DNA of 64,000 bases, taken from contig NZ_JAHRYQ010000001.1 in the NCBI RefSeq assembly GCF_020622065.1, positions 868,001 through 932,000 on the forward strand, written 5' to 3'. Made by a program: the position numbers and the translations under genes. How positions within the stretch are numbered: position 1 is the first letter of the stretch; every line of letters begins with the position of its first letter. Source of the stretch: Geothrix sp. (GTDB lineage: Bacteria; Acidobacteriota; Holophagae; Holophagales; Holophagaceae). This document shows positions 1 through 64,000 of the stretch, in pieces. The notes under the pieces are model-generated. The model was not told the DNA's origin, did no database searches, and saw nothing but the letters and a program-made list of their open reading frames with translations.

Positions 1-1064
1 TACTGCCTGGTGGCGCTTCGCGAGGCGTAGCTGGGCACACCGGCGGGTTCGGGCTCGCTCACCACTTCGCTGGGCAGGTGCAGCCGGACATTGGCGTCGG
101 TCAGCGTTGGGCCCGCGTGGCAGGTGGTGCATTTCCCTGGGCCCTCGAAGACCGCCTTGCCCCGCACCGCTGCGGTGGCATCGAAGCTTCCGGCCGGCGG
201 CCGCGGCGCGGCGAGGCTCAGCTGGTAGGCCTGGAGGGCCGGCAGCTTGGCGGACACCAGGTCGGTGGTGCCGTGCGTCACGCTCACGCCGGTGCGGGGC
301 TCGGAGAAGCTGCCCTGGCCGCCCATCTGGGTCACGGCCACATACCGGTTCCAGTAGGCGAGGTCGCTGCCGTCGCCGGTGGCGGTGACGCTGTGCACGC
401 CCAGCAGTCCGTAGGCGGGCGGGATCACCTGCGGCCCGTTCTGCCCGTCGAGGTTGAAGCGGGGATCGTACTTCCCCTTGCCCCAGGAGGCGTAGACGGC
501 CTTGGCGCCCGCGGGCACCGCGGGGGAAAGGGCGATGATGGCGCCCGGGTTGAGGTCGCGGTTGGCCCAGCCATCCAGGCGCCTGCCGATGCCCGGCGCG
601 AAGGAATCGTCCACGGTGGAGTGGCACAGCGCGCAGGTGATGCCGATCCGCGTGAGGGTGTCCTTTCCGTTGATGCTTTCCACGGTGCCCTTCACGCCCA
701 CGACGGCGTTGAGCTTCAACAGGGCCACCGTGGTGGCCGGGTCCGTCAGGCTGATGGTCCCGCTCTGGATCCCCTGCACCACCGCCGGGGGCAGCGCCTC
801 GGCATCCACCTTCAGGCCCACGGACAGCGCGGTCGTCGGATCCACGGCCGAGGCGATCACCTGGTGCATGCTTAGGGTGTCGGTCCAGAAGGCCTCGTCC
901 CCGAAGGTGTCGTCGCGGAAGATGGCCTTGCCCTGGGCGACCAGGGCCGGATCCAGGGGCGGTTCGCCCGGAAGGGCCCCCACGCGATGGTTGGAATAAC
1001 AACCGGCGGCGATGAGCAGGGCCGCGACCGGGAGGGCCAGGGCGTATCTCAGGGGTAGTTTCAT
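1..1064 (-). CDS. Di-heme cytochrome c lipoprotein (C-terminus cut by window edge)
   Basis: The - strand frame opens with ATG at 1064, seven bases after an AAGGAG ribosome site, and stays open to the window edge (about 354 codons visible). The N-terminus is a lipoprotein signal (MKLPLRYALALP, then LLIAAGC) with the lipidated Cys at residue 22. Two CxxCH heme-binding motifs are visible: CALCH from residue 144 and CTTCH from residue 312, so at least two c-type hemes. The roughly 170-residue spacing recalls di-heme peroxidase-type cytochromes, but I cannot assign it to that family. It is probably an outer-membrane or periplasmic electron-transfer or redox enzyme. It is transcribed divergently from the Cys-rich regulator at 1190, which suggests that regulator controls it. 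Confidence 0.85.
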   Translation of the reverse strand, partial: MKLPLRYALALPVAALLIAAGCYSNHRVGALPGEPPLDPALVAQGKAIFRDDTFGDEAFWTDTLSMHQVIASAVDPTTALSVGLKVDAEALPPAVVQGIQSGTISLTDPATTVALLKLNAVVGVKGTVESINGKDTLTRIGITCALCHSTVDDSFAPGIGRRLDGWANRDLNPGAIIALSPAVPAGAKAVYASWGKGKYDPRFNLDGQNGPQVIPPAYGLLGVHSVTATGDGSDLAYWNRYVAVTQMGGQGSFSEPRTGVSVTHGTTDLVSAKLPALQAYQLSLAAPRPPAGSFDATAAVRGKAVFEGPGKCTTCHAGPTLTDANVRLHLPSEVVSEPEPAGVPSYASRSATRQ

Positions 1065-1131
1065 GGTGGACTCCTTGGCCGGATGGGCACTTCTTCGGTT
1101 CACCACCTGAATCTAGGGATCCAATAAAAAC

Positions 1132-1158
1132 AAACAAGAATGTTTAAATTGTTTAAAC
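1132..1158. promoter_or_regulatory. Palindromic operator candidate between divergent genes
   Basis: In an AT-rich patch of the 125 bp divergent intergenic region lies a perfect palindrome, GTTTAAA-TTG-TTTAAAC (1142-1158). It overlaps a second one, AAACA-AGAA-TGTTT (1132-1145). The base composition differs sharply from the surrounding high-GC DNA. A site here could serve both the cytochrome gene and the regulator gene. That the regulator at 1190 binds it is inference. Confidence 0.45.
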
Positions 1159-1189
1159 TCTCCTCAGCCGATGCGCCTGGGAGGCGGCC

Positions 1190-1831
1190 GTGAAAAACCT
1201 GTCCGACAACCAGCGCAAGATCCTGGAGCACCTGCTCAGCCACCACGAGGGCGCCTCGCTCGATGAACTGGCGGCGCACCTGGCCCTCACGCGGACCGCG
1301 GTTCAGCAACATGTCCTGAGGTTGCTGGATTTCGGCTACCTGACCTACGCGGACACGAAAGGGTCGGTGGGCCGGCCGCGGCGACGCTACCTGATCTCGG
1401 ATGAGGGGATCGACACCTTCCCCAAGAAGTACTCCTGGCTGGCCAACGCCATCCTGGCCCAGCTGGCCTCGGACCTGGGGCCGGGCGGCGCGAGAGCCTT
1501 TATGAAGAACCTGGCCGGGGCTGTGGCGGCCTCGCTGGAAAGCCCGGTGAACCCCGCCGATCCGCCGGCGCAGCGGTTGAGGAAGGTCACCGCGCTCATG
1601 AATGACCTGGGCTACCGGGCCGTTCTGAAGCCCGGGGAGGCGCCCGGAGAGGCCGCCATCGAGGCCGTCAACTGCGTGTACCACTCCGTGGCCAAAGTGC
1701 ACCCGGAGCTCTGCCAGTTCGATGTGAGCCTGATCGAGCAGGCCTCCGGCATGAGCGTCCACCTGGAGACCTGCATCGCCAAGGGGGGCGCGGTATGCCG
1801 GTTCTGCGTCTCAAAGGAAGGCCGACGCTGA
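1190..1831 (+). CDS. SufR/DeoR-like transcriptional regulator with C-terminal cysteine cluster
   Basis: This 213-residue protein starts with GTG preceded by GGGAGG. Residues 5-70 form a winged helix-turn-helix (LDELAAHLALTRTAVQQHVL, then a GRPRRRY wing). The C-terminal half carries conserved cysteines C162, C175, C195, C203 and C206. This layout is typical of the SufR-type repressor family, in which the C-terminal cysteines bind an Fe-S cluster and the protein senses iron, redox or oxygen state. It is divergent from the cytochrome c lipoprotein, with a palindrome in between. No suf genes are visible nearby, so its target is more likely the neighbouring redox gene than Fe-S assembly. That last point is inference. 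Confidence 0.75.
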   Translation: MKNLSDNQRKILEHLLSHHEGASLDELAAHLALTRTAVQQHVLRLLDFGYLTYADTKGSVGRPRRRYLISDEGIDTFPKKYSWLANAILAQLASDLGPGGARAFMKNLAGAVAASLESPVNPADPPAQRLRKVTALMNDLGYRAVLKPGEAPGEAAIEAVNCVYHSVAKVHPELCQFDVSLIEQASGMSVHLETCIAKGGAVCRFCVSKEGRR

Positions 1832-1886
1832 GGTCGGACGCTGTCGGCTGCCGCGCCCGCTAGAATCCAGCATCCGGGAGGCTGGC

Positions 1887-2951
1887 ATGAGGGTTGGGGT
1901 GGGGATGCTGGTGTTGGCGGCGGCGGTATCGATGTTCGCGCAGGAGGCGGATCTTGCGCTGACGGACGCGGCCGCGGACCGTTTCGCGGCCCTGGCGCTG
2001 AAGTGCGCGCGGCAGGAATACCCGAACAAGCTGGATCATGTGATGAACGATGCCGGGGAGGTGAAGGCCCCGAAGGCGCTGCACCCGGCCTTCTACGGCT
2101 GCTTCGACTGGCACTCCTCGGTCCACGGCCACTGGATGCTGGTGCGGCTGCTGCGGACGCATCCGGAGATGGCAAAGGCCGCTGAGATCCGCGCGGTGCT
2201 CGATGAGAATCTCGCCCCGGGCCCCCTGGCCGCGGAGGTGGCCTATTTCGACCAGCCCGGCCGCCGGAGTTTCGAGCGGACCTACGGCTGGGCCTGGCTG
2301 CTCAAGCTGGCGGCGGAACTGAAGACCTGGGACACGCCCGAGGCCCGGCGCTGGTCGGCGGCCCTGCAGCCGCTGGCGGATCGCGTGGCGGGGGCCTTCC
2401 TGGACTTCCTGCCGAAGCAGACCTATCCCATCCGCACGGGCGTCCATCCCAACTCGGCTTTCAGCCTGGATCTGGCCCTGGACTACGCGCGCGCGGCGAA
2501 GGATACCCGGCTGGAGGCCGTGGTCCTCGAGCGGGCGCAGAGCTGGTTTGGCCGTGACCGCCGCGGGCCCCTGGCCTGGGAACCGGGGGGCGAGGACTTC
2601 CTGTCGCCCTGCCTGGAGGAAGCCGCCCTCATGGCGAAAGTCCTGCCCCGGGGCCGGTTCATCTCATGGCTCGGGGGCTTCCTGCCGGGGTTGCCCGGAA
2701 CCCTCGGTCCGGCCCGGGTCTCGGATCGCACCGATCCCAAGATCGTTCATCTGGACGGCCTGAATCTGAGCCGCGCGCGGGCGCTGTACGACCTCGCCCG
2801 GACCTTCGGGCCGAAGGACCCCCGGCGGACGGCCCTGGTGCGCTCCGCCGATCGGCACGCCCGGGCTTCGCTGCCCCACCTGGCCTCCGGCAGCTACGAG
2901 GGCGAGCACTGGCTCGCGACTTTTGCCGTGCGGATGCTCGAGGCGCGCTGA
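1887..2951 (+). CDS. DUF2891 family secreted protein
   Basis: This 354-residue protein starts at an ATG after GGGAGG. It has an N-terminal signal peptide (MRVGVGMLVLAAAVSMFAQ). The motif HPAFYGCFDWHSSVHGHW near residue 67 is characteristic of the DUF2891 family, and the length matches full-length members. The family has no established biochemical role. Its helical, all-alpha look and conserved His/Trp/Asp residues suggest an alpha/alpha-barrel-like enzyme, but that is inference. Its 3' end faces the hemerythrin-GGDEF gene on the other strand. It forms no obvious operon with its neighbours. Confidence 0.8.
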   Translation: MRVGVGMLVLAAAVSMFAQEADLALTDAAADRFAALALKCARQEYPNKLDHVMNDAGEVKAPKALHPAFYGCFDWHSSVHGHWMLVRLLRTHPEMAKAAEIRAVLDENLAPGPLAAEVAYFDQPGRRSFERTYGWAWLLKLAAELKTWDTPEARRWSAALQPLADRVAGAFLDFLPKQTYPIRTGVHPNSAFSLDLALDYARAAKDTRLEAVVLERAQSWFGRDRRGPLAWEPGGEDFLSPCLEEAALMAKVLPRGRFISWLGGFLPGLPGTLGPARVSDRTDPKIVHLDGLNLSRARALYDLARTFGPKDPRRTALVRSADRHARASLPHLASGSYEGEHWLATFAVRMLEAR

Positions 2952-2970
2952 GATCCTGGTCGAATCCCGC

Positions 2971-4125
2971 TCAGGCCCGGGACTCCTGTCCCAGGCTCGC
3001 ATTCAAGTGGGTGAAGTAGTGGCGGTCTTCTGTGAGCAGGTGCCCCTTCACGAGGTCCGTGGCGAGGTAGGTGACCAGGCGGCCGAAATCGATCCGGCCC
3101 GCCTTCAGCTCGGCCTGCAGGCGGTGGGCGGAAGCGAGGAGCCGGGCGTGCTCGGCGTGGTGCTCCGGCAGGTCGGGATAGGCGGCCTTCCGGAGGAGGG
3201 CCTCCTCGTCGCGGAAGTGCTTCTCGGCGTGGTGGAGCAGGGTATCGAGGTGCGACTCCACCACGGCCGGAGGTTGGCCCTCCAGCAGGGCGGAGAGGAG
3301 GGCGTTCGAGAGGTCGAACAGCAGGATGTGCTGCTCGTCGATGAGGCGGTGGCCGCTGCCGTAGGCCTCTTCCCAGACCAGCTCGAGCAGGTTCGGGCCC
3401 CGCTGGTTGCCGGAAGGGCCCTCATTCCGGCTGGCCATGACCCGATTGCGTCCCTCGGTCTTGGCCCGGTAGAGCGCCTGATCGGCGCGGGCCACCCAGG
3501 CCTCCGGTGATTCGCCGTCCAGATACTCCGCCACGCCGGCGCTGAGGGTCATGGGGGCGGCGTTGGGGAAGGGCGCGGCCTCCAGGGCGGACCGCAGGCG
3601 CTCGGCGAGGCTGATGGCCCCCTCGAGGGTGGTGGCGGGAGCCAGGACCAGGAATTCCTCTCCACCCCAGCGGATCAGGGCATCCGAGGTGCGGAGCACG
3701 GGCCGGAAGGCGGCCGCGGCGCCGGCCAGCACCGTGTCGCCCACTGGATGGCCGTAGGCATCATTGATCCGCTTGAAGTGGTCGAGATCGAGCATGATGA
3801 GCGAGAGCGGGGCGCGCCGGCGGCGCGCCAGGCCCATTTCGGAGGCGACGGCCTCATCGAACCGGCGCCGGTTCCAGGCACCGGTCAGCCGATCGAAGCT
3901 GGCGGTCTCCTCCATGCGGCTGAGGTCCTCGCGGAGCCGGTCGATTTCGAGGGACAGGTCCGCGGCCAGATGGCCCAGGGCACGGCTCCGGGCAGCCGCG
4001 CGCCACCAGCCCAGGAAGGCGATGGCGGCGATCCCCGCGGAGAGGATCGGCAAGGCGAGAACCCCCGGGGTGATCAAGGCGTGACTCCAGTAGTCCCCAG
4101 AATCGACCGGCTGGGGATTGAACAT
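2971..4125 (-). CDS. Diguanylate cyclase (GGDEF) with C-terminal bacteriohemerythrin domain
   Basis: This 384-residue protein is read from ATG 4125, chosen because it lies just 13 bases after the tadA stop; an upstream in-frame start would run through tadA. One membrane segment (about residues 17-41) precedes a GGDEF domain. The active-site motif is GGEEF at 154-158, with an RTSD inhibitory site exactly five residues before it, so c-di-GMP product inhibition is expected. The last 130 residues are a hemerythrin with the diiron ligands HRLIDEQH, HAEKHFRDEE, HHAEH and GHLLTED. The probable role is membrane-bound c-di-GMP synthesis controlled by O2 (or NO) binding at the diiron site. Fusions of these two domains are known in bacteria. 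It is probably co-transcribed with tadA. Confidence 0.9.
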   Translation of the reverse strand: MFNPQPVDSGDYWSHALITPGVLALPILSAGIAAIAFLGWWRAAARSRALGHLAADLSLEIDRLREDLSRMEETASFDRLTGAWNRRRFDEAVASEMGLARRRRAPLSLIMLDLDHFKRINDAYGHPVGDTVLAGAAAAFRPVLRTSDALIRWGGEEFLVLAPATTLEGAISLAERLRSALEAAPFPNAAPMTLSAGVAEYLDGESPEAWVARADQALYRAKTEGRNRVMASRNEGPSGNQRGPNLLELVWEEAYGSGHRLIDEQHILLFDLSNALLSALLEGQPPAVVESHLDTLLHHAEKHFRDEEALLRKAAYPDLPEHHAEHARLLASAHRLQAELKAGRIDFGRLVTYLATDLVKGHLLTEDRHYFTHLNASLGQESRA

Positions 4126-4138
4126 GAAAATAGCCACA

Positions 4139-4597
4139 TCAGCCGCGGCGCCGCCGGAAAAAGGCCTGGAGCTGCTCGCGGCACTCGGGCTCCAGCAGTC
4201 CACCCTCGAAGGCGAAGCGGTGGTTCAGGGCGGCGCCGTCGAGCGTGTCCAGCCAGCGGCTGACGCCCACCTTGGGATCGGAAGCACCGAACACCACCCG
4301 TCCCACGCGTGCATGGATCAGGGCTCCGAAGCACATGAGACAGGGCTCCAGCGTCACATAGAGCGTGGCGCCCGTGAGGCGGTAGTTCTTCGCCCAGGAA
4401 CCGGCGCTGCGCAGGGCCTGGATCTCGGCGTGGGCCGTGGGGTCGTTCAGCTTCACGGGGTGGTTGTGGCCCCGACCGAGCAGGGCCCCCTCGGAGACGA
4501 GCACGGCCCCCACGGGCACCTCGTCCAGGCGATCCGCCTTCTCGGCCTCCTCGAGGGCGAGCTTCATGAAATAGATGTCGTCGCCGCTCCACATCAT
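4139..4597 (-). CDS. tadA: tRNA-specific adenosine deaminase
   Basis: This is a 152-residue cytidine/deoxycytidylate-deaminase fold protein. The zinc and catalytic residues are in HAE (H56, E58) and PCLMC (C86, C89), with the TadA-typical NDPTAHAEI and VTLEPCLMCFGALIHARV segments. TadA converts A34 to inosine in the anticodon of tRNA-Arg(ACG) in the cytoplasm. Length and motifs match the family. It lies upstream of the hemerythrin-GGDEF gene on the same strand, separated by 13 bases, and diverges from the short ORF and carA. Confidence 0.93.
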   Translation of the reverse strand: MMWSGDDIYFMKLALEEAEKADRLDEVPVGAVLVSEGALLGRGHNHPVKLNDPTAHAEIQALRSAGSWAKNYRLTGATLYVTLEPCLMCFGALIHARVGRVVFGASDPKVGVSRWLDTLDGAALNHRFAFEGGLLEPECREQLQAFFRRRRG

Positions 4598-4647
4598 TCA
4601 AGTGTCGCCCGAAACAGCGGTCCGTACATCAGGAACAAAGGAGCAGT

Positions 4648-4713
4648 ATGGCCGATATTCCCTTGAACAAAAAGGCTGATCCTCGGATTCCCAGGTCGTT
4701 ACACTCACTTTGA
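4648..4713 (+). CDS. Small ORF (21 aa) with strong ribosome site, before a terminator
   Basis: ATG at 4648 sits seven bases after AAAGGAG and opens a 21-codon frame (MADIPLNKKADP, then RIPRSLHSL) ending at TGA 4711-4713. A short tetraloop hairpin and a Rho-independent terminator follow directly. It lies alone in the 296 bp gap between tadA and carA. It could be a real small protein, the mRNA of a small regulatory transcript, or a leader whose terminator controls read-through into carA. No arginine, pyrimidine or other regulatory codon run is evident. I do not recognise the peptide. Confidence 0.4.
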   Translation: MADIPLNKKADPRIPRSLHSL

Positions 4714-4773
4714 TCCCGAAGGATCGAGTCATTTCTCACCGCCCCGCGATGGCTTGGCCTTCGCGGGGTTTTT
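4712..4773 (+). terminator. Tetraloop hairpin plus Rho-independent terminator upstream of carA
   Basis: GATCC-CGAA-GGATC forms a tight hairpin at 4712-4725. It is followed by CCCCGCGA (4742-4749), an 11-base loop and TCGCGGGG (4761-4768) leading into five T residues. The second structure is a classic intrinsic terminator on the + strand. Because nothing but a 21-codon ORF precedes it, it either ends a small transcript or acts as an attenuator for carA, about 120 bases downstream. Confidence 0.7.
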
Positions 4774-4893
4774 GCAGGGTTCTTGGCATGGTCCGGGGGG
4801 ACCGCCTGCTCACGCCGCCCGCAAAGTCCCCCGGAGCCCCCACCTCGCCGTCAGGCCATGCCTGGCGCCTCGGTCTGACAACGAAGGAGGCAC

Positions 4894-5973
4894 ATGCGCG
4901 CGCACCTGATCCTGAAGGACGGAACCATCTTCCGGGGGCGGGCGCCGTTGGGCTTCGGGGGGGGCGGCGAGGCGGTGTTCACCACCGCCATGGCGGGCTA
5001 CCAGGAGATCCTCACCGATCCCAGTTTCGCGGGGCAGATGGTCTGCATGACCTTCCCCGAGCAGGGCATCTACGGCATCCACGCCGACCTCAACGAGGGC
5101 ACCCGGCCCTGGGCCACGGGCCTGCTCTGCCGGCGGCTCACCTTCGCGCCGGACCATCACCGCAGCGAAGGCGACCTGGCGGGCTGGCTCAAGCGCCACC
5201 ACATCCCCGTGATGACCGATCTCGACACCCGGGCGCTCACCCAGCACCTGCGCGACCAGGGTTCCCAACCCTCCCTCATCTGGACCGAGCTGGACGGCAG
5301 CGTCGAGGCGGGCGTGGCCAAGGCCAAGGCCCTGCCGGACATGACGGGGCAGGCCCTCTGCGCCGAGGTGAGCTGCCCGGACCGCTACGAGCTGAACCCC
5401 GGCGGTGCCTTCCGCGTGGCGGTGCTGGATGGCGGCATCAAGCTGAGCATCCTGAGGCAGCTGGAGGCCGTCGGCCTGCATCTCGAAGTCTTCCCCTGGG
5501 ACGCGCCGGCCACGGAACTCGCCGACAGGCGCTTCCACGGTCTGTTCCTGAGCAACGGCCCCGGTGACCCCGCCGCGCTGCCCGGCATGCAGAAGGAGGT
5601 GGAGGCCTGCATCGGCCAGCTGCCCATCTTCGGCATCTGCCTGGGCCACCAGCTGCTGGGCCAGGCCTTCGGAGGGCGGACCTTCAAGCTCAAGTTCGGC
5701 CACCGCGGCGCCAACCAGCCCGTGCACGACCTCATGACCGGCCGCATCGAGATCACGGCCCAGAACCACGGCTTCGCCGTGGACGAGGCCAGCCTGCCCC
5801 GGGAGATCGAGGTCACGCACAAACACCTCAGCGACGGCACCGTCGAGGGCCTGAGGCACACCCAGCTCCCGATCTTCTCGCTCCAGCACCACCCGGAAGC
5901 CTCGCCCGGTCCCCACGACGCGCATCCCGCGTTCCGGCGCTTTGTCGAGCTGATGGAAAAGAATCCAAGATGA
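4894..5973 (+). CDS. carA: Carbamoyl phosphate synthase small (glutaminase) subunit
   Basis: This 359-residue protein starts at ATG after GAAGGAGG. The N-terminal CPSase small-chain domain (FTTAMAGYQEILTDPSFAGQ) is followed by a class I glutamine amidotransferase domain with nucleophile Cys249 in GICLGHQ and the His/Glu of HHPE (332-335). It hydrolyses glutamine and channels ammonia to CarB for carbamoyl phosphate used in pyrimidine and arginine synthesis. The usual DFG of the amidotransferase entry is DGG here (VAVLDGGIKLSILR), a small deviation. carB follows after a 99 bp gap filled by an inverted-repeat element. Confidence 0.96.
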   Translation: MRAHLILKDGTIFRGRAPLGFGGGGEAVFTTAMAGYQEILTDPSFAGQMVCMTFPEQGIYGIHADLNEGTRPWATGLLCRRLTFAPDHHRSEGDLAGWLKRHHIPVMTDLDTRALTQHLRDQGSQPSLIWTELDGSVEAGVAKAKALPDMTGQALCAEVSCPDRYELNPGGAFRVAVLDGGIKLSILRQLEAVGLHLEVFPWDAPATELADRRFHGLFLSNGPGDPAALPGMQKEVEACIGQLPIFGICLGHQLLGQAFGGRTFKLKFGHRGANQPVHDLMTGRIEITAQNHGFAVDEASLPREIEVTHKHLSDGTVEGLRHTQLPIFSLQHHPEASPGPHDAHPAFRRFVELMEKNPR

Positions 5974-5975
5974 TC

Positions 5976-6054
5976 AACCGCAGAGGACCCAGAGGGCACG
6001 GAGAAAGCAGGTGTCCTCGGCTTTTCCTCTGCGCCCTCTGCGATCTCTGCGGTC
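5976..6054. repeat. Imperfect inverted-repeat element between carA and carB
   Basis: The left arm begins AACCGCAGAGG and the right arm ends CTCTGCGGT, with further pairing of CAGAGGGCA with TGCGCCCTCTG, giving a long interrupted hairpin of about 78 bp. A related element with the same AACCGCAGAGG start lies at 26096-26157. It sits between two genes that should be co-transcribed, so it would be in the message and could affect stability or relative expression. It resembles REP-like palindromic elements; no protein is encoded. Confidence 0.7.
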
Positions 6055-6072
6055 AAACAAAGAGGATGGGTG

Positions 6073-9000
6073 ATGCCTAAGCGAACGGATCTGAAAAGTG
6101 TGCTGGTGCTCGGATCGGGGCCGATCCAGATCGGGCAGGCCTGCGAGTTCGACTACTCGGGGACGCAGGCGCTGAAGGCCCTGCGGGAAGAGGGCATCCG
6201 CACGATCCTGCTCAATTCCAACCCGGCCTCGATCATGACGGACCCGGGCCGGGCGGACGCCACCTACATCGAGCCCCTCACGCTGACGGTCCTCGAGAAG
6301 GTCATCGAGGCGGAGAAGCCCGACGCCATCCTCCCCACGGTGGGCGGCCAGACGGCCCTGAACCTCGCGATGGAGGCCCACGAGAGCGGTCTGCTTGAGC
6401 GGACGGGCGTGACGCTCATTGGCGCCCAGCCCGAGGCCATCAAGCGCGGCGAGGACCGCCAGCTCTTCAAGGCCCTCATGGATGACCTGGGGCTGGAGAC
6501 CTGCCGTGGCGGCTTCGCCCACAACATGGCCGAGGCCCGCGACCTCCTCAAGCTCACGGGCTTTCCCGCCATTCTCCGCCCCAGCTTCACCCTGGGCGGC
6601 AGCGGCGGCGGCATCGCCTACAATGTGGACGAGTTCGAGACCATCGTGGCCCGGGGCCTGGATCTGAGCCCCACCAAGCAGGTGCTCATCGAGGAGAGCA
6701 TCCTGGGCTGGAAGGAGTTCGAGCTGGAGGTGGTGCGCGACCTTGACGACAATGTCGAGGTGATCTGCTCCATCGAGAACCTGGATCCCATGGGCATCCA
6801 TACAGGGGACAGCATCACGGTGGCCCCGGCTCTGACGCTCACGGATCCCGAGTACCAGCGCATGCGCGACGCGGCGCTGGCCGTCATCCGCGCCGTGGGC
6901 GTGGAGACCGGCGGGTCCAACATCCAGTTCGCCCTGGAGCCCGAGACCAGCCGCATCATCGTCATCGAGATGAACCCGCGCGTGAGCCGCAGCTCCGCGC
7001 TGGCCTCCAAGGCCACGGGGTTCCCCATCGCCTGGGTGGCCACGAAGCTGGCCCTGGGCTACCGGCTGTGGGAGCTGCCCAACGCCATCACCCGCATGAC
7101 CAAAGCGGCCTTCGAGCCCGTGCTGGACTATGTGGTGGTGAAGATTCCGCGCTTCACCTTCGAGAAGTTCCCCCAGGCCGACAAGGTGCTGGGCACCCAG
7201 ATGAAGAGCGTGGGTGAAGTCATGGCCCTGGGCCGCAGCTTCCAGGAAGCCCTGCAGAAGGCCATCCGCTCGCTCGAGGAGGGCCACCGCGGGATCTCGG
7301 GCGCCCTGGAGGGCAAGCTGGACCTGGGCCGTCTCAAGGAGCACCTGCTGATCCCCGGGCCCCAGCGCATCTTCTGGGTCTACCACGCGCTGAAGGCCGG
7401 GCACAGCGTGGAAGAGCTGCACCGCCTCACGAAGATCACGCCCTGGTTCCTCCGCGAGATCGAGGAGATCGTGGTGCTGGAGGGCCGCCTGCGCAGCTTC
7501 CCCGTGGACCGGCTGCCCGTGGAGCTGCTGGAGAAGGCCAAGCGCGCGGGATTCGCCGACGACCAGATCTCGGTGTTCTGCTCGGGAACCGAGGCCGAGG
7601 TGGCTGCGCGGCGGGAGGCCCTGGGGCTTCGCCCCGCCTACAAGCGGGTGGACACCTGCGCCGGCGAGTTCCGGGCCGAAACGCCCTACCTGTACGGCAC
7701 CTGGGAGGATTTCAGCGAAGCGGAACCCACGGACCGGCCCAAGGCCATCGTGCTGGGCAGCGGCCCCAACCGCATCGGCCAGGGCGTGGAGTTCGACTGC
7801 TGCTGCGTGCAGGCCGTGGAGGCCATCCGGGCCAGCGGTGTGGAGGCCATCCTCATCAACTGCAATCCCGAGACTGTCAGCACGGACTTCGACACCAGCG
7901 ACCGCCTCTACTTCGAGCCCCTCACCTACGAGCATGTGAAGGCCGTGGTGGACCGCGAAGCCGCGGGGGGCCACCTTCTGGGTGTCTTCGCCCAGTTCGG
8001 CGGCCAGACGCCGCTGAAGCTGGCCTCGCCCCTGCATGCCGCGGGCGTGAAGCTGCTGGGCACGCCGCTGAGCGCCATCCTCGACGCGGAGGACCGCGAG
8101 CGCTTCGGCCAGGCCCTCAAGCGCCTGAACATCCCCGCGCCCGCCTGGGGCATGGCCACCAGCTTCGAGCAGGCCAAGGAGATCGCCCACCGCCTCGCCT
8201 ATCCGGTGATGGTGCGGCCCAGCTTCGTGCTGGGGGGCCGGGCCATGGCCGTGGTCTTCGACGACGCGGGTCTGGAAAAATACATGCGGGAGGCCGTGGC
8301 CGTGAGCAACGACCAGCCCGTGCTGCTGGACCGCTTCCTGGACGGCGCGCAGGAACTGGACATCGATGTGGTCTGCGACGGCGAGCAGGTGGTCATCGCG
8401 GGCCTGCTGGCCCACATCGAGGAGGCGGGCATCCACAGCGGCGACAGCTACGCCGTGATCCCCGCCCTGGGCGTGCCCGGGGACATCCTGGAGACCGTCA
8501 AGGGCTACGCCCGCAAGCTGGCCCTGGACCTGGGCGTGCGTGGCCTCATGAACCTGCAGTTCGCCGTGAAGGACGGCATCGCCTATTGCCTGGAGGCCAA
8601 CCCCCGGGCCAGCCGCACGGTACCCTTCGTGAGCAAGGCCACGGGCATGGACTGGGCCGGCGTGGCCGCGCGCATCGGCCTGGGGCAGAGCCTGAAGGCC
8701 CAGGGCGTCACGGACGGCGTGCCCCGGGCGGTCTCGGTGAAGGGCGTGGTCTTCCCCTTCGCCAAGTTCCCCGGCGTGGATCCGGTGCTGGGCCCCGAGA
8801 TGAAGAGCACCGGCGAGGTCATGGGCATCGGCGAGACCTTCGGCGAGGCCTATGCCAAGGCTTTGCTGGCGGCTGGGATTCCGCTGCCCCTGTCGGGCAC
8901 GGTGTTCCTCACGGTGAACGATGCCGACAAGGCGCGGCTGCCGGAGCTGGCCCAGAAGCTCGTGGCCCTGGGCTTCGGCCTCTGCGCCACGGAAGGCACG

Positions 9001-9291
9001 GCCCGCACGCTGGAATCCGTGGGCCTCAAGGTGCGCCGCATCTTCAAGGTGAACGAAGGCCGCCCCAACGCCGTGGATCTGCTGAAGAACGGCGAGGTGC
9101 AGTGGGTCATCAACACGCCCCTGGGCCGCGACGCGTTCTTCGACGAAGGCGCCATCCGCAAGGAGGCCCTGCGCCTGAAGATCCCCTGCCTCACCAACCT
9201 CAGCGCCGCCCTCGCCGCCTGCGAAGCCGTGGAGACCCTGCGCGGCGAAATGAAGGTGCGGGCCATCCAGAATCTGGCCCCGGGGGCGTGA
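6073..9291 (+). CDS. carB: Carbamoyl phosphate synthase large subunit
   Basis: This protein of about 1072 residues matches full-length CarB. ATG 6073 is preferred over the in-frame GTG at 6070 because of its spacing to AGAGG. It has two homologous halves, each beginning with a phosphate/ATP-grasp motif ([18 protein letters not shown] and [18 protein letters not shown]). The C-terminal MGS-like allosteric domain is about residues 935-1072. It makes carbamoyl phosphate from bicarbonate, ammonia from CarA and two ATP. It is probably transcribed with carA through the intervening hairpin element, and is followed directly by another inverted-repeat element. Confidence 0.96.
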
Positions 9292-9372
9292 AACCGCGAA
9301 TGGCGTGAATAATCGCGCATGGGGAGCGAGGTCGCTTTCGCGACTTCGCGCCCATGGGCGTCATTCGCGGTT
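9292..9372. repeat. Inverted-repeat element after carB
   Basis: AACCGCGAATG (9292-9302) pairs perfectly with CATTCGCGGTT (9362-9372). Inside these arms, GCATGG and AGCGAGGTCGC pair with GCGACTTCGC and CCATGGGC, so almost the whole 81 bp can fold into one cruciform. It starts right after the carB stop. It is similar in design, but not identical in sequence, to the elements at 5976 and 26096. It may act as a terminator-like structure, although it lacks a T run. Confidence 0.65.
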
Positions 9373-9396
9373 AGAGTCTTTCCTCCGGAGGCTCCC

Positions 9397-9798
9397 ATGT
9401 CCGTCACCGACCGCATCCAGTCCTTCCTGGCCTCGGGCCCCTTCGCGGTGGTGGGCGCCAGCACGGACCGCTCGAAGTACGGCAACAAGGTGCTGCGCTG
9501 CTACCAGCAGCACGGGAAAGAGGTCTATCCCATCAACCCCAAGGCGCCGGAGGTGGAGGGCCTGAAGGCCTATCCCTCGCTGGCGGCGCTGCCGGTGCAG
9601 GTGCCGGCCATCTCGATCATCACGCCGCCCGCCGCCACGGAGTCGGTGGTGCGCGAGGCTGCGGCCGCAGGTGTGAAGCACATCTGGATGCAGCCTGGCG
9701 CTGAGAGCGACGCGGCCATCGCCACGGCCGAAGCACTGGGAATGAACGTCATCGCGGGCGGCCCGTGTCTGCTTGTGGTGATGGGGTATCACGAGTGA
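9397..9798 (+). CDS. CoA-binding domain protein (YccU-like)
   Basis: This 133-residue protein starts from ATG 9397, placed after GGAGG. It is a single Rossmann-type CoA-binding domain: FAVVGASTDRSKYGNKVLR at the N-terminus, INPKAPEVEGLKAYPSL in the middle and a GPCLLVVMGYHE end. This is the family of the first domain of succinyl-CoA ligase alpha; stand-alone members bind CoA but their physiological role is not established. It is monocistronic, between an inverted-repeat element and the convergent kinase gene. Confidence 0.85.
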   Translation: MSVTDRIQSFLASGPFAVVGASTDRSKYGNKVLRCYQQHGKEVYPINPKAPEVEGLKAYPSLAALPVQVPAISIITPPAATESVVREAAAAGVKHIWMQPGAESDAAIATAEALGMNVIAGGPCLLVVMGYHE

Positions 9799-9885
9799 GG
9801 CCGCTTGCGCGGCCTCACTCGGACAAGGGCTGGACCATCAGCCTAGGCCAGCCCCAGGCTCCGCCGCACTTCCAGGCGGTGCTCC

Positions 9886-10875
9886 TCATGGGCCTGGATC
9901 ACCTTCGGCACCTCGCTGCGCCACAGCGTCGAAAAAGCGGCGAAGGAGATGGTCGGCTTCGCTTCGGCGCCAGGCGTCGAGCGTTCGATTGAGTCCTGCG
10001 AGGACATCTCGCGGGTACCAGGCTTGGGGATCATGGGTGGGGTTCCTCAGAAGAGAAAGGTAAGCGGTCTGGAGCTGGTAGGCAACCACCGATTCCACGG
10101 GCTTGGGCCGTGCGCGCACGCTGGCGAGGGCATCCTGGCCTTCGGTCATGCGGCCCGATCCTTCCTCATCCACCCGCACATGGTAGACCTGCAGGGAGCG
10201 GCCCACCCGCGGGGCCAGGCCCAGGAAGGTGAAGGGCGCCCAGGCGTGGGCCCGGGCCATGCGATCCAGGGGCACATAGCGCCCCTCGCGCTCGGAGCGG
10301 GCCAGCATGGCCCGGAGCGAGCCCTCCGGGTCGCGGTCCGTGTAGGCCAGGTGGATCTCGCCGCAGCCCTCACGCCGGATGCGGCCCAGGAGGAAGGCGA
10401 CGCCCTCGGGGTCCGTGTGGGGCGCGTCGAAGACGGCGCCGAAGGCCGGCCCCAGGGCCAGGGCGCCGGTGGTCTTGCCGGTGGCCTGGCCGCCCATGAA
10501 GAGGATCACGGGCTCGCCGTGGGCGCGGGCGAGGGCGCGGTCCCGCAGCCGCTTGCCCAGGGCGTTCAGGTGGATGGAGGCGCGTCCCGCTGGATCCTCC
10601 AGGGCCTCGTAGCCCTGCGTGGGGTTGCGGCGGAGGCTGGGCAGCAGGGTGGCGAGCACATCGCCGTTGACCAGCTGGCCGTCGAGGGTGCCGGGCCGGG
10701 CGGCGTAGTCGTCCAAGGCGGCGTCGGAGCGGCGGGCCAGGCCTGCGGCCTCGGCCTCCAGGGCCCCCCGGAGGTCCCTCCGCTCCGCGGGTTCCAGCTC
10801 CCAGTAGGAGCGACGCTCATGCCAGGGCACCTGGTGCCAGGGGGCCGGCGGGCGGAGCGGGTCGGGGGGCATCAC
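9886..10875 (-). CDS. Zeta-toxin-like P-loop kinase
   Basis: This 329-residue protein has a Walker A motif GGQATGKTT near residue 127 in the context VILFMGGQATGKTTGALALG. A GRYVPLDRMARAH segment follows where zeta-family kinases carry substrate-binding residues. Zeta toxins phosphorylate UDP-N-acetylglucosamine; chromosomal relatives without an antitoxin are common and mostly uncharacterised. No epsilon-like antitoxin gene is adjacent, so a toxin role is doubtful. The C-terminal 50 codons overlap another frame with better third-base GC (9843-10034), so the true C-terminus may differ. It diverges from the FabD-like gene at 10905. Confidence 0.6.
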   Translation of the reverse strand: MMPPDPLRPPAPWHQVPWHERRSYWELEPAERRDLRGALEAEAAGLARRSDAALDDYAARPGTLDGQLVNGDVLATLLPSLRRNPTQGYEALEDPAGRASIHLNALGKRLRDRALARAHGEPVILFMGGQATGKTTGALALGPAFGAVFDAPHTDPEGVAFLLGRIRREGCGEIHLAYTDRDPEGSLRAMLARSEREGRYVPLDRMARAHAWAPFTFLGLAPRVGRSLQVYHVRVDEEGSGRMTEGQDALASVRARPKPVESVVAYQLQTAYLSLLRNPTHDPQAWYPRDVLAGLNRTLDAWRRSEADHLLRRFFDAVAQRGAEGDPGP

Positions 10876-10904
10876 CCCCAGCCTAGCGGGATATGCTCGG
10901 AGCC

Positions 10905-11825
10905 ATGTCCTCCTCAGAATCCCGGTCCGAATCTGCGCGCATCCTCCTCTTTCCCGGCCAGGGCACGGAGGCCGTGGGCATGTCCGCGGGCTGGGAAGCC
11001 CATGGGGCCTGGCGCCGCGCGCTGGAGGCCGCGGAGGCCCACACGGGCAGCCCCTTGAGACGCCTGATGGCCGAAGGCCCCCTGGAGGAGCTCCGCCGGC
11101 AGTGCCACGCGCCCTTCGCGGTGCTGGCCCATTCCGTGGGCATCTTCCAGGCCCGGCGCGAGGCCGGCATGCCCCTCCCCGTGGCGGCGACCGGGCACAG
11201 CATGGGCTTCTATTCGGCCCTGGTGGCCGCGGGGGTGGTGCCCCTGGAGGCGGCCCTGGCGCTGATCTCGGCCGTGGAGGATCTGAGCGCGGCGGCCTTC
11301 GCGGGCACGCCCATGGGCATGGCCTTCGTCATCGGCGTGGCCGAGGCGGAGGTCCGACAGGCGCTATCCGACCGCGCGGACTTGGTGCTGTCCAACCGCA
11401 ACGGCCGGGCCCAGTTCACGGTGTCCGGGCCGCTGCCGTCCCTGGAAGGTCTGGTGGAGGCCCTTCGTCCCTCGGCCATGAAGGCCGGGCTGCTGCCGGT
11501 CCGGCATCCCCTCCATGGGCCCCACATGGCGGCCCTGCTGCCCGCCCTGGCCCGCCGGCTGGCGGCGGTGGAGCCTGCGGCGCCGGCCTTTCCGCTGATC
11601 TCCCATTTCGATGGGCGTCTGATCGTCGATGGGGCGGCGGCCTGGGATGAGGGCCTCGCCTCCGTGGCCCTTCCCGTGGATTGGCTGGCGGTGGTGGCGC
11701 GTCTGAAGGTGCTGGCCGCGCCCCTGGCGGAGTGCGGTTATGGCAGCCAGCTGTCGGGCCTGACCCGCTGGGCGGAGCGCGGACTGATGGTGGATTCGCT
11801 CCAGGTCCCCCCGCAACCTTCCTGA
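10905..11825 (+). CDS. Malonyl-CoA:ACP transacylase-like protein
   Basis: This protein of about 306 residues has the acyltransferase signature FPGQGTEAVGMS at the N-terminus, the nucleophile-elbow GHSMGFYSALVAAG (catalytic Ser), NRNGRAQFTVSG and a candidate catalytic His in LHGPHMAALLP. That is FabD-like, transferring malonyl from CoA to ACP. It is a stand-alone gene with no fab cluster around it, so it may be a paralogue rather than the housekeeping FabD. ATG 10905 is chosen for the nearby GGAG; ATG 10893 is also possible. Confidence 0.72.
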   Translation: MSSSESRSESARILLFPGQGTEAVGMSAGWEAHGAWRRALEAAEAHTGSPLRRLMAEGPLEELRRQCHAPFAVLAHSVGIFQARREAGMPLPVAATGHSMGFYSALVAAGVVPLEAALALISAVEDLSAAAFAGTPMGMAFVIGVAEAEVRQALSDRADLVLSNRNGRAQFTVSGPLPSLEGLVEALRPSAMKAGLLPVRHPLHGPHMAALLPALARRLAAVEPAAPAFPLISHFDGRLIVDGAAAWDEGLASVALPVDWLAVVARLKVLAAPLAECGYGSQLSGLTRWAERGLMVDSLQVPPQPS

Positions 11826-11942
11826 GTCGCCCATCGGAATGGATTGGTAAAAAGCGATTCCGACATGGGCGCGGTCCCCTAGCTATGCCGCCGGGGGCTC
11901 TGCCATGATGGGCACCTCACCCCCTTCCCCAGGACGCGCCCG

Positions 11943-13733
11943 ATGCCGGCATCCTCTCTCATCCTCGGTGAAGCACTCGCCAATCGGTGCTCTCAGGTGC
12001 TCTACCGCTGTCTCGAGGAGGTCGGGAGCACCAAGGGGGCCCTCTACCTGCGGGTGCCGGATGGAGTCGGCTTCCAGGTGGTGAGCTTCTACGGCTGGCC
12101 CCGGGGCACCCGGCCCCCGGTCTCCCTGCCCCTGGATCACCCGCTGACGGTGCGGGCCCAGCGGGAACGCCGGACCTTCGTGGTGAACGACGCCTCGGAA
12201 TCGCCGGAGCTGGCCGCCTTCGGGCAGGGTGGGGAGTGGCCCCGCTACCTCATCACGCCGGTCTACCTCCAGGGCGACTGGGTGGGGTTGCTGATCCAGC
12301 GGGACCGCATCAAGGGCGGGACCTTCGACGCGGATCGGGATGGCCCGCCCACGGTGGCCATCTGCGAGGATCTGGCCGTGTCCTTGAAGGAGTTTCACCT
12401 CTACGGCGGGTCGGGAACCGGCTCCTCCCTGGCCGTTCCCGCAGGGGACCTCGATCCCGGTCCGGCCCCCGGCGACCTGCCCACGGCCTCCGCCATCATC
12501 GATGAAGTGGCCCCCGTGCCCGAGCGATTGCTGCCGGTGGTGGGATCCGCGGTGCCTGCCATCCGCGCCCCCGAAACGCGCCTCCCCTCCAGCGGACCCG
12601 CCGACCAGGAGCAGCTTCACGGATTCCCGGGGGGCCAGGACGGCTATGCCGCGCTGCCCTGGGAAGCGGACCGCACCCTCAGCGGCTGGGTGGCGCCTCC
12701 CCCGGTGAGCCCGGAACGCCAGCATGGGATGATGCCGCCCGAGCAGCGGGCCTTCTTCTGGGAGATCGCGGGCCTCCTGTGTCAGATCCTGTCGGCCAGC
12801 GCAGTGGCGCTCTGGGTGGAGGACCCCGAGGAGATCCGCCCCATCCTGGCCTTCAGCACGCTTCCGCTCTCGCCGGAACTGCAGCAGCAGATCCTGGCCC
12901 ACGCCACCTTCCACCTGCCCGCGGTGCGGGAGACGGACCTCCGCCTCATCACCCGGACGGAGATGCCCGAGGTGCCGGAGCTCAAGGGTGCCTTCGCCAC
13001 CTACATGCCCCTCCTGCTCAACGAAACGCCCCAGGGCCATGACCTGATGATGGTGTTCCGGACGGAGGACCACTCGTTTTCCATCACCGAGATCGAGGCC
13101 ATCCAGCAGTTGAGCCGGGTGCTGGGGCTCTACCTCCAGGAGGCCCGCCTCCACGAGCGGTACCACCACGCGTTCCTGTCGGTGAGCCACCGCATCCTGC
13201 AGTCCGGCGAAAGCCGCGTGCCCACCCTGCGGCCGCACAGCCTGGCCACGGCCCGCCTGGCCAGGGATCTGGCCCTGCGCCTCGAGTTGCCCACTGAGGA
13301 AGTCGAAGCCGTGAGCATCGCGGCCATCCTCCACGATGTGGGCCTGCTGCTGCTGGATCCCCAGATGCTCGCCAAACCGCAGCTGACGGAGGAGGAACTC
13401 AAGAAGGTGCGGAACCATCCCGAGCTGGCGGCGGTCTTCCTCAAGGACCTGCGCTTCCCCTTCGATGTGGTGAAGATGATCCGGCACCATCACGAGCGCT
13501 GGGACGGCCACGGCTACCCGGACGGGCTGCGCGAGACGGCCATCCCCATCGGCAGCCGCATCATCGGCCTCATCGAGGCCTACGAGGTGATGACCAGCGG
13601 CAAGGGCTACCGACGGCCCAAGGGGTTCCGCCAGGTGCTGGCGGAGCTGCAGAACGAATCCGGCTCCCAGTTCGATCCCACCGTCCTGGAGGCGTTTTCC
13701 GAGCTCATGACACGAAAGGGCGAGCGGGCCTGA
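11943..13733 (+). CDS. GAF / HD-GYP domain phosphodiesterase
   Basis: This is a 596-residue protein. Residues about 10-150 look like a GAF sensor domain and about 260-400 like a second one, joined by a Pro/Gly-rich linker. The C-terminal 170 residues are an HD-GYP domain with AAILHDVG, a second His cluster IRHHHERWDGHGYPDGL and EAYEVMTSG. HD-GYP proteins hydrolyse c-di-GMP (some act on cGAMP) using a metal centre, and the key HD and GYP residues are intact. No membrane segment is seen, so it is probably cytoplasmic. It heads a + strand run with a pseudopilin and PBP4 genes. Confidence 0.88.
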   Translation: MPASSLILGEALANRCSQVLYRCLEEVGSTKGALYLRVPDGVGFQVVSFYGWPRGTRPPVSLPLDHPLTVRAQRERRTFVVNDASESPELAAFGQGGEWPRYLITPVYLQGDWVGLLIQRDRIKGGTFDADRDGPPTVAICEDLAVSLKEFHLYGGSGTGSSLAVPAGDLDPGPAPGDLPTASAIIDEVAPVPERLLPVVGSAVPAIRAPETRLPSSGPADQEQLHGFPGGQDGYAALPWEADRTLSGWVAPPPVSPERQHGMMPPEQRAFFWEIAGLLCQILSASAVALWVEDPEEIRPILAFSTLPLSPELQQQILAHATFHLPAVRETDLRLITRTEMPEVPELKGAFATYMPLLLNETPQGHDLMMVFRTEDHSFSITEIEAIQQLSRVLGLYLQEARLHERYHHAFLSVSHRILQSGESRVPTLRPHSLATARLARDLALRLELPTEEVEAVSIAAILHDVGLLLLDPQMLAKPQLTEEELKKVRNHPELAAVFLKDLRFPFDVVKMIRHHHERWDGHGYPDGLRETAIPIGSRIIGLIEAYEVMTSGKGYRRPKGFRQVLAELQNESGSQFDPTVLEAFSELMTRKGERA

Positions 13734-13755
13734 TAATTTAGGTTCCGGAGCTCCC

Positions 13756-14316
13756 ATGCCCACCCCCCGTTCCCAGCATGGATTCACGATGGCCCTGGCC
13801 CTGGCCATGATCGTGGTGATGGGCGTGATGCTGCTGAAGATCGGCCCCCTGGTGAGCGCGGAGGTCCAGCGGGAGAACGAGGCCGAGCTGATCTTCCGGG
13901 GGGAGGCCATCGCCACGGCGCTCCGGGTCTATTTCGCCAAGAACGGTCGCTACCCCACCGATCTCGAGGAAGTCATGAAGATCCGGCCCCGCATCCTGCG
14001 GCAGAAGTACAAGGATCCGATGACCGCCGCGGGCGATTGGGAATTCATCACCCAGGTGCAGCCCGGGGCTTCGGGGAACACCGAGGGGCTTCCCATCGTC
14101 GGCGTGCGCAGCCGCAGCATCAAGGACAGCTTCCGCATCTATCAGAACAAGGAGCTGTACCACGACTGGCTCTTCACCGCCGATCAGAACCTGCTGGGGT
14201 TTGGCCCTGGCGGGGCTCCGGGGGCGGCGTCAGGCGCGGCCTCGGGTGATGACCGGAGCAAGACCGGGACCAAACCCGGTGCCACCCCGGTGACGCCCGC
14301 TTCCCCGAAATTGTGA
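13756..14316 (+). CDS. Prepilin-type (type II secretion/type IV pilus-like) protein
   Basis: This 186-residue protein has a short basic leader followed by a class III signal: G-F-T-M at residues 9-12, then a hydrophobic stretch ALALAMIVVMGVMLLKIGPL. A processed pseudopilin of this form would insert in the inner membrane. The segment AIATALRVYFAKNGRYPTDLEEV resembles the region after the N-terminal helix in pseudopilins. The residue at mature +5 is not the usual Glu, so assembly into a pilus is uncertain. The C-terminus is a low-complexity Gly/Ala/Pro tail. It ends 6 bases before the PBP4 gene, indicating co-transcription. Confidence 0.7.
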   Translation: MPTPRSQHGFTMALALAMIVVMGVMLLKIGPLVSAEVQRENEAELIFRGEAIATALRVYFAKNGRYPTDLEEVMKIRPRILRQKYKDPMTAAGDWEFITQVQPGASGNTEGLPIVGVRSRSIKDSFRIYQNKELYHDWLFTADQNLLGFGPGGAPGAASGAASGDDRSKTGTKPGATPVTPASPKL

Positions 14317-14322
14317 GGGTGC

Positions 14323-15459
14323 ATGAACCTGAAAGTACTGACCGCCCTCCTGGTGCCGGCCCTCGCCCTGGGCGCCCAGGATTTCCGGGGCTGGGTCCGG
14401 GGCCTGGAAGCCCGGGGCATCGCCGTATCTGCGGGGATCTGGGATGCGGAAACCGGCAAGGCCCTGGACCGCCACCGGGAAACCCAGGCCCTGGTGCCCG
14501 CGAGCACCACCAAGGCGGTCACCACCTACGCGCTCCTCAAGACGCTCAAGCCGGACTCCACGATCGAGACCGAGGTCTGGGGCGATCTCAAGGACGGGGT
14601 GGTGCAGGGGGACCTGACCTTCAAAGGGGATGGGGATCCCCTTTTCACCAGCGAGCGCATCTGGCTGTTGGCCCAATCGCTGAAGAAGCAGGGGATCCGG
14701 CGCGTCGCAGGTAGCATCCGGCTGGATCAGAGCGCCTTCGACGCCCAGCGCGAGCCGTCGGGATGGGAAAACACCTCGGCCGACACGCTGCCCGAGGTGC
14801 GGGCCCTTTCCGTGAACTTCAACCGCGATGAGAACGGCCGCCTGGCGGGGGATGCCGACCGGCTGGCCCGGGAGACCATCCAGAAGATCCTGCAGGAGAC
14901 CGGCATCGCCGTGGAGGGCCGGGCCAACCTCCAGGACACTCCCCGGAAGCTGGCCTCCTGGACCTCGCCGCCACTGCGCGCCCTGGTGCTCGACATCAAC
15001 AAATGGTCGAACAACTTCATGATCGAGATGCTGGTGCGCCGGTTCGGCGCGGGATCCTGGCCCCGAGGGGTCCAGCGCATCCAGGCCTTCTACCGGACGG
15101 CCTTCAACCTGGGGCCGGAGGCCATCCAGATCACGGACGGATCGGGCCTCAGCAAGGACAACCGGCTGTCGGCCCGCACCCTGGGCACCATCCTCCGGGG
15201 CGCCTACTACGATTTCGAGGTGGGGCCCGAATTCGTGGCCTCGCTGAAGATCATCGGGGGCGAACCCTGGAAGCTGAGGGTGAAGGATGCGAACCTCACC
15301 CGCCGGGTGCGGGTGAAGACCGGGCACCTGGACCGCGTCACGAGCCTCTGCGGCTACCTCCAGACCCTCGACGGCCAGGTCCGCGTGTTTGCCATCCTGC
15401 TGAACGGCCCGGCCCGTGACGAGGATGTCTGGGAGCAGGTGTCCCGCTGGGCCAACTGA
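14323..15459 (+). CDS. dacB: D-alanyl-D-alanine carboxypeptidase/endopeptidase, PBP4 (class C) family
   Basis: This is a 378-residue secreted protein with a signal peptide ending near ALALGAQ. All three penicillin-binding motifs are present: S61-T-T-K64, S229-N-N and K332-T-G. The insert between motifs 1 and 2 and the phrase ITDGSGLSKDNRLS are typical of PBP4/DacB. It trims or cleaves peptidoglycan cross-links in the periplasm. It is somewhat shorter than E. coli DacB (477 residues). It follows the pseudopilin gene by 6 bases. Confidence 0.9.
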   Translation: MNLKVLTALLVPALALGAQDFRGWVRGLEARGIAVSAGIWDAETGKALDRHRETQALVPASTTKAVTTYALLKTLKPDSTIETEVWGDLKDGVVQGDLTFKGDGDPLFTSERIWLLAQSLKKQGIRRVAGSIRLDQSAFDAQREPSGWENTSADTLPEVRALSVNFNRDENGRLAGDADRLARETIQKILQETGIAVEGRANLQDTPRKLASWTSPPLRALVLDINKWSNNFMIEMLVRRFGAGSWPRGVQRIQAFYRTAFNLGPEAIQITDGSGLSKDNRLSARTLGTILRGAYYDFEVGPEFVASLKIIGGEPWKLRVKDANLTRRVRVKTGHLDRVTSLCGYLQTLDGQVRVFAILLNGPARDEDVWEQVSRWAN

Positions 15460-15542
15460 AGGCTCCGCGGGTTGATGACCCTCAGATCGGTCATTGTTGA
15501 AGGTCTCCGCCGAGGGGACGATAGAGAGGTGCAGGAGTTCTC

Positions 15543-15914
15543 ATGCCCCGTATTGCCATCGTGGACGACAGCCGGCTGGTTCGGGCCTTCGCCGCGGCCG
15601 CCTTGCGGGCCAAGGGGTTCGAGACGGTGGAAGTGGAGCCCACCTCGCTCTTCGAGGTGCTGAGGGTGTTGAGGGTGACGCCCGTGGACCTGCTTCTGGC
15701 CGATTTCCTCATGCCGGCCTGTCCCGGCGAAAGCCTGATCCGCGCCTGCCGGGAGGACGGGGCCCTCCAGGACCTGCCCATCCTCGTGGTCTCGGCCCAT
15801 CGGGACGACGCCAGCCTGATCCGGCTCCAGCAGCTCGGCATCTCGGGGTTCCTCCTGAAGCCCGTGGATGCCTCGACCCTGGCCGACCGGGTGGCCGAGG
15901 CCCTTGCGGGTTGA
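15543..15914 (+). CDS. Single-domain response regulator (CheY-like)
   Basis: This 123-residue receiver domain has acidic pair D8-D9, phospho-acceptor D54 (LLLADFLMP), switch S84 (VVSAHR) and K106 (FLLKPVD). There is no output domain, so it acts through protein contacts like CheY or as a phosphorelay intermediate. No histidine kinase is adjacent. GGAG lies upstream of the ATG. It is followed after 24 bases by an EamA transporter. Confidence 0.88.
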   Translation: MPRIAIVDDSRLVRAFAAAALRAKGFETVEVEPTSLFEVLRVLRVTPVDLLLADFLMPACPGESLIRACREDGALQDLPILVVSAHRDDASLIRLQQLGISGFLLKPVDASTLADRVAEALAG

Positions 15915-15938
15915 TCCCCCCGCGGAGAGGCTGGATCC

Positions 15939-16853
15939 ATGTCTGAAACGGTGGCGCCGGGTACCCCGGACGCAAGGGGATTGACGGCCCTGGTGCTCGG
16001 GGCCTCCCTGCTGGGGTTCGCGGCCATGCTCGTGCGCTGGTCCGCCCCGGCGGGACCTTTGGCCATCGGCTTCTACCGCATGGCCATCGCCCTGCCGCCT
16101 GTGGCCTGGCTGGCCTGGCGCGCCCGCGGAAGCGGAGGGCCCGGCGCAAGCCGGGCCCGGCTCTGGGCGGCCGTGGCGGGGGTCTGCTTCGTGGCAGACC
16201 TCTGGATGTGGCACACCTCCCTCCACCACACGAGCGCGGCCAACTCCACGCTCCTGGTGGCCCTGGCGCCCATCTGGGTGGCGGTCGTCTCCGTGACCTG
16301 GATGGGCGCGAAGCTCCGGAAGCGGTTCTGGCTGGGCGTGGTCCTTGCACTGGCGGGGGCCCTGGTGCTGGGCTTCGCCAAGGGGGCCCGCTGGGGCACG
16401 GGCCTGGGCGAGCTGCTCGGCGCCCTGGCTTCCCTCGCCTACGGGGCCTTCACCCTGGCCCTGGGGCGGGCCCGGCGCGACCTCAGCGCGCCCGAGGCGC
16501 TGTTCTGGGTCATCCTCTGCTGCACGGCGGGCTTCGGGGCGCTGGGCCTCGCCCAGGGCGAGGCCTTCCACGGGTACCCGTCCCAGGCCTGGTGGGCCCT
16601 GGCGGGGCTCGGGCTCGGGGTGCAGGTGGTGGCCTGGTGGCTCATCACCTGGGGCATGGGCCATGTGCCCACCAACCTGGGTGCCATGGGCCTGATGGTC
16701 CAGCCCGTGGCCACGGTGATCCTGGGCTGGCTGCTGCTGGGCGAATCCGTGCGGCCCCTGCAGGGCGTCGGCACGCTCCTGGTGTTGGCCGGCATCGCCG
16801 CCTGCGCCTTCGCGCCGCCCGTGGCGGCCGGTGAACCGGAGGTCAGACGCTGA
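15939..16853 (+). CDS. EamA/DMT family transporter
   Basis: This is a 304-residue, strongly hydrophobic protein with about ten membrane segments in two EamA repeats. Typical features are the MLVRWSAPAGPLAIGFYRM and NSTLLVALAPIWVAVVS segments in the first half and the GMGHVPTNLGAMGLMVQPV region in the second. DMT transporters export metabolites, often amino acids, or exchange nucleotide sugars; the substrate cannot be read here. Its end overlaps the convergent porin gene by 11 bases. A second EamA gene lies at 30065. Confidence 0.85.
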   Translation: MSETVAPGTPDARGLTALVLGASLLGFAAMLVRWSAPAGPLAIGFYRMAIALPPVAWLAWRARGSGGPGASRARLWAAVAGVCFVADLWMWHTSLHHTSAANSTLLVALAPIWVAVVSVTWMGAKLRKRFWLGVVLALAGALVLGFAKGARWGTGLGELLGALASLAYGAFTLALGRARRDLSAPEALFWVILCCTAGFGALGLAQGEAFHGYPSQAWWALAGLGLGVQVVAWWLITWGMGHVPTNLGAMGLMVQPVATVILGWLLLGESVRPLQGVGTLLVLAGIAACAFAPPVAAGEPEVRR

Positions 16854-18165
16854 GGCGCAGCCGCAGGCCCAGGACCTTGGCTGGTCCCCGGTCGCGGTTG
16901 TAGCCGGGGTTGCGGATCCACTGCAGGTCGGGCGACAGCCGCAACCAGGGGCGGGGTGCCCAGGCGTAGTAGGCCTCGACCACCTGCTCGCGGGCGGCCG
17001 CCAGGCGGCCATCGCCCAGGACGAAGCCCTGCCCGCCCGCGGCCAGGTAGGCCCGGTGGCTGGGGGACAGATCCTGGATGGAGAGCGCCAGGCCCCACCG
17101 ATCCTCGCTCCCCCGGCCCCGCGCCTGGCCCCCGAAGGAGAGGGAGCGATCCGCCTCGGTGAAGGCGAACGATTCGGTGCGACCGTCGTTCGAGGCCAGG
17201 CGGAGGAACAACCCCTTCGTGGCTTCGGGGTCGAGGGGTTGCTCCAGGTTCAGCACCCAGCCGCGTTTGGCGCGGCCGGGGCGGCGGGTGGCGGTGACAT
17301 CGGGGACCCCGGTGCCGGTCCCGGTGCTGGTTCCGGCGCTGGTCCCGGCGAGGGCGAGGGCCGCCGCGTAATCACCCATCCGGGCGTGGTTCGCAAAGGC
17401 CAGCAGGCGGAGGATGGGACCCCCGTCCGGCTGGAGGGTGAGCTGGACATTGTCGCTGTGGGCCTGGGGAAGGGCGGCGTCGAGCTGGTTGCCGTTGGCC
17501 TCGGTGGGCATCTGGAAACGGCCCAGAGCCAGGGCCCAGCCCGGCTGGTGCAGCTCCGCGGCCAGGCCGCGGGTGTAGCCGCGGGTATCGGCCGCGAAGT
17601 CCCAGGCCGGGGCGTTGAACAGGCTCCAGTTCATGAACTGGGTCCGCGGCGCGCCGGCGAAAGCGCTGGTGTCGAACAGATCGTTGGCGGCCAGTTTTCC
17701 CAGGGTGAAAACGAGGCGCCGGGTGGGAACCCGCCCGGGCAGCTGGTCCATGGCGCGGCTGACGGTTTCCTCGGTTCCTCCCAGGGGCAAGGTCCAGCGG
17801 CCGAAAAGCCGGGCGAGGTAGGGGCTCTGCCCGAGGTCGCCGGAACCCTGGCGCACCGCATCCCCATTCGGCAGGCCGGCCAGACCGATGGTCTTTCCCA
17901 CGCCCGATCCCCGGAACAGCTCCACATCCAGATAGATCTGGAAGCGGGCCGTGAACTGGGTTCCGAAGTAGGCTCCGTAGGTCTGCGTGATGGCCCGGTC
18001 CCCGCCCCCGGTGAGGCTGTTCGGCCCCGCGTAGGGGCTGGTGAAGGGCCGCAGGTCCTGGCCGATGAAGGTGGCCTGGAGGCCCAGCAGCTCAGGTGCG
18101 GGTCCCTGCGCCATCAGGAGGGCAGGCAGGGCGAGGCCCAGAAAGGCGGTCCAAATCATTCGCAT
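16843..18165 (-). CDS. Outer-membrane porin, carbohydrate-selective OprB-like
   Basis: This 440-residue protein has a signal peptide (MRMIWTAFLGLALPALLMAQ). It shows alternating beta-strand patterning, ends in an aromatic-poor strand (LGLRLRLSV) and carries AYFGTQFTARFQIYLDVELF and NGDAVRQGSGDLGQSPYLA, typical of the OprB-like carbohydrate-porin group. A Gly/Thr/Ser repeat lies near residue 277. It is the last gene of the ABC operon: its start is 2 bases after the ATPase stop, so it very likely supplies the outer-membrane route for the same substrate. The sugar specificity implied by the family name is not shown by the sequence. Confidence 0.75.
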   Translation of the reverse strand: MRMIWTAFLGLALPALLMAQGPAPELLGLQATFIGQDLRPFTSPYAGPNSLTGGGDRAITQTYGAYFGTQFTARFQIYLDVELFRGSGVGKTIGLAGLPNGDAVRQGSGDLGQSPYLARLFGRWTLPLGGTEETVSRAMDQLPGRVPTRRLVFTLGKLAANDLFDTSAFAGAPRTQFMNWSLFNAPAWDFAADTRGYTRGLAAELHQPGWALALGRFQMPTEANGNQLDAALPQAHSDNVQLTLQPDGGPILRLLAFANHARMGDYAAALALAGTSAGTSTGTGTGVPDVTATRRPGRAKRGWVLNLEQPLDPEATKGLFLRLASNDGRTESFAFTEADRSLSFGGQARGRGSEDRWGLALSIQDLSPSHRAYLAAGGQGFVLGDGRLAAAREQVVEAYYAWAPRPWLRLSPDLQWIRNPGYNRDRGPAKVLGLRLRLSV

Positions 18166-18167
18166 GG

Positions 18168-19451
18168 CTACTCCGGCGTGAGAACGCCCCGTTCCTCGCG
18201 GTAGGCGAAGAGCTCCCCGAAGCGGCCCCAGGCGACGAGGGTCTCGAAGGTCAGGTCGGGGTTCTCCATGGGCAGCCGGGAATGGATCTCGGCCAGGACC
18301 TCCTCCCGGGGCAGTTTGCCCTCGTGGAATTCCAGCATGTCGCGGATGACGCGGAAGAGCTTGAGGTCCAGCAGGCGCTCCTTCCAGATCTCCTTGCGCT
18401 CCTCCATGCCGGCGCGGATGAAGCGGGTGCCCAGCGGCGTGAGCAGCACCATGCGCTTGGGCGTATCCACCAGGTCGAGCATCTCCGCGGCCTTCACCGA
18501 GGACAGCACTTTTTCGAAGGCCACATGGGTGGCGGCGACCACCTGGAAGAGTTCCGAGCTGCCGCCCTGGGTCTCGAGATACTCCATGAGGCCCAGGATG
18601 TCCGTGCTCTGGGCACTCGGCAGCGGCTCGACCACATCGGGCTCCAGCGAAGGCTCCACGGTGGTCACCTGGATGTCCGGCAGTTCTGTGGAGGTGATGA
18701 TGTCGTGGAGCTGGTCCACCAGCCGGAGGAACTCGGGCGAGCGCATGTTCCGGGGGCGGGGCAGGGGATTGTCCACGATGGTGCGCACCCGGCCCGGATT
18801 GGCGGAAAGCACGGCGATGCGATCCGCCATGTAGACGACTTCCTTGATGTCGTGGCTGACCATCAGGATGGAGGAGGGATTGCGTTCGGCATCCTCCCAG
18901 ATGTCGAGGATCTCCGCCCTGAGGCCTTCCGCCGTGAGGGCGTCCACTTGGCTGAAGGGCTCGTCCATGAAGAGGATCTCGGGATCCACGCTCAGGGCCC
19001 GGGCCATGCCCACGCGCTGCTTCATGCCACCCGACAGCTCACGGGGATAGGCCTCCTCGAAGCCCTCCAGACCCACCAGGGTGATGGCTCGATTGGCGCG
19101 GGAACGGACCTCCTCCTCGGGCATGCCCTTGGCGCGAAGCACGGTGCGGACATTCTCCTCCACGGTCATCCAGGGATAGAGCGCGAAACCCTGGAACACG
19201 ATGGAGACCCCGGGGTTCAGGGTTTCAAGGCGCGCGCCGTGGTACCGCACATCGCCCTTGGAGGGGTCGATCAGGCCCGCGAAGATGCGCAGGATGGTGG
19301 ACTTTCCACACCCGGAGGGGCCGATAAGGCAGAGCACCTCGTTGGGCCGGATGTCGAGATTGATGTCCTCCAGGACGCGCAGCATGTTGCCGTTGCCGCG
19401 GTCGAAGGATTTCTGGACGGCCTTGAGTTCGCAGATCGGAGCGTCAGCCAT
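18168..19451 (-). CDS. ABC transporter ATPase with AAA-associated C-terminal domain (NitT/TauT type)
   Basis: This is a 427-residue protein. Residues 1-250 form an ABC ATPase: Walker A GPSGCGKST, signature LSGGMKQRV, Walker B ILFMDEPF and switch His in SHDIKE. The closest look is to nitrate/sulfonate/taurine importers. The remaining about 170 residues form the AAA-associated domain (start LPSAQSTDILGLMEYLETQ), a regulatory-looking module found fused to some such ATPases. It is located between the double permease (7 base gap) and the porin (2 base gap). Confidence 0.88.
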   Translation of the reverse strand: MADAPICELKAVQKSFDRGNGNMLRVLEDINLDIRPNEVLCLIGPSGCGKSTILRIFAGLIDPSKGDVRYHGARLETLNPGVSIVFQGFALYPWMTVEENVRTVLRAKGMPEEEVRSRANRAITLVGLEGFEEAYPRELSGGMKQRVGMARALSVDPEILFMDEPFSQVDALTAEGLRAEILDIWEDAERNPSSILMVSHDIKEVVYMADRIAVLSANPGRVRTIVDNPLPRPRNMRSPEFLRLVDQLHDIITSTELPDIQVTTVEPSLEPDVVEPLPSAQSTDILGLMEYLETQGGSSELFQVVAATHVAFEKVLSSVKAAEMLDLVDTPKRMVLLTPLGTRFIRAGMEERKEIWKERLLDLKLFRVIRDMLEFHEGKLPREEVLAEIHSRLPMENPDLTFETLVAWGRFGELFAYREERGVLTPE

Positions 19452-19458
19452 GGGACAC

Positions 19459-21207
19459 CTACTTCGTGAGGGAATAGCGGGTGGAGGCGAGCTTGTAGCA
19501 GGGCTTCCAGACGAGGCGGTTGAAGGCCACCACCAGGGTGGACATGAGCATGACGCTCGCCGCGAGGAGGGGCAGGTCCTTGTGGTACGCCGCGGCGCTC
19601 ACGGTGGATCCCAGGCCCCAGGTGCTCAGGACATGGCCCTTGATCTCAGCGTACTCGGCCACGATGCTGGCGTTCCAGGCCCCGCCCGCCGCGGTCACCC
19701 AGCCCGTCACCAGGTAGGGGAAGATGGCCGGAAGGTAGAGCGCCTTCATGCGGTGCCAGCGCGACAGGCGGAAGCTCGTCGCCGCCTCCCGCAAGTCGCC
19801 GGGAATGGCCATGGCGCCAGCGATGACATTGAAGAGGATGTACCACTGGGTGCCGAGAAGCATCAGCAGAATGCAGCCGTAGTTGAGTCCCACGCCGAAG
19901 GCCGCAAGCACGGCGATGACAATGGGGAAGAGCATGGGAGCAGGGAAGGAGGCTGCCACCTGCACCACGGGCTGGAGGATCTTGGACAAGCGCGGGGACA
20001 GCCCGATGGCGAGGCCGGCCGGAACGGCCCAGAGCGAACCGAGGATGGTGGAAATCAGCACCCGGGACAGGGTGAGGCCGCCGGCCTTGAGCAGATTCCA
20101 CCACTGCGCCGGAGGGATGGTCTTCAGGACGCCGAGCAGCCGTATGGCGGCAATGATGGAGAAGACCATGAGGACCACGAGCGCGAGGTTCGCGAGCCAG
20201 CGGCCGCCACGCAGCCGCGGAGACATCCGGCGTTCGGGCAGGCTCCGCGGGGCGGCGGGTCGAGACGAGGCGGACTTGACCAGGTGGACGCGGCGGGTCT
20301 CCAGCCAGCGGATGAGTCGGGAGCGGCGGACGAGCTTGAGCAGCCAGCTCCGGGGTGCCTCAGCCTGGCTGCTCTCCTCGACACGGAAGCGCTGGGCCCA
20401 CACCACCACCGGGCGCCAGAGAAGCTGGTCGAGGAACACGATCATGATCACCATGGCCAGGACTGCGTAGATCATGGCGGGCACATTGCCCTGTTCCACA
20501 GCCACGCTCATGTAGGAGCCGAGACCCGGCAGGCGGAAGTCCTTGTCGCCGAGCTTGAAGGCCTCCGTGATCATGAGGAAGAACCACCCGCCGGCCATGC
20601 TCATCATGCTGTTCCAGACGAGGCCCGTGGTGCCGTAAGGCAGCTCGACCCACTTGAAGCGCTGCCACCAGTTGAAGCCGTAGACCGTACCGGCCTCCTG
20701 CATGTCCTGAGGTACCGACTTCAGTGAGTGATAGAGGCTGAAGGTCATGTTCCAGGCCTGGCCGGTGAAAATCATCACCACGGCAGCCAGCTCCAGACCC
20801 AGGTTGCTGCGGGGGAACAGGGCCACCAGGGCCAGTACCAGGCCGGGCATGAAACCCAGCACGGGAATGCTCTGGAGGATGTCGAGCAGGGGGATGAGCA
20901 GCTTCTCGGCGCGGCTGTCCTTGGCGGCCCAGAACGCATAGACGAGGGTGAAGGCGAGGCTGATGGCATAGGCCACCAGGCCCCGCATCATGGAAAAGAA
21001 GGTGTACTTGGGCAGAGCCCAAGGCGACAGGCTGATCTCCACCAGGGGCCGGTGCGCTCCGGTCCATTGGCGGCCCATGATGACCAGGCCATAGAGGATG
21101 GCGCAGCCCGCCAGGAGGACCAGGAGGTCCACCCAGCGGCGGCGTTTGATGGGGTACATGAGGGCCGCGGCTTGGCCCCAGACGGTGTCGAGCAGGCGAT
21201 GGATCAT
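19459..21207 (-). CDS. Fused double ABC permease (two BPD/MetI-type membrane domains)
   Basis: This is a 582-residue membrane protein with two permease domains in tandem, joined by a basic linker at about residues 280-340. Each half carries a permease coupling loop: PQDMQEAGTVYGFNWWQRFK in the first and PGDLREAATSFRLSRWHRMK in the second. One polypeptide therefore supplies both membrane subunits of a NitT/TauT-type importer. No substrate-binding protein gene is found in or next to the operon, so the ligand is unknown. A 17-codon ORF lies in the leader. Confidence 0.88.
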   Translation of the reverse strand: MIHRLLDTVWGQAAALMYPIKRRRWVDLLVLLAGCAILYGLVIMGRQWTGAHRPLVEISLSPWALPKYTFFSMMRGLVAYAISLAFTLVYAFWAAKDSRAEKLLIPLLDILQSIPVLGFMPGLVLALVALFPRSNLGLELAAVVMIFTGQAWNMTFSLYHSLKSVPQDMQEAGTVYGFNWWQRFKWVELPYGTTGLVWNSMMSMAGGWFFLMITEAFKLGDKDFRLPGLGSYMSVAVEQGNVPAMIYAVLAMVIMIVFLDQLLWRPVVVWAQRFRVEESSQAEAPRSWLLKLVRRSRLIRWLETRRVHLVKSASSRPAAPRSLPERRMSPRLRGGRWLANLALVVLMVFSIIAAIRLLGVLKTIPPAQWWNLLKAGGLTLSRVLISTILGSLWAVPAGLAIGLSPRLSKILQPVVQVAASFPAPMLFPIVIAVLAAFGVGLNYGCILLMLLGTQWYILFNVIAGAMAIPGDLREAATSFRLSRWHRMKALYLPAIFPYLVTGWVTAAGGAWNASIVAEYAEIKGHVLSTWGLGSTVSAAAYHKDLPLLAASVMLMSTLVVAFNRLVWKPCYKLASTRYSLTK

Positions 21208-21304
21208 GGCCGGTCCGGTCAGGTGGATGCGGCGCGGTCGGGTGCGTCGCCATCCCGTTCAGGGTGCGGATTCGGGGGAGCCGGAAAAGCGTAGGGGTGC
21301 CGCC

Positions 21305-21358
21305 TCAGCGGGCGGCGCGACTCGACGGAGGTTCGGAGAGGTCGGCTTGTCGTCCCAT
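21305..21358 (-). CDS. Short ORF (17 aa) in the leader of the ABC-porin operon
   Basis: On the - strand, AAAGGAGG stands four bases before ATG 21358, and the frame MGRQADLSEPPSSRAAR ends at TGA 21305-21307. It begins about 150 bases upstream of the permease start in the same direction. The ribosome site is stronger than that of the permease gene. It may be a leader peptide used for translational control. Peptide identity is unknown, and the call rests only on the ribosome site and position. Confidence 0.35.
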   Translation of the reverse strand: MGRQADLSEPPSSRAAR

Positions 21359-21440
21359 CGAACCTCCTTTCCGGCGCCAGGGCCAAAGCCAGTCTGACCG
21401 CCCATGAAGGGGGGGGTCAACCCGGGAATCCCCAGGAAGT

Positions 21441-22391
21441 TCAGGGCCTCGGCACGGCCTGGAGCAGCTGGGCGATGGCGTGGTCCGTGGTGGCCCCGTC
21501 CGCCTCGCTTTCGAAGGTGAGGAGCAGCCGGTGACGCAGCACATCGGGCGCCAGGTCGACCACATCCTGGGGCAGGACATGGTCGCGGCCCTGGAGGTAG
21601 GCCAGGGCGCGCGAGGAGGCCTGCAGGGCCAGGGAGGCCCGGGGGCTGGCGCCGCAGCGGAGCAGCTCCTTGCCCTTCCAGGGCTTGCCATGACCGGGCC
21701 GGGTGGCCTGGACGAGCCGGACGATGTACGAGCGGATGGCGTCGTCGAGCCGGACCTGCTCGGCCTCGCGGCCCAAGGCCAGCAGGCTGGGGCCATCCAC
21801 CACCGGCCGGACTTCATCGCCATTCAGATGGGCCCGGCGCAGCACCTCGATCTCCTCCTCCTGCTTGGGATAGTCCACGCGGAGCTTGAAGAGGAAGCGG
21901 TCCATCTGGGCTTCGGGCAGGGGGAAGGTGCCCTCCTGCTCCAGGGGGTTCTGCGTGGCCAGCACCAGGAACGGGTTGGGCAGAGGGAAGCTCTCGTCGC
22001 CCAGGGTCACCTGCCGTTCCTCCATGGCCTCGAGGAGAGCGGCCTGCACCTTGGAGGGCGCGCGGTTGATCTCGTCGGCCAGCAGCAGGTTCGCGAAGAT
22101 GGGCCCCCGCTTGGGCGTGAAGGTGAGCTGCTTGGGGTCGAAGATGAGGGTGCCCACGACATCGCTGGGCAGCAGGTCCGGCGTGAACTGGATGCGGCGG
22201 AAGCTGGTGTGGCTGGCCGCGGCCAGCGTCTTGATGGTGCGCGTCTTCGCCAGGCCGGGCAGGCCCTCCAGCAGCACATGGCCGCGGCAGAGCAGGGCCA
22301 CCAGCAGGCGACTCAGCAGCTGGGGCTGGCCCACGATCACCTTGCGGCATTCGGCGAGGAGAGGTTCCAGAGGGGTGGTGGAGGCGGCCAT
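21441..22391 (-). CDS. MoxR-family AAA+ ATPase
   Basis: This protein of about 316 residues starts from ATG 22391 (ATG 22415 is possible). It contains GLPGLAKTRTIKTLA (Walker A variant, as in MoxR), LLADEINRAPSKVQAALLEAMEE (Walker B) and LVLATQNPLEQEGTFPLPEAQMDRF (sensor region). MoxR ATPases act as chaperone-like factors, often with DUF58/VWA partners, in maturation of enzymes or envelope stress. No DUF58 or VWA gene follows, which is unusual. It diverges from the thiolase gene. Confidence 0.9.
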   Translation of the reverse strand: MAASTTPLEPLLAECRKVIVGQPQLLSRLLVALLCRGHVLLEGLPGLAKTRTIKTLAAASHTSFRRIQFTPDLLPSDVVGTLIFDPKQLTFTPKRGPIFANLLLADEINRAPSKVQAALLEAMEERQVTLGDESFPLPNPFLVLATQNPLEQEGTFPLPEAQMDRFLFKLRVDYPKQEEEIEVLRRAHLNGDEVRPVVDGPSLLALGREAEQVRLDDAIRSYIVRLVQATRPGHGKPWKGKELLRCGASPRASLALQASSRALAYLQGRDHVLPQDVVDLAPDVLRHRLLLTFESEADGATTDHAIAQLLQAVPRP

Positions 22392-22539
22392 GGGGTGTCC
22401 CGGAAGTTCCCCCATCTTGACTGGAATGGGTCCCGGCCGGAACGCTCCCGTTGACCTACGGTAAGTGCTTCCGCCGATTCCGGCGGGTGCTAGGCTCAGC
22501 GGATTCCCAGATCTCCAAACCATCGTCACCGGAGGACCC

Positions 22540-23688
22540 ATGCGATCCGCAGTCATCGTCGAAGCCAAGCGCACTCCCGTCGGCCGGGGTATCAAGGGCT
22601 CCTATGCCGCCACCCGTCCCGAACAGCTGGGCGCGGTCGTGATCGAGGCCATCAAGCCCCTCCTGAAGGACTGGTCGGGGCTGGAGGATGTGCTGGTGGG
22701 CTGCGCCATGCCCGAAGGGGAGCAGGGCATGAACATGGCCCGCCTCATCAGCTTCCGCGCGGGCCTGCCCATCACCGCGGGCGCCGCCACCATCAACCGC
22801 TTCTGCGGCAGCAGCCAGGAGACCATGCTCATGGCAGCCCGGGCCATCATGGCCAACCAGGGCGACCTCTTCCTCACCGGCGGCGTGGAGAGCATGTCCA
22901 AGGTGCCGATGATGGGGTTCAACCCCAGCGTGGATCCCTTCATCGCCGAGACCTACTCCGAGGCCTACTGCTCCATGGGCATCACGGCCGAGAACCTGGC
23001 CAAGGAATACAAGATCAGCCGCAAGGAACAGGACGAGTTCGCCTACCAGAGCCACCAGAAGGCCGCCGCCGCCTGGAAGGCCGGGAAGTTCGAGAACGAG
23101 GTGGTCCGCTTCGAGACCAAGGGGCTGGACGGCAAGCCCGTCACCCTCAAGCAGGATGAGTGCGTCCGCGCCGACACCAGCCTGGAGAAGCTGGGTGAAC
23201 TGAAGCCCGCCTTCCTGGCCGATGGGTGCGTCACCGCCGGCAACAGCTCACCCATCACCGATGGCGCCGCCTTCCTGCTGGTCATGGAGGAGGGCCTCGC
23301 GAAGTCCCTCGGCCTGAAGGCCCGCGCCCGCATCCTCGGCGGGGCCGTGGCCGGCGTGGAGCCGGACCGCATGGGCATCGGCCCGGTGCCCGCCGTGCGG
23401 AAGGCGCTGGACCGCTTCGGCCTGAAACTCGACCAGATCGACGCCATGGAGCTGAACGAGGCCTTCGCCGCGCAGAGCCTGGCCGTGATCCGCGAGGGCG
23501 GCTACGACCTGGCGAAGGTGAATGCCTGGGGTGGCGCCATCGCCATCGGTCACCCCCTCGGCGCCAGCGGCGCCCGCATCCTGACGACCCTGCTCAACCG
23601 CCTCGAGATCGACGGCGGCAGGTACGGCATCGCCACCATGTGCATCGGCGGCGGCCAGGGCATCGCGTCGATCATCGAGAAGCTCTGA
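22540..23688 (+). CDS. fadA: Acetyl-CoA C-acyltransferase (thiolase)
   Basis: This 382-residue protein starts at ATG 22540, placed after GGAGGA. Active-site residues are C89 (NRFCGSS), H338 (GHPLGASG) and C368 (MCIGGGQG), as in degradative thiolases. It cleaves 3-ketoacyl-CoA with CoA in the last step of beta-oxidation. The next gene, 34 bases on, encodes the hydratase/dehydrogenase, so the two form a beta-oxidation operon of the FadA/FadN (YusK/YusL) type. An acyl-CoA dehydrogenase is not present in the window. Confidence 0.93.
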   Translation: MRSAVIVEAKRTPVGRGIKGSYAATRPEQLGAVVIEAIKPLLKDWSGLEDVLVGCAMPEGEQGMNMARLISFRAGLPITAGAATINRFCGSSQETMLMAARAIMANQGDLFLTGGVESMSKVPMMGFNPSVDPFIAETYSEAYCSMGITAENLAKEYKISRKEQDEFAYQSHQKAAAAWKAGKFENEVVRFETKGLDGKPVTLKQDECVRADTSLEKLGELKPAFLADGCVTAGNSSPITDGAAFLLVMEEGLAKSLGLKARARILGGAVAGVEPDRMGIGPVPAVRKALDRFGLKLDQIDAMELNEAFAAQSLAVIREGGYDLAKVNAWGGAIAIGHPLGASGARILTTLLNRLEIDGGRYGIATMCIGGGQGIASIIEKL

Positions 23689-23722
23689 TCCAACCACGCG
23701 AATCGACATCAGGAGGTTGGAC

Positions 23723-26086
23723 ATGAACATCAAGAAGATCGGAGTCCTCGGGTCGGGCGTGATGGGCTCGGGCATCGCGGCGCATGTGGCGTCGGCGGGC
23801 TGTCAGGTGGAGCTGCTGGACATCGTCATCGACGAGGCGGCGCCGGACAAATTGGCGGAGGGAGCCCTGGCGGCGCTGGCGAAGTCCAAGCCGGCGCTGG
23901 CCATGCACGCCTCCTTCCTGAAGAAGATCCGGCCTGGCAACCTGCGGGATCACCTCGACCGTCTGGCGGACTGCGACTGGGTGGTGGAAGTGGTGAAGGA
24001 GGATCTGGCCATCAAGCGCGAGCTGTACGGCCGCCTGGAGCCCCAGCTGAAGGCGGGCGCCTGGGTCAGCTCGAACACCTCGGGCATTCCGCTGAAGCTG
24101 CTGGTGGAGGGGCGGACCGATGCCTTCCGGAAGCACTTCGTCATCACGCACTTCTTCAATCCCGTGCGCTACCTGCGGCTGCTGGAGTTCGTGAAGGGCC
24201 CCGAAGTGGACGAGGCGGAGGCCCTGGCCTTCCGCACCTGGCTGGAGGAGGCCCTCGGCAAGGAAGTGGTGCCGGCCTATGACAGCCCCACCTTCATCGG
24301 CAACCGCATCGGCATCCACAGCATCATGGCCACCCTGCACATGGCGCTGGCCGATAAGATCCCCTTCGAGGTGCTGGATTCGGTGCTGGGCGATGCGGCG
24401 GCCCGGGCCAAGAGCGCGGCCTTCCGGACCGCGGATCTCGCGGGCGTGGACATCCTCGCGGCCACGGCCAAGAATGTATACGACCTCTGCCCGAACGACG
24501 AGGTGCGCGACACCTTCAAGTTCCCGGCATTCCTCCAGTACATGCTGGACAACAAGCTCCTGGGCAACAAGACGAAGCAGGGCTTTTTCAAGAAGGGCCC
24601 CAAGGACGCCAAGGGCAAGAAGACCTTCCTGGCGCTGGATCCCGCCACCCGCGAGTACATCCCGCAGGTGAAGCGGGACTGGCCCATCCTGAAGGAGCTG
24701 AAGGGTCTCGATGATCCGGCGGAGAAGGTGAAGACGCTGCTCACCAGCGACACCGAAGCGGGCCGCCTGGCTTGGCGCTGCATCGCACCGAACCTCACCT
24801 ACGCCGTGAACCGGCTGGGCGAGGTGACGGACGGCCCCCTGAATGTGGATCGCGCCATCAAGAACGGTTTCGCCTTCGAGCTGGGGCCCTTCGAGACCTG
24901 GGACACCCTGGGCGTCGACCGGGTGGTGGCCCGCATGAAGTTCGAGGAGCTGCCCGTGCCGCCCCTCGTGGAACAGATGCTGGCCAAGGGCCTCACCAGC
25001 TTCTACCGGTGGGAGCACGGCGTTCCCGTGGCCCAGCTCAATCCGAAGACTCTGGCCTACGATCCCATCCTCGAGGACCGGCGCGTGATCATCCTCAAGC
25101 GCGAGGAGGGTCGGGGCAAGGTGATCGCGGAGAACGGCAGCTGTCAGCTCTACGATCTGGGCGACGATGTGGCCTGCCTCAGCTTCCGCAGCAAGATGAA
25201 CGCCCTGGACGACGGCATCATCGGTCTGATGGAGGACACCGTCCAGAAGCATGTGCCCGGCCGCTTCAAGGGGCTGGTGCTGGGCAACCAGGGCCAGCAC
25301 TTCAGCGCCGGCGCCAACCTGGTGATGGTGCTGAACGCCGCCAAGGACAAGCAGTTCGACCTGATCGAGGAAGTGGCCCGGCGCCTGCAGTATGCCGGCC
25401 GCATGCTTACCTACGCCCCGTTCCCCACGGTGTCGGCACCCTTCAACCTGGCCCTCGGCGGCGGCTGCGAGATGACCATGGCCTGCCAGCGGGCCGTGGG
25501 CCATGCCGAGCTCTACATCGGCCTGGTGGAAGTGGGCGTGGGTGTCATTCCGGCGGGTGGCGGCTGCCTCCAGATGCTGCTCCGCATGGAAGAGGCCATG
25601 GCCGCCAAGGGCGAGCTGGGCCCCATGCCCAAGGTGAAGGCGGCCTTCCAGGCCATCGGCACGGCGAATGTGAACACCAGCTTCGACGAGGCGCAGCGCA
25701 ACGGCTACCTGCGCCGTACGGACCGCCGCGTGATGAACAAGGCCTTCTTGCTGCATGAGGCCAAGCAGGAAGTCCTGAAGATGGCCGCGGACTTCCAGCC
25801 TGTGAAGGAGCGCACCCTGCGCCTGCCGGGCCGGGGGGGCAGCGAGGCCCTCAAGATGGCCGTGCGGGACTTCCAGCTGCAGGGTCTGGCCAGCGAGCAC
25901 GACGCCGTGATCATGGGCGAGCTGGCCAACATCCTGTGCGGCGGAGATGTCAGCCTCGTCCAGGAAATCACCGAAGAGAGGATCCTCGAACTGGAACGGC
26001 AGGCCTTCGCCCGCCTGTGTGGCTACGAGAAGACCCAGGCCCGCATGGACGCCATCCTGAAGACCGGTAAACCCTTGAGAAACTAA
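23723..26086 (+). CDS. fadN: 3-hydroxyacyl-CoA dehydrogenase / enoyl-CoA hydratase, FadN type
   Basis: This 787-residue protein starts from ATG 23723, seven bases after AGGAGG. The order is dehydrogenase first: an NAD-binding domain (IGVLGSGVMGSGIAAHVASAG), then 3HCDH C-terminal regions (HFFNPVRYLRLLEFV), then a crotonase/hydratase domain from about residue 460 (GQHFSAGANLVMVL and LALGGGCEM). This order is the reverse of E. coli FadB and matches Bacillus FadN in length and layout. It carries out hydration and oxidation of enoyl-CoA. It is co-transcribed with the thiolase and followed by an inverted repeat and a terminator. Confidence 0.92.
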   Translation: MNIKKIGVLGSGVMGSGIAAHVASAGCQVELLDIVIDEAAPDKLAEGALAALAKSKPALAMHASFLKKIRPGNLRDHLDRLADCDWVVEVVKEDLAIKRELYGRLEPQLKAGAWVSSNTSGIPLKLLVEGRTDAFRKHFVITHFFNPVRYLRLLEFVKGPEVDEAEALAFRTWLEEALGKEVVPAYDSPTFIGNRIGIHSIMATLHMALADKIPFEVLDSVLGDAAARAKSAAFRTADLAGVDILAATAKNVYDLCPNDEVRDTFKFPAFLQYMLDNKLLGNKTKQGFFKKGPKDAKGKKTFLALDPATREYIPQVKRDWPILKELKGLDDPAEKVKTLLTSDTEAGRLAWRCIAPNLTYAVNRLGEVTDGPLNVDRAIKNGFAFELGPFETWDTLGVDRVVARMKFEELPVPPLVEQMLAKGLTSFYRWEHGVPVAQLNPKTLAYDPILEDRRVIILKREEGRGKVIAENGSCQLYDLGDDVACLSFRSKMNALDDGIIGLMEDTVQKHVPGRFKGLVLGNQGQHFSAGANLVMVLNAAKDKQFDLIEEVARRLQYAGRMLTYAPFPTVSAPFNLALGGGCEMTMACQRAVGHAELYIGLVEVGVGVIPAGGGCLQMLLRMEEAMAAKGELGPMPKVKAAFQAIGTANVNTSFDEAQRNGYLRRTDRRVMNKAFLLHEAKQEVLKMAADFQPVKERTLRLPGRGGSEALKMAVRDFQLQGLASEHDAVIMGELANILCGGDVSLVQEITEERILELERQAFARLCGYEKTQARMDAILKTGKPLRN

Positions 26087-26095
26087 AACGAGGCC

Positions 26096-26157
26096 AACCG
26101 CAGAGGGCGCCGAGGACGGAACGGGTGGTCCCGTTATTCTCGGCGCCCTCGGTGGTG
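26096..26157. repeat. Inverted-repeat element after fadN
   Basis: ACCGCAGAGGGCGCCGAG pairs with CTCGGCGCCCTCGGTGGT around an AACGGG-TGGT-CCCGTT core, forming a long near-continuous hairpin. It shares the AACCGCAGAGG start with the element between carA and carB. It lies 10 bases after the fadN stop, ahead of the intrinsic terminator. Confidence 0.7.
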
Positions 26158-26206
26158 AAAAAAAGCCTTGGGCGGGTCCTCCTGCTTGCCTGATTTGTGA
26201 CCTAAG

Positions 26207-26233
26207 CCGCCTTTTCCGAGGCGGTTGTTTTTT
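26207..26233 (+). terminator. Rho-independent terminator after the fadA-fadN operon
   Basis: CCGCCT (26207-26212), a six-base loop and AGGCGG (26219-26224) are followed by TTGTTTTTT. It ends + strand transcription before the EF-G-like gene. Confidence 0.75.
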
Positions 26234-26305
26234 GTGTTGCCAGCGTTACGGCAGATCGGAACACTTGGGGCGGTCCAACATGGAACCAGACAATCAGGAG
26301 GCACT

Positions 26306-28345
26306 GTGAGCGGAAATTCTCAGTCAACTCCACGCGTAGCGGCCATCGTGGGTCCCTACCTCTCTGGAAAGACCTCCTTGATGGAGAGCCTTCTCTTCGC
26401 GGCGGGTGCGCTGCCGCGCAAGGGTTCCGTCAAGGAGGGGAATACCGTGGGTGATGCCTCCATGGAGGCCAAGGCGCGCCAGATGAGCGTGGAGGCCAGC
26501 CTGGCCTCGTGCGAGTTCCAGGGTGAGGCCTGGACCCTCATCGACTGCCCCGGCTCCGTGGAGTTCCGCCAGGAGACGGTGCACGCGCTCATGGCCGCCG
26601 ACATCGCCGTGGTGGTCTGCGATCCCGATCCGGCCCGGGCCCTCATGGCCGCGCCCGCCCTGAAGTTCCTCGACGATCACCAGATCCCCCATGTGGTCTT
26701 CATCAACAAGATGGAGGCCCCCGGCAGCGCGGGGAAGCTCAAGGATGCCCTCAACGCCCTACAGATCATCTCGGAGCGGCCGCTGGTCCTGGTGGAGGTC
26801 CCCATCCGCGAGGGCGACCAGGTCACGGGCTATGTCGATCTCATCAGCGAGCACGCCTATCGGTACGAGGCCGACAAGGATGCGGACCTCCTGCAGATGC
26901 CCGAGTCCGTGCTGCCCGAGGAACGGGAGGCCCGCCAGCAGATGCTGGAGAAGCTGGCCGACTTCGACGACCACCTCATGGAGGAGTTGCTCAGCGACAT
27001 GGTGCCGACGCTGGAGGAGGTCGCGGAGGACATGGCCAAGGATGTGCGTGACGACCTGCTGGTGCCGGTCTTCTTCGGCTCCGCCGACAAGGATGCTGGC
27101 GTCCGGCGGCTCTTCCAGGCCCTCTGCGAGGAAGCTCCCCGGGTGGACGCCACGGCCAAGCGCCTGGGCCTTCCCGAAGGCAAGGACACCCTGGTGCAGG
27201 TGTTCAAGACCGTCCACGCCCAGCATGTGGGCAAGCTCAGCATCTCCCGCGTGTGGCGCGGCGAAGTGGCCGATGGCACTTCCCTGGCCGGCAATCGGGT
27301 GAGCGGCATCAACAAGCTGTTCGGCGCCCAGCAGGTCAAGCAGCAGAAGGCCTCGGCGGGTGAGGTGGTGGCCCTGGGCCGCATGGATGAGGTGAAGACC
27401 AGCGAGGCCCTCACGCCTTCCGCCAAGGTTGAGCTGGCTTGGCCGGAACCCCTCCAGCCCATGCTGGCCCTCAGCCTGCACACCACCAAGAGCGGTGACG
27501 ATGTGAAGCTCTCCCTTGCGCTGCAGAAGCTTTGCGAGGAGGACGCCTCCCTGCAGGTGGAGCAGAACGCCGAAACCCAGGAACGCATCCTCTGGGGCCA
27601 GGGCGAAGTGCACCTCAAGTGCGCCCTGGACCGCCTCAAGAGCCGCTTCGGCCTCGATGTCCAGCAGCATCCGCCCATGGTCCCCTACCGGGAGACCTTC
27701 ACGAAAGCCGCCAAGGTCCACGGCCGCCACAAGCACCAGACCGGTGGCCACGGCCAGTTCGGCGATGTGTGGCTGGAGATCAAGCCCCTTCCGCGCGGCA
27801 CCGGCTTCCAGTTCGAGGAGCGCATCGTGGGCGGGGTGGTGCCCAAGAACTTCTTCGGCGCCGTCGAGCACGGCGTGGTGGAGTGGATGAAGCGGGGTCC
27901 CCTGGGCTTCCCGGTCGTGGACATTCATGTGGCCCTGGTGGACGGCAGCTACCACACCGTGGACAGCTCCGACATGGCCTTCAAGACCGCCGCCCGCATT
28001 GGCATGACCGAGGCCGCTCCCGTCTGCCATCCCGTGCTGCTGGAGCCCATCTCCGAAGTCCACATCAGCGTCCCCAGCGAGTTCACGCCCAAGGCCCAGC
28101 GACTGGTCACGGGAAGGCGCGGCGGCCAGGTCCTCGGCTTCGACGCCAAACCGGGCTGGAACGGCTGGGATGTGGTCTCCGCCTACATCCCCCAGGCCGA
28201 GATGAGCGATGTCATCGTGGAACTCCGCAGCCTCACCATGGGCGTCGGCTCCTTCACCTGGGCCTTCCACCACCTGCAGGAACTCGTGGGCCGCGACGCC
28301 GACAAGGTGGTCGAGGCGCGGAAACAGGCGAAGGCCACGGCCTAG
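26306..28345 (+). CDS. EF-G-like translational GTPase (divergent paralogue)
   Basis: This protein of about 679 residues starts from GTG 26306, five bases after AGGAGG. The GTPase domain is divergent: G1 is GPYLSGKTS instead of GHVDHGKTT-like, G3 is DCPG and G4 is NKME. Domains II-V follow, with GQGEVHLKCALDRLKSRFGL in domain III, KHQTGGHGQFGDVWLEI in domain IV and EPISEVHISVPSEFTPKAQ in domain V. It belongs to the EF-G-like subgroup of bacterial paralogues whose role is not well defined. It is not next to rpsL/rpsG/tufA, so it is not the str-operon fusA. A strong hairpin pair follows its stop. Confidence 0.85.
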   Translation: MSGNSQSTPRVAAIVGPYLSGKTSLMESLLFAAGALPRKGSVKEGNTVGDASMEAKARQMSVEASLASCEFQGEAWTLIDCPGSVEFRQETVHALMAADIAVVVCDPDPARALMAAPALKFLDDHQIPHVVFINKMEAPGSAGKLKDALNALQIISERPLVLVEVPIREGDQVTGYVDLISEHAYRYEADKDADLLQMPESVLPEEREARQQMLEKLADFDDHLMEELLSDMVPTLEEVAEDMAKDVRDDLLVPVFFGSADKDAGVRRLFQALCEEAPRVDATAKRLGLPEGKDTLVQVFKTVHAQHVGKLSISRVWRGEVADGTSLAGNRVSGINKLFGAQQVKQQKASAGEVVALGRMDEVKTSEALTPSAKVELAWPEPLQPMLALSLHTTKSGDDVKLSLALQKLCEEDASLQVEQNAETQERILWGQGEVHLKCALDRLKSRFGLDVQQHPPMVPYRETFTKAAKVHGRHKHQTGGHGQFGDVWLEIKPLPRGTGFQFEERIVGGVVPKNFFGAVEHGVVEWMKRGPLGFPVVDIHVALVDGSYHTVDSSDMAFKTAARIGMTEAAPVCHPVLLEPISEVHISVPSEFTPKAQRLVTGRRGGQVLGFDAKPGWNGWDVVSAYIPQAEMSDVIVELRSLTMGVGSFTWAFHHLQELVGRDADKVVEARKQAKATA

Positions 28346-28353
28346 TTGTTTCT

Positions 28354-28437
28354 CCGGGGGTGTTCGCGCCGCGGTGCTGCGCGAACACCCCCGGGACCCC
28401 CGCGAACGAGCCCGGCCGAGCCGGGCTCGTTCTTTGG
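28354..28437 (+). terminator. Double-hairpin terminator after the EF-G-like gene
   Basis: A perfect 16 bp stem (28354-28369 with 28379-28394; CCGGGGGTGTTCGCGC on the left) is followed by ACCCCCGCG. A second 12 bp stem, AACGAGCCCGGC-CGA-GCCGGGCTCGTT (28405-28431), comes next, then CTTT. The same two-part layout recurs after secDF at 38283-38352. Confidence 0.75.
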
Positions 28438-28510
28438 TCTCCGCGCCTAGTCCACCGAGGCCCTGGCCCCAGGCGGGCCGGAGAATAGGAAAAGCCATAA
28501 TTCCTTCGCA

Positions 28511-30040
28511 ATGAGACAATCTATCTCCGGATTCCCCAGGGACTCCGGAGCATGGAGTGTCCCCTTGGCCCAGAAAGGCGTACAGATCATCGCGGTAGAG
28601 CCCGGCAGCCTGGCCGAGGAGGCTGGGATCCGCCCGGGGGACACCCTGCTGGAGATCCATGGCGAGGCGGTGCTGGACCAGCTGAACTACCAGTTCCTCA
28701 TCACCCGGGAAGACGAGGCGGAACTGCTCGTCCAGCGGCCGGACGGCAGCTCGTTCAAGGCCTTCGTGGAGAACGGCGGCGAGGGCATCGGGGTGGACCT
28801 GGCCCAGGACGAGGTGAAGGTCTGCAAGCAGAATTGCGTCTTCTGCTTCGTGCACCAGATGCCCAAGGGCTTCCGCAAGTCTCTCTATTTGAAGGACGAG
28901 GATGTTCGCCTTTCCTTCCTCTACGGCCACTTCACGACCCTGTCGAGCAGCGATGACGCGGAGCTGGATCGCATCGTGCGCGAGCGCCTGAGCCCCATCC
29001 ATGTGTCGGTCCACGCCACGGATCCCGCGGCTCGCGTGAAGGTGGTGGGCAATCCCCGGGAGGGCGACATCCTCCGCAAGATCGACCGTCTGCTGGAGGG
29101 CGGCATCGATGTCCACACCCAGGCCGTGGTGGCGCCGGGGCTCAACGACGGAGCCATCTGGCAGCAGACCGTGGACGACCTCTGGTCCCGCCATCGTGTG
29201 GGGCGGGGCAGCGTGCTGAGCCTGTCCTGCGTGCCCGTGGGCCTCACGACCCACCGGGAGCACCTGCCTTCGGTGCAGGATGTGGACGCGGCTTTCGCCC
29301 GGGATTGGGTGGCCCGCTGGACGCCGGAGGTGCGGAAGTACGCCAAGGCCAGCGATGGGGAGCCGTGGCTGCTGCTGGCGGACGAATGGTTCACCCGGGC
29401 GGGCATCGAGGTGCCGGGCCGTGCCTTCTACTCGAAATCCTGGGCCCAGTTGGAAAACGGCGTGGGCCTGGTGCGCCGCTTCCTGGAGCATAGCCGCCGC
29501 TTCATCAAGAGCCCCCGGGCGAAGGGGTTCGCCGGCCGCCGGGTGCTGCTGCTGACGGGGTCGAGCTTTGCGCCCACGCTCTCCCGCGTGGCCACCGACC
29601 TGAACCGGGCCGTGGGCAGCCACCTGCGCGTGGTGCCCGCCCAGAACTTCAGCTTCGGCGACAGCGTCACCGTGGCGGGTCTGCTCTGCGGCGAGGATCT
29701 GAAGTACGCGGCCCACGCCGACCGCGAGGCCAAGGGAGGTTCCGGCTGGGTGGATGCCGTGGTGGTGCCCTCCGCCAGCCTGCGGACCCACACCGGCCCC
29801 ACCGATCAGTACACCCTGCGGGGCGCCGTGGTGCGGGAGGAGGGCACCTTCCTGGACGACCTGACCCTGCCCCAGCTGGCGGCGGAGCTCGGGGTGCCCA
29901 CGGTCCCCAGCGGCGCCAACCTGTCCCACCTGCTGGATCACCTGGAGGCCGCGGACCGCGGTGCCTTCCGGGGAGGAGCGCTCCAGTCCGCCTTCCACGC
30001 CGCGGGCCTGAACCTTCCCCAGGGCGCGTACAACCCCTGA
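28511..30040 (+). CDS. DUF512 family protein: PDZ domain plus CxxxCxxC Fe-S/radical-SAM-like domain
   Basis: This is a 509-residue protein. Residues about 15-85 are a PDZ domain (VQIIAVEPGSLAEEAGIRPG). It continues with CKQNCVFCFVHQMPKGFRKSL, a CxxxCxxC cluster like the radical SAM motif, and an HVSVHATDP segment. The C-terminal region contains LLLTGSSFAPTLSRV and NFSFGDSVTVAGLLCGEDL. This matches the DUF512 family, annotated as putative Fe-S oxidoreductases and known in cyanobacteria, clostridia and acidobacteria. The reaction is unknown. Its neighbours give no clue. The start at 28511 lacks a clear ribosome site. Confidence 0.8.
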   Translation: MRQSISGFPRDSGAWSVPLAQKGVQIIAVEPGSLAEEAGIRPGDTLLEIHGEAVLDQLNYQFLITREDEAELLVQRPDGSSFKAFVENGGEGIGVDLAQDEVKVCKQNCVFCFVHQMPKGFRKSLYLKDEDVRLSFLYGHFTTLSSSDDAELDRIVRERLSPIHVSVHATDPAARVKVVGNPREGDILRKIDRLLEGGIDVHTQAVVAPGLNDGAIWQQTVDDLWSRHRVGRGSVLSLSCVPVGLTTHREHLPSVQDVDAAFARDWVARWTPEVRKYAKASDGEPWLLLADEWFTRAGIEVPGRAFYSKSWAQLENGVGLVRRFLEHSRRFIKSPRAKGFAGRRVLLLTGSSFAPTLSRVATDLNRAVGSHLRVVPAQNFSFGDSVTVAGLLCGEDLKYAAHADREAKGGSGWVDAVVVPSASLRTHTGPTDQYTLRGAVVREEGTFLDDLTLPQLAAELGVPTVPSGANLSHLLDHLEAADRGAFRGGALQSAFHAAGLNLPQGAYNP

Positions 30041-30064
30041 CCTGAAGGCGGCATTCGCGGCAGG

Positions 30065-30970
30065 ATGGAGGACATGCCCGCCGCCACCGCCGCCCTGTCC
30101 CGCCGCCGCCTGATGGCCCGGGTGGAATTGGCGGGTTCCGCCGTCTGCTTCGGGCTCATGGCCATTCTCGCGCGGAAGCTCACGCTGCCCGGGGCGGGGT
30201 TCACGGCGGGGCACCTGGCCGTGCTGCGCTTCGTGGTGGGGGCCCTCGTGAGCCTCGCGGCCTTCCGGCTGCTGCCGGGCCTCTACTGGCCCAGCAACTA
30301 CCGGCTGCTGGTGACCCGGGGCCTGTCCGGCGGCGCCGTGGTGGTGCTCTACTTCTACGCCCTGGCCCACATGCCCGCCGGCGAGGCGGGCATCCTCTAC
30401 AATGTCTTCCCGGTGATCGCGGTGGTGATGTCCCTGTTCCTCTTCCGGGAGCGCCCCACGATCCACCTCTGGCTGGCGGTGCTGGCGGCCTCCCTGGGTG
30501 TGGTGCTGGTCCTGGGGCAGGGCCATGCGGGACTGAGCCTGGGCAGGGGCGGGGTGGCGGCGCTGGCGGCGGCGGTCTTCGCGGCCACCAGCGCCAACGC
30601 GATCCGGGCGGCCCGGCACACGGAAAACGCGGCCACCATCTTTTTCTATTTCTGCCTGGCAGGCCTGCCCGTGGTGCTGCCCTTCGCCCTGGACCCCTGG
30701 CCCCGCCTGACGGGAGGCTTCGGCATCTGGGGCCTGGGGGTTCTGATGAGTCTCCTGGCCTACGGGGGGCAGCTCCTGATGTCGGAGGCCTACGGCACCT
30801 TGTCGGTGTCGGAGGCGGCAGTCTGGCTCCAGCTGCTGCCCATCGTCCAGTTCCTGCTGGCGGTGCCGCTGCTCGGCGAGCGCGCCACGGGCTTCGGCTT
30901 GGCTGGGGTGCTCATCACCGTCGCTGGCGTGGCCTACGGCACCGCCTTTGGCCACCGGCGACGGGCATGA
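30065..30970 (+). CDS. EamA/DMT family transporter
   Basis: This is a 301-residue membrane protein with about ten helices in two EamA repeats (ELAGSAVCFGLMAILARKLT; AEAGILYNVFPVIAVVMSLF; LQLLPIVQFLLAVPLLGERA). It probably exports a metabolite; the substrate is unknown. It follows the DUF512 gene by 24 bases and ends at a bidirectional terminator shared with exbD. Start is at ATG 30065, or at ATG 30074. Confidence 0.85.
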   Translation: MEDMPAATAALSRRRLMARVELAGSAVCFGLMAILARKLTLPGAGFTAGHLAVLRFVVGALVSLAAFRLLPGLYWPSNYRLLVTRGLSGGAVVVLYFYALAHMPAGEAGILYNVFPVIAVVMSLFLFRERPTIHLWLAVLAASLGVVLVLGQGHAGLSLGRGGVAALAAAVFAATSANAIRAARHTENAATIFFYFCLAGLPVVLPFALDPWPRLTGGFGIWGLGVLMSLLAYGGQLLMSEAYGTLSVSEAAVWLQLLPIVQFLLAVPLLGERATGFGLAGVLITVAGVAYGTAFGHRRRA

Positions 30971-30997
30971 AAAAGGGCCCCGTTCGGGGCCCTTTTT
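30970..30997. terminator. Bidirectional intrinsic terminator
   Basis: AAAAAGGGCCCC-GTTC-GGGGCCCTTTTT is a perfect 12 bp stem with A and T runs on the two sides. It serves the EamA gene on the + strand and the tonB-exb operon on the - strand. Confidence 0.9.
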
Positions 30998-31013
30998 CAT
31001 CGTCGAATTCGTT

Positions 31014-31514
31014 CTAGCTGACCGGCGCGGTGGCAGCGGCGGCCCGGCGCTTCAGGGAGACGGCCACTTTCACATCGCCGCCATCCTGGCCCTGGAACTT
31101 GTCGAGCTGTTCCAGAGACTTCTTCTTGGCCGAGTCCGATGCCACGCGGATGGCATCGAGCACATCCACCATGACCTGGTACTTCACATCCTCGTCCACC
31201 TTCAGGAAGACCTTCCGGTAGTTGAGGGGCTGGAGCATGACCGCGTCGGGGAGCTTGGCCTTGATGCCCTCGGCGTCGATCTTCTCGGACTGGAGCATGA
31301 GCGATCCGTCCTGATCCACCTGGATCAGGATGTTGTTCGGATCGGGCTTGGGGGGGGCCGAGGTCACCTGGACCTGGGGAACCACCACCTTCATGGCCCT
31401 GCTGAGGCCGGGCACCATCACGATGAACACGATCAGGAGCACCAGCACAATGTCGATCAGGGGGGTGACATTGATATCGGTTTTGGCTTTGCCCTTGGCA
31501 CCACCGGCGTCCAT
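31014..31514 (-). CDS. exbD: ExbD/TolR family protein (second copy)
   Basis: This is a 166-residue protein with a single N-terminal membrane helix (DIVLVLLIVFIVMVPGLS), the family-typical TDINVTPLIDIVLVLLI with the conserved Asp, and a periplasmic domain. The C-terminus has an Ala-rich tail. It forms the proton-channel complex with ExbB. It starts one base inside the stop of the first exbD (TAATG overlap), so translation is coupled. Confidence 0.9.
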   Translation of the reverse strand: MDAGGAKGKAKTDINVTPLIDIVLVLLIVFIVMVPGLSRAMKVVVPQVQVTSAPPKPDPNNILIQVDQDGSLMLQSEKIDAEGIKAKLPDAVMLQPLNYRKVFLKVDEDVKYQVMVDVLDAIRVASDSAKKKSLEQLDKFQGQDGGDVKVAVSLKRRAAAATAPVS

Positions 31515-32014
31515 TACTTGCCCCCTTCCGGCTTCTTGTCCGTGTCCTTGACTTCGCTGGTCACGATGGAGGCCTCATCGGCGCCACCTTTCCGGCAGGA
31601 CTGGAACAGATCGTTGATGTACTTGAAGGGAAGGTCGGCATCGGCCTTGACGAACACCCGCTTGTCGTTCAACTGGGAGACATTGCGGTTGATGTAGTCT
31701 TCGAGCTTCTGGCGTTCGGCTTCGTTGTTGATGAAGAACCGCTCGTCCTTGGCTTCTCTGTCGTCGATGGTCACGGCGCCGGGGCCGATCACTTCATATT
31801 TGGCGTTGCGCTTGGAGGCCAGCATCAGGGTGAGGTACTTGGCACCCTGGTCCTTCTCCACCTTCGGGCTGTGCTTGGAGAGCGGCAGCTTCACGCTGTC
31901 GTTCACGGCGGGCGTGATCACGATGAAGATGATCAGCAGCACGAGCACGATGTCCACGAGGGGCGTGACATTGATGTCGGACTTCATCCCACCCTTGGAA
32001 CCACCTGCATCCAT
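31514..32014 (-). CDS. exbD: ExbD/TolR family protein (first copy)
   Basis: This 166-residue protein begins MDAGGSKGGMKSDINVTPLV, nearly identical at the N-terminus to the second ExbD but diverging in the periplasmic part. The membrane helix is VLVLLIIFIVITPAV with the conserved Asp before it. Paired, non-identical ExbDs are common in TonB operons of acidobacteria and deltaproteobacteria and may form a heteromer. It lies 60 bases after exbB. Confidence 0.92.
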   Translation of the reverse strand: MDAGGSKGGMKSDINVTPLVDIVLVLLIIFIVITPAVNDSVKLPLSKHSPKVEKDQGAKYLTLMLASKRNAKYEVIGPGAVTIDDREAKDERFFINNEAERQKLEDYINRNVSQLNDKRVFVKADADLPFKYINDLFQSCRKGGADEASIVTSEVKDTDKKPEGGK

Positions 32015-32074
32015 GGTGTGTTCTCCTCAGAAAATCGCCCGGGAGCTTGCGCCCCCGGGCGGGGGTGGAAAAAC

Positions 32075-32797
32075 CTAGCTCTGGCTCTCGCGGCGGATGA
32101 ACTCGTCGATCATCTGGGAAGCCGCGTTGTTGATGTTGGTGACGACCACATCCTGCTTGGTGGTCAGCAGGTTGTAGATCCACACGGCCGGGATGGCGAC
32201 GAACAGGCCGAGCGCGGTGGTGGCCAGGGCCTCACCGATGGAGCCAGCCAGGGCGTTGATGTCGCCGGCGCCCTTGGTCTTCAGGTCGGAGAAGACCTTG
32301 ATGATGCCGATCACGGTGCCGAGCAGGCCGATGAAGGGGGCCAGCGCGCCGATGGTGCCCAGGCCGCTCATGCCCTTCTTGAGGAGCTCGACGACCTCGG
32401 CGGTGCCGCGCTGGATGGCACGCTCCACGGGCTGGATGGCGTCGTGGTTGGGATTCATGGTCTTGAGCTGCTTCTCGTACTGGAAGATGTCCAGGCCGTG
32501 CTTGAGCACGAGGGCGATGTGGCTCTTGTTGTGGGTGGTCGCGGCGCGCTTGGCGGCCTCGAAATCACCGCGGCGGAGGGTGTCCATGAAGAGCTTGAGG
32601 AACTTGTCGGAGGCCTGCTTGCTCTGGGCGTAGGTCACGAAGCGCTCGATGGCGACATAGATCTGGTACGCCATCAGGATGAAGAGGACGGTGATGATGA
32701 ACTTGTTGGCGATGGAAGCCGCGCGCCAGATTTCAGCGGCGGAGAAGGCGTCGGCGCCGCCTTCGGCGAGCATCAGGGGAGCGAAAAGCAGGTTCAT
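32075..32797 (-). CDS. exbB: MotA/TolQ/ExbB proton-channel family protein
   Basis: This is a 240-residue inner-membrane protein with three helices. A first helix near residue 35 (FIITVLFILMAYQIYVAIER) is followed by a cytoplasmic region and a helix pair with GLGTIGALAPFIGLLGTVIGII and ALATTALGLFVAIPAVWIYN, the classic ExbB/TolQ motifs. Together with ExbD it converts proton motive force into TonB motion. It is 49 bases downstream of tonB. Confidence 0.93.
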   Translation of the reverse strand: MNLLFAPLMLAEGGADAFSAAEIWRAASIANKFIITVLFILMAYQIYVAIERFVTYAQSKQASDKFLKLFMDTLRRGDFEAAKRAATTHNKSHIALVLKHGLDIFQYEKQLKTMNPNHDAIQPVERAIQRGTAEVVELLKKGMSGLGTIGALAPFIGLLGTVIGIIKVFSDLKTKGAGDINALAGSIGEALATTALGLFVAIPAVWIYNLLTTKQDVVVTNINNAASQMIDEFIRRESQS

Positions 32798-32846
32798 GAG
32801 AGTTCCTTATGGGAGGAAGAGTGAGTGGCGTGGGAAGGAGTGCGGA

Positions 32847-33647
32847 CTACTTCAGCCGGAAAGGCATCGTCAGCTTGAAGCGGGCGTACTGAGGGGTGCC
32901 GTTCAGAAGGGCCGGTTCGAACTTCCACTGCATGGCATAGGCCTCGGCAGTGGGACGGAGCTGGGGAGGACCTTCCTTCGCAGCGGCCGAAGTCGGAATC
33001 CCATCGGGACCCACCACGATCTCCACGACCACCGTGCCCTGGATCTTGGCGATCTTGGCGAGGGGCGGATAGGGCGGGGCGGGGGGCTGGTACTTCACCT
33101 TGATCTGGCTGAAGTCGAAGTCCACCACCTTGCCGGTGCCGCCGACCACGCCACCGACCACGCCACCGACCACACCGCCGATGACGCCGCCGGGAACACC
33201 GCCGGGGACGCCGCCGGGGACGCCGCCAAGGGAGTGATCCTGCTTGGGGAGCTCCTTCGGCGCCTGCTCAGGCACCACTTCCTGGCGCGGGTCGATGGGG
33301 GTCGAATCCACCTTGGCGGATGACACGGCCATCGGAGGCGGCGGCGGCGGCGGCGGCGGAGGCGGCGGAGGAGGAGGCGGGGGAGCCGCAGCATCAGCCT
33401 GCTCTGCGAGGTCGATGCCCACGGTCTTGATCACCTTCTTGCCGGTCTCCGTGTGCTTGGCCAGCTGGAAAGCCACGAAGCCGAACAGGGCGTACATGGC
33501 CACCGTCGTGGGGATGGTGACCAGGGGATTGCCCCGCCGGATGGCGTCGTTCCCGGCGGCGAGGGAGGATTTGTAGACAGCATCCTCCAGCGTCTCCACA
33601 GGAGCAGCCGACTTGGCGGGAACAGGTTTCTGGGGATCTTTGCTCAT
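32847..33647 (-). CDS. tonB: TonB energy-transducing protein with Pro17 tract and Gly repeats
   Basis: This 266-residue protein starts from ATG 33647, six bases after GGGAG. Layout: a cytoplasmic N-terminus, a membrane helix about residues 43-60 (TTVAMYALFGFVAFQLAKH), then 17 consecutive prolines (33333-33383). About 30 residues of GGVPGG/GGVVGG-type repeats follow, then a TonB C-terminal domain (YPPLAKIAKIQGTVVVEIVVG, then AYAMQWKFEPAL and a PQYARFKLTMPF end). It spans the periplasm to energise outer-membrane receptors. The Gly-rich block is unusual next to the normal Pro/Lys spacer. It is first in the tonB-exbB-exbD-exbD operon. Confidence 0.9.
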   Translation of the reverse strand: MSKDPQKPVPAKSAAPVETLEDAVYKSSLAAGNDAIRRGNPLVTIPTTVAMYALFGFVAFQLAKHTETGKKVIKTVGIDLAEQADAAAPPPPPPPPPPPPPPPPPMAVSSAKVDSTPIDPRQEVVPEQAPKELPKQDHSLGGVPGGVPGGVPGGVIGGVVGGVVGGVVGGTGKVVDFDFSQIKVKYQPPAPPYPPLAKIAKIQGTVVVEIVVGPDGIPTSAAAKEGPPQLRPTAEAYAMQWKFEPALLNGTPQYARFKLTMPFRLK

Positions 33648-33754
33648 GCGACTCCCTTGAAAGATCCAGGGGAAAAAACAGCGAGCCGATACGACGGGAA
33701 CATCGAATCGGCCACCGAGAAATAGGGTAAAGAACTGGGACGAGCCCAACGGCT

Positions 33755-33783
33755 AAGATGGCAAAGGGTCGGCGGCAGGTCAA
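33755..33783 (-). promoter_or_regulatory. Possible sigma-70-type promoter for the tonB operon
   Basis: On the - strand TTGACC (33783-33778) and CATCTT (33760-33755) are separated by 17 bases, about 110 bases upstream of tonB. The -10 match is weak. The rest of the 264 bp divergent region to tgt holds a short palindrome CCGTA-AA-TACGG near 33810 and an AT-rich patch before tgt. Confidence 0.3.
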
Positions 33784-33911
33784 GCCCGGATAACGGGCGG
33801 AATACCCCGTAAATACGGCGTCCCCCGGTTTTTTACTGCCTACCGCGACACCTATCCACCCCCTCAAAGGATGGGATTGTTAATTTTTAGTAAGGAAGTC
33901 TGGTCCGCCCC

Positions 33912-35060
33912 ATGTCGAAAATCACAAGTCGCGATTTCTCATTCATCCCCGAAACGGGCGAGGCCCAGCGCCCCGCCAGGGCCGGCCGGTTCCTTACCTC
34001 TCATGGCGAGGTCCTGACCCCGGCCTTCATGCCGGTGGGCACCCAGGGCACCGTGAAGGGCATCACGCCGGTCCAGCTCCGGGAGATCGGCCCCCAGGTC
34101 ATTCTCGGGAACACCTACCACCTGGGCCTGCGGCCGGGAGACGCCCTGGTGGCCCAGCTGGGCGGCCTGCACCGCTTCATGGGCTGGGAGGGGCCCATCC
34201 TCACGGATTCCGGCGGTTTCCAGGTCTTTTCCCTGGCCTCCATGCGGAAGATGACGGAAGAAGGCGTCACCTTCCAGAGCCACATCGATGGCAGTCCCCA
34301 GTTCCTGTCGCCGGAACGGAGCATGGAGATCCAGCGCAACCTGGGTTCGGACATCTGCATGGCCTTGGACGAGTGCCCGCCCGGGCGCATGGAGCGCGCG
34401 AAGCTCGAGATCAGCATGGCCCGCACCACCCGCTGGCTGGCCCGCAGCCGGGCCGTGCCGCTGCAGCCCCACCAGGGCCTCTTCGCCATCAACCAGGGCG
34501 GCACCCACCTGGACCTGCGGCGCCGGCACCTGGCGGAGGCCCTGGAGCTCGATGCCGGGACTCCCTTCCAGGGCTTCGCGGTGGGCGGCCTCAGCGTGGG
34601 GGAGCCCAAGGCGGAGATGAACGCCGTGCTGGCGGAGTTCGTGACGGAGCTGCCGGCGGACCGCCCCCGCTACCTCATGGGCGTGGGCACGCCGGAGGAC
34701 CTGCTCTTCGGCATCGAACAGGGGGTGGACCTCTTCGATTGCGTGCTGCCCAGCCGCGAGGCCCGCCACGGCCGCATCCTCACCAGCCGGGGTCGGCTCA
34801 ACCTGAAGAACGCCCGCCACCGGGAGGGGGACCTGCCCCTGGATCCCGCCTGTTCCTGCTACACCTGCCGGACCTTCAGCCGGGCCTACCTGCACCACCT
34901 GTTCCGCTGCGGAGAGCTGCTGGGCTTCACGCTGAACACGATCCACAACCTGAGCTACACTGTGGGGCTCACCCGTGCCGCGCGGCAGGCCCTGCTGGAG
35001 AACCGTTTTCCAGCTTTCGCCCAGTCCGCGCGTTCCGGATGGATGACCGAGGAGCCCTGA
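33912..35060 (+). CDS. tgt: Queuine tRNA-ribosyltransferase
   Basis: This is a 382-residue TIM-barrel enzyme. Catalytic and binding features are LTDSGGFQVFSL (active-site Asp), LDECPPG, GFAVGGLSVGEPK and DCVLPSREARHGRILTSRG. The zinc site is formed by CSCYTCRTFSRAYLHHLF. It exchanges guanine-34 for preQ1 in tRNA-Asp/Asn/His/Tyr on the way to queuosine. It is the first gene of a tgt-yajC-secDF cluster, a conserved bacterial gene order. Confidence 0.96.
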   Translation: MSKITSRDFSFIPETGEAQRPARAGRFLTSHGEVLTPAFMPVGTQGTVKGITPVQLREIGPQVILGNTYHLGLRPGDALVAQLGGLHRFMGWEGPILTDSGGFQVFSLASMRKMTEEGVTFQSHIDGSPQFLSPERSMEIQRNLGSDICMALDECPPGRMERAKLEISMARTTRWLARSRAVPLQPHQGLFAINQGGTHLDLRRRHLAEALELDAGTPFQGFAVGGLSVGEPKAEMNAVLAEFVTELPADRPRYLMGVGTPEDLLFGIEQGVDLFDCVLPSREARHGRILTSRGRLNLKNARHREGDLPLDPACSCYTCRTFSRAYLHHLFRCGELLGFTLNTIHNLSYTVGLTRAARQALLENRFPAFAQSARSGWMTEEP

Positions 35061-35372
35061 ATGATGTACGCCCTTCTGCAGTCGCCCGCCCCGGCCGGCC
35101 CTCCGGGCTGGACCCAGTTCGTGTTCATCGGCGGCATGGCCCTGATGTTCTACTTCCTTCTCATCCGCCCCCAGAGCAAGGCCCGGAAGGAGATGGAGGC
35201 CCGCCTGTCCAAGCTGAAGGCCGGCGACGAGGTCGTGCTGACCTCCGGCCTCTACGCCACCATCGACCGGGTCGAGGACAAGCACATCTGGGTGAAGCTC
35301 GGCGGCTCCGTGGTCAAGGCCCGGCGCGCGGCCGTGGCCTCCCTGGCCAGCGAACCGGAAACCAAGAACTGA
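35061..35372 (+). CDS. yajC: Preprotein translocase accessory subunit YajC
   Basis: This is a 103-residue protein with one membrane helix (TQFVFIGGMALMFYFLLIRPQ) followed by the hallmark SKARKEMEARLSKLKAGDEVVLTSGLYATI. It associates with SecDF at the inner membrane. Its start codon immediately follows the tgt stop, so it is translationally coupled. Confidence 0.95.
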   Translation: MMYALLQSPAPAGPPGWTQFVFIGGMALMFYFLLIRPQSKARKEMEARLSKLKAGDEVVLTSGLYATIDRVEDKHIWVKLGGSVVKARRAAVASLASEPETKN

Positions 35373-35429
35373 CCTTCCTGACCTCCCGGGCCGGATCCGA
35401 TCCGGCCCGCCTTCTGTGAGGAGTGCCCC

Positions 35430-38276
<2,847 letters not shown>

Positions 38277-38282
38277 TGTTCT

Positions 38283-38352
38283 CCGGGGGTCCCGCGCTGG
38301 CGCGCACACCCCCGGACCCCCGCGAAGAAGCCCGGCAAAGCCGGGCTTCTTC
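38283..38352 (+). terminator. Double-hairpin terminator after secDF
   Basis: CCGGGGGT (38283-38290) pairs with ACCCCCGG (38308-38315), and a second stem AAGAAGCCCGGC-AAA-GCCGGGCTTCTT follows within 38326-38352. It is the same design as the structure after the EF-G-like gene at 28354. The second hairpin is also part of the left arm of the long inverted repeat described next. Confidence 0.75.
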
Positions 38353-38419
38353 CTGGACACTGAAGGATCTTTGCCTTAGATCTGAGCCACAACCCCTATG
38401 ATTACAATATCCAGGCTAC

Positions 38420-38448
38420 AAAAAGGGGCCTCTGGTCAGAGGCCCCTT
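38420..38448 (-). terminator. Intrinsic terminator inside the island (minus-strand direction)
   Basis: AAGGGGCCTCT (38423-38433), loop GGTC and AGAGGCCCCTT (38438-38448) form a perfect 11 bp stem. Five A residues on the left (38420-38424) give a U tract for - strand transcription. No - strand gene is recognised upstream of it inside the island, so it may end a small RNA or be left over from a lost gene. Confidence 0.6.
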
Positions 38449-38490
38449 AACCTGTCTAACAATCAGTCCAGCTGGTAGGTCTCAGGGAGC

Positions 38491-38706
38491 GTGAGTACCC
38501 AGAGCCTCATCTCGAAATACGAGCGGGGACAAGTCGTCCCGCCTGGGGATGTTCTCATCAGTTGCATGAAGCTCCTGGAGACAAACGGAGCAACGAAGGC
38601 TCCGAGTCCTTCCCTCACCGAAATCATTGATCGACATCTGGAGGCCCAATCAGCCGCACAGCTTCGGACAATCCTGAAGGAGCTGATTCTTCGATTCACT
38701 CGTTAA
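38491..38706 (+). pseudogene. Truncated XRE-type helix-turn-helix regulator remnant
   Basis: The 71-codon frame from GTG 38491 begins inside an HTH domain: STQSLISKYERGQVVPPGDV matches the recognition helix and following turn of XRE/HTH_3 repressors, where some 20-25 residues should precede it. Just upstream a different frame reads QSVQLVGL, resembling the missing second helix, so a frameshift or deletion is likely. The rest (LTEIIDRHLEAQSAAQLRTI) is helical and unrecognised. Codon use has lower third-position GC than neighbouring genes, consistent with acquired DNA. It could still yield a short protein, as GGGAG precedes the GTG. Confidence 0.5.
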
Positions 38707-38950
38707 ATCTCAATAATTCTTGTGTGCCCAGCCCTACTGAGTGGGCTGGTCTACAAAAGGTCAACCCGTCCGACACCTCAGAGCTACTTTTGGACTCCGG
38801 GAGTGCTAGATGTAATTCGGTCCGGCCGGCCCCGAGGTCGCACGCTTGCGTTGATCCTTCCCCAGGGGCCTCTTGTTTCCCACGATTTGGAAGCCGTGGA
38901 CGAACAAAAGGCGTTGAATCAGTGTTTATAGGGCAAACCGCCAACACCCA

Positions 38951-38979
38951 GGAACCGGTCACATCCTGTGACCGGTTCC
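38951..38979. other. Strong hairpin inside the island
   Basis: GGAACCGGTCAC (38951-38962), loop ATCCT and GTGACCGGTTCC (38968-38979) make a perfect 12 bp stem without a T run. A weaker stem CCAGCCC/GGGCTGG lies near 38730-38752. Both are in a stretch with no gene and could belong to a structured RNA or a protein-binding palindrome. Confidence 0.5.
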
Positions 38980-39020
38980 CGACTCTTGTGTGCGGGAAAC
39001 CAAAATCCTTCAGTGTCCAG

Positions 39021-39049
39021 GAAGAAGCCCGGCAAAGCCGGGCTTCTTC
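39021..39049. terminator. Terminator-like hairpin at the right arm, 3' of the peptidase gene
   Basis: GAAGAAGCCCGGC-AAA-GCCGGGCTTCTTC forms a 13 bp stem 24 bases beyond the stop of the - strand hydrolase. It probably terminates that gene and is the inverted copy of the hairpin after secDF. Confidence 0.65.
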
Positions 39050-39072
39050 TTTCCCCCGATAGGCGATGCGGC

Positions 39073-40086
39073 CTACTTCAGGTGCTTTTCCAGGAAGGCA
39101 TAGATCTCCCTGCGGGAATCCTTGGCCACGGTGGTGTCGATGCGGTTGAAGCTGTGGCCTCCAGGGGCGTCCTGGTAGATCTTGTAGTCGAAGCGCTTGC
39201 CGGCGGCCTTGAGGGCATTGATGAGCTGCTCGACCTCCACCACATTCACATCCCGGTCGTTGGTGTTCGTGTGGACCAGCAGGGGTGTTCGGAGCTTCTG
39301 GACGCTCCACACGGGACTGCGGCGCCGGTATTCCTCCACGGCATCCTTGGGCTCCTTGCCGATGTGGTACTTGGCGGAGAACTCGGCCACATAGTCCTGT
39401 CCGAGGTAGCCCAGGCGCGTGATGAGGTCGGACACGGGCACGCCGGCATAGGAGGCGGCGAACTTCTCGGGGTGATCGAAGACTGCCATGAGGGCGATGA
39501 GGCCGCCGTGGCTCCAACCCACGATGGCGCAGCGCTTCGGGTCCACGGGCAGGTGTTCCACGGCCCAGTCGCGCCCGGCCACCACATCGTCGATTTCCAG
39601 GCCACCGTAATCGATGGCCTCGTAGAAACCCTTGCCGTAGCCCGTGGAACCGCGGTAGTCCGGCGCGATCACGATGTAGCCGCGCTCCACCATCTCCCGG
39701 ACGATGTGGGCGTGGTAGGTTCCGAAATCACCGTGGACGCCGCCATGGGGCAGGACGATGAGGGGCAGCTTCCGACCCGCCTCGGCCTTGCGGGGGATGA
39801 ACACATACTGCTGGATCTTCAGGGGGTGCCGTTCGTTCTTGATGCCGTAGGTCTCCTCCCCCTTGGGGTTCGGCGGGCCCGTGTAGGTGACCTTGTCCAC
39901 CACGGCCACATCGGACAGGCGCAGGAACCAGAGCTGGTCGTCCGCGGCCTTCCGCACGGCGTCCAGCTCCCAGTGGAGGCCGTTCACCCGGCTTTCCACC
40001 CGCTTGAGGCGCCCTTCCTCGGGGGCCTGGGCCGCCAGGGGCGGAAGGGCGAGGGTGCAGAGCAGGAACGGAATCGGAAGGCGCAT
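39073..40086 (-). CDS. Secreted alpha/beta-hydrolase, prolyl-oligopeptidase (S9)-like
   Basis: This 337-residue protein starts from ATG 40086, with GAGGTGG upstream and a signal peptide (MRLPIPFLLCTLALPPLAAQ). The S9 catalytic triad is visible: Ser in GWSHGGLIAL, Asp in TNTNDRDVNV and His in PGGHSFNRID. An oxyanion-type LPHGGVHGDF precedes it. Members are dipeptidyl or acylaminoacyl peptidases, but this protein lacks the large beta-propeller of full POPs (usually 600-700 residues), so it is a catalytic-domain-only form and might be an esterase. It is alone on the strand. Confidence 0.82.
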   Translation of the reverse strand: MRLPIPFLLCTLALPPLAAQAPEEGRLKRVESRVNGLHWELDAVRKAADDQLWFLRLSDVAVVDKVTYTGPPNPKGEETYGIKNERHPLKIQQYVFIPRKAEAGRKLPLIVLPHGGVHGDFGTYHAHIVREMVERGYIVIAPDYRGSTGYGKGFYEAIDYGGLEIDDVVAGRDWAVEHLPVDPKRCAIVGWSHGGLIALMAVFDHPEKFAASYAGVPVSDLITRLGYLGQDYVAEFSAKYHIGKEPKDAVEEYRRRSPVWSVQKLRTPLLVHTNTNDRDVNVVEVEQLINALKAAGKRFDYKIYQDAPGGHSFNRIDTTVAKDSRREIYAFLEKHLK

Positions 40087-40144
40087 GGCCACCTCAGGGA
40101 AGGATTGCCCCGAGGGTACTGCAACGGCCATCGTCTTGCGAGGG

Positions 40145-41035
40145 TCAGCCCTCCCAGCTCACCCAGCCGGCCCGGCCCGGGATCTCGCGGCGGGTGACGG
40201 CCTTGGCGGGCGGGTTCGCGGCCTTCAGCTCGGGCAGCCAGTCGGCGTGGGTGCGGGCCTGGACGCCGCGCTCCCGCAATCCGCCCAGGAACGCATCGAA
40301 GGTCTCGAAGAGGGCCCCGCCTTCCACCTCGGTGTGCAGGGCGTAGACATTCAGGGCGTCCTCCCGCACCAAGTCCCAGACTTCGCGGTTCACCTGGTCC
40401 GGCGTGCGTCCATCCAGGCCCAGGAGCTCGTCCAGGGTGGGCAGGGTGGTGGGGATCTGGAGGGTCTGGAGGGTCCGGCCCTTCACGATGGGATAGAACG
40501 GCGCGGCGCCGCGGCAGTCGCCGGCGTAGGCCAGGCCATAGGCCTCCTGCAGCTCCAGCGTGGTGTCGTTGCAGCGCCAGGCGGGGCTCACGGCACCCAG
40601 GGGTTTTTCGCCGAAGACGGTGCCGTAGGCTTCGTGGGCATTCGAGTACCAGTCGGCCAGCCAGCGGCGCGACTTCCGGTCCAGCAGGTCGTGGTACTGC
40701 ACATGGTCCCAGGCGTGGATGCCGACCTCATGGCCGGCGGCCTTCGCGGCCCGCATCTCGGCGGCGGCCCGTTTCCAGATGATGGGCGCGGGAATGAGCA
40801 CGCCGTACATCATGGTCTTGAAGCCGTAGAGCTTCGTGGCGTTGGTGCGGCGCATCTTGGCCAGGAACCCCTTGCGGAAGATCCGCCGGATGGCCTTGCC
40901 GCTGTTGTCCGGCCCGAAGCTGAAATAGAAGCTGGCGCGCATCTGGTGCTTGTCCAGCAGGCGCAGCAGGGTGGGAATGCCCGTGATCGAGCCTTCCAGG
41001 GTGTCGACATCCACGCGGAGGGAAATGGCTTTCAT
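40145..41035 (-). CDS. arnD: ArnD-like polysaccharide deacetylase (undecaprenyl-P-Ara4FN deformylase family)
   Basis: This is a 296-residue NodB-type deacetylase starting from ATG 41035. Motifs: LRVDVDTLEGSITGIPTLLR (catalytic and metal Asp), GHEVGIHAWDHVQYHD (metal His) and VYALHTEVEGG. These match ArnD, which removes the formyl group from undecaprenyl-phosphate-4-formamido-arabinose before transfer to lipid A. No other arn gene is in the window, so it might act on a different polyprenyl-sugar. It diverges from the aor operon. Confidence 0.85.
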   Translation of the reverse strand: MKAISLRVDVDTLEGSITGIPTLLRLLDKHQMRASFYFSFGPDNSGKAIRRIFRKGFLAKMRRTNATKLYGFKTMMYGVLIPAPIIWKRAAAEMRAAKAAGHEVGIHAWDHVQYHDLLDRKSRRWLADWYSNAHEAYGTVFGEKPLGAVSPAWRCNDTTLELQEAYGLAYAGDCRGAAPFYPIVKGRTLQTLQIPTTLPTLDELLGLDGRTPDQVNREVWDLVREDALNVYALHTEVEGGALFETFDAFLGGLRERGVQARTHADWLPELKAANPPAKAVTRREIPGRAGWVSWEG

Positions 41036-41061
41036 GCGGGTTCCTTGAACAGCTCGTGAAG

Positions 41062-41124
41062 GTTCCATTCCACCCGCGAATGGAACTCGCCACAAGGCGA
41101 CGGAGCCCCGGAGGCTACCTCCGG
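41062..41124 (+). ncRNA. Candidate structured leader RNA upstream of the aor operon
   Basis: Three hairpins are stacked in 63 bases of the 271 bp region between arnD and aorA. GTTCCATTC/GAATGGAAC (41062-41086) comes first, then TCGCC-ACAA-GGCGA (41087-41100), then CCGGAGG-CTA-CCTCCGG (41108-41124). Genes for molybdenum or tungsten pterin enzymes are often preceded by the Moco/Tuco riboswitch, so that class is an attractive guess, but I cannot verify its consensus. The transcription start is unknown, and TTGACT at 41192 could be a downstream promoter. The rest of the region to 41306 shows no gene. Confidence 0.3.
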
Positions 41125-41306
41125 CCTGCGTCAGAGGATCAAATATGAGACAGAGACTCCTGTGCTCATGTCGGGCCAAGGGCCGTGCTGATTGACTTTG
41201 AGAGATCCGACGAAAGACCTCAGAAAAAGAAGATCAGGCCCTCGTGATCGGATCTATGATCGTCGCGGTCTCATTCCGTCAGATGCCATCTCCAGGAGGT
41301 TTTGCC

Positions 41307-41783
41307 ATGCAGAAGTCCCTCCATCTCGATCCGAACAAGTGCACGGGCTGTCTCCAGTGCGAAATGGCCTGCGCCTGGGAGAACTACCGGAGCTTCACGG
41401 TCGCCAAGTCCCGCATCAAGGTCTTCAGCTTCCACCACGAAGGCCGCTTCGTGCCCTACACCTGCACCCAGTGTGATGAGGCCTGGTGCATGACGGCCTG
41501 TCCCGTGGACGCCATCCGCCTCGATACCGTCACCGGCGCCAAGATCGTGCTGGAGCCCACCTGCGTGGGCTGCAAGGTGTGCACGATCGCCTGTCCCTTC
41601 GGCACCATCAACTATGTGGCCCAGACCGGCAAGGTCCAGAAGTGCGACCTCTGCGGGGGGGAACCGGCCTGTGCCAGGGCTTGCCCGACGGGCGCCATCA
41701 CCTATGTGGATGCCGACTGGACGGGGCTCGGGAAGATGCGCCAGTGGGCCGGCAAGACCGACACCAACCCGGCGACGGTGTGA
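41307..41783 (+). CDS. aorA: Polyferredoxin subunit of aldehyde oxidoreductase (AorA-like)
   Basis: This 158-residue protein starts from ATG 41307, seven bases after AGGAGG. Sixteen cysteines in four groups (CTGCLQCEMAC, CTQCDEAWCMTACP, CVGCKVCTIACP, CDLCGGEPACARACP) predict four [4Fe-4S] clusters. It has the layout of AorA from the Aromatoleum tungsten AOR complex, where such subunits polymerise into an electron-conducting wire. It should carry electrons between AorB and the FAD subunit or ferredoxin. It is first in the aor operon, 12 bases before aorB. Confidence 0.88.
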   Translation: MQKSLHLDPNKCTGCLQCEMACAWENYRSFTVAKSRIKVFSFHHEGRFVPYTCTQCDEAWCMTACPVDAIRLDTVTGAKIVLEPTCVGCKVCTIACPFGTINYVAQTGKVQKCDLCGGEPACARACPTGAITYVDADWTGLGKMRQWAGKTDTNPATV

Positions 41784-41795
41784 GGAGCGACTGCC

Positions 41796-43646
41796 ATGGC
41801 ATGGACCAAGAATCTCCTTCGCGTGAACCTCGAGGCCGGCACCTGCACCACGGAGCCGCTGAACCTGCAGTGGGCCCAGGACTACCTGGGCCAGCGGGGC
41901 CTCGCCACCAAATATCTCGTATCTGAGATCGATCCGAAGGTCGATCCCTTCTCCCCCAAGAACAAGCTCATCTTCGTGACGGGGCCGCTCACGGGCACCA
42001 TGGCCGCCACGGGCGGGCGCTATTCCGTGGTCACCAAGGGGCCGCTCACGGGGGCCATCGCCTGCTCCAACTCCGGCGGGTACTTCGGTGCCGAGCTGAA
42101 GTTCGCGGGCTGGGACATGGTGATCTTCGAAGGTGCTTCCCCGAAGCCCGTCTACCTCCTCATCACCGACGGCAAGGCCGAACTGGTGGACGCTGCCCAC
42201 CTCTGGGGCAAGACCGTCTGGGAGACCGAAGAGCTCATCAAGGCGCACCACCAGGATCCCCAGATCCGCGTGGCCTCCATCGGCCGGGCGGGCGAGAACC
42301 GTGTGCTCTACGCGGCCATCGTGAACGACCTCCACCGGGCCGCCGGCCGGTCCGGCGTGGGCGCCGTCATGGGCTCGAAGAACCTCAAGGCCGTGGCCGT
42401 GCGCGGCACACGGACCGATGCCTACCACTTGGCCGACCCGGACGCATTCTTCGCCGCGACGGAGGCCGGGAAGAAGGTGCTGGCCGCCAACGGCGTGACG
42501 GGGCAGGGGCTCCCCACCTACGGCACCCAGGTGCTCATGAATGTCATCAACGAGCTGGGGGCGCTGCCCACGCGCAACCACCGCGAGGTGCAGTTCGAGG
42601 GGGCCATGGCCATCGGCGGTGAGGCCATGCATGAGAAACGGGCCACGGATGGCAAGGCGAACCTCGTCACCAACGGCGCCTGCTTCGGCTGCACCATCGC
42701 CTGCGGCCGCATCTCGCGCATGGACCCCGGCCACTTCAGCGTCAAGGACAAGCCCCAGTACCACGGTGCCTCCGGTGGCGTGGAATACGAGGCGGCCTGG
42801 GCCCTGGGCGCCGCCAACGGCGTGAATGATCTGGAGGCCCTCACCTACGCCAACTTCCTCTGCAACGAGGACGGGTTCGATCCGATCACCTTCGGCGCCA
42901 CGGTGGGCGCGGCCATGGAGCTCTACGAGATGGGCGTCCTCACGGAGCAGGAGGTCGGCTTCAAGCTGCCCTTCGGCTCCACCGAGGGCATGGTCAAGCT
43001 CGCGGAGCTGACCGCCAAGGGCGAGGGCTTCGGCAAGGTCATGGGCCTGGGTTCCAAGCGGCTCTGCACGAAGTACGGCCATCCCGAGCTGTCGATGACC
43101 GTCAAGAGCCAGGAGTTCCCAGCTTATGATGGGCGCGCCCTCCAGGGCATGGGCCTGGCCTATGCCACCAACAACCGCGGTGCCTGCCACCTGCGCGGCT
43201 ACATGGTGTCCCCCGAGGTCCTTGGCATCCCCGTGAAGATGGAGCCCCAGGCCACGGAGGGGAAGCCCGCCATGCTGAAGGCCTTCCAGGACCTCACCGC
43301 CGTGGTGGATTCCGCGGGAATCTGCCTCTTCACCACCTTCGCCTGGGGCCTCCAGGACATCCAGCCGCAGATCCAGGCCGCCTGCGAAGGCGATTGGTCC
43401 GAGGAGCGGCTGCTGCTGGTGGGCGAGCGCATCTGGAACCTGGAGCGGGAGTTCAACCTTGCGGCCGGCTTCACCGCCAAGGACGACAACCTCCCGCCGC
43501 GGCTGATGAAGGAGCCCGCCCAGACCGGTCCGCAGAAGGGCGCCGTGTCCAAGCTCGATGTCATGCTGCCGGAATACTACCAATTGCGCGGTTGGACGCC
43601 GGAAGGCGTTCCCACCGCCGAGACGCGGTCGCGTCTCGGCGTATGA
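41796..43646 (+). CDS. aorB: Tungsten-containing aldehyde:ferredoxin oxidoreductase
   Basis: This 616-residue protein matches the usual AOR length (about 600-620). The [4Fe-4S] ligands are C296, C299 and C303 (GACFGCTIACGR), with a fourth Cys at C464 (GACHLRGYM). The N-terminal pterin-binding segments include GPLTGTMAATGGRYSVVTKG and CSNSGGYFGAELKFAGWDMV. It oxidises aldehydes to acids, or reduces acids with low-potential electrons, in the cytoplasm. Tungsten is inferred from the family. Overlap of its stop with the aorC start (ATGA) indicates tight coupling with aorA, C and D. Confidence 0.95.
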   Translation: MAWTKNLLRVNLEAGTCTTEPLNLQWAQDYLGQRGLATKYLVSEIDPKVDPFSPKNKLIFVTGPLTGTMAATGGRYSVVTKGPLTGAIACSNSGGYFGAELKFAGWDMVIFEGASPKPVYLLITDGKAELVDAAHLWGKTVWETEELIKAHHQDPQIRVASIGRAGENRVLYAAIVNDLHRAAGRSGVGAVMGSKNLKAVAVRGTRTDAYHLADPDAFFAATEAGKKVLAANGVTGQGLPTYGTQVLMNVINELGALPTRNHREVQFEGAMAIGGEAMHEKRATDGKANLVTNGACFGCTIACGRISRMDPGHFSVKDKPQYHGASGGVEYEAAWALGAANGVNDLEALTYANFLCNEDGFDPITFGATVGAAMELYEMGVLTEQEVGFKLPFGSTEGMVKLAELTAKGEGFGKVMGLGSKRLCTKYGHPELSMTVKSQEFPAYDGRALQGMGLAYATNNRGACHLRGYMVSPEVLGIPVKMEPQATEGKPAMLKAFQDLTAVVDSAGICLFTTFAWGLQDIQPQIQAACEGDWSEERLLLVGERIWNLEREFNLAAGFTAKDDNLPPRLMKEPAQTGPQKGAVSKLDVMLPEYYQLRGWTPEGVPTAETRSRLGV

Positions 43647-44908
43647 ACGAGCGTGGGTTTCCCATGAAGCACTTGATCATCGGAAGCGGGCCCGCCGGCG
43701 TGGTCGCGGCGGAGACCCTGCGCAAAGCCGACCCCGCCGCGGAGATCACCCTGCTCTGCGGCGAGGGGGAGCCGCCCTACTCCCGCATGGCCATCCCCTA
43801 CCTGTTGAAGGGCGAAATCACCGAAGCGGGGACCCACCTCCGCAAGGACGCCGACCACTACGACCGCCTGCGCATCCAGCTGTTCCAGGCCCGTGCGCAG
43901 GCCATCGACGCCGTCCGCCGCACCGTGGACCTGGGCGGCGGGCGCAGCCTGCCCTTCGACCGCCTGCTCATCGCCACCGGGTCCCGCCCCAGCCTGGAGA
44001 CCATCCCCGGCATGGACCTGCCCGGCGTCCACAGCTGCTGGACCCTCGAAGACGCCCGGACCATCCTGGCCAAGGCCCGGCCCGGCACCCGCATCGTCCA
44101 GATGGGCGCGGGCTTTGTGGGCTGCATCATCATGGAGGGCCTGCTCTCCCGGGGGGTGGATCTCACCATCCTGGTGCGCAGCGGCTACATGGTCCGCCGC
44201 ATGATGAATCCCACGGCCAGCGGCATGATCCGCTCCTGGTGCGAGGCCAAAGGCGTGCGGATCCTCACCCACACCCAGCCCCGAGGCATCCGCAGCGAGG
44301 GCGGGGCCCTCCAGGTGGATCTTGCCGATGGCCGCCAGCTGCCGGCGGATCTCTACCTCAGCGTCGTGGGGGTGGATCCCAACCTCGATTTCCTGACGGG
44401 CAGCGGCCTGGACATGGGCCACGGCATCCGGGTGGATGCCGCGATGCAGAGCAGCATCCCCGGCATCTACGCGGCGGGGGATGTGGCCGAGGCCACGGAT
44501 TGCCTTACCGGCAAGCGCCAGCTCAACGCCATTCAGCCCAATGCGGTGGAGCAGGGGCGCATCGCGGCGCTGAACATGGCCGGGAAGCCCGCCCAGTTCC
44601 GGGGCAGCTTCGTCTTCAATGTGCTCACCACCCTCGGGCTGGTGTCCTCCTCCTTCGGGGAATGGCAGGGGGTGCCGGGCGGTGAGTCGACCGAAGTCCT
44701 GGATGAGGCCCGCTACCGCTACCTGAACCTGCAGTTCGACGGGGACCGGCTGGTCGGTGCGAACTGTGTGGGTTTCGCCGATCATGTGGGCGCCTTCCGG
44801 GGGCTCATCGAGGGGCGGGTGCGGCTGGGCATCTGGAAGCGGCGCCTGATGCGGGACCCCACGCAGATCATGCAGGCCTACCTGGCGGCGGCCCATCGCG
44901 TGGCATGA
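43643..44908 (+). CDS. aorC: FAD-dependent NAD(P)H oxidoreductase subunit (AorC-like)
   Basis: This 421-residue two-dinucleotide-fold flavoprotein starts at ATG 43643 (overlapping the aorB stop) or ATG 43664. It has an N-terminal FAD motif LIIGSGPAGVVAAETLRK, PPYSRMAIPYLLKGEI, an NAD-binding motif QMGAGFVGCIIMEGLLSRG and the second FAD motif GIYAAGDVAEA. The class is the NADH oxidase/nitrite-reductase-like family used as AorC, which couples the complex to NAD+. The ATGA junctions on both sides show it is expressed in step with aorB and the MoaD-like gene. Confidence 0.88.
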   Translation: MNERGFPMKHLIIGSGPAGVVAAETLRKADPAAEITLLCGEGEPPYSRMAIPYLLKGEITEAGTHLRKDADHYDRLRIQLFQARAQAIDAVRRTVDLGGGRSLPFDRLLIATGSRPSLETIPGMDLPGVHSCWTLEDARTILAKARPGTRIVQMGAGFVGCIIMEGLLSRGVDLTILVRSGYMVRRMMNPTASGMIRSWCEAKGVRILTHTQPRGIRSEGGALQVDLADGRQLPADLYLSVVGVDPNLDFLTGSGLDMGHGIRVDAAMQSSIPGIYAAGDVAEATDCLTGKRQLNAIQPNAVEQGRIAALNMAGKPAQFRGSFVFNVLTTLGLVSSSFGEWQGVPGGESTEVLDEARYRYLNLQFDGDRLVGANCVGFADHVGAFRGLIEGRVRLGIWKRRLMRDPTQIMQAYLAAAHRVA

Positions 44909-45159
44909 AGATCACGCTCAAGCTGTTCGCCTCTCTGGCCCGCCACCTTCCCGCCGAGGTGAGATCCCGGCACCGGCTCGACCTCGAGGTCGAGCCGGGC
45001 ACCACGGTGCTGGATCTGATCCGGCGCCAGGGCATTCCGGCCGATCAGTGCGCCATCGTACTGGTGGATGGCGTCTGGGTGGCCACGGTGGAGCGGGCCG
45101 CCCGCGTGCTCAAGGAGGGAGAGGTCCTGGCCATCTGGCCGCCCGTGGCGGGCGGGTAG
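44905..45159 (+). CDS. aorD: MoaD/ThiS-like ubiquitin-fold protein (AorD-like)
   Basis: This 84-residue beta-grasp protein (MKITLKLFASLARHLPAEV, then EVLAIWPPVAGG) ends in the Gly-Gly needed for thiocarboxylation. It is probably a dedicated sulfur carrier for making the dithiolene pterin of AorB, as with aorD in Aromatoleum. It starts within the aorC stop (ATGA overlap). Confidence 0.88.
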   Translation: MKITLKLFASLARHLPAEVRSRHRLDLEVEPGTTVLDLIRRQGIPADQCAIVLVDGVWVATVERAARVLKEGEVLAIWPPVAGG

Positions 45160-45447
45160 ATGGGGATCCGCCTCAGCCTGGACATGAGCATTGACCGCGA
45201 GGCGTTCCGCCGGCTGCTGCCGGGAGCGGTCGGCGCCGCCCCGATGCGGGAGGAGGGCGACACCTTCTGCGGCGCCGAAGGGCGCCGCCGCTGGCGGATC
45301 CAGGTCACTCCCCTGGCGGAGCGGCGACTGGGCAGCCTGGCCCTGCCGCGCCACCGCGTGGAGATCCAGCTGGAGGGCTACCTGGAGGACGAGGCGGAGG
45401 CCTTCCTGGCCCGGTTTCATCGCGGATTCCAGAGGGGCGGAGGCTGA
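45160..45447 (+). CDS. Unknown 95-aa protein, last gene of the aor operon
   Basis: The frame opens with ATG directly after the aorD stop and has strong third-position GC bias, so it is a real gene. Sequence features: MGIRLSLDMSIDREAFRRLL, a polar middle (GRRRWRIQVTPLAERRLGSL) and a C-terminal helix-like DEAEAFLARFHRGFQRGGG. It resembles no family I know. There are no membrane segments and only one Cys. Its place suggests a role in AOR maturation, cofactor insertion or stability; that is inference. Confidence 0.6.
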   Translation: MGIRLSLDMSIDREAFRRLLPGAVGAAPMREEGDTFCGAEGRRRWRIQVTPLAERRLGSLALPRHRVEIQLEGYLEDEAEAFLARFHRGFQRGGG

Positions 45448-45521
45448 ACCCGCGAGCTGGCCCTGCGGGAGGGGCATCTCCGGAGGTGATGTGGGACCTG
45501 CTCGTCCCGTATACTCGCCGG

Positions 45522-46997
45522 ATGAAGACTCAACGACCTGCCGGTGTCCTCCGCTCCTTCCCGCCCGTCTTCTGGCTGGCGAATGTCATGGAGCTCTTTG
45601 AGCGCGCGGCCTATTACGGTCTCAACTCGGTGCTCGCCGTCTACCTCACCAACCAGGTGGCGGCCGGAGGCCTGGGCTTCACCGAGCAATCGGTCGGCTT
45701 CCTCCAGAGCCTGATCTACGCCTTCACCTATGTCATCCCCATCGCGGGGGGCGCCCTGGCTGACCGCTACGGCTACCGGCGCATGTTGCTCTTCGCCTTC
45801 TCGATCCTGGCGGCGGGCTACTTCATCGCCGGGAATGTCACCTCCTACGGGGCCGTGTTCGCGGCGCTCCTGGTGATGGCCACGGGCGCCGGCCTGTTCA
45901 AGCCCATCATCTCGGGGACCCTGGCCCGGAGCACCACAGAGGAAAACTCCGGGTTCGGCTTCGGTATCTACTACTGGATGATCAACATCGGCGCATTCCT
46001 TGCGCCGCTCATCGTCAGCGTGTTGAAGGGCTTCTCCTGGCGCTATGTCTTCATCGCCTCCGCGGTCTACTGCGCCGCCATGCTGCTGCCGACGATCTTC
46101 CTCTTCAAGGATCCGCCCAAGCCTGAGAACACCAAGAGCCTCCGGGAAGTGGCCCACGGTGCGGCCATGGTGCTGGGCGACGCGCGCTTCATGCTGATGA
46201 TCGTCGTCTATTCCGGCTTCTGGATCCTCTACTTCCAGAACTTCGGATCCGTGCTGTGGTACCTCCGCGACTTCGTGGATGCCACGCCCGTGAATGCGTT
46301 CTTCGCGTCGATGGGCATCCCCCTGAAGTTCGACGCGGAGCATGTCACGGTGGTCAATGGCGGGACCATCATCCTGCTGCAGGTGCTCGTCAGCCGGATC
46401 GTCAAGAAGACCCGGCCGCTGCCGACCATGGTGGCGGGAATCGTGATCGGGACTGTGGGCTTCCTGTGCCTCGCGGCCTCCACCAATGCCTGGGTCTTCA
46501 TCCTCGGCATCTCGGTGTTCTCCATCGGGGAGATGACCGCCCACCCGAAGTACTACAGCTATGTGGGCCTGGTGGCCCCGGCGGACAAGAAGGCCGTCTA
46601 CATGGGTTACGCCTTCCTCTACGGCGTGATCGGCAGCCTCATCGGATCGAGCCTGGGCGGCATGCTCTACGGCTCCATGCTCAAGCCCCTGGTGGGGCAG
46701 CCCGGCGCCGCGGCAGCCGCGCGGACCTTCTGGCTCCTCTTCGTCGCCCTCAATGTGCTGGCGGCCATCGGCCTGATCTTCTATGACCGGATCTTCGCCG
46801 AGGACACGCCGGAGACGAACGCCAAGGCCCGGAAGGTGATGCTGGGGATCTATGCCCTGCTGCTCGTCCTGGGCCTGCTGTTCTTGCGGTCCGCGGTCTT
46901 CGGCGGCGCGGAGATCTCCTACAAGACGATGGTCCAGGCCGTGATCATGCTGATCCTCGGCGCCAGCGGTACCGCGGTGAGCCTCCGGAAGCCCTGA
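45522..46997 (+). CDS. POT/PTR family proton-dependent peptide transporter
   Basis: This protein of about 491 residues has 12-14 membrane segments. The family signature NVMELFERAAYYGLNSVLAV (ExxER..YYG) is near the N-terminus, followed by an MFS signature GGALADRYGYRRMLLF and the PTR2-like segment GIYYWMINIGAFLAPLI. It imports di- or tripeptides with protons across the inner membrane. The start is uncertain: ATG 45522 or ATG 45489 after GGAGG. It is 75 bases after the aor operon and may or may not be co-transcribed. Confidence 0.87.
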   Translation: MKTQRPAGVLRSFPPVFWLANVMELFERAAYYGLNSVLAVYLTNQVAAGGLGFTEQSVGFLQSLIYAFTYVIPIAGGALADRYGYRRMLLFAFSILAAGYFIAGNVTSYGAVFAALLVMATGAGLFKPIISGTLARSTTEENSGFGFGIYYWMINIGAFLAPLIVSVLKGFSWRYVFIASAVYCAAMLLPTIFLFKDPPKPENTKSLREVAHGAAMVLGDARFMLMIVVYSGFWILYFQNFGSVLWYLRDFVDATPVNAFFASMGIPLKFDAEHVTVVNGGTIILLQVLVSRIVKKTRPLPTMVAGIVIGTVGFLCLAASTNAWVFILGISVFSIGEMTAHPKYYSYVGLVAPADKKAVYMGYAFLYGVIGSLIGSSLGGMLYGSMLKPLVGQPGAAAAARTFWLLFVALNVLAAIGLIFYDRIFAEDTPETNAKARKVMLGIYALLLVLGLLFLRSAVFGGAEISYKTMVQAVIMLILGASGTAVSLRKP

Positions 46998-47015
46998 ACC
47001 CTTCAGCCCTTCCGG
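46985..47015. terminator. Hairpin over the convergent stop codons of the POT and PilZ genes
   Basis: CCGGAAG (46985-46991) and CTTCCGG (47009-47015) enclose an inner CTGAA-CCC-TTCAG stem, and both stop codons lie within the structure. There is no T run, so termination strength is uncertain, but the symmetry suits a bidirectional stop. Confidence 0.4.
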
Positions 47016-47701
47016 AAACTCTGCGAGCGGTCGGTGCGCCGGGCCTGGATGAAGCGATGGATGGCCTCGAGGTCCGTATCGGGCCGGGGCTTCAGGACGA
47101 GGCCCAGGCGGGTGGGGTGTGGCTGGCCTTCGAGGTAGATGAGGTGCAGCACCTCGCCGGGGCAGTGCAGGAGGGTGCCATCCGGCAGCTCCGCATCGAT
47201 CTCGACGGCATCGTGGAGGTCCACCATCAGGGGCTCCTCCAGGGCGAGCCCCACGCCGGTCTCCGTGAGGTTCACCAGCAGGGCTTCGTACTGGCGCCCG
47301 CCATGGGCCACCTTCACCTTGAGAGGCGACTGGTCGGGCGCGGCCACCCGCAGGTTCCGCCGGTGGTGGAGATGCGCCGATTCGTGCGGCCAGTCCAGGC
47401 GAAGGAGGGTGTTGCCGGCCTCATCGAGCAGGGGCGGGAGGAGGAGGGATTCGAGGGTGAGCACTTCGTCGCCCAGGAGGATCGTGAGGGCCACGGCCGT
47501 GCCCTCCGGGGGCACCGAGTCGCGGGGGTGGAGCCCGGACAGTTCCAGGACCGACCCCGGGCGGAAGCCGTGGATGTGCAGATCCCCCAGCAGGCGGGAG
47601 TTGACGCCCTGGAGCCTCAGGCTCCCCACGGCCTTGGTGAGGCGGGCCTGGATGAGGAACTGCTCGAGCACGGGAGCGGACAGAGAGGATGCGTGTCCCA
47701 T
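47003..47701 (-). CDS. PilZ domain c-di-GMP receptor protein (YcgR-like layout)
   Basis: This is a 232-residue protein. The N-terminal 110 residues form a YcgR-N-like beta domain (AVALTILLGDEVLTLESLLL). The C-terminal PilZ domain has the RxxxR-type site in HHRRNLRVAAP and the second motif VNLTETGVGL in place of DxSxxG. It binds c-di-GMP and likely alters motility or the envelope. It may respond to the c-di-GMP enzymes elsewhere in the window (2971 and 11943). It is convergent with the POT gene and 13 bases after the phosphoesterase. Confidence 0.82.
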   Translation of the reverse strand: MGHASSLSAPVLEQFLIQARLTKAVGSLRLQGVNSRLLGDLHIHGFRPGSVLELSGLHPRDSVPPEGTAVALTILLGDEVLTLESLLLPPLLDEAGNTLLRLDWPHESAHLHHRRNLRVAAPDQSPLKVKVAHGGRQYEALLVNLTETGVGLALEEPLMVDLHDAVEIDAELPDGTLLHCPGEVLHLIYLEGQPHPTRLGLVLKPRPDTDLEAIHRFIQARRTDRSQSFRKG

Positions 47702-47714
47702 GGGATCCTGCCTT

Positions 47715-48455
47715 TCAAATGCCTTGGCCCAGCCGGTCTGCCAGGTTGCGGTGCAGCCCCGCGGCCAGGATGGCCTTGGCTGCGCCCTTCACATCGTAGT
47801 CGAGGCGGTGCAGGCGCAGACGGCGGCGCTTGGGGTCGAAGGTCATGAAGGACACGCGGGGATCGCGGTCCCGGGGCTGGCCCACGGAGCCCGGGTTCAC
47901 CAGGTACCGGCAATGCGCCTGCAGCTCGAACCATTCCCCGGGCTCGGGGCTGATCCAGTTCAGGCGGCCCTGGACCTCGTCCAGTTCGAAGCAGCCGGGC
48001 AGGTGGGTGTGGCCGAAGAAGCAGAGCTGGCCCTCGAAGGCATCGAAAGCCTGGCTGATTTCGCGCATGTGGAGAAGATAGGCATCTTCATCCACGGGCG
48101 ATCCATGGGCGATCTGGTAGTCCTCGCCCACCCAGAGGGGACCCACTGGCAGGTCCACCAGAAAGCGCCAGTTGTCCTGCCGCAGCTTCTCCCGGGTCCA
48201 GTCCGCGGCCTGCCGGGCGGGCAGACTGAAGCTGGAATCGGGCTCCAGGCCCGCGCAGACCTTGTCGTGGTTGCCTCGCACCATGAAGCGGGGCCGCAGC
48301 TCCCGCACCTTGTCCAGCAGCTGGTTGGGGTGGGCGCCATAGCCCACCAGGTCGCCCAGCAGGACGAAACGGTGGATGGCCCGCCGCCGCGCGAACCGCA
48401 GCACGGCCCGGAGGGCATGCAGGTTCGAGTGCAGATCGGACAGGATCAGATCCAA
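47715..48455 (-). CDS. Metallophosphoesterase (calcineurin-like)
   Basis: This is a 246-residue enzyme. All five metal motifs are visible: SDLHSN, GDLVGYG, GNHD, HGSP and GHTH, with VNPGSVGQPRDRDPR typical of the YfcE/MJ0936-type family. It probably hydrolyses phosphodiesters; the physiological substrate is unknown. There are 19 bases from the ThiE-AroK gene, upstream on the same strand. Confidence 0.88.
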   Translation of the reverse strand: MDLILSDLHSNLHALRAVLRFARRRAIHRFVLLGDLVGYGAHPNQLLDKVRELRPRFMVRGNHDKVCAGLEPDSSFSLPARQAADWTREKLRQDNWRFLVDLPVGPLWVGEDYQIAHGSPVDEDAYLLHMREISQAFDAFEGQLCFFGHTHLPGCFELDEVQGRLNWISPEPGEWFELQAHCRYLVNPGSVGQPRDRDPRVSFMTFDPKRRRLRLHRLDYDVKGAAKAILAAGLHRNLADRLGQGI

Positions 48456-48474
48456 GGGGAGGCTCGGGGGAGTT

Positions 48475-49623
48475 TCACCAGTCTAGCAAGGCCGAGGCCA
48501 GCTCCCGGGAACTGTGACCAAAGGCGAGGGCCATCGGCGCCAGCGACCAGGCGGGCATCCGGGCGGCCCACCGGGCCATGAAGGCGGCCCGGTCCTGGGC
48601 CAGGGGGCGGTTGGGGTCCTGGCCGGCTCGTGCCCAGGCCCGGGCGGGCGCTTCCGCCAGCCAGAGGGGGGCGAAGCCGGCGGCCTGCACCGCCGCCCGG
48701 TTGGCGGGGGATTCCCAGGCCCCGCCCCCCAGGGCCACCACGGCCTGCACGGCCAGCAGGCCCGGGAGCAGGGCCGACTCCAGCGCCCTGAAGGCGGGCT
48801 CGCCGTCGGCGGAGAAGATCTCGGCCACCGGGCGCCCCTCGCGGGCCTCGATGGCCTCGTCCAGGTCGTGGAAGGGCAGGGCCAGGCGCTCAGCCAACTC
48901 GCGACCCAGGGTGGTTTTGCCGGCCCCGCTGCCGCCGATGATCGCGAGGCCCTGGCCGCACCGAAACGGCGGGCGCACCCGCCAGCGCTGCCGCTGGATC
49001 TCCCAGCCCAGGGCCGCGGGGTCGTCTGTTCGGTGGACTTCGCCCACCATGGCCAGGGACTCGGCCCCGGCCTCGAAGCAGGTGGCGGCATCCGCGAGCG
49101 TCAGGCCTCCGATGGCCACGGGCGCGAGGCCCTGGGCCCGCAGCGCGGCACAGCCGGCCCGCAGTCCCTCCAGCCCGATGGGCGCGGCGTGGCCGGCCTT
49201 GGTGCGCGTGCCGCGGAAGGGTCCCACTCCGGCGTGGTCGCAGGCGGCATCCACGGCTTTCCATTCACCGGCCTCATGGGTGGAGGCGCCCAGATGGGCT
49301 CCAGCCAGGCCGGGCAGCCGCCTGGCTTCGGCGGCAGGCAGGTCGCCCTGGCCCAGGTGCAGACCCCAGGGCGCCAGATCCTCCCGAGCCGCCAGCATGG
49401 CCAAGTCCGCCCGATCGTTCACGCAGACCATGGGCCAGCCGCCATTCGCCGCGGCTTCCGTCAGGGTGGCGTGCAATTCGATCCATTGCTCCTTCGCCTC
49501 GAGCGGTTTGCCCCGGAACTGCACCAACGGGAAGCCGGCCTCGCCCAGCCGTCGGATCTGCGCGGACAGCGATTCGCTGCGCGTGGCGTCGGTGATCGGA
49601 TAGAGGGGCGGCAAGGAGAGCAT
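48475..49623 (-). CDS. Fusion of thiamine-phosphate synthase (ThiE/TenI) and shikimate kinase (AroK)
   Basis: This 382-residue protein starts from ATG 49623. Residues about 5-205 are a ThiE/TenI TIM barrel: LVQFRGK, CVNDRADLAML, WGLHLGQGDLP, LGASTHEAGEW, AGVGPFRGTRTKAG and VAIGGLTLADA. Residues 225-382 are a shikimate kinase: P-loop GGSGAGKTT (230-238), FHDLDEAIEAREGRPVAEIF (D253, D255), GGGA (299-302) and lid RPLAQDR. The ThiE site departs from consensus (QFRGK for QLREK, TRTK for TPTK), so it may be TenI-like. Shikimate kinase is one step of aromatic synthesis; aroB is 3.7 kb away. I know of no common ThiE-AroK fusion. Confidence 0.85.
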   Translation of the reverse strand: MLSLPPLYPITDATRSESLSAQIRRLGEAGFPLVQFRGKPLEAKEQWIELHATLTEAAANGGWPMVCVNDRADLAMLAAREDLAPWGLHLGQGDLPAAEARRLPGLAGAHLGASTHEAGEWKAVDAACDHAGVGPFRGTRTKAGHAAPIGLEGLRAGCAALRAQGLAPVAIGGLTLADAATCFEAGAESLAMVGEVHRTDDPAALGWEIQRQRWRVRPPFRCGQGLAIIGGSGAGKTTLGRELAERLALPFHDLDEAIEAREGRPVAEIFSADGEPAFRALESALLPGLLAVQAVVALGGGAWESPANRAAVQAAGFAPLWLAEAPARAWARAGQDPNRPLAQDRAAFMARWAARMPAWSLAPMALAFGHSSRELASALLDW

Positions 49624-49656
49624 GGAGATCCAGTCTACAGGCTCCAAACCCGCCAG

Positions 49657-51444
49657 CTAGGCCGCTTCGCCGTCCGCGAACTGCAGCCGCACCAACTTGG
49701 CGTAGACGCCATCCTGGCTGATGAGGTCGTCGTGGGTGCCGCGCTCGACGAGGGCACCCTGATCCATGACCCAGATCTCATCGGCGTCGCGGATGGTGGA
49801 CAGGCGGTGGGCGATGGTGAAGGTGGTGAGGCGGTGGCTCACGCGCTCAATGACGGTCTGGATCTTGGCCTCGGTCTCGGAATCGATGTTGGCGGTGGCC
49901 TCGTCCAGCAGCAGGACGGCGGGCTCCAGGTAGAGCATGCGGGCGAAGGCCAGCAGCTGCCGCTCCCCGGCGCTGAGCTTCTGCCCACGCTCGCCCACCT
50001 GGGTGTCCAGGCCCTGGGGCAGGCGGCCCACCAGGTCCTTGAGCTGGCTCTGCTCCAGGACAGAGGTCAGGCGGGCCTCGTCCATGGGCCGATCCAGCAC
50101 GATGTTGTCGCGCAGGGTGCCGGAGAAGACGAAGACATCCTGGAGCACCAGGCCGAAGAGGTCGCGCAGGCTGCGGATCTTGAGCTCCCGCACATCCACG
50201 CCATCCACGGTGATCCGGCCCTCGTGCACATCGTAGAAGCGCATCAGCAGGTTGATGAGGGTGCTCTTGCCGGCCCCGGTGTGGCCCACCACGGCGATGC
50301 GCTTGCCCTTGGGGATGAGGCCGCTGAGGCCGCGCACGACCTTCCGGCCGCCTTCCTCGTAGGCGAAGGTCACCTCGTCGAACCGGATCTCCCCGGCGAA
50401 GACGGCGGGCTTGGCCCCCGGCGCTTCGGGGATCTCCTCGCGGTTGTCCAACAGCCGGAAGATGCGTTCGCTGGAAGCCAGGGCGGTCTGCATCACATTG
50501 TACCGTTCCGCCAGTTCACGGATGGGCCGGAAGAAGCGGCTGGACTGCTGGATGAAGGCCAGCAGCAGGCCCCAGGTGATGGCCCCGGCCTGGAGCTTGA
50601 AGCCCGCGTAGAAGATGAGCGCCGCCAAGGTGCCGGAGGTGATGAACTCGACGACGGGAAAGAACACGGCGTAGGCGAAGATCGTGCGCAGGAAGGCCTG
50701 GAAGTAGTCCTCGTTGAGGTCGCGGAACTGCTGGCGGCTGTGCGCTTCCTGGGCGTTGACCTGCACGAGGCCCATGCCCGAGATCTGCTCCTGGAGGAAG
50801 GCGTTGATGGCGGCGTAGCGCCGCTGGGTTTCGCGGAAGGCCTCGCCCGCCCGGCGGCGGAAGACCTCCGTCGCCACCAGCAGGAAGGGCAGGATGCCCA
50901 GCGCCACCAGGGCCATGCCGGGGTGGGTCCAGAACATCCAGGCCACGATGGCCAGCAGGGAGAGCGCATCCCCCACGATGGCCACGAAGCCCGAGGCGAA
51001 CATTTCATTCAGGTTCTGGACATCGCTGGTGACGCGGGTCATGAGACGGCCCACGGGATTCCGGTGGAAGAACTCCGTACTGCGGCCCATGAGGTGCGCG
51101 AAGAGCTGGACGCGGAGGTCGAGCATGGCCTTCTGGCCGACCTTGGCCAGGAGGAAGTAGCGGGCGAAGCTGACGAGGAAGCCCGCGATGAGCACGCCGA
51201 AGAAGCCCGCCACCATGGGCGCGGCACCCTTCAGGCTGCCCTGGCCCATGAAGCGGTTGATGAGGCGCAGGGTGAGTTCCGAGGGCAGCACCTCGAGGAA
51301 GGCGCCGAGGGCCATCAGGATCAGGAGGGCCAGAAGCGCCGCCCACTGGGGACGGAGGTAGCCGGCGAGCCGCCACAGCAGGGCATGGCGCATGGGGCGC
51401 TGGTCGACCCGGTCGGATTGGAAGAAAGCTCCCTGTTCGGACAT
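49657..51444 (-). CDS. ABC exporter, fused membrane-ATPase (MsbA/MdlB-like)
   Basis: This is a 595-residue half-transporter starting from ATG 51444. Six membrane helices (from about residue 30 to 310; e.g. WAALLALLILMALGAFLEVL) are followed by an ATPase with GHTGAGKST, signature LSAGERQ, VLLLDEAT and switch His in TIAHRLST. The family exports lipids, drugs or peptides as dimers; MsbA-like flippase function is possible but not provable. It diverges from the M28 peptidase gene across a gap of about 90 bases. Confidence 0.88.
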   Translation of the reverse strand: MSEQGAFFQSDRVDQRPMRHALLWRLAGYLRPQWAALLALLILMALGAFLEVLPSELTLRLINRFMGQGSLKGAAPMVAGFFGVLIAGFLVSFARYFLLAKVGQKAMLDLRVQLFAHLMGRSTEFFHRNPVGRLMTRVTSDVQNLNEMFASGFVAIVGDALSLLAIVAWMFWTHPGMALVALGILPFLLVATEVFRRRAGEAFRETQRRYAAINAFLQEQISGMGLVQVNAQEAHSRQQFRDLNEDYFQAFLRTIFAYAVFFPVVEFITSGTLAALIFYAGFKLQAGAITWGLLLAFIQQSSRFFRPIRELAERYNVMQTALASSERIFRLLDNREEIPEAPGAKPAVFAGEIRFDEVTFAYEEGGRKVVRGLSGLIPKGKRIAVVGHTGAGKSTLINLLMRFYDVHEGRITVDGVDVRELKIRSLRDLFGLVLQDVFVFSGTLRDNIVLDRPMDEARLTSVLEQSQLKDLVGRLPQGLDTQVGERGQKLSAGERQLLAFARMLYLEPAVLLLDEATANIDSETEAKIQTVIERVSHRLTTFTIAHRLSTIRDADEIWVMDQGALVERGTHDDLISQDGVYAKLVRLQFADGEAA

Positions 51445-51535
51445 GGGGCCATTCTCCCACAGGCGGCCCAAATCCTGCGGGAACCGGGACGGATCTCCGG
51501 AGCGCCGGTAAAGTAGGGGGATCCCCGGAGATGCC

Positions 51536-53293
51536 ATGGGCCCCTGGACTTTGACCTTCCTCGCCGCGGCCCTCGTGGCGCCGGTGCCGCCCTCCGGCTC
51601 CGAGACGGCCGTGGCCGCCCGGCTGCGTCGCGATGTGGGCTACCTGGCCTCGCCCGCCCTCAAGGGCCGCGGCAACGGCTACCCCGAGCTGGAGCAGGCC
51701 GCCGGCCGCATCGCGCGGGAATGGAAGGCTCTGGGGCTGAAAGCGCAGATCCAGCGGTTCCCCTTCATCGCCAAGGTGGTGCGTGAGCAGCAGGAGGCCG
51801 TGCTGCTTCACGGTGATGAAGGTCGACCCCTGGTGTGGGGCCGCGACCTCGAGGCCCTGGGCTTCAGCGGGGACGCGGATTTCCGGAACAAGCCCCTGGC
51901 CTTCCTGGGCTACGGCGTGCAGATTCCCGGCGGGTATGACGACCTGGCGGGCATCGAACTGAAGGGCCGTGTGGCGGTGATCGCCCGGGCCGTGCCGGAT
52001 CTGGATGCCTTCGCCCACCTGCCCCGGGGCGAGCGGAGCCTGCTGGCCCGCCTCAAGCGACTGGAGACGGCTCAGGTGGCCGCGGTCCTCGTGCTGGAAG
52101 AGGGGGGACTCCGGCCCCTGCAACGGGAAGAGGGGCCCGTGAAGTTCGACATCCCGGTCCTGGGCCTCTCTCCGGAGGCGCTCGGTGCGGCCTGCGGGGA
52201 TCTCCAGGCCCGGTTCAAGACCATCAAGGCGACGGGCAAGCCCGCCAGCCAGGACTTCATCTATGCCCCCTGGACCGCCCTCACGCTGAAGCTGAAGCTC
52301 CGCCGCGAAGAAGCCCAGGTGCCCAATGTGGTGGCGGTGATCCCCGGCCGGGATCCCAAGCTCCGGAAGGAATACATCGTCCTCGGTGCGCACCTCGACC
52401 ACCTCGGCCTGGGCGAGCGGCACAGCATGGGCGGCGCCGAGGCCCGCGGCCAGGTGCATCCCGGCGCCGACGACAATGCCTCGGGGTCGGCGATGGTGGT
52501 GGAATTGGCGCGGGAACTGAAGAAGGCCCGGCCCCGGCGCTCCATCCTGCTCATGCATTTCGGGGGCGAGGAGGAGGGCCTGCTGGGCTCGAGCTACTGG
52601 GTGCAGCACCCGACCCACCCCCTGGAATCCGTGAAGTTCATGCTCAACTTCGACATGGTGGGCCGCCTGGATCCCAAGGCGCCCAAGCTGATGATGGGTG
52701 GCCTGGGCGCCCCGAAATCCGCCGTGGAGGCAGCCAAGAGGTTCGCCCCCGAGGGCTTCGCCATCAGCGCCGATGTGGGCGCCAGCGTGGGCGGCTCGGA
52801 CCACATGAGCTTCTCGCAGGCGAAGATCCCCACCTTCTTCTTCTTCACCGGCATCCACGGCGAGTACCACCGGCCCACGGACACGGCGGACCGCATCAAC
52901 TTCGAGGGCATGGCGAAGCTCGCGCCCTTCGGGCGGGCGGTGGTACTGGATCTGGCCAACGCCGACACGCTGCCCGCCTTCGATCCGGAGACCGCCAAGC
53001 TGCCCATGAAGGGCGACGGCGGCCCCATGCGCATCGCCTTCGGCACCATCCCGGACTACTCGGACAACCCGAAGGGCTTCCGCATCAACGGCGTCTCCAA
53101 GGGCTCCACCGCCGAGGCGCTCGGCCTCCAAGCCGGCGATATCCTCACGAAGTTCGGCGAACGGCCCATCAAGAGCATCTACGACTTCATGGCCGCCCTG
53201 GGTGCCCACAAGCCTGGGGACAAGGCCCTGATCCAATGGCTGCGCGGCGAGCAGACCATGCAGGCGGAAGACACTCTGCGGGGTCGCCCATGA
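51536..53293 (+). CDS. Secreted M28 family aminopeptidase with PA and PDZ domains
   Basis: This is a 585-residue protein with a signal peptide. A protease-associated insert covers roughly residues 130-240. The M28 zinc-peptidase domain has HLDHLG, HPGADDNASG, GGEEEGLLGS and NFDMVGR, plus a late His in GIHGEYHRPTDT. A C-terminal PDZ domain is seen in FRINGVSKGSTAEALGLQAG. It hydrolyses peptides in the periplasm or outside. The stop overlaps the aroB start (ATGA), a functionally surprising coupling. Confidence 0.9.
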   Translation: MGPWTLTFLAAALVAPVPPSGSETAVAARLRRDVGYLASPALKGRGNGYPELEQAAGRIAREWKALGLKAQIQRFPFIAKVVREQQEAVLLHGDEGRPLVWGRDLEALGFSGDADFRNKPLAFLGYGVQIPGGYDDLAGIELKGRVAVIARAVPDLDAFAHLPRGERSLLARLKRLETAQVAAVLVLEEGGLRPLQREEGPVKFDIPVLGLSPEALGAACGDLQARFKTIKATGKPASQDFIYAPWTALTLKLKLRREEAQVPNVVAVIPGRDPKLRKEYIVLGAHLDHLGLGERHSMGGAEARGQVHPGADDNASGSAMVVELARELKKARPRRSILLMHFGGEEEGLLGSSYWVQHPTHPLESVKFMLNFDMVGRLDPKAPKLMMGGLGAPKSAVEAAKRFAPEGFAISADVGASVGGSDHMSFSQAKIPTFFFFTGIHGEYHRPTDTADRINFEGMAKLAPFGRAVVLDLANADTLPAFDPETAKLPMKGDGGPMRIAFGTIPDYSDNPKGFRINGVSKGSTAEALGLQAGDILTKFGERPIKSIYDFMAALGAHKPGDKALIQWLRGEQTMQAEDTLRGRP

Positions 53294-54354
53294 GGCTTGC
53301 CACGCCCTCCGGCTTCGCCACGGAGGTCTTCCTGCTGGAGGCCCCGGACAAGGGCCTGTTGCCGGATGGCCACTGGACCCTGGTGGGTGACATGCGCCTG
53401 CGGGAGGCCTGGACGGGCGCGGGCATGCCCGAGCCGGGCGATGCCCTGTGGGTGACGGTGCCCGAAGAGGAGAAGAAGCTGCGCACCGTGATTCCCTGGC
53501 TGGAGCACTGGGCCCGGGTGCCTCTCCACCGGGATGCCACGGTGGTGGCCCTGGGCGGCGGTGTGGTCTCGGACCTGGTGGGACTGGGCGCGGCGCTCTA
53601 CCTGCGCGGCGTGGCCTGGCAGGTCTGGCCCACGACCCTCCTGGCCATGGCGGATGCCTCCCTGGGCGGCAAGACCGGCGCCGATCTGGCCGCGGGCAAG
53701 AATCTGGTGGGGGCCTTCCACCCCCCCAAGCGCCTCGTGGCCTGCACGGGATTCCTGAAGGACCTCCCCGCGCGCCACCTCGAGAACGGCCGCTGGGAGC
53801 TGATCAAGACCGCCCTGATCCAGGGCGAGATGGCCTGGGCGATGGAGATGCTCCAGGACGGACCGGTCCGGTTCGCCTGGGTGGAGCGGGCCCTCGCCTA
53901 CAAGGCCGGGGTGGTGCACCGCGATCCCCGCGAGGCGGGCGAGCGGCGTCTGCTGAACCTGGGCCACACCCTCGGCCATGCCCTCGAGGCCGCCTCGGGC
54001 TACCGGCTGCTCCACGGCGAGGCGGTGGGGTTGGGTCTGCTGGGCGCCTGCCTGTTGGCGGAGGAGCAGGGCCTGAAGCCCTTCCCTCCAGACCTTCTCG
54101 ACCTCCTGGTTCGGCGCCTGACGCCCTTGGCGACCCTCATCGCCCCCTGGCCCGCCTGCCTGCCGCTGCTGCACCGCGACAAGAAGGCCAAGCGCGCGTC
54201 CGGCCACACCGAGGAGGCGCCCGCCACGGAAGTCCACTGCATCCTGCCGCGCCCCGGCGAATCCGCCATCCAGCGCGCGCTGGCGCCCCGCGTCTGGGAA
54301 GTCCCCCATGCCCGTCTCATCGACCTGCTCGACCACGAGGCCCACCGTGCCTGA
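53290..54354 (+). CDS. aroB: 3-dehydroquinate synthase
   Basis: This is a 354-residue protein. NAD+ and metal features are ATVVALGGGVVSDLVGLGAA, TTLLAMADASLGGKTGADL, NLVGAFHPPKRLVA, NLGHTLGHALEA and LLHGEAVGLGL. It converts DAHP to 3-dehydroquinate in the shikimate pathway, which also contains the nearby shikimate kinase domain. Key Lys, His and Glu ligands appear intact. It starts within the M28 stop and overlaps the GTG start of the TPR gene, so these three genes form one coupled operon. Confidence 0.93.
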   Translation: MRLATPSGFATEVFLLEAPDKGLLPDGHWTLVGDMRLREAWTGAGMPEPGDALWVTVPEEEKKLRTVIPWLEHWARVPLHRDATVVALGGGVVSDLVGLGAALYLRGVAWQVWPTTLLAMADASLGGKTGADLAAGKNLVGAFHPPKRLVACTGFLKDLPARHLENGRWELIKTALIQGEMAWAMEMLQDGPVRFAWVERALAYKAGVVHRDPREAGERRLLNLGHTLGHALEAASGYRLLHGEAVGLGLLGACLLAEEQGLKPFPPDLLDLLVRRLTPLATLIAPWPACLPLLHRDKKAKRASGHTEEAPATEVHCILPRPGESAIQRALAPRVWEVPHARLIDLLDHEAHRA

Positions 54355-56230
54355 TGTCCGACTCTCCCTTCTCGGGGCCCTCCTTGCGGCTTCCCTCTAC
54401 GCCGCGCCTCCGGACGATGCGCGTGCGCTGATGCTCCAGGCCCGTGCCCTCCAGCTGCGGGGTGGGGGCGAGGACCCCGCGGCGGCGGCGGCGCTCTACA
54501 AGCGCGTGGTGGCCCTGGTGCCGGGCAGCGCGGAGGCCCACCTGCGGTTGTCCGAGGCCCTCCAGGAAGCCCAGGATCCAGCGGCCGCGCTGGCCTCGGC
54601 CCGCCGGGCCGTGGAATTGGCGCCAGGCAATGCCGAGGCCCGGGCCCACCTGGGCCTGCTGCTCTACCAACTCGCCCAGAAGGATGCGGCGCGGTGGCCG
54701 GAAGCCGTGAAGGAGCTGCGGGCGGCGACGATCCTGCTGCCCCAGGATCCCGAGCTCTGGGCCCGCCTGGGGGAGGCCTCCGAGCAGGTGAAGGATGGCG
54801 AAGGGGCCCTGCGTGCCTGGCTCCGCCTGGGCCGCATCCGCCCGAGCTTCATGCCGGCCTGGGAACATGCGGCCATCCAGGCCCGGGCCCAGCAGAACTA
54901 CGAGGGGCGGCGGGAATCGGTGCTGGCCCTGAACGCCCGGAGCCCCGAGGATCGCCACCTCCGCATGCTGGAGGAGCTGGCCCGGGAGCAGATCCAGGCC
55001 GGGTATCTGGCGCACGCCGAGGAGAGCTTCCTGCTCCTGGCCCGGCACCTGCCCCAGGAGCCCGGGCTTTGGGAGAATGTGGCCCTGGTGAGGCTGCAGA
55101 CCTCCCGCTTCGAGGAGGCCCTGGAGACCCTGGCCCGCGCGGAGGCCCTGAAACCCACGCCCCGTCTTTCCTTCAACACCGCGCTGGCCCAGATGAACCT
55201 GGGGCAGTTCCCGGCGGCTGAAGCGCGGCTCCGGAAGCTGGTGGACCAGGACATCGAGGAGGCGCGCATCGCCGACGGGGCTCAGGCCCTCTACGCCGAG
55301 GCGCTCCTGCTCCAGGGCAAGGGGCGCGAGCTGCTGGATTTCCTGCGCCACCACCCGGCCCGAACCCGGGTCGCAGGCGAACTCCAGGTCTTCACCTGCC
55401 AGGCCCACATCAGCGGCAACGACTGGAAGAGCGCCCTGGCCGCCCTGCAGGAGGGTATCGAGAAATTTCCCAAGGTTCCCTTCTTCCAGCAGGCCTCTGA
55501 GCTTCCACCCAAGTACCTGGAGTACCGGTTCTTCGCCCGCAAGGAGGCCCGCGCGGCCCTCGAGCAGCTCCACCTCGAGGGCATGGCGGCCATCTGGTCG
55601 GAATTCCGGCGCTGGGACAAGTGCCTCGAGTGCCTCGAGAAGGCCCGGACCCTGGGGCCCGTGCGGGGCGCGGACATCCTGATCATGCAGAGCAGCGCCT
55701 ACGAGCAGGTGGGCCGTCCCGACGATTCGCTGCGGGTGCTGCGCGAGGCCCAGAAGATGGACCCGACCAATCCCCTGGTGCAGAACAACCTCGGCTACCT
55801 CCTCCTGGAGCGGGAGCTGAACCTGGAGGAGGCCGCGACCCTCATCGAGGCCAGCGCCAAGGCCACGCCGGACAATGGCAATGTGGTGGACAGCCTGGGC
55901 TGGGCCCAGTTCAAGCTGGGCCGCCTCGACGAGGCCGAAGCCACCCTCCGCCGCGCAGCGGAGGTGAGCCCGTTCAGCCCCGAGGTCCGCAAGCACCTTG
56001 GCGAAGTCCTGGTGAAGCAGGGGAAGCTGGCCGAAGCCGCCGAGCAGTGGGAGCGCGCCCTGGCCTTCGTCTTCCCGGACCGGAGCGCCCTGGAGAAGCG
56101 CCTGGGCGAGCTCCGCATCCGCATGGCCAAGGAGCAGGCCAAGAAGGTTCAGGAGACGCCACCTCCGGTGTCGGGCGCCGATCCCGTGCCTGATCCCGTG
56201 CCCGACGACGACGGGGAGGACCAGCCTTGA
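54347..56230 (+). CDS. Large TPR-repeat secreted protein
   Basis: This 627-residue protein starts from GTG 54347, which overlaps the aroB stop. An N-terminal signal (LSLLGALLAASLYAA) precedes at least eight TPR-like repeats such as AEAHLRLSEALQEAQDPAAA and GWAQFKLGRLDEAEATLRRA. The tail is acidic and proline-rich (residues about 600-627). Such proteins are scaffolds for envelope or lipoprotein assembly. The next gene starts at its last stop base. No enzymatic domain is seen. Confidence 0.75.
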   Translation: MPDVRLSLLGALLAASLYAAPPDDARALMLQARALQLRGGGEDPAAAAALYKRVVALVPGSAEAHLRLSEALQEAQDPAAALASARRAVELAPGNAEARAHLGLLLYQLAQKDAARWPEAVKELRAATILLPQDPELWARLGEASEQVKDGEGALRAWLRLGRIRPSFMPAWEHAAIQARAQQNYEGRRESVLALNARSPEDRHLRMLEELAREQIQAGYLAHAEESFLLLARHLPQEPGLWENVALVRLQTSRFEEALETLARAEALKPTPRLSFNTALAQMNLGQFPAAEARLRKLVDQDIEEARIADGAQALYAEALLLQGKGRELLDFLRHHPARTRVAGELQVFTCQAHISGNDWKSALAALQEGIEKFPKVPFFQQASELPPKYLEYRFFARKEARAALEQLHLEGMAAIWSEFRRWDKCLECLEKARTLGPVRGADILIMQSSAYEQVGRPDDSLRVLREAQKMDPTNPLVQNNLGYLLLERELNLEEAATLIEASAKATPDNGNVVDSLGWAQFKLGRLDEAEATLRRAAEVSPFSPEVRKHLGEVLVKQGKLAEAAEQWERALAFVFPDRSALEKRLGELRIRMAKEQAKKVQETPPPVSGADPVPDPVPDDDGEDQP

Positions 56231-56691
56231 TGCCGCTCCAGGTCCCCCCCGCCCAGACCGCCCCGGCCCCGGCGGCACCCATCCGCGCCCAGTACGGATG
56301 GGGGTATTCGGGTGCCGACGGCGAAGGCACAGGCACCCTCAGCCTGCTCATGGAGCCGGGCTCGGGCCGCCTCGTGGCCGAGCTGCACGGGCTGGGCGAA
56401 CGGCTGCTGCTGCTGGAGGGCGACCGGGCCGCCGGGTACCACCTCCAGGTGCCGCGGCAGAAGCTCGATCAGAAGGCCGCCTCTCTCGCCGCGTTGCCGC
56501 TGCCCTTCCTCCCCCAGGTGGTCAGCGTCGAGGCCCTGCTGCGCCTGCTCCGCACCGGCGAAGGAACCGGGGTGTCCGTGCAGAAGAAGGATGCCCAGGG
56601 TCCGCTGAAGCTCCACTGGCGGGGCAAGGACCTCCGGGGACGGGACGAGCAGGTGTGGCTCGACCGGAAGCGGTGGGACGAGGGGAAGTAG
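56230..56691 (+). CDS. Unknown protein, TPR-gene partner
   Basis: This 153-residue frame starts at ATG 56230 inside the TPR stop (TGATG). It begins MPLQVPPAQTAPAPAAPIRA (Pro/Ala-rich), then shows strands YGWGYSGADGEGTGTLSLLM and RLVAELHGLGERLLLLEGD. The C-terminal part (KLHWRGKDLRGRDEQVWLD) has the look of a LolB-like or similar lipoprotein-handling fold, but this is only a resemblance. It has no Cys lipobox and no clear signal peptide. Coupling to the TPR gene suggests they act together. Confidence 0.55.
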   Translation: MPLQVPPAQTAPAPAAPIRAQYGWGYSGADGEGTGTLSLLMEPGSGRLVAELHGLGERLLLLEGDRAAGYHLQVPRQKLDQKAASLAALPLPFLPQVVSVEALLRLLRTGEGTGVSVQKKDAQGPLKLHWRGKDLRGRDEQVWLDRKRWDEGK

Positions 56692-56711
56692 CCTTCCGTT
56701 TCCCGTTCCCG

Positions 56712-56741
56712 CTGAGATCGTCGCGTGCGCGGCGATCTCAG
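56712..56741. terminator. Hairpin between convergent genes
   Basis: CTGAGATCG (56712-56720) pairs with CGATCTCAG (56733-56741), with partly paired TCGCG/CGG inside. It includes the stop of the nuclease gene on the - strand. No T run is seen. Confidence 0.45.
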
Positions 56742-57571
56742 GGAACCGGCTTGGCCGGGGGAGCGGGCCTGCCGGCGGCGATCCAGGCGTTGAGCACGGC
56801 GTCGCCGAGGTGTTTTCCGGCCAGCTGGAGCTGCCGCTTCGCCACCGGGCCCTGCTTGGCTCCGAAGATCAGCCAATAGGCCTGGGTGCGGAGCTTGCCG
56901 CGATCTCCCAGGGGCGTGGTGCGGTCGGCGCTGCGGTCGTCCTCCAGCAGCTGCGGCAGAAGCGCGTGAGACGCCTGGAGCCAGTCCCAGGGGCGGGTCA
57001 GGAAAGCTGGATCCGCCTCCGCCGGCAGGGCTTCCAGGTCCCCCGGCTGGAGGAACCGCTCCACCAACCCGGTCTCCCAGCGGCTGTGGATGCCCCGCTG
57101 GTTCGTGGCCTGGCCATCGTGGTTCAGGGTGGTGTGCAGGGGCACATGCGAATCCGCGATGTAGTGGCCCAGAATCGAGGTGGCGAGGGCCACCCGGGCC
57201 GGATCGCCGGAACGGAAGGCCTCGACCAGGTCGTGCCAGCGGTCCTGGATGATCCAGGGCACCACGCCCAGCCGGTGGAAGTCGCCCCCGAGCCTCTCGC
57301 GGGCCTCCTCGAGGGTGCGCGGGAGGTGGTCAGGCCCGCCATACGGCTCCATGTCCAGGAAGTGCCGGGGGCCCTCCTTGCGATCCTGGCGCCAGTGGTC
57401 GGGATCCGAGGCATGGTCCTCCACCTCGCCTTCGCGGCCCGCGAACCAGGCGCGCGGGTCCGGAGGCAGGCCCTTCAACGCCAGGGCGCTGGCGATCCGA
57501 TGGCCCTTGTCGCCCCAGGCGGACAGGGGCAGCGTGGCCGCAAGCAGCAGCGGAAGCAGCAGGCGCTTCAT
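56738..57571 (-). CDS. S1/P1-type zinc nuclease family protein
   Basis: This is a 277-residue secreted protein with signal MKRLLLPLLLAATLPLSA. The mature N-terminus is W-G-D-K-G-H, in which Trp and His are the first zinc ligands. Further ligands are in HFLD, HYIADSHVPLHTTLNHDGQ and GIHSRWE, the pattern of S1/P1 nucleases and zinc phospholipase C. It cleaves single-stranded nucleic acid or phosphate esters in the periplasm. Its start is 5 bases downstream of the lepB stop, suggesting co-transcription. Confidence 0.85.
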   Translation of the reverse strand: MKRLLLPLLLAATLPLSAWGDKGHRIASALALKGLPPDPRAWFAGREGEVEDHASDPDHWRQDRKEGPRHFLDMEPYGGPDHLPRTLEEARERLGGDFHRLGVVPWIIQDRWHDLVEAFRSGDPARVALATSILGHYIADSHVPLHTTLNHDGQATNQRGIHSRWETGLVERFLQPGDLEALPAEADPAFLTRPWDWLQASHALLPQLLEDDRSADRTTPLGDRGKLRTQAYWLIFGAKQGPVAKRQLQLAGKHLGDAVLNAWIAAGRPAPPAKPVP

Positions 57572-57576
57572 TCCGC

Positions 57577-58455
57577 CTATTCCGGGATGGTGCCGGTCCG
57601 CTCCCAGCGGGTGCGGGTGAAGAAGTGGCGGGCCGCATCGATGAAGTCGGTGGCCACATCCGCGGGGCCTTCAGGCACCCGGCCGTTGTCGTTGTCCGTA
57701 TCGCCCTCGCGGAAGCTCCACCACACGATGAAGGGACGGCCCCGCAGGTGGTCGACAGGCAGGAAGCCCCAGTAGCGGCTGTCCATGCTGTTGTCCCGGT
57801 TGTCGCCCATGGCGAAGAGGTGGCCGGGCGGCACGGTGACGGGGCCCATGTTGTCCTTGAACCCCTCCTGGATGAGGCTGTTCATGGACTGCATCTGGTT
57901 CCGCGCGTGGAGCGCCATCACTTCGGCATCGGCGTGGCGCCAGAGGCCCACGGGCCGCTCGGCCTCGCCGGCGTAGCGCTCGGGGGGCCAGGGGCCGGGC
58001 GTGGGGCCTTCGGGGCTGCGGCCGAACTGGTGTTCGAAGGGGCCGGTGACCTGCTTGCCGTTCACGAAGAGGCGCTTGTTGCGCATCTCCACGGTGTCTC
58101 CCGGCAGGGCCACGCAGCGCTTCACATAGTCCTGGTCGCGGTCGATGGGGTAGCGGAACACGATGATGTCGCCGCGCTTCACGCCGCGCATGGGGAAGAG
58201 GGCCTCCTCCCAGGCCCACTGGGGCTGGGCGAAGATGAACTTGTTGGCCAGCAGGTGGTCGCCGATCATCAGCGTGTTGCGCATGGAGGCTGAAGGGATC
58301 TTGAACTGCTGGCCCACGAAGGCCTTGAAGAACAGGATCAGCACCATGGCGAAACAGATCACTTCCAGGTTGTCGCGCACGGCCCCCTTGGCGGCGCCGG
58401 GCGGCAGGGCGATCTCGGTCTCGGCGGTCGGGTCAGGGGTGGTGTCAACGGCCAT
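57577..58455 (-). CDS. lepB: Signal peptidase I
   Basis: This is a 292-residue protein. One membrane helix (residues 31-46) precedes box B with catalytic S57 (SASMRNTL), box D with general-base K112 (DYVKRCVALPGD) and box E GDNRDNSMDSRYWGF. It removes signal peptides from exported proteins on the periplasmic face. The long loop between boxes D and E is within family range. It follows the lipoprotein gene by 21 bases. Confidence 0.95.
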   Translation of the reverse strand: MAVDTTPDPTAETEIALPPGAAKGAVRDNLEVICFAMVLILFFKAFVGQQFKIPSASMRNTLMIGDHLLANKFIFAQPQWAWEEALFPMRGVKRGDIIVFRYPIDRDQDYVKRCVALPGDTVEMRNKRLFVNGKQVTGPFEHQFGRSPEGPTPGPWPPERYAGEAERPVGLWRHADAEVMALHARNQMQSMNSLIQEGFKDNMGPVTVPPGHLFAMGDNRDNSMDSRYWGFLPVDHLRGRPFIVWWSFREGDTDNDNGRVPEGPADVATDFIDAARHFFTRTRWERTGTIPE

Positions 58456-58476
58456 GAAGGCTCCGGAAAGGGTCGA

Positions 58477-59079
58477 TCAGGGACGCGGGCTGGCGGGCAG
58501 GTCCACGAAACCCCGGGCCACCAGCCGGTTGACGGTCACCCAGGTGCCGGCGCGCTCCTCCTGGGATTCCACCTCGCCCAGGTTGGGCAGGTAGAGGGTG
58601 CGGTGCCGAGGTCCCTGGAGCGGCCGGGCCTCCACCCACACGCCCACGGTGGCGGCGGTGGCCGGTAGGATCGCCGCGCCGTCCCAGGCCGCCCGGCCGA
58701 TGACGCGGAACTGCGTGCCCCGGTCCTCCCAGGCGGCGGTCTGGGGGAAACCCGGAGGCAGCGTCTGGGCCAACGCGCGGCCATCCTCTCCGAGCAGGGT
58801 GATGCCCCCATCCTGGTGCCGGGCCACGAAGCTCAGCTGGCCCCGGAGGCTGGTGAGGTCGAGCTGGACGAGGCGGGGCGCGCCGGGGCTCACGGAGGAG
58901 CGGGCGACCCGGACCTGCAGACGATCCTGGGAGCGCTGGGGCTGGGGCAGGGACGGATCCTCGAACGCGAGGGTCAGGCCCTCCTCCCAGGGCGCGTACA
59001 CCGGGGCGGCCGCGCGGGGCTGGCAGGCCAGCGAGAACACCAGGGCCGTGGGGACCAGAACCTTCCAGGCCGCGTGCAT
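58477..59079 (-). CDS. Predicted lipoprotein of unknown function
   Basis: This 200-residue protein has an N-terminal lipobox LVFSLAC (Cys at 19). The rest is predicted beta-rich (DRLQVRVARSSV; VQLDLTSLRGQLSFVARHQD; GVWVEARPL) with no known domain that I recognise. It may be a periplasmic or outer-membrane anchored protein. Its ATG overlaps the tex stop by one base, so it is coupled to tex and probably to lepB. Confidence 0.7.
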   Translation of the reverse strand: MHAAWKVLVPTALVFSLACQPRAAAPVYAPWEEGLTLAFEDPSLPQPQRSQDRLQVRVARSSVSPGAPRLVQLDLTSLRGQLSFVARHQDGGITLLGEDGRALAQTLPPGFPQTAAWEDRGTQFRVIGRAAWDGAAILPATAATVGVWVEARPLQGPRHRTLYLPNLGEVESQEERAGTWVTVNRLVARGFVDLPASPRP

Positions 59080-61580
59080 TAGCGGGGCCCCTTGTTGAAC
59101 TTGGCCATCAGATCGGACAGCGAGGAGTTGGTGGCCGGGGCTACGGGCTCGCGTTTGGCCGGGGACTGCGAAGGGCGGGTCTCTCGCTCGGGGCGAGGGG
59201 GACGGTTCCCTTCAGGCCGGAGCGCGCTGGCCCCTTCGGGCCGGGGCGGACGGGGCCCCTGGGGCCGAGGTGGCCGGGCGCCCTCGGCCCGGGGGGGGCG
59301 GGGACCGTCGATTCTGGGTGGGCGGGCGCCGGCCTGGGGCCGGGCCTGATTGCCCTCGGGCCGGTTGGGCCGGCGGCGGTGCTGGGGCGGAGCTCCCGAC
59401 GCGCCTGCGGCCGCGCCCTGGGGCGCCGCCAGCAGGGCCTTGATGGACAGGGCGATGCGCTTGGCCTGCAGGTCCACCGCCAGCACTTTCACCTTCACGG
59501 CCTGGCCCACGCTGAGGGCATCCGCGGGGTTCTTCACATAGCGGTGGGCGATTTCGGAGAGGTGCACCAGGCCGTCCTGGTGGACGCCCACATCCACGAA
59601 GGCGCCGAAGTCGGTCACATTCGTGACGATGCCCTGGAGCTCCATGCCGACTTCCAGGTCGCTGGGCTTGTTCACGCCCTCACGGAACTGGACGATCTCG
59701 AACTGGTGTCGGGGGTCGCGGCCGGGCTTCTTCAGTTCGGCCAGGATGTCCTTCACGGTTTCCACGCCGAACTTCTCGTCGACGAGGAGCTTCGGATCCA
59801 GGGCATCCAGCACGGTGTCGTTGCCGATGAGCTCGGGCACAGTCTTGCCCGCCAGCTGGCAGATGCGCTGCACCACGGGGTAGCTCTCGGGGTGCACGGC
59901 GGAGGCATCCAGGGGATCCTCGCCGTCGTGGATGCGGAGGAAACCCGCGGCCTGCTGGAAGGCTTTGGCGCCGAAGCGGCTGATCTCCAGGAGCTGTTCG
60001 CGGCGCTTGAAGGCGCCGTGCTCGAAGCGGTGGGTCACGATGTTCTTCGCCAGGCCCTCGCCGATGCCTGCCACATAGGCCAGCAGCTTGTACGAGGCGC
60101 TGTTGAGATCCACGCCCACGCGGTTCACGCAGCTCTCCACCACATCGTCCAGGCCCTTCTTGAGGGCGGTCTGGTTCACATCGTGCTGGTACTGGCCCAC
60201 GCCGATGCTCTTGGGATCGACCTTCACCAGTTCGGCCAGGGGATCCTGGAAGCGGCGGGCAATGCTCACGGCGCCGCGCACGGTGACATCGTGCTCGGGG
60301 AACTCCTCCCGGGCGATGTCGCTGGCGGAGTAGACCGAGGCGCCCGCCTCGCTCACGCTCACGCAGATGAGGCCCGTGCGGTTCGTCTCCTTCAGCCACT
60401 CGCGGATGAAGGCCTCCACCTCGCGGCCGCCAGTGCCGTTGCCGATGGCGATGGCCTCGATGGGATTTCCGGTGCAGAGCTTCTCGAGGATGGCGCGGCT
60501 GCCATCGAGATCGCGCTTGGGCTCCAGGGGATAGATCACCTCGTTCTGCACGAGCTGGCCCAGGCGGTTGATGACCACCAGCTTGCAGCCGGTGCGGATG
60601 CCGGGGTCCACGCCCAGGGTGCAGCGCTGGCCCGCGGGGGGCGCCAGCAGCAGGTGGTCGAGGTTGGTCTGGAACACCTTGATGGCCTCGGCATCGGCCT
60701 TCTTCTTGGCCTCGTAGCGGACTTCGGACTCGATGGTGGGGGCCAGCAGGCGGTCGAAGGCGTCGCCCGCCACCTCGTTGAGGAAACGGCGGTAGCCGCT
60801 GCCGGGGTTCGCCGGCACCTTGGACACCAGCTGGGAGACCAGGTTCTCGCGTTCCACCAGGAGCTTGACGGTGAGGATCTCCTCCTTCTCGCCGCGGCGC
60901 AGGGCCAGCAGGCGGTGGCTGGGGATCTTGCGGATGGGCTCCGAGAAGTCGAAGTAGGGCTTGAACCGCAGCGCGGCCTGGTCCGCCTTGCGCTCCTCGC
61001 GGACCTCGGACTTCAACACGCCCTGCTCATGGAACTCCAGGCGCAGCCAGGCGCGGAGGGCGGCATCCTCGGACAACCGCTCCGCCAGGATGTGGCCCGC
61101 ACCCTCCATGCACTCCGAGGGCGACCGCAGGCCGTCCTCGTCTTTGATGAAGGGTTCTGCGATGACGAAGGGGTCGGCCCCGCTCTCGTCGGCCAGCAGG
61201 GAATCCAGCAGGGGCTCCAGGCCCCGCTCCCTGGCCACCGTGGCCTTGGTGCGCTTCTTGGGCTTGTAGGGCAGGTAGAGATCCTCGAGTTCCGCCTTTA
61301 CCCAGGTGGTCTCGATCTTGGCCTTCAGCTCGGGGCTGAGCTTGCCCTGCTCGTCGATGGACTTCAGCACGGTCTTCCGGCGGTCCAGCAGGTCCTTGTA
61401 GTAGGCATGGCGGTCTTCGACGGCGCGGATGGCCACTTCGTCGAGCGAGCCGGTCGCCTCCTTCCGGTAGCGGGCGATGAAGGGCACCGTGTTGCCCTCC
61501 TCCAGCAGCGCCACGATGGCGGCGACGCCAGCGCGGGGGAGCTTCAACTCCTTGGCCATGAGGTCGAGCACTTGATCCAC
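59079..61580 (-). CDS. tex: Tex-family RNA-binding transcription accessory protein with extended basic C-tail
   Basis: This is an 833-residue protein. Order: Tex N-terminal helices, a YqgF/RNase H-like domain around residues 325-450 (TLGVDPGIRTGCKLVVI), helix-hairpin-helix segments (NSASYKLLAYVAGIGEGLAK) and an S1 domain about 645-717 (GIVTNVTDFGAFVDVGVHQD). It associates with RNA polymerase and affects transcription. Residues about 718-833 are a Pro/Arg/Gly-rich tail with RPPRxEG-type repeats, not needed in most Tex proteins, which end soon after S1. The final SSLSDLMAKFNKGPR resembles the usual Tex end. Confidence 0.93.
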   Translation of the reverse strand: MDQVLDLMAKELKLPRAGVAAIVALLEEGNTVPFIARYRKEATGSLDEVAIRAVEDRHAYYKDLLDRRKTVLKSIDEQGKLSPELKAKIETTWVKAELEDLYLPYKPKKRTKATVARERGLEPLLDSLLADESGADPFVIAEPFIKDEDGLRSPSECMEGAGHILAERLSEDAALRAWLRLEFHEQGVLKSEVREERKADQAALRFKPYFDFSEPIRKIPSHRLLALRRGEKEEILTVKLLVERENLVSQLVSKVPANPGSGYRRFLNEVAGDAFDRLLAPTIESEVRYEAKKKADAEAIKVFQTNLDHLLLAPPAGQRCTLGVDPGIRTGCKLVVINRLGQLVQNEVIYPLEPKRDLDGSRAILEKLCTGNPIEAIAIGNGTGGREVEAFIREWLKETNRTGLICVSVSEAGASVYSASDIAREEFPEHDVTVRGAVSIARRFQDPLAELVKVDPKSIGVGQYQHDVNQTALKKGLDDVVESCVNRVGVDLNSASYKLLAYVAGIGEGLAKNIVTHRFEHGAFKRREQLLEISRFGAKAFQQAAGFLRIHDGEDPLDASAVHPESYPVVQRICQLAGKTVPELIGNDTVLDALDPKLLVDEKFGVETVKDILAELKKPGRDPRHQFEIVQFREGVNKPSDLEVGMELQGIVTNVTDFGAFVDVGVHQDGLVHLSEIAHRYVKNPADALSVGQAVKVKVLAVDLQAKRIALSIKALLAAPQGAAAGASGAPPQHRRRPNRPEGNQARPQAGARPPRIDGPRPPRAEGARPPRPQGPRPPRPEGASALRPEGNRPPRPERETRPSQSPAKREPVAPATNSSLSDLMAKFNKGPR

Positions 61581-61667
61581 ACCTGCTCCTTGCGCTCCCG
61601 AAATCGGGGGAAAGGCGATGATACCAAGGGGGCGCGGATCTGGCCTCCTCTGGGGTCCAGATCGGCG

Positions 61668-62678
61668 TCAGAGCGAGATTTTTCGCCGCTGGCCTGCGGG
61701 GGCGCGCTCCAGCGAACGCAAGGTTTTCTTCCAATGGAGGGCGTCGAGGCCCGTGCCGATCACCACGGCCACGCAGGCCGCCGCCGTGCCATCCCCCTGC
61801 AGCGGCAGGGGCGAAATTTCCAGGCGGCCATCCGCCAGCTGGAAGGCCCAGCGATCGCTGCCGTCGTTGCGGACGGCCCAGCCCTCGAAGACGCAGACGC
61901 CCTTGGCGCGCAGGAGCTCGCCCTGAGCTGGGGGCGCCAAGAGCAGGGCTTCCAGGGCCGCGGGGTCCACCGGGTGGTCCCAGTGCAGGCTGAAGGAGCG
62001 CGCCGCCGCGAAGCTGGTGTCACCGGCGGCTTCCCAGCCTTCGGGGAGCGGACGCAGATCGCCCCGCCAGGGATCGGGGCCGCCCTCGGGGGCCTCGCCG
62101 TGGCGCGTGGGCACCAGCGGGATCTGCCGGAAGGCCGTGCGCAGCTCGCCTTCCCAGGCCACCGCCGCCGAAGGGTCGAGATCGCCCTTGCTGAGGTGGA
62201 TGAGGCTGGCAAGGGCTGCCTGGCGGTGGAGCAGGGGCCTGGTCTTGAGGTGATCGACAGGAGCCAGGCAAGAGATGACGGTGAGCAGGCCCGCCAGACG
62301 CAGGCGCCCCGCCAGGGCCGGCTCCTGTTCCAGGTCGAGGAGGTCCGTGGGATCGGCCAGGCCCGTGGTCTCCAGCACCACGCGCTCGGGGCGCTGGCCC
62401 TCGGGCTGGTCGCACCAGGCCTGGAGGGTGGCCACCACATCGTTCCGCAGGCTGCAGCAGACGCAGCCGTTCACCAGGTTCTCCACGCCCGCCAGCTCGG
62501 GCCGCTCCGCATCCACCAGGGTGCCGTCCACGCTGACGGCGCCGAACTCGTTGATGAGCACCGCCACCCGGCGTCCTCCGGCCACTTCGGCTTTCAGAAG
62601 GCGATTCACGACCGTGGTCTTCCCGGCACCCAGGGGGCCGGTGACGATGAGGACTTCCAGGGGGGCGTGATCGGTCAT
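61668..62678 (-). CDS. CobW/COG0523 family metal-chaperone GTPase
   Basis: This 336-residue protein starts from ATG 62678; GGAGG is only one base upstream, an unusually close spacing. P-loop GPLGAGKTT, the NEFGAVSVD switch and the metal-binding NGCVCCSLRND (CxCC) are intact, followed by a C-terminal CobW_C-like region. The family delivers zinc, cobalt or other metals to target enzymes. No metal enzyme partner is adjacent. It diverges from the Kdo transferase gene, only 45 bases away. Confidence 0.88.
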   Translation of the reverse strand: MTDHAPLEVLIVTGPLGAGKTTVVNRLLKAEVAGGRRVAVLINEFGAVSVDGTLVDAERPELAGVENLVNGCVCCSLRNDVVATLQAWCDQPEGQRPERVVLETTGLADPTDLLDLEQEPALAGRLRLAGLLTVISCLAPVDHLKTRPLLHRQAALASLIHLSKGDLDPSAAVAWEGELRTAFRQIPLVPTRHGEAPEGGPDPWRGDLRPLPEGWEAAGDTSFAAARSFSLHWDHPVDPAALEALLLAPPAQGELLRAKGVCVFEGWAVRNDGSDRWAFQLADGRLEISPLPLQGDGTAAACVAVVIGTGLDALHWKKTLRSLERAPAGQRRKISL

Positions 62679-62723
62679 CCCTCCATGATGCCGTTTGAAT
62701 GCGAAATGTGAGAGCGTGGATGC

Positions 62724-64000
62724 GTGGATAGCCTCGACCTCAGCTACCGGGTGGCGGTCTCTCTGGCGGGCGCCGCCGCGCGGGCCTGTGCCCGGGGCCT
62801 GCCTGCTGGATGGCGGATGCGCCTGGAGGCGGAGGCGCCGGACCTGCCGGCGAACCGCTGGATCTGGCTGCATGCGGTGAGCGTGGGCGAGCTGCTTCTG
62901 GCCGAAGGGCTGGTGCGGCGCCTGCGGGATACGGGCCACACCCTGCACCTCAGCACCGGCACCCCTGCCGGGCTGGCGCTGCTGGCCCAGCGGCTTCCAG
63001 CCTGGGACGGGGACACTGGCCGCGTGAGCGGCGGCGCCTTTCCTTTGGATGATCCCGCGGGCCTGGAGCCCTTCCTGCGCCGGGCGCCTGGGGCCTTTCT
63101 CGCCCTGGAGACGGAGCTCTGGCCGGGGCTGCTGGCGGCGCTCGAGGCCCGCGGCATCCCGCGCCTGATCGTGAATGGGCGCCTGACGGAGAAATCCCTC
63201 GAGCGGGGCGGTCCCTGGCTCCGCCGGGCGGCCTCGCGCCTCAGTCTGGTGGCGGCCCGGGACGAGGCCAGCGCCGAGGCTTTCCGGCGCCTGGGGGCGC
63301 CGGTCGTGGCGCTCGGCGGCAACCTCAAGGCGGACCTTCCGCCCCCCCGGCCCCTGCATGAAGGGTGGGCGGCCCTGCGGGAGGCCTGGACCGAGCATCC
63401 CGTGGTGGTGGCGGGGAACACGGTGGAAGGTGAGGAGACATTGATTCTCGAAGCCTGGGCTCAGGCGCGCGGGCGGTTCCCGGGGCTGCGACTCATCCTG
63501 GCGCCCCGCCAGCCGCGCCGCTTCGAGGCCGCGGCCGCGATCCTGGCTGCCCGGGGAACCCCCTTCCGGCGGGCCTCCGCCTGGCCTGCTGACATCTCCT
63601 GGGCCTCGACGGAGGTGCTCCTGTTGGACACGCTCGGCGACCTGCCGGCGGTCTATGCCGAGGGCACCGTGGCCCTGGTGGCCGGAGGCTGGGCTGCGCC
63701 GGGCGGGCACAATCCCCTGGAGTCCATCCGGGCCGGGGTTCCGACGCTCCTGGGGCCGGGCTTCGCCAACTTCGGGGACCTCGTTCCGTCCCTGCGGGAG
63801 GCCGGGCTGCTCCAGGTGGTGGAGACTCCGGATCTGGCGGTCGCCCTGGTGGAGGCCCTGGCCGCAGCGCCCCTTCGGCCCATGGGCAAGGTCCCCCTGC
63901 CCGAGGGGCTGCGAGGCACCCTCGACCGCACCCTGGCCTTGCTCGAGCCGCATCTTGCGGCGCTGGGCGGTGGTCAGCCCGTTCCCATCGCCCGGGTGGG
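62724..64000 (+). CDS. waaA: 3-deoxy-D-manno-octulosonic acid (Kdo) transferase, 3' end beyond window
   Basis: The frame is open from GTG 62724 to the window end (425 codons). An N-terminal segment containing LHAVSVGELLLAEGLVRRL, then ETELWPGLLAALEARGIPRL and IVNGRLTEKSLERG, matches KdtA/WaaA. A GT-B second half follows, with VVVAGNTVEGEE and GGHNPLESIRAGVPTLLGPG. It adds Kdo to lipid A at the inner membrane. The full protein should be about 430 residues, so little is missing. GTG with a weak GAGAG site is chosen because an in-frame TGA lies 15 bases upstream. Confidence 0.9.
   Translation, partial: MDSLDLSYRVAVSLAGAAARACARGLPAGWRMRLEAEAPDLPANRWIWLHAVSVGELLLAEGLVRRLRDTGHTLHLSTGTPAGLALLAQRLPAWDGDTGRVSGGAFPLDDPAGLEPFLRRAPGAFLALETELWPGLLAALEARGIPRLIVNGRLTEKSLERGGPWLRRAASRLSLVAARDEASAEAFRRLGAPVVALGGNLKADLPPPRPLHEGWAALREAWTEHPVVVAGNTVEGEETLILEAWAQARGRFPGLRLILAPRQPRRFEAAAAILAARGTPFRRASAWPADISWASTEVLLLDTLGDLPAVYAEGTVALVAGGWAAPGGHNPLESIRAGVPTLLGPGFANFGDLVPSLREAGLLQVVETPDLAVALVEALAAAPLRPMGKVPLPEGLRGTLDRTLALLEPHLAALGGGQPVPIARV

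Follow-up and report, generated by a model that had tools for sequence, protein, structure and literature searches.

One gene on the minus strand of the window, the whole 64,000-nucleotide stretch analyzed here, encodes a fusion of a ThiE-type barrel and a shikimate kinase domain. We judge the fusion to be new and its two component enzymes to be known. On the reading that we favor, with a probability of about 0.76, the product is a bifunctional ThiE–AroK protein whose halves work independently. The fusion would have arisen through loss of the stop between thiE and aroK, and would have been kept because the organism's sole shikimate kinase forms its tail.

The earlier note had claimed a continuous frame carrying both domains, and this was borne out, with exact coordinates (Table 1). 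Translation of the frame revealed no internal stops; an in-frame TTG at 49647 is a possible alternative start, which would add 8 residues to the protein. In Pfam, TMP-TENI (PF02581) matched residues 7–195 (E = 3.9e-29, 101.7 bits versus a cut-off of 27) and SKI (PF01202) matched residues 233–347 (E = 1.1e-29, 104.1 bits versus 22.1), both far over cut-off. Among PDB sequence matches, ThiE structures cover residues 8–209 and shikimate kinases cover residues 211–360. An AlphaFold model built from a 5-sequence alignment, with secondary structure assigned by DSSP, showed a β/α barrel, a connecting helix and the kinase, in that order (mean pLDDT 76, pTM 0.73). Foldseek searches with this model retrieved ThiE of Bacillus subtilis (2TPS) at 6e-11 and shikimate kinase of Mycobacterium tuberculosis at 1e-7.

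Table 1. Coordinates of the fusion gene, its parts and its neighbors in the window
Feature	Position	Strand	Remarks
thiE-aroK fusion gene	48475..49623	minus	382 aa; ATG start at 49623, TGA stop at 48475-48477
ThiE (thiamine phosphate synthase) barrel	49006..49623	minus	residues 1-206; Pfam PF02581 and B. subtilis ThiE residue mapping
Join: last barrel helix (202-216) and ~8-residue linker to first kinase strand	48952..49020	minus	AlphaFold, DSSP
Shikimate kinase domain	48478..48951	minus	residues 225-382; Pfam PF01202 and residue mapping
ABC transporter gene	49657..51537	minus	upstream of fusion; neighbor conserved in family
Calcineurin-like phosphoesterase gene	47715..48455	minus	downstream of fusion; adjoins aroK or thiE-aroK in other Acidobacteriota families
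PilZ-domain gene	47003..47701	minus	conserved next neighbor within family
aroB (3-dehydroquinate synthase)	53236..54354	plus	3.6 kb from fusion; conserved nearby in family

Among 100 relatives examined, 61 genomes belong to the same family, Holophagaceae. Of these, 55 encode the whole fusion protein (42–91% identity), 5 have partial copies, and 1, a 77%-complete draft, has none. A further family member in the wider phylum sample (G388) gave no match at E ≤ 1e-27. Where contigs with a matching fusion gene are named, the names are those of Holophagaceae bacteria. An error of assembly or of sequencing, the latter named in the earlier note as a potential refutation, is contradicted as the source of the join by its presence in 55 full-length relatives, several of them single-contig. 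Nothing was found in its support, and its probability is negligible. Chance and sequencing error are ruled out by this conservation, and the fusion of the ThiE-type and shikimate kinase domains is confirmed as real.

The barrel keeps 11 of 11 ThiE positions checked, namely Q35, R37, K39, N69, D70, D94, S114, T139, T141, K142 and G173, and these are conserved over the family. Mapped through a PDB alignment, they are the equivalents of Q57, R59, K61, N92, D93, D112, S130, T156, T158, K159 and G188 in B. subtilis ThiE numbering (used hereafter), which we take to be the catalytic positions of that enzyme. The barrel thus has the fold and all checked catalytic positions in common with B. subtilis ThiE, but it carries a kinase, has G for S209, and scores under the cut-off of the curated NCBIfam equivalog model TIGR00693 (100.6 versus 145.1 bits). 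A fused relative from outside the family (G177) passes that model, at 172.7 bits.

The low TIGR00693 score, together with the fact that TenI has the same fold, leaves room for a reading in which the first domain is not ThiE but either a thiazole tautomerase of the TenI type or a dead relic. Foldseek does match TenI to the barrel by fold, with a lower rank, as expected of homologous barrels. Yet every ThiE catalytic position checked is present, and PDB sequence matches up to E = 1 are all ThiE and none TenI. The NCBIfam TenI model PRK07695 is not among the 25 best matches for the fusion protein. Moreover, wholesale loss of the ThiE residues occurs in just two family genomes, each with a reason to spare ThiE (described below). 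We consider a tautomerase or relic very unlikely. The suggestion in the earlier note that the barrel may be TenI-like or regulatory did not hold up, and the degenerate TenI-like protein of this genome is the product of a separate gene.

That second protein is one of two TMP-TENI (PF02581) matches in the organism's own genome (3.35 Mb, rated 100% complete), the other being the fusion. It scores 43 bits, with the match at G000:C1:129506-129955, and is encoded at L046:5453-6010 on the minus strand (G000:C1, about 129453-130010), downstream of an aldo/keto-reductase-like gene. It occurs family-wide and has a diverged active site, with SRPL, HAPE and V.G motifs replacing those of ThiE. Both this protein and its family orthologues lack equivalents of D93, D112 and S130, which disqualifies it as a spare ThiE. 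No copy other than the fused barrel has the residues of a thiamine phosphate synthase, and this speaks against a TenI-like identity. For the kinase, a search of the genome confined to the SKI family, as distinct from archaeal-type (GHMP) shikimate kinases, yielded the fusion as its only match. Every SKI-bearing family genome likewise has a single SKI match, apart from one gene split over two contigs. Thus, to the question of whether a separate aroK or thiE exists in the genome, the answer was that neither a second shikimate kinase match nor a second barrel with ThiE residues exists. The genome has ThiC and ThiG, and likely ThiL as well: a ThiL-type kinase scores 167 bits against a cut-off of 184, which orthologues from the same genus narrowly exceed. 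Given these genes, and aroB 3.6 kb away, the organism needs both products and therefore both halves of the fusion, for neither of which a replacement was found. Control of the fusion by a TPP riboswitch was also considered, and rejected, as no element was found in the window at the gathering score or in the organism's own genome.

The kinase half keeps 14 of 14 positions checked: Walker A (GGSGAGKT), D253/D255, R279, E282, GGG at 299–301, R339 and R355. These correspond to Walker A, D32/D34 (DxD), R58, E61, GGG, R117 and R136, whose functional roles in shikimate kinase we take as given, and they are conserved over the family. The same elements, lid residue R117 included, are common to AroK/AroL as represented by the M. 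tuberculosis structures (1L4U/2IYQ). Unlike M. tuberculosis AroK, the fused kinase has a 225-residue N-terminal barrel and a diverged C-terminal quarter, with the Pfam SKI match ending at 116 of 159. Against its best NCBIfam shikimate kinase equivalog model, it scores under the cut-off (97.6 versus 186 bits). With both halves under curated equivalog cut-offs, the family has diverged, though the residues are kept. The earlier note would have been undercut by a half that lacked catalytic residues and fold; instead, both halves keep all of the residues checked, and both folds were recovered with AlphaFold and Foldseek.

Two family genomes provide natural experiments on the fusion. In G048 (89% complete), ThiC, ThiG and any other ThiE were not found; the fused barrel has lost R59, K61, N92, D112 and K159, with the kinase residues intact. 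G054 has two extra ThiE copies, one adjoining ThiG; its fused barrel has lost nearly all of the catalytic positions (Q57, K61, N92, D93, D112, T156, T158 and K159), and again the kinase residues are intact. G373, a congener of G054, keeps all ThiE residues in its fused barrel. Such loss is possible rather than automatic, since G050, G059 and G060 carry an extra canonical ThiE yet keep the fused ThiE residues. The barrel loses its residues where ThiE is no longer needed, from which we conclude that it normally carries out ThiE chemistry and that the kinase acts outside thiamine synthesis. The two halves look separable from these comparisons, and the kinase half is not a thiamine enzyme.

G048 also has a TPP-riboswitch-like element, whose 52.6 bits fall slightly short of the gathering score (54.3), directly before a thiamine-uptake gene; the locus is L108, 2590-3579. 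The uptake gene reads as one for a thiamine-binding ABC transport protein, and the gene beside it as thiamine-pyrophosphokinase-like. Such an element before a thiamine-uptake gene was seen in one genus of the family, in G048 (L108) and G058 (L109), and in none of the other family genomes searched, though most of these make thiamine de novo. Separately, two genomes of 1.2 Mb (G053 and G358; L048 and L106), far smaller than those of relatives, keep the fusion, with P and S in place of T156 and T158.

These comparisons bear on whether the C-terminal domain might instead be a thiamine-pathway kinase (for thiamine phosphate, HMP or thiazole), in which case both fused activities would belong to the same pathway. 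There are known examples of ThiE joined to a kinase of thiamine synthesis (ThiDE, yeast Thi6), Foldseek matches Thi6, and the ThiL match in the organism's own genome falls short of its curated cut-off. However, ThiL orthologues in the genus reach that cut-off, aroB is nearby, and the genome, rated 100% complete, has no second match to the shikimate kinase family. The shikimate-site residues are kept, also in G048, a genome that appears to have lost the de novo synthesis of thiamine. The domain is thus not confined to genomes that make thiamine de novo, being intact in G048, where ThiC and ThiG were undetected. From the intact G048 kinase and the sole-copy status we rejected a thiamine-kinase role, which we hold to be highly improbable.

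A different alternative, and the main rival to the favored reading, is that the barrel also, or now mainly, acts as a platform that supports or regulates the kinase, for example through dimerization or by sensing a thiamine intermediate, and so couples aromatic and thiamine synthesis. In both G048 and G054, the barrel is still attached to the kinase and alignable end to end despite its lost catalytic residues, so a second, structural role could exist. Between G048 and G058, the ThiE half is no more diverged than the kinase half (64% versus 63% identity), and dN/dS is 0.11 versus 0.17 (NG86; rough, with dS saturated). But the G054 barrel is fast, with a branch length of 1.16 versus 0.29 for the kinase in trees of the halves, and dN/dS of 0.52 versus 0.33 (NG86, rough). 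Stand-alone aroK genes occur in other Acidobacteriota. Moreover, when a gene is essential, a domain encoded at its 5' end is hard to delete, so passive retention predicts the same persistence. Hence, we regard a platform role as rather unlikely. A more specific version, in which the barrel partners the kinase allosterically or structurally, with thiamine intermediates tuning entry into aromatic synthesis, and becomes a pure scaffold or sensor where ThiE catalysis is lost, strikes us as unlikely to a slightly greater degree.

In the favored bifunctional reading, the N-terminal barrel would join HMP-pyrophosphate and thiazole phosphate to form thiamine phosphate, and the C-terminal domain would phosphorylate shikimate with ATP. 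The two reactions most likely run independently; they have no metabolite in common, so channeling is not expected. Chemistry of a new kind is probably not involved. With aroK present only as an extension of thiE, the 5' half could not be removed unless a new start site arose. Co-production with passive retention is the most economical account of why the fusion would have been kept.

As to origin, we scanned 396 Acidobacteriota genomes and found four further loci, outside the family, where the query spans both domains. In G249, G324 and G177, ThiE and kinase are in one frame. In G142, thiE and aroK are adjacent; TGA ends thiE, and a possible aroK start (GTG) lies 48 bases on. All four loci sit between accC and a relative of the window's calcineurin-like phosphoesterase gene, and accB is also present wherever the contig extends far enough. 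Other genomes have parts of this arrangement: accB-accC-thiE (G089, G085, G098, G093, G078), accB-accC-aroK (G066, G072, G094) and aroK-phosphoesterase (G089, G081, G078, G096, G087, G090). In the window's family, the ABC transporter gene stands where accBC stood in the cluster. These gene orders are most simply read as derived from an ancestral accB-accC-thiE-aroK-phosphoesterase cluster, with later loss of the stop between the neighbors thiE and aroK, and the fusion likely originated as such a read-through. In trees of each half, the family is on its own long branch. In AU tests, a tree uniting all fused forms in one clade was not rejected (p = 0.148 for ThiE and 0.216 for the kinase), which allows for either one old fusion followed by fission or several separate fusions.

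Across Acidobacteriota, the order accB-accC-thiE-aroK-phosphoesterase-pilB persists in pieces (L151–L186) and links genes for fatty acids, thiamine, aromatics and the pilus. The phosphoesterase itself follows aroK or thiE-aroK in many families of the phylum (the window and L101–L104) and scores under YfcE cut-offs.

Several known proteins resemble the fusion in part. ThiDE/ThiED fusions and yeast Thi6 likewise place a ThiE barrel and a kinase in one chain, but both of their halves serve thiamine synthesis, whereas the window's kinase would serve aromatic synthesis. Shikimate kinase is likewise a fusion module in AroK–AroB proteins (PRK13951, PRK14021) and in HTH–shikimate kinase regulators (PRK08154), where the partner is aroB or a DNA-binding domain rather than ThiE. 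A TMP-TENI barrel is in an unexpected fusion in the Nudix–TenI/ThiE protein (PRK08999), whose partner is a Nudix hydrolase. Shikimate kinase and aroB were also seen in one frame, of the known AroK–AroB type, on a Gemmatimonadetes contig (L040:2049-3959). The pairing of ThiE with shikimate kinase appears in no NCBIfam model matched and in no paper found in the literature searched, in line with the earlier view of it as uncommon. Absence from the libraries searched is not proof of novelty, and sequence databases very likely hold the pairing unremarked. Since both halves score under equivalog cut-offs, aroK and thiE of this family are liable to be missed or misnamed in annotation.

Two essential pathways that have no common intermediate are thus tied together in one polypeptide across a bacterial family. 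The loci form a natural series, from genes apart, to genes adjacent with a stop between them, to genes fused, to fusions with one half dead. This series makes for a clean case in which to ask whether gene fusions need a function, or whether gene order alone can fix them.
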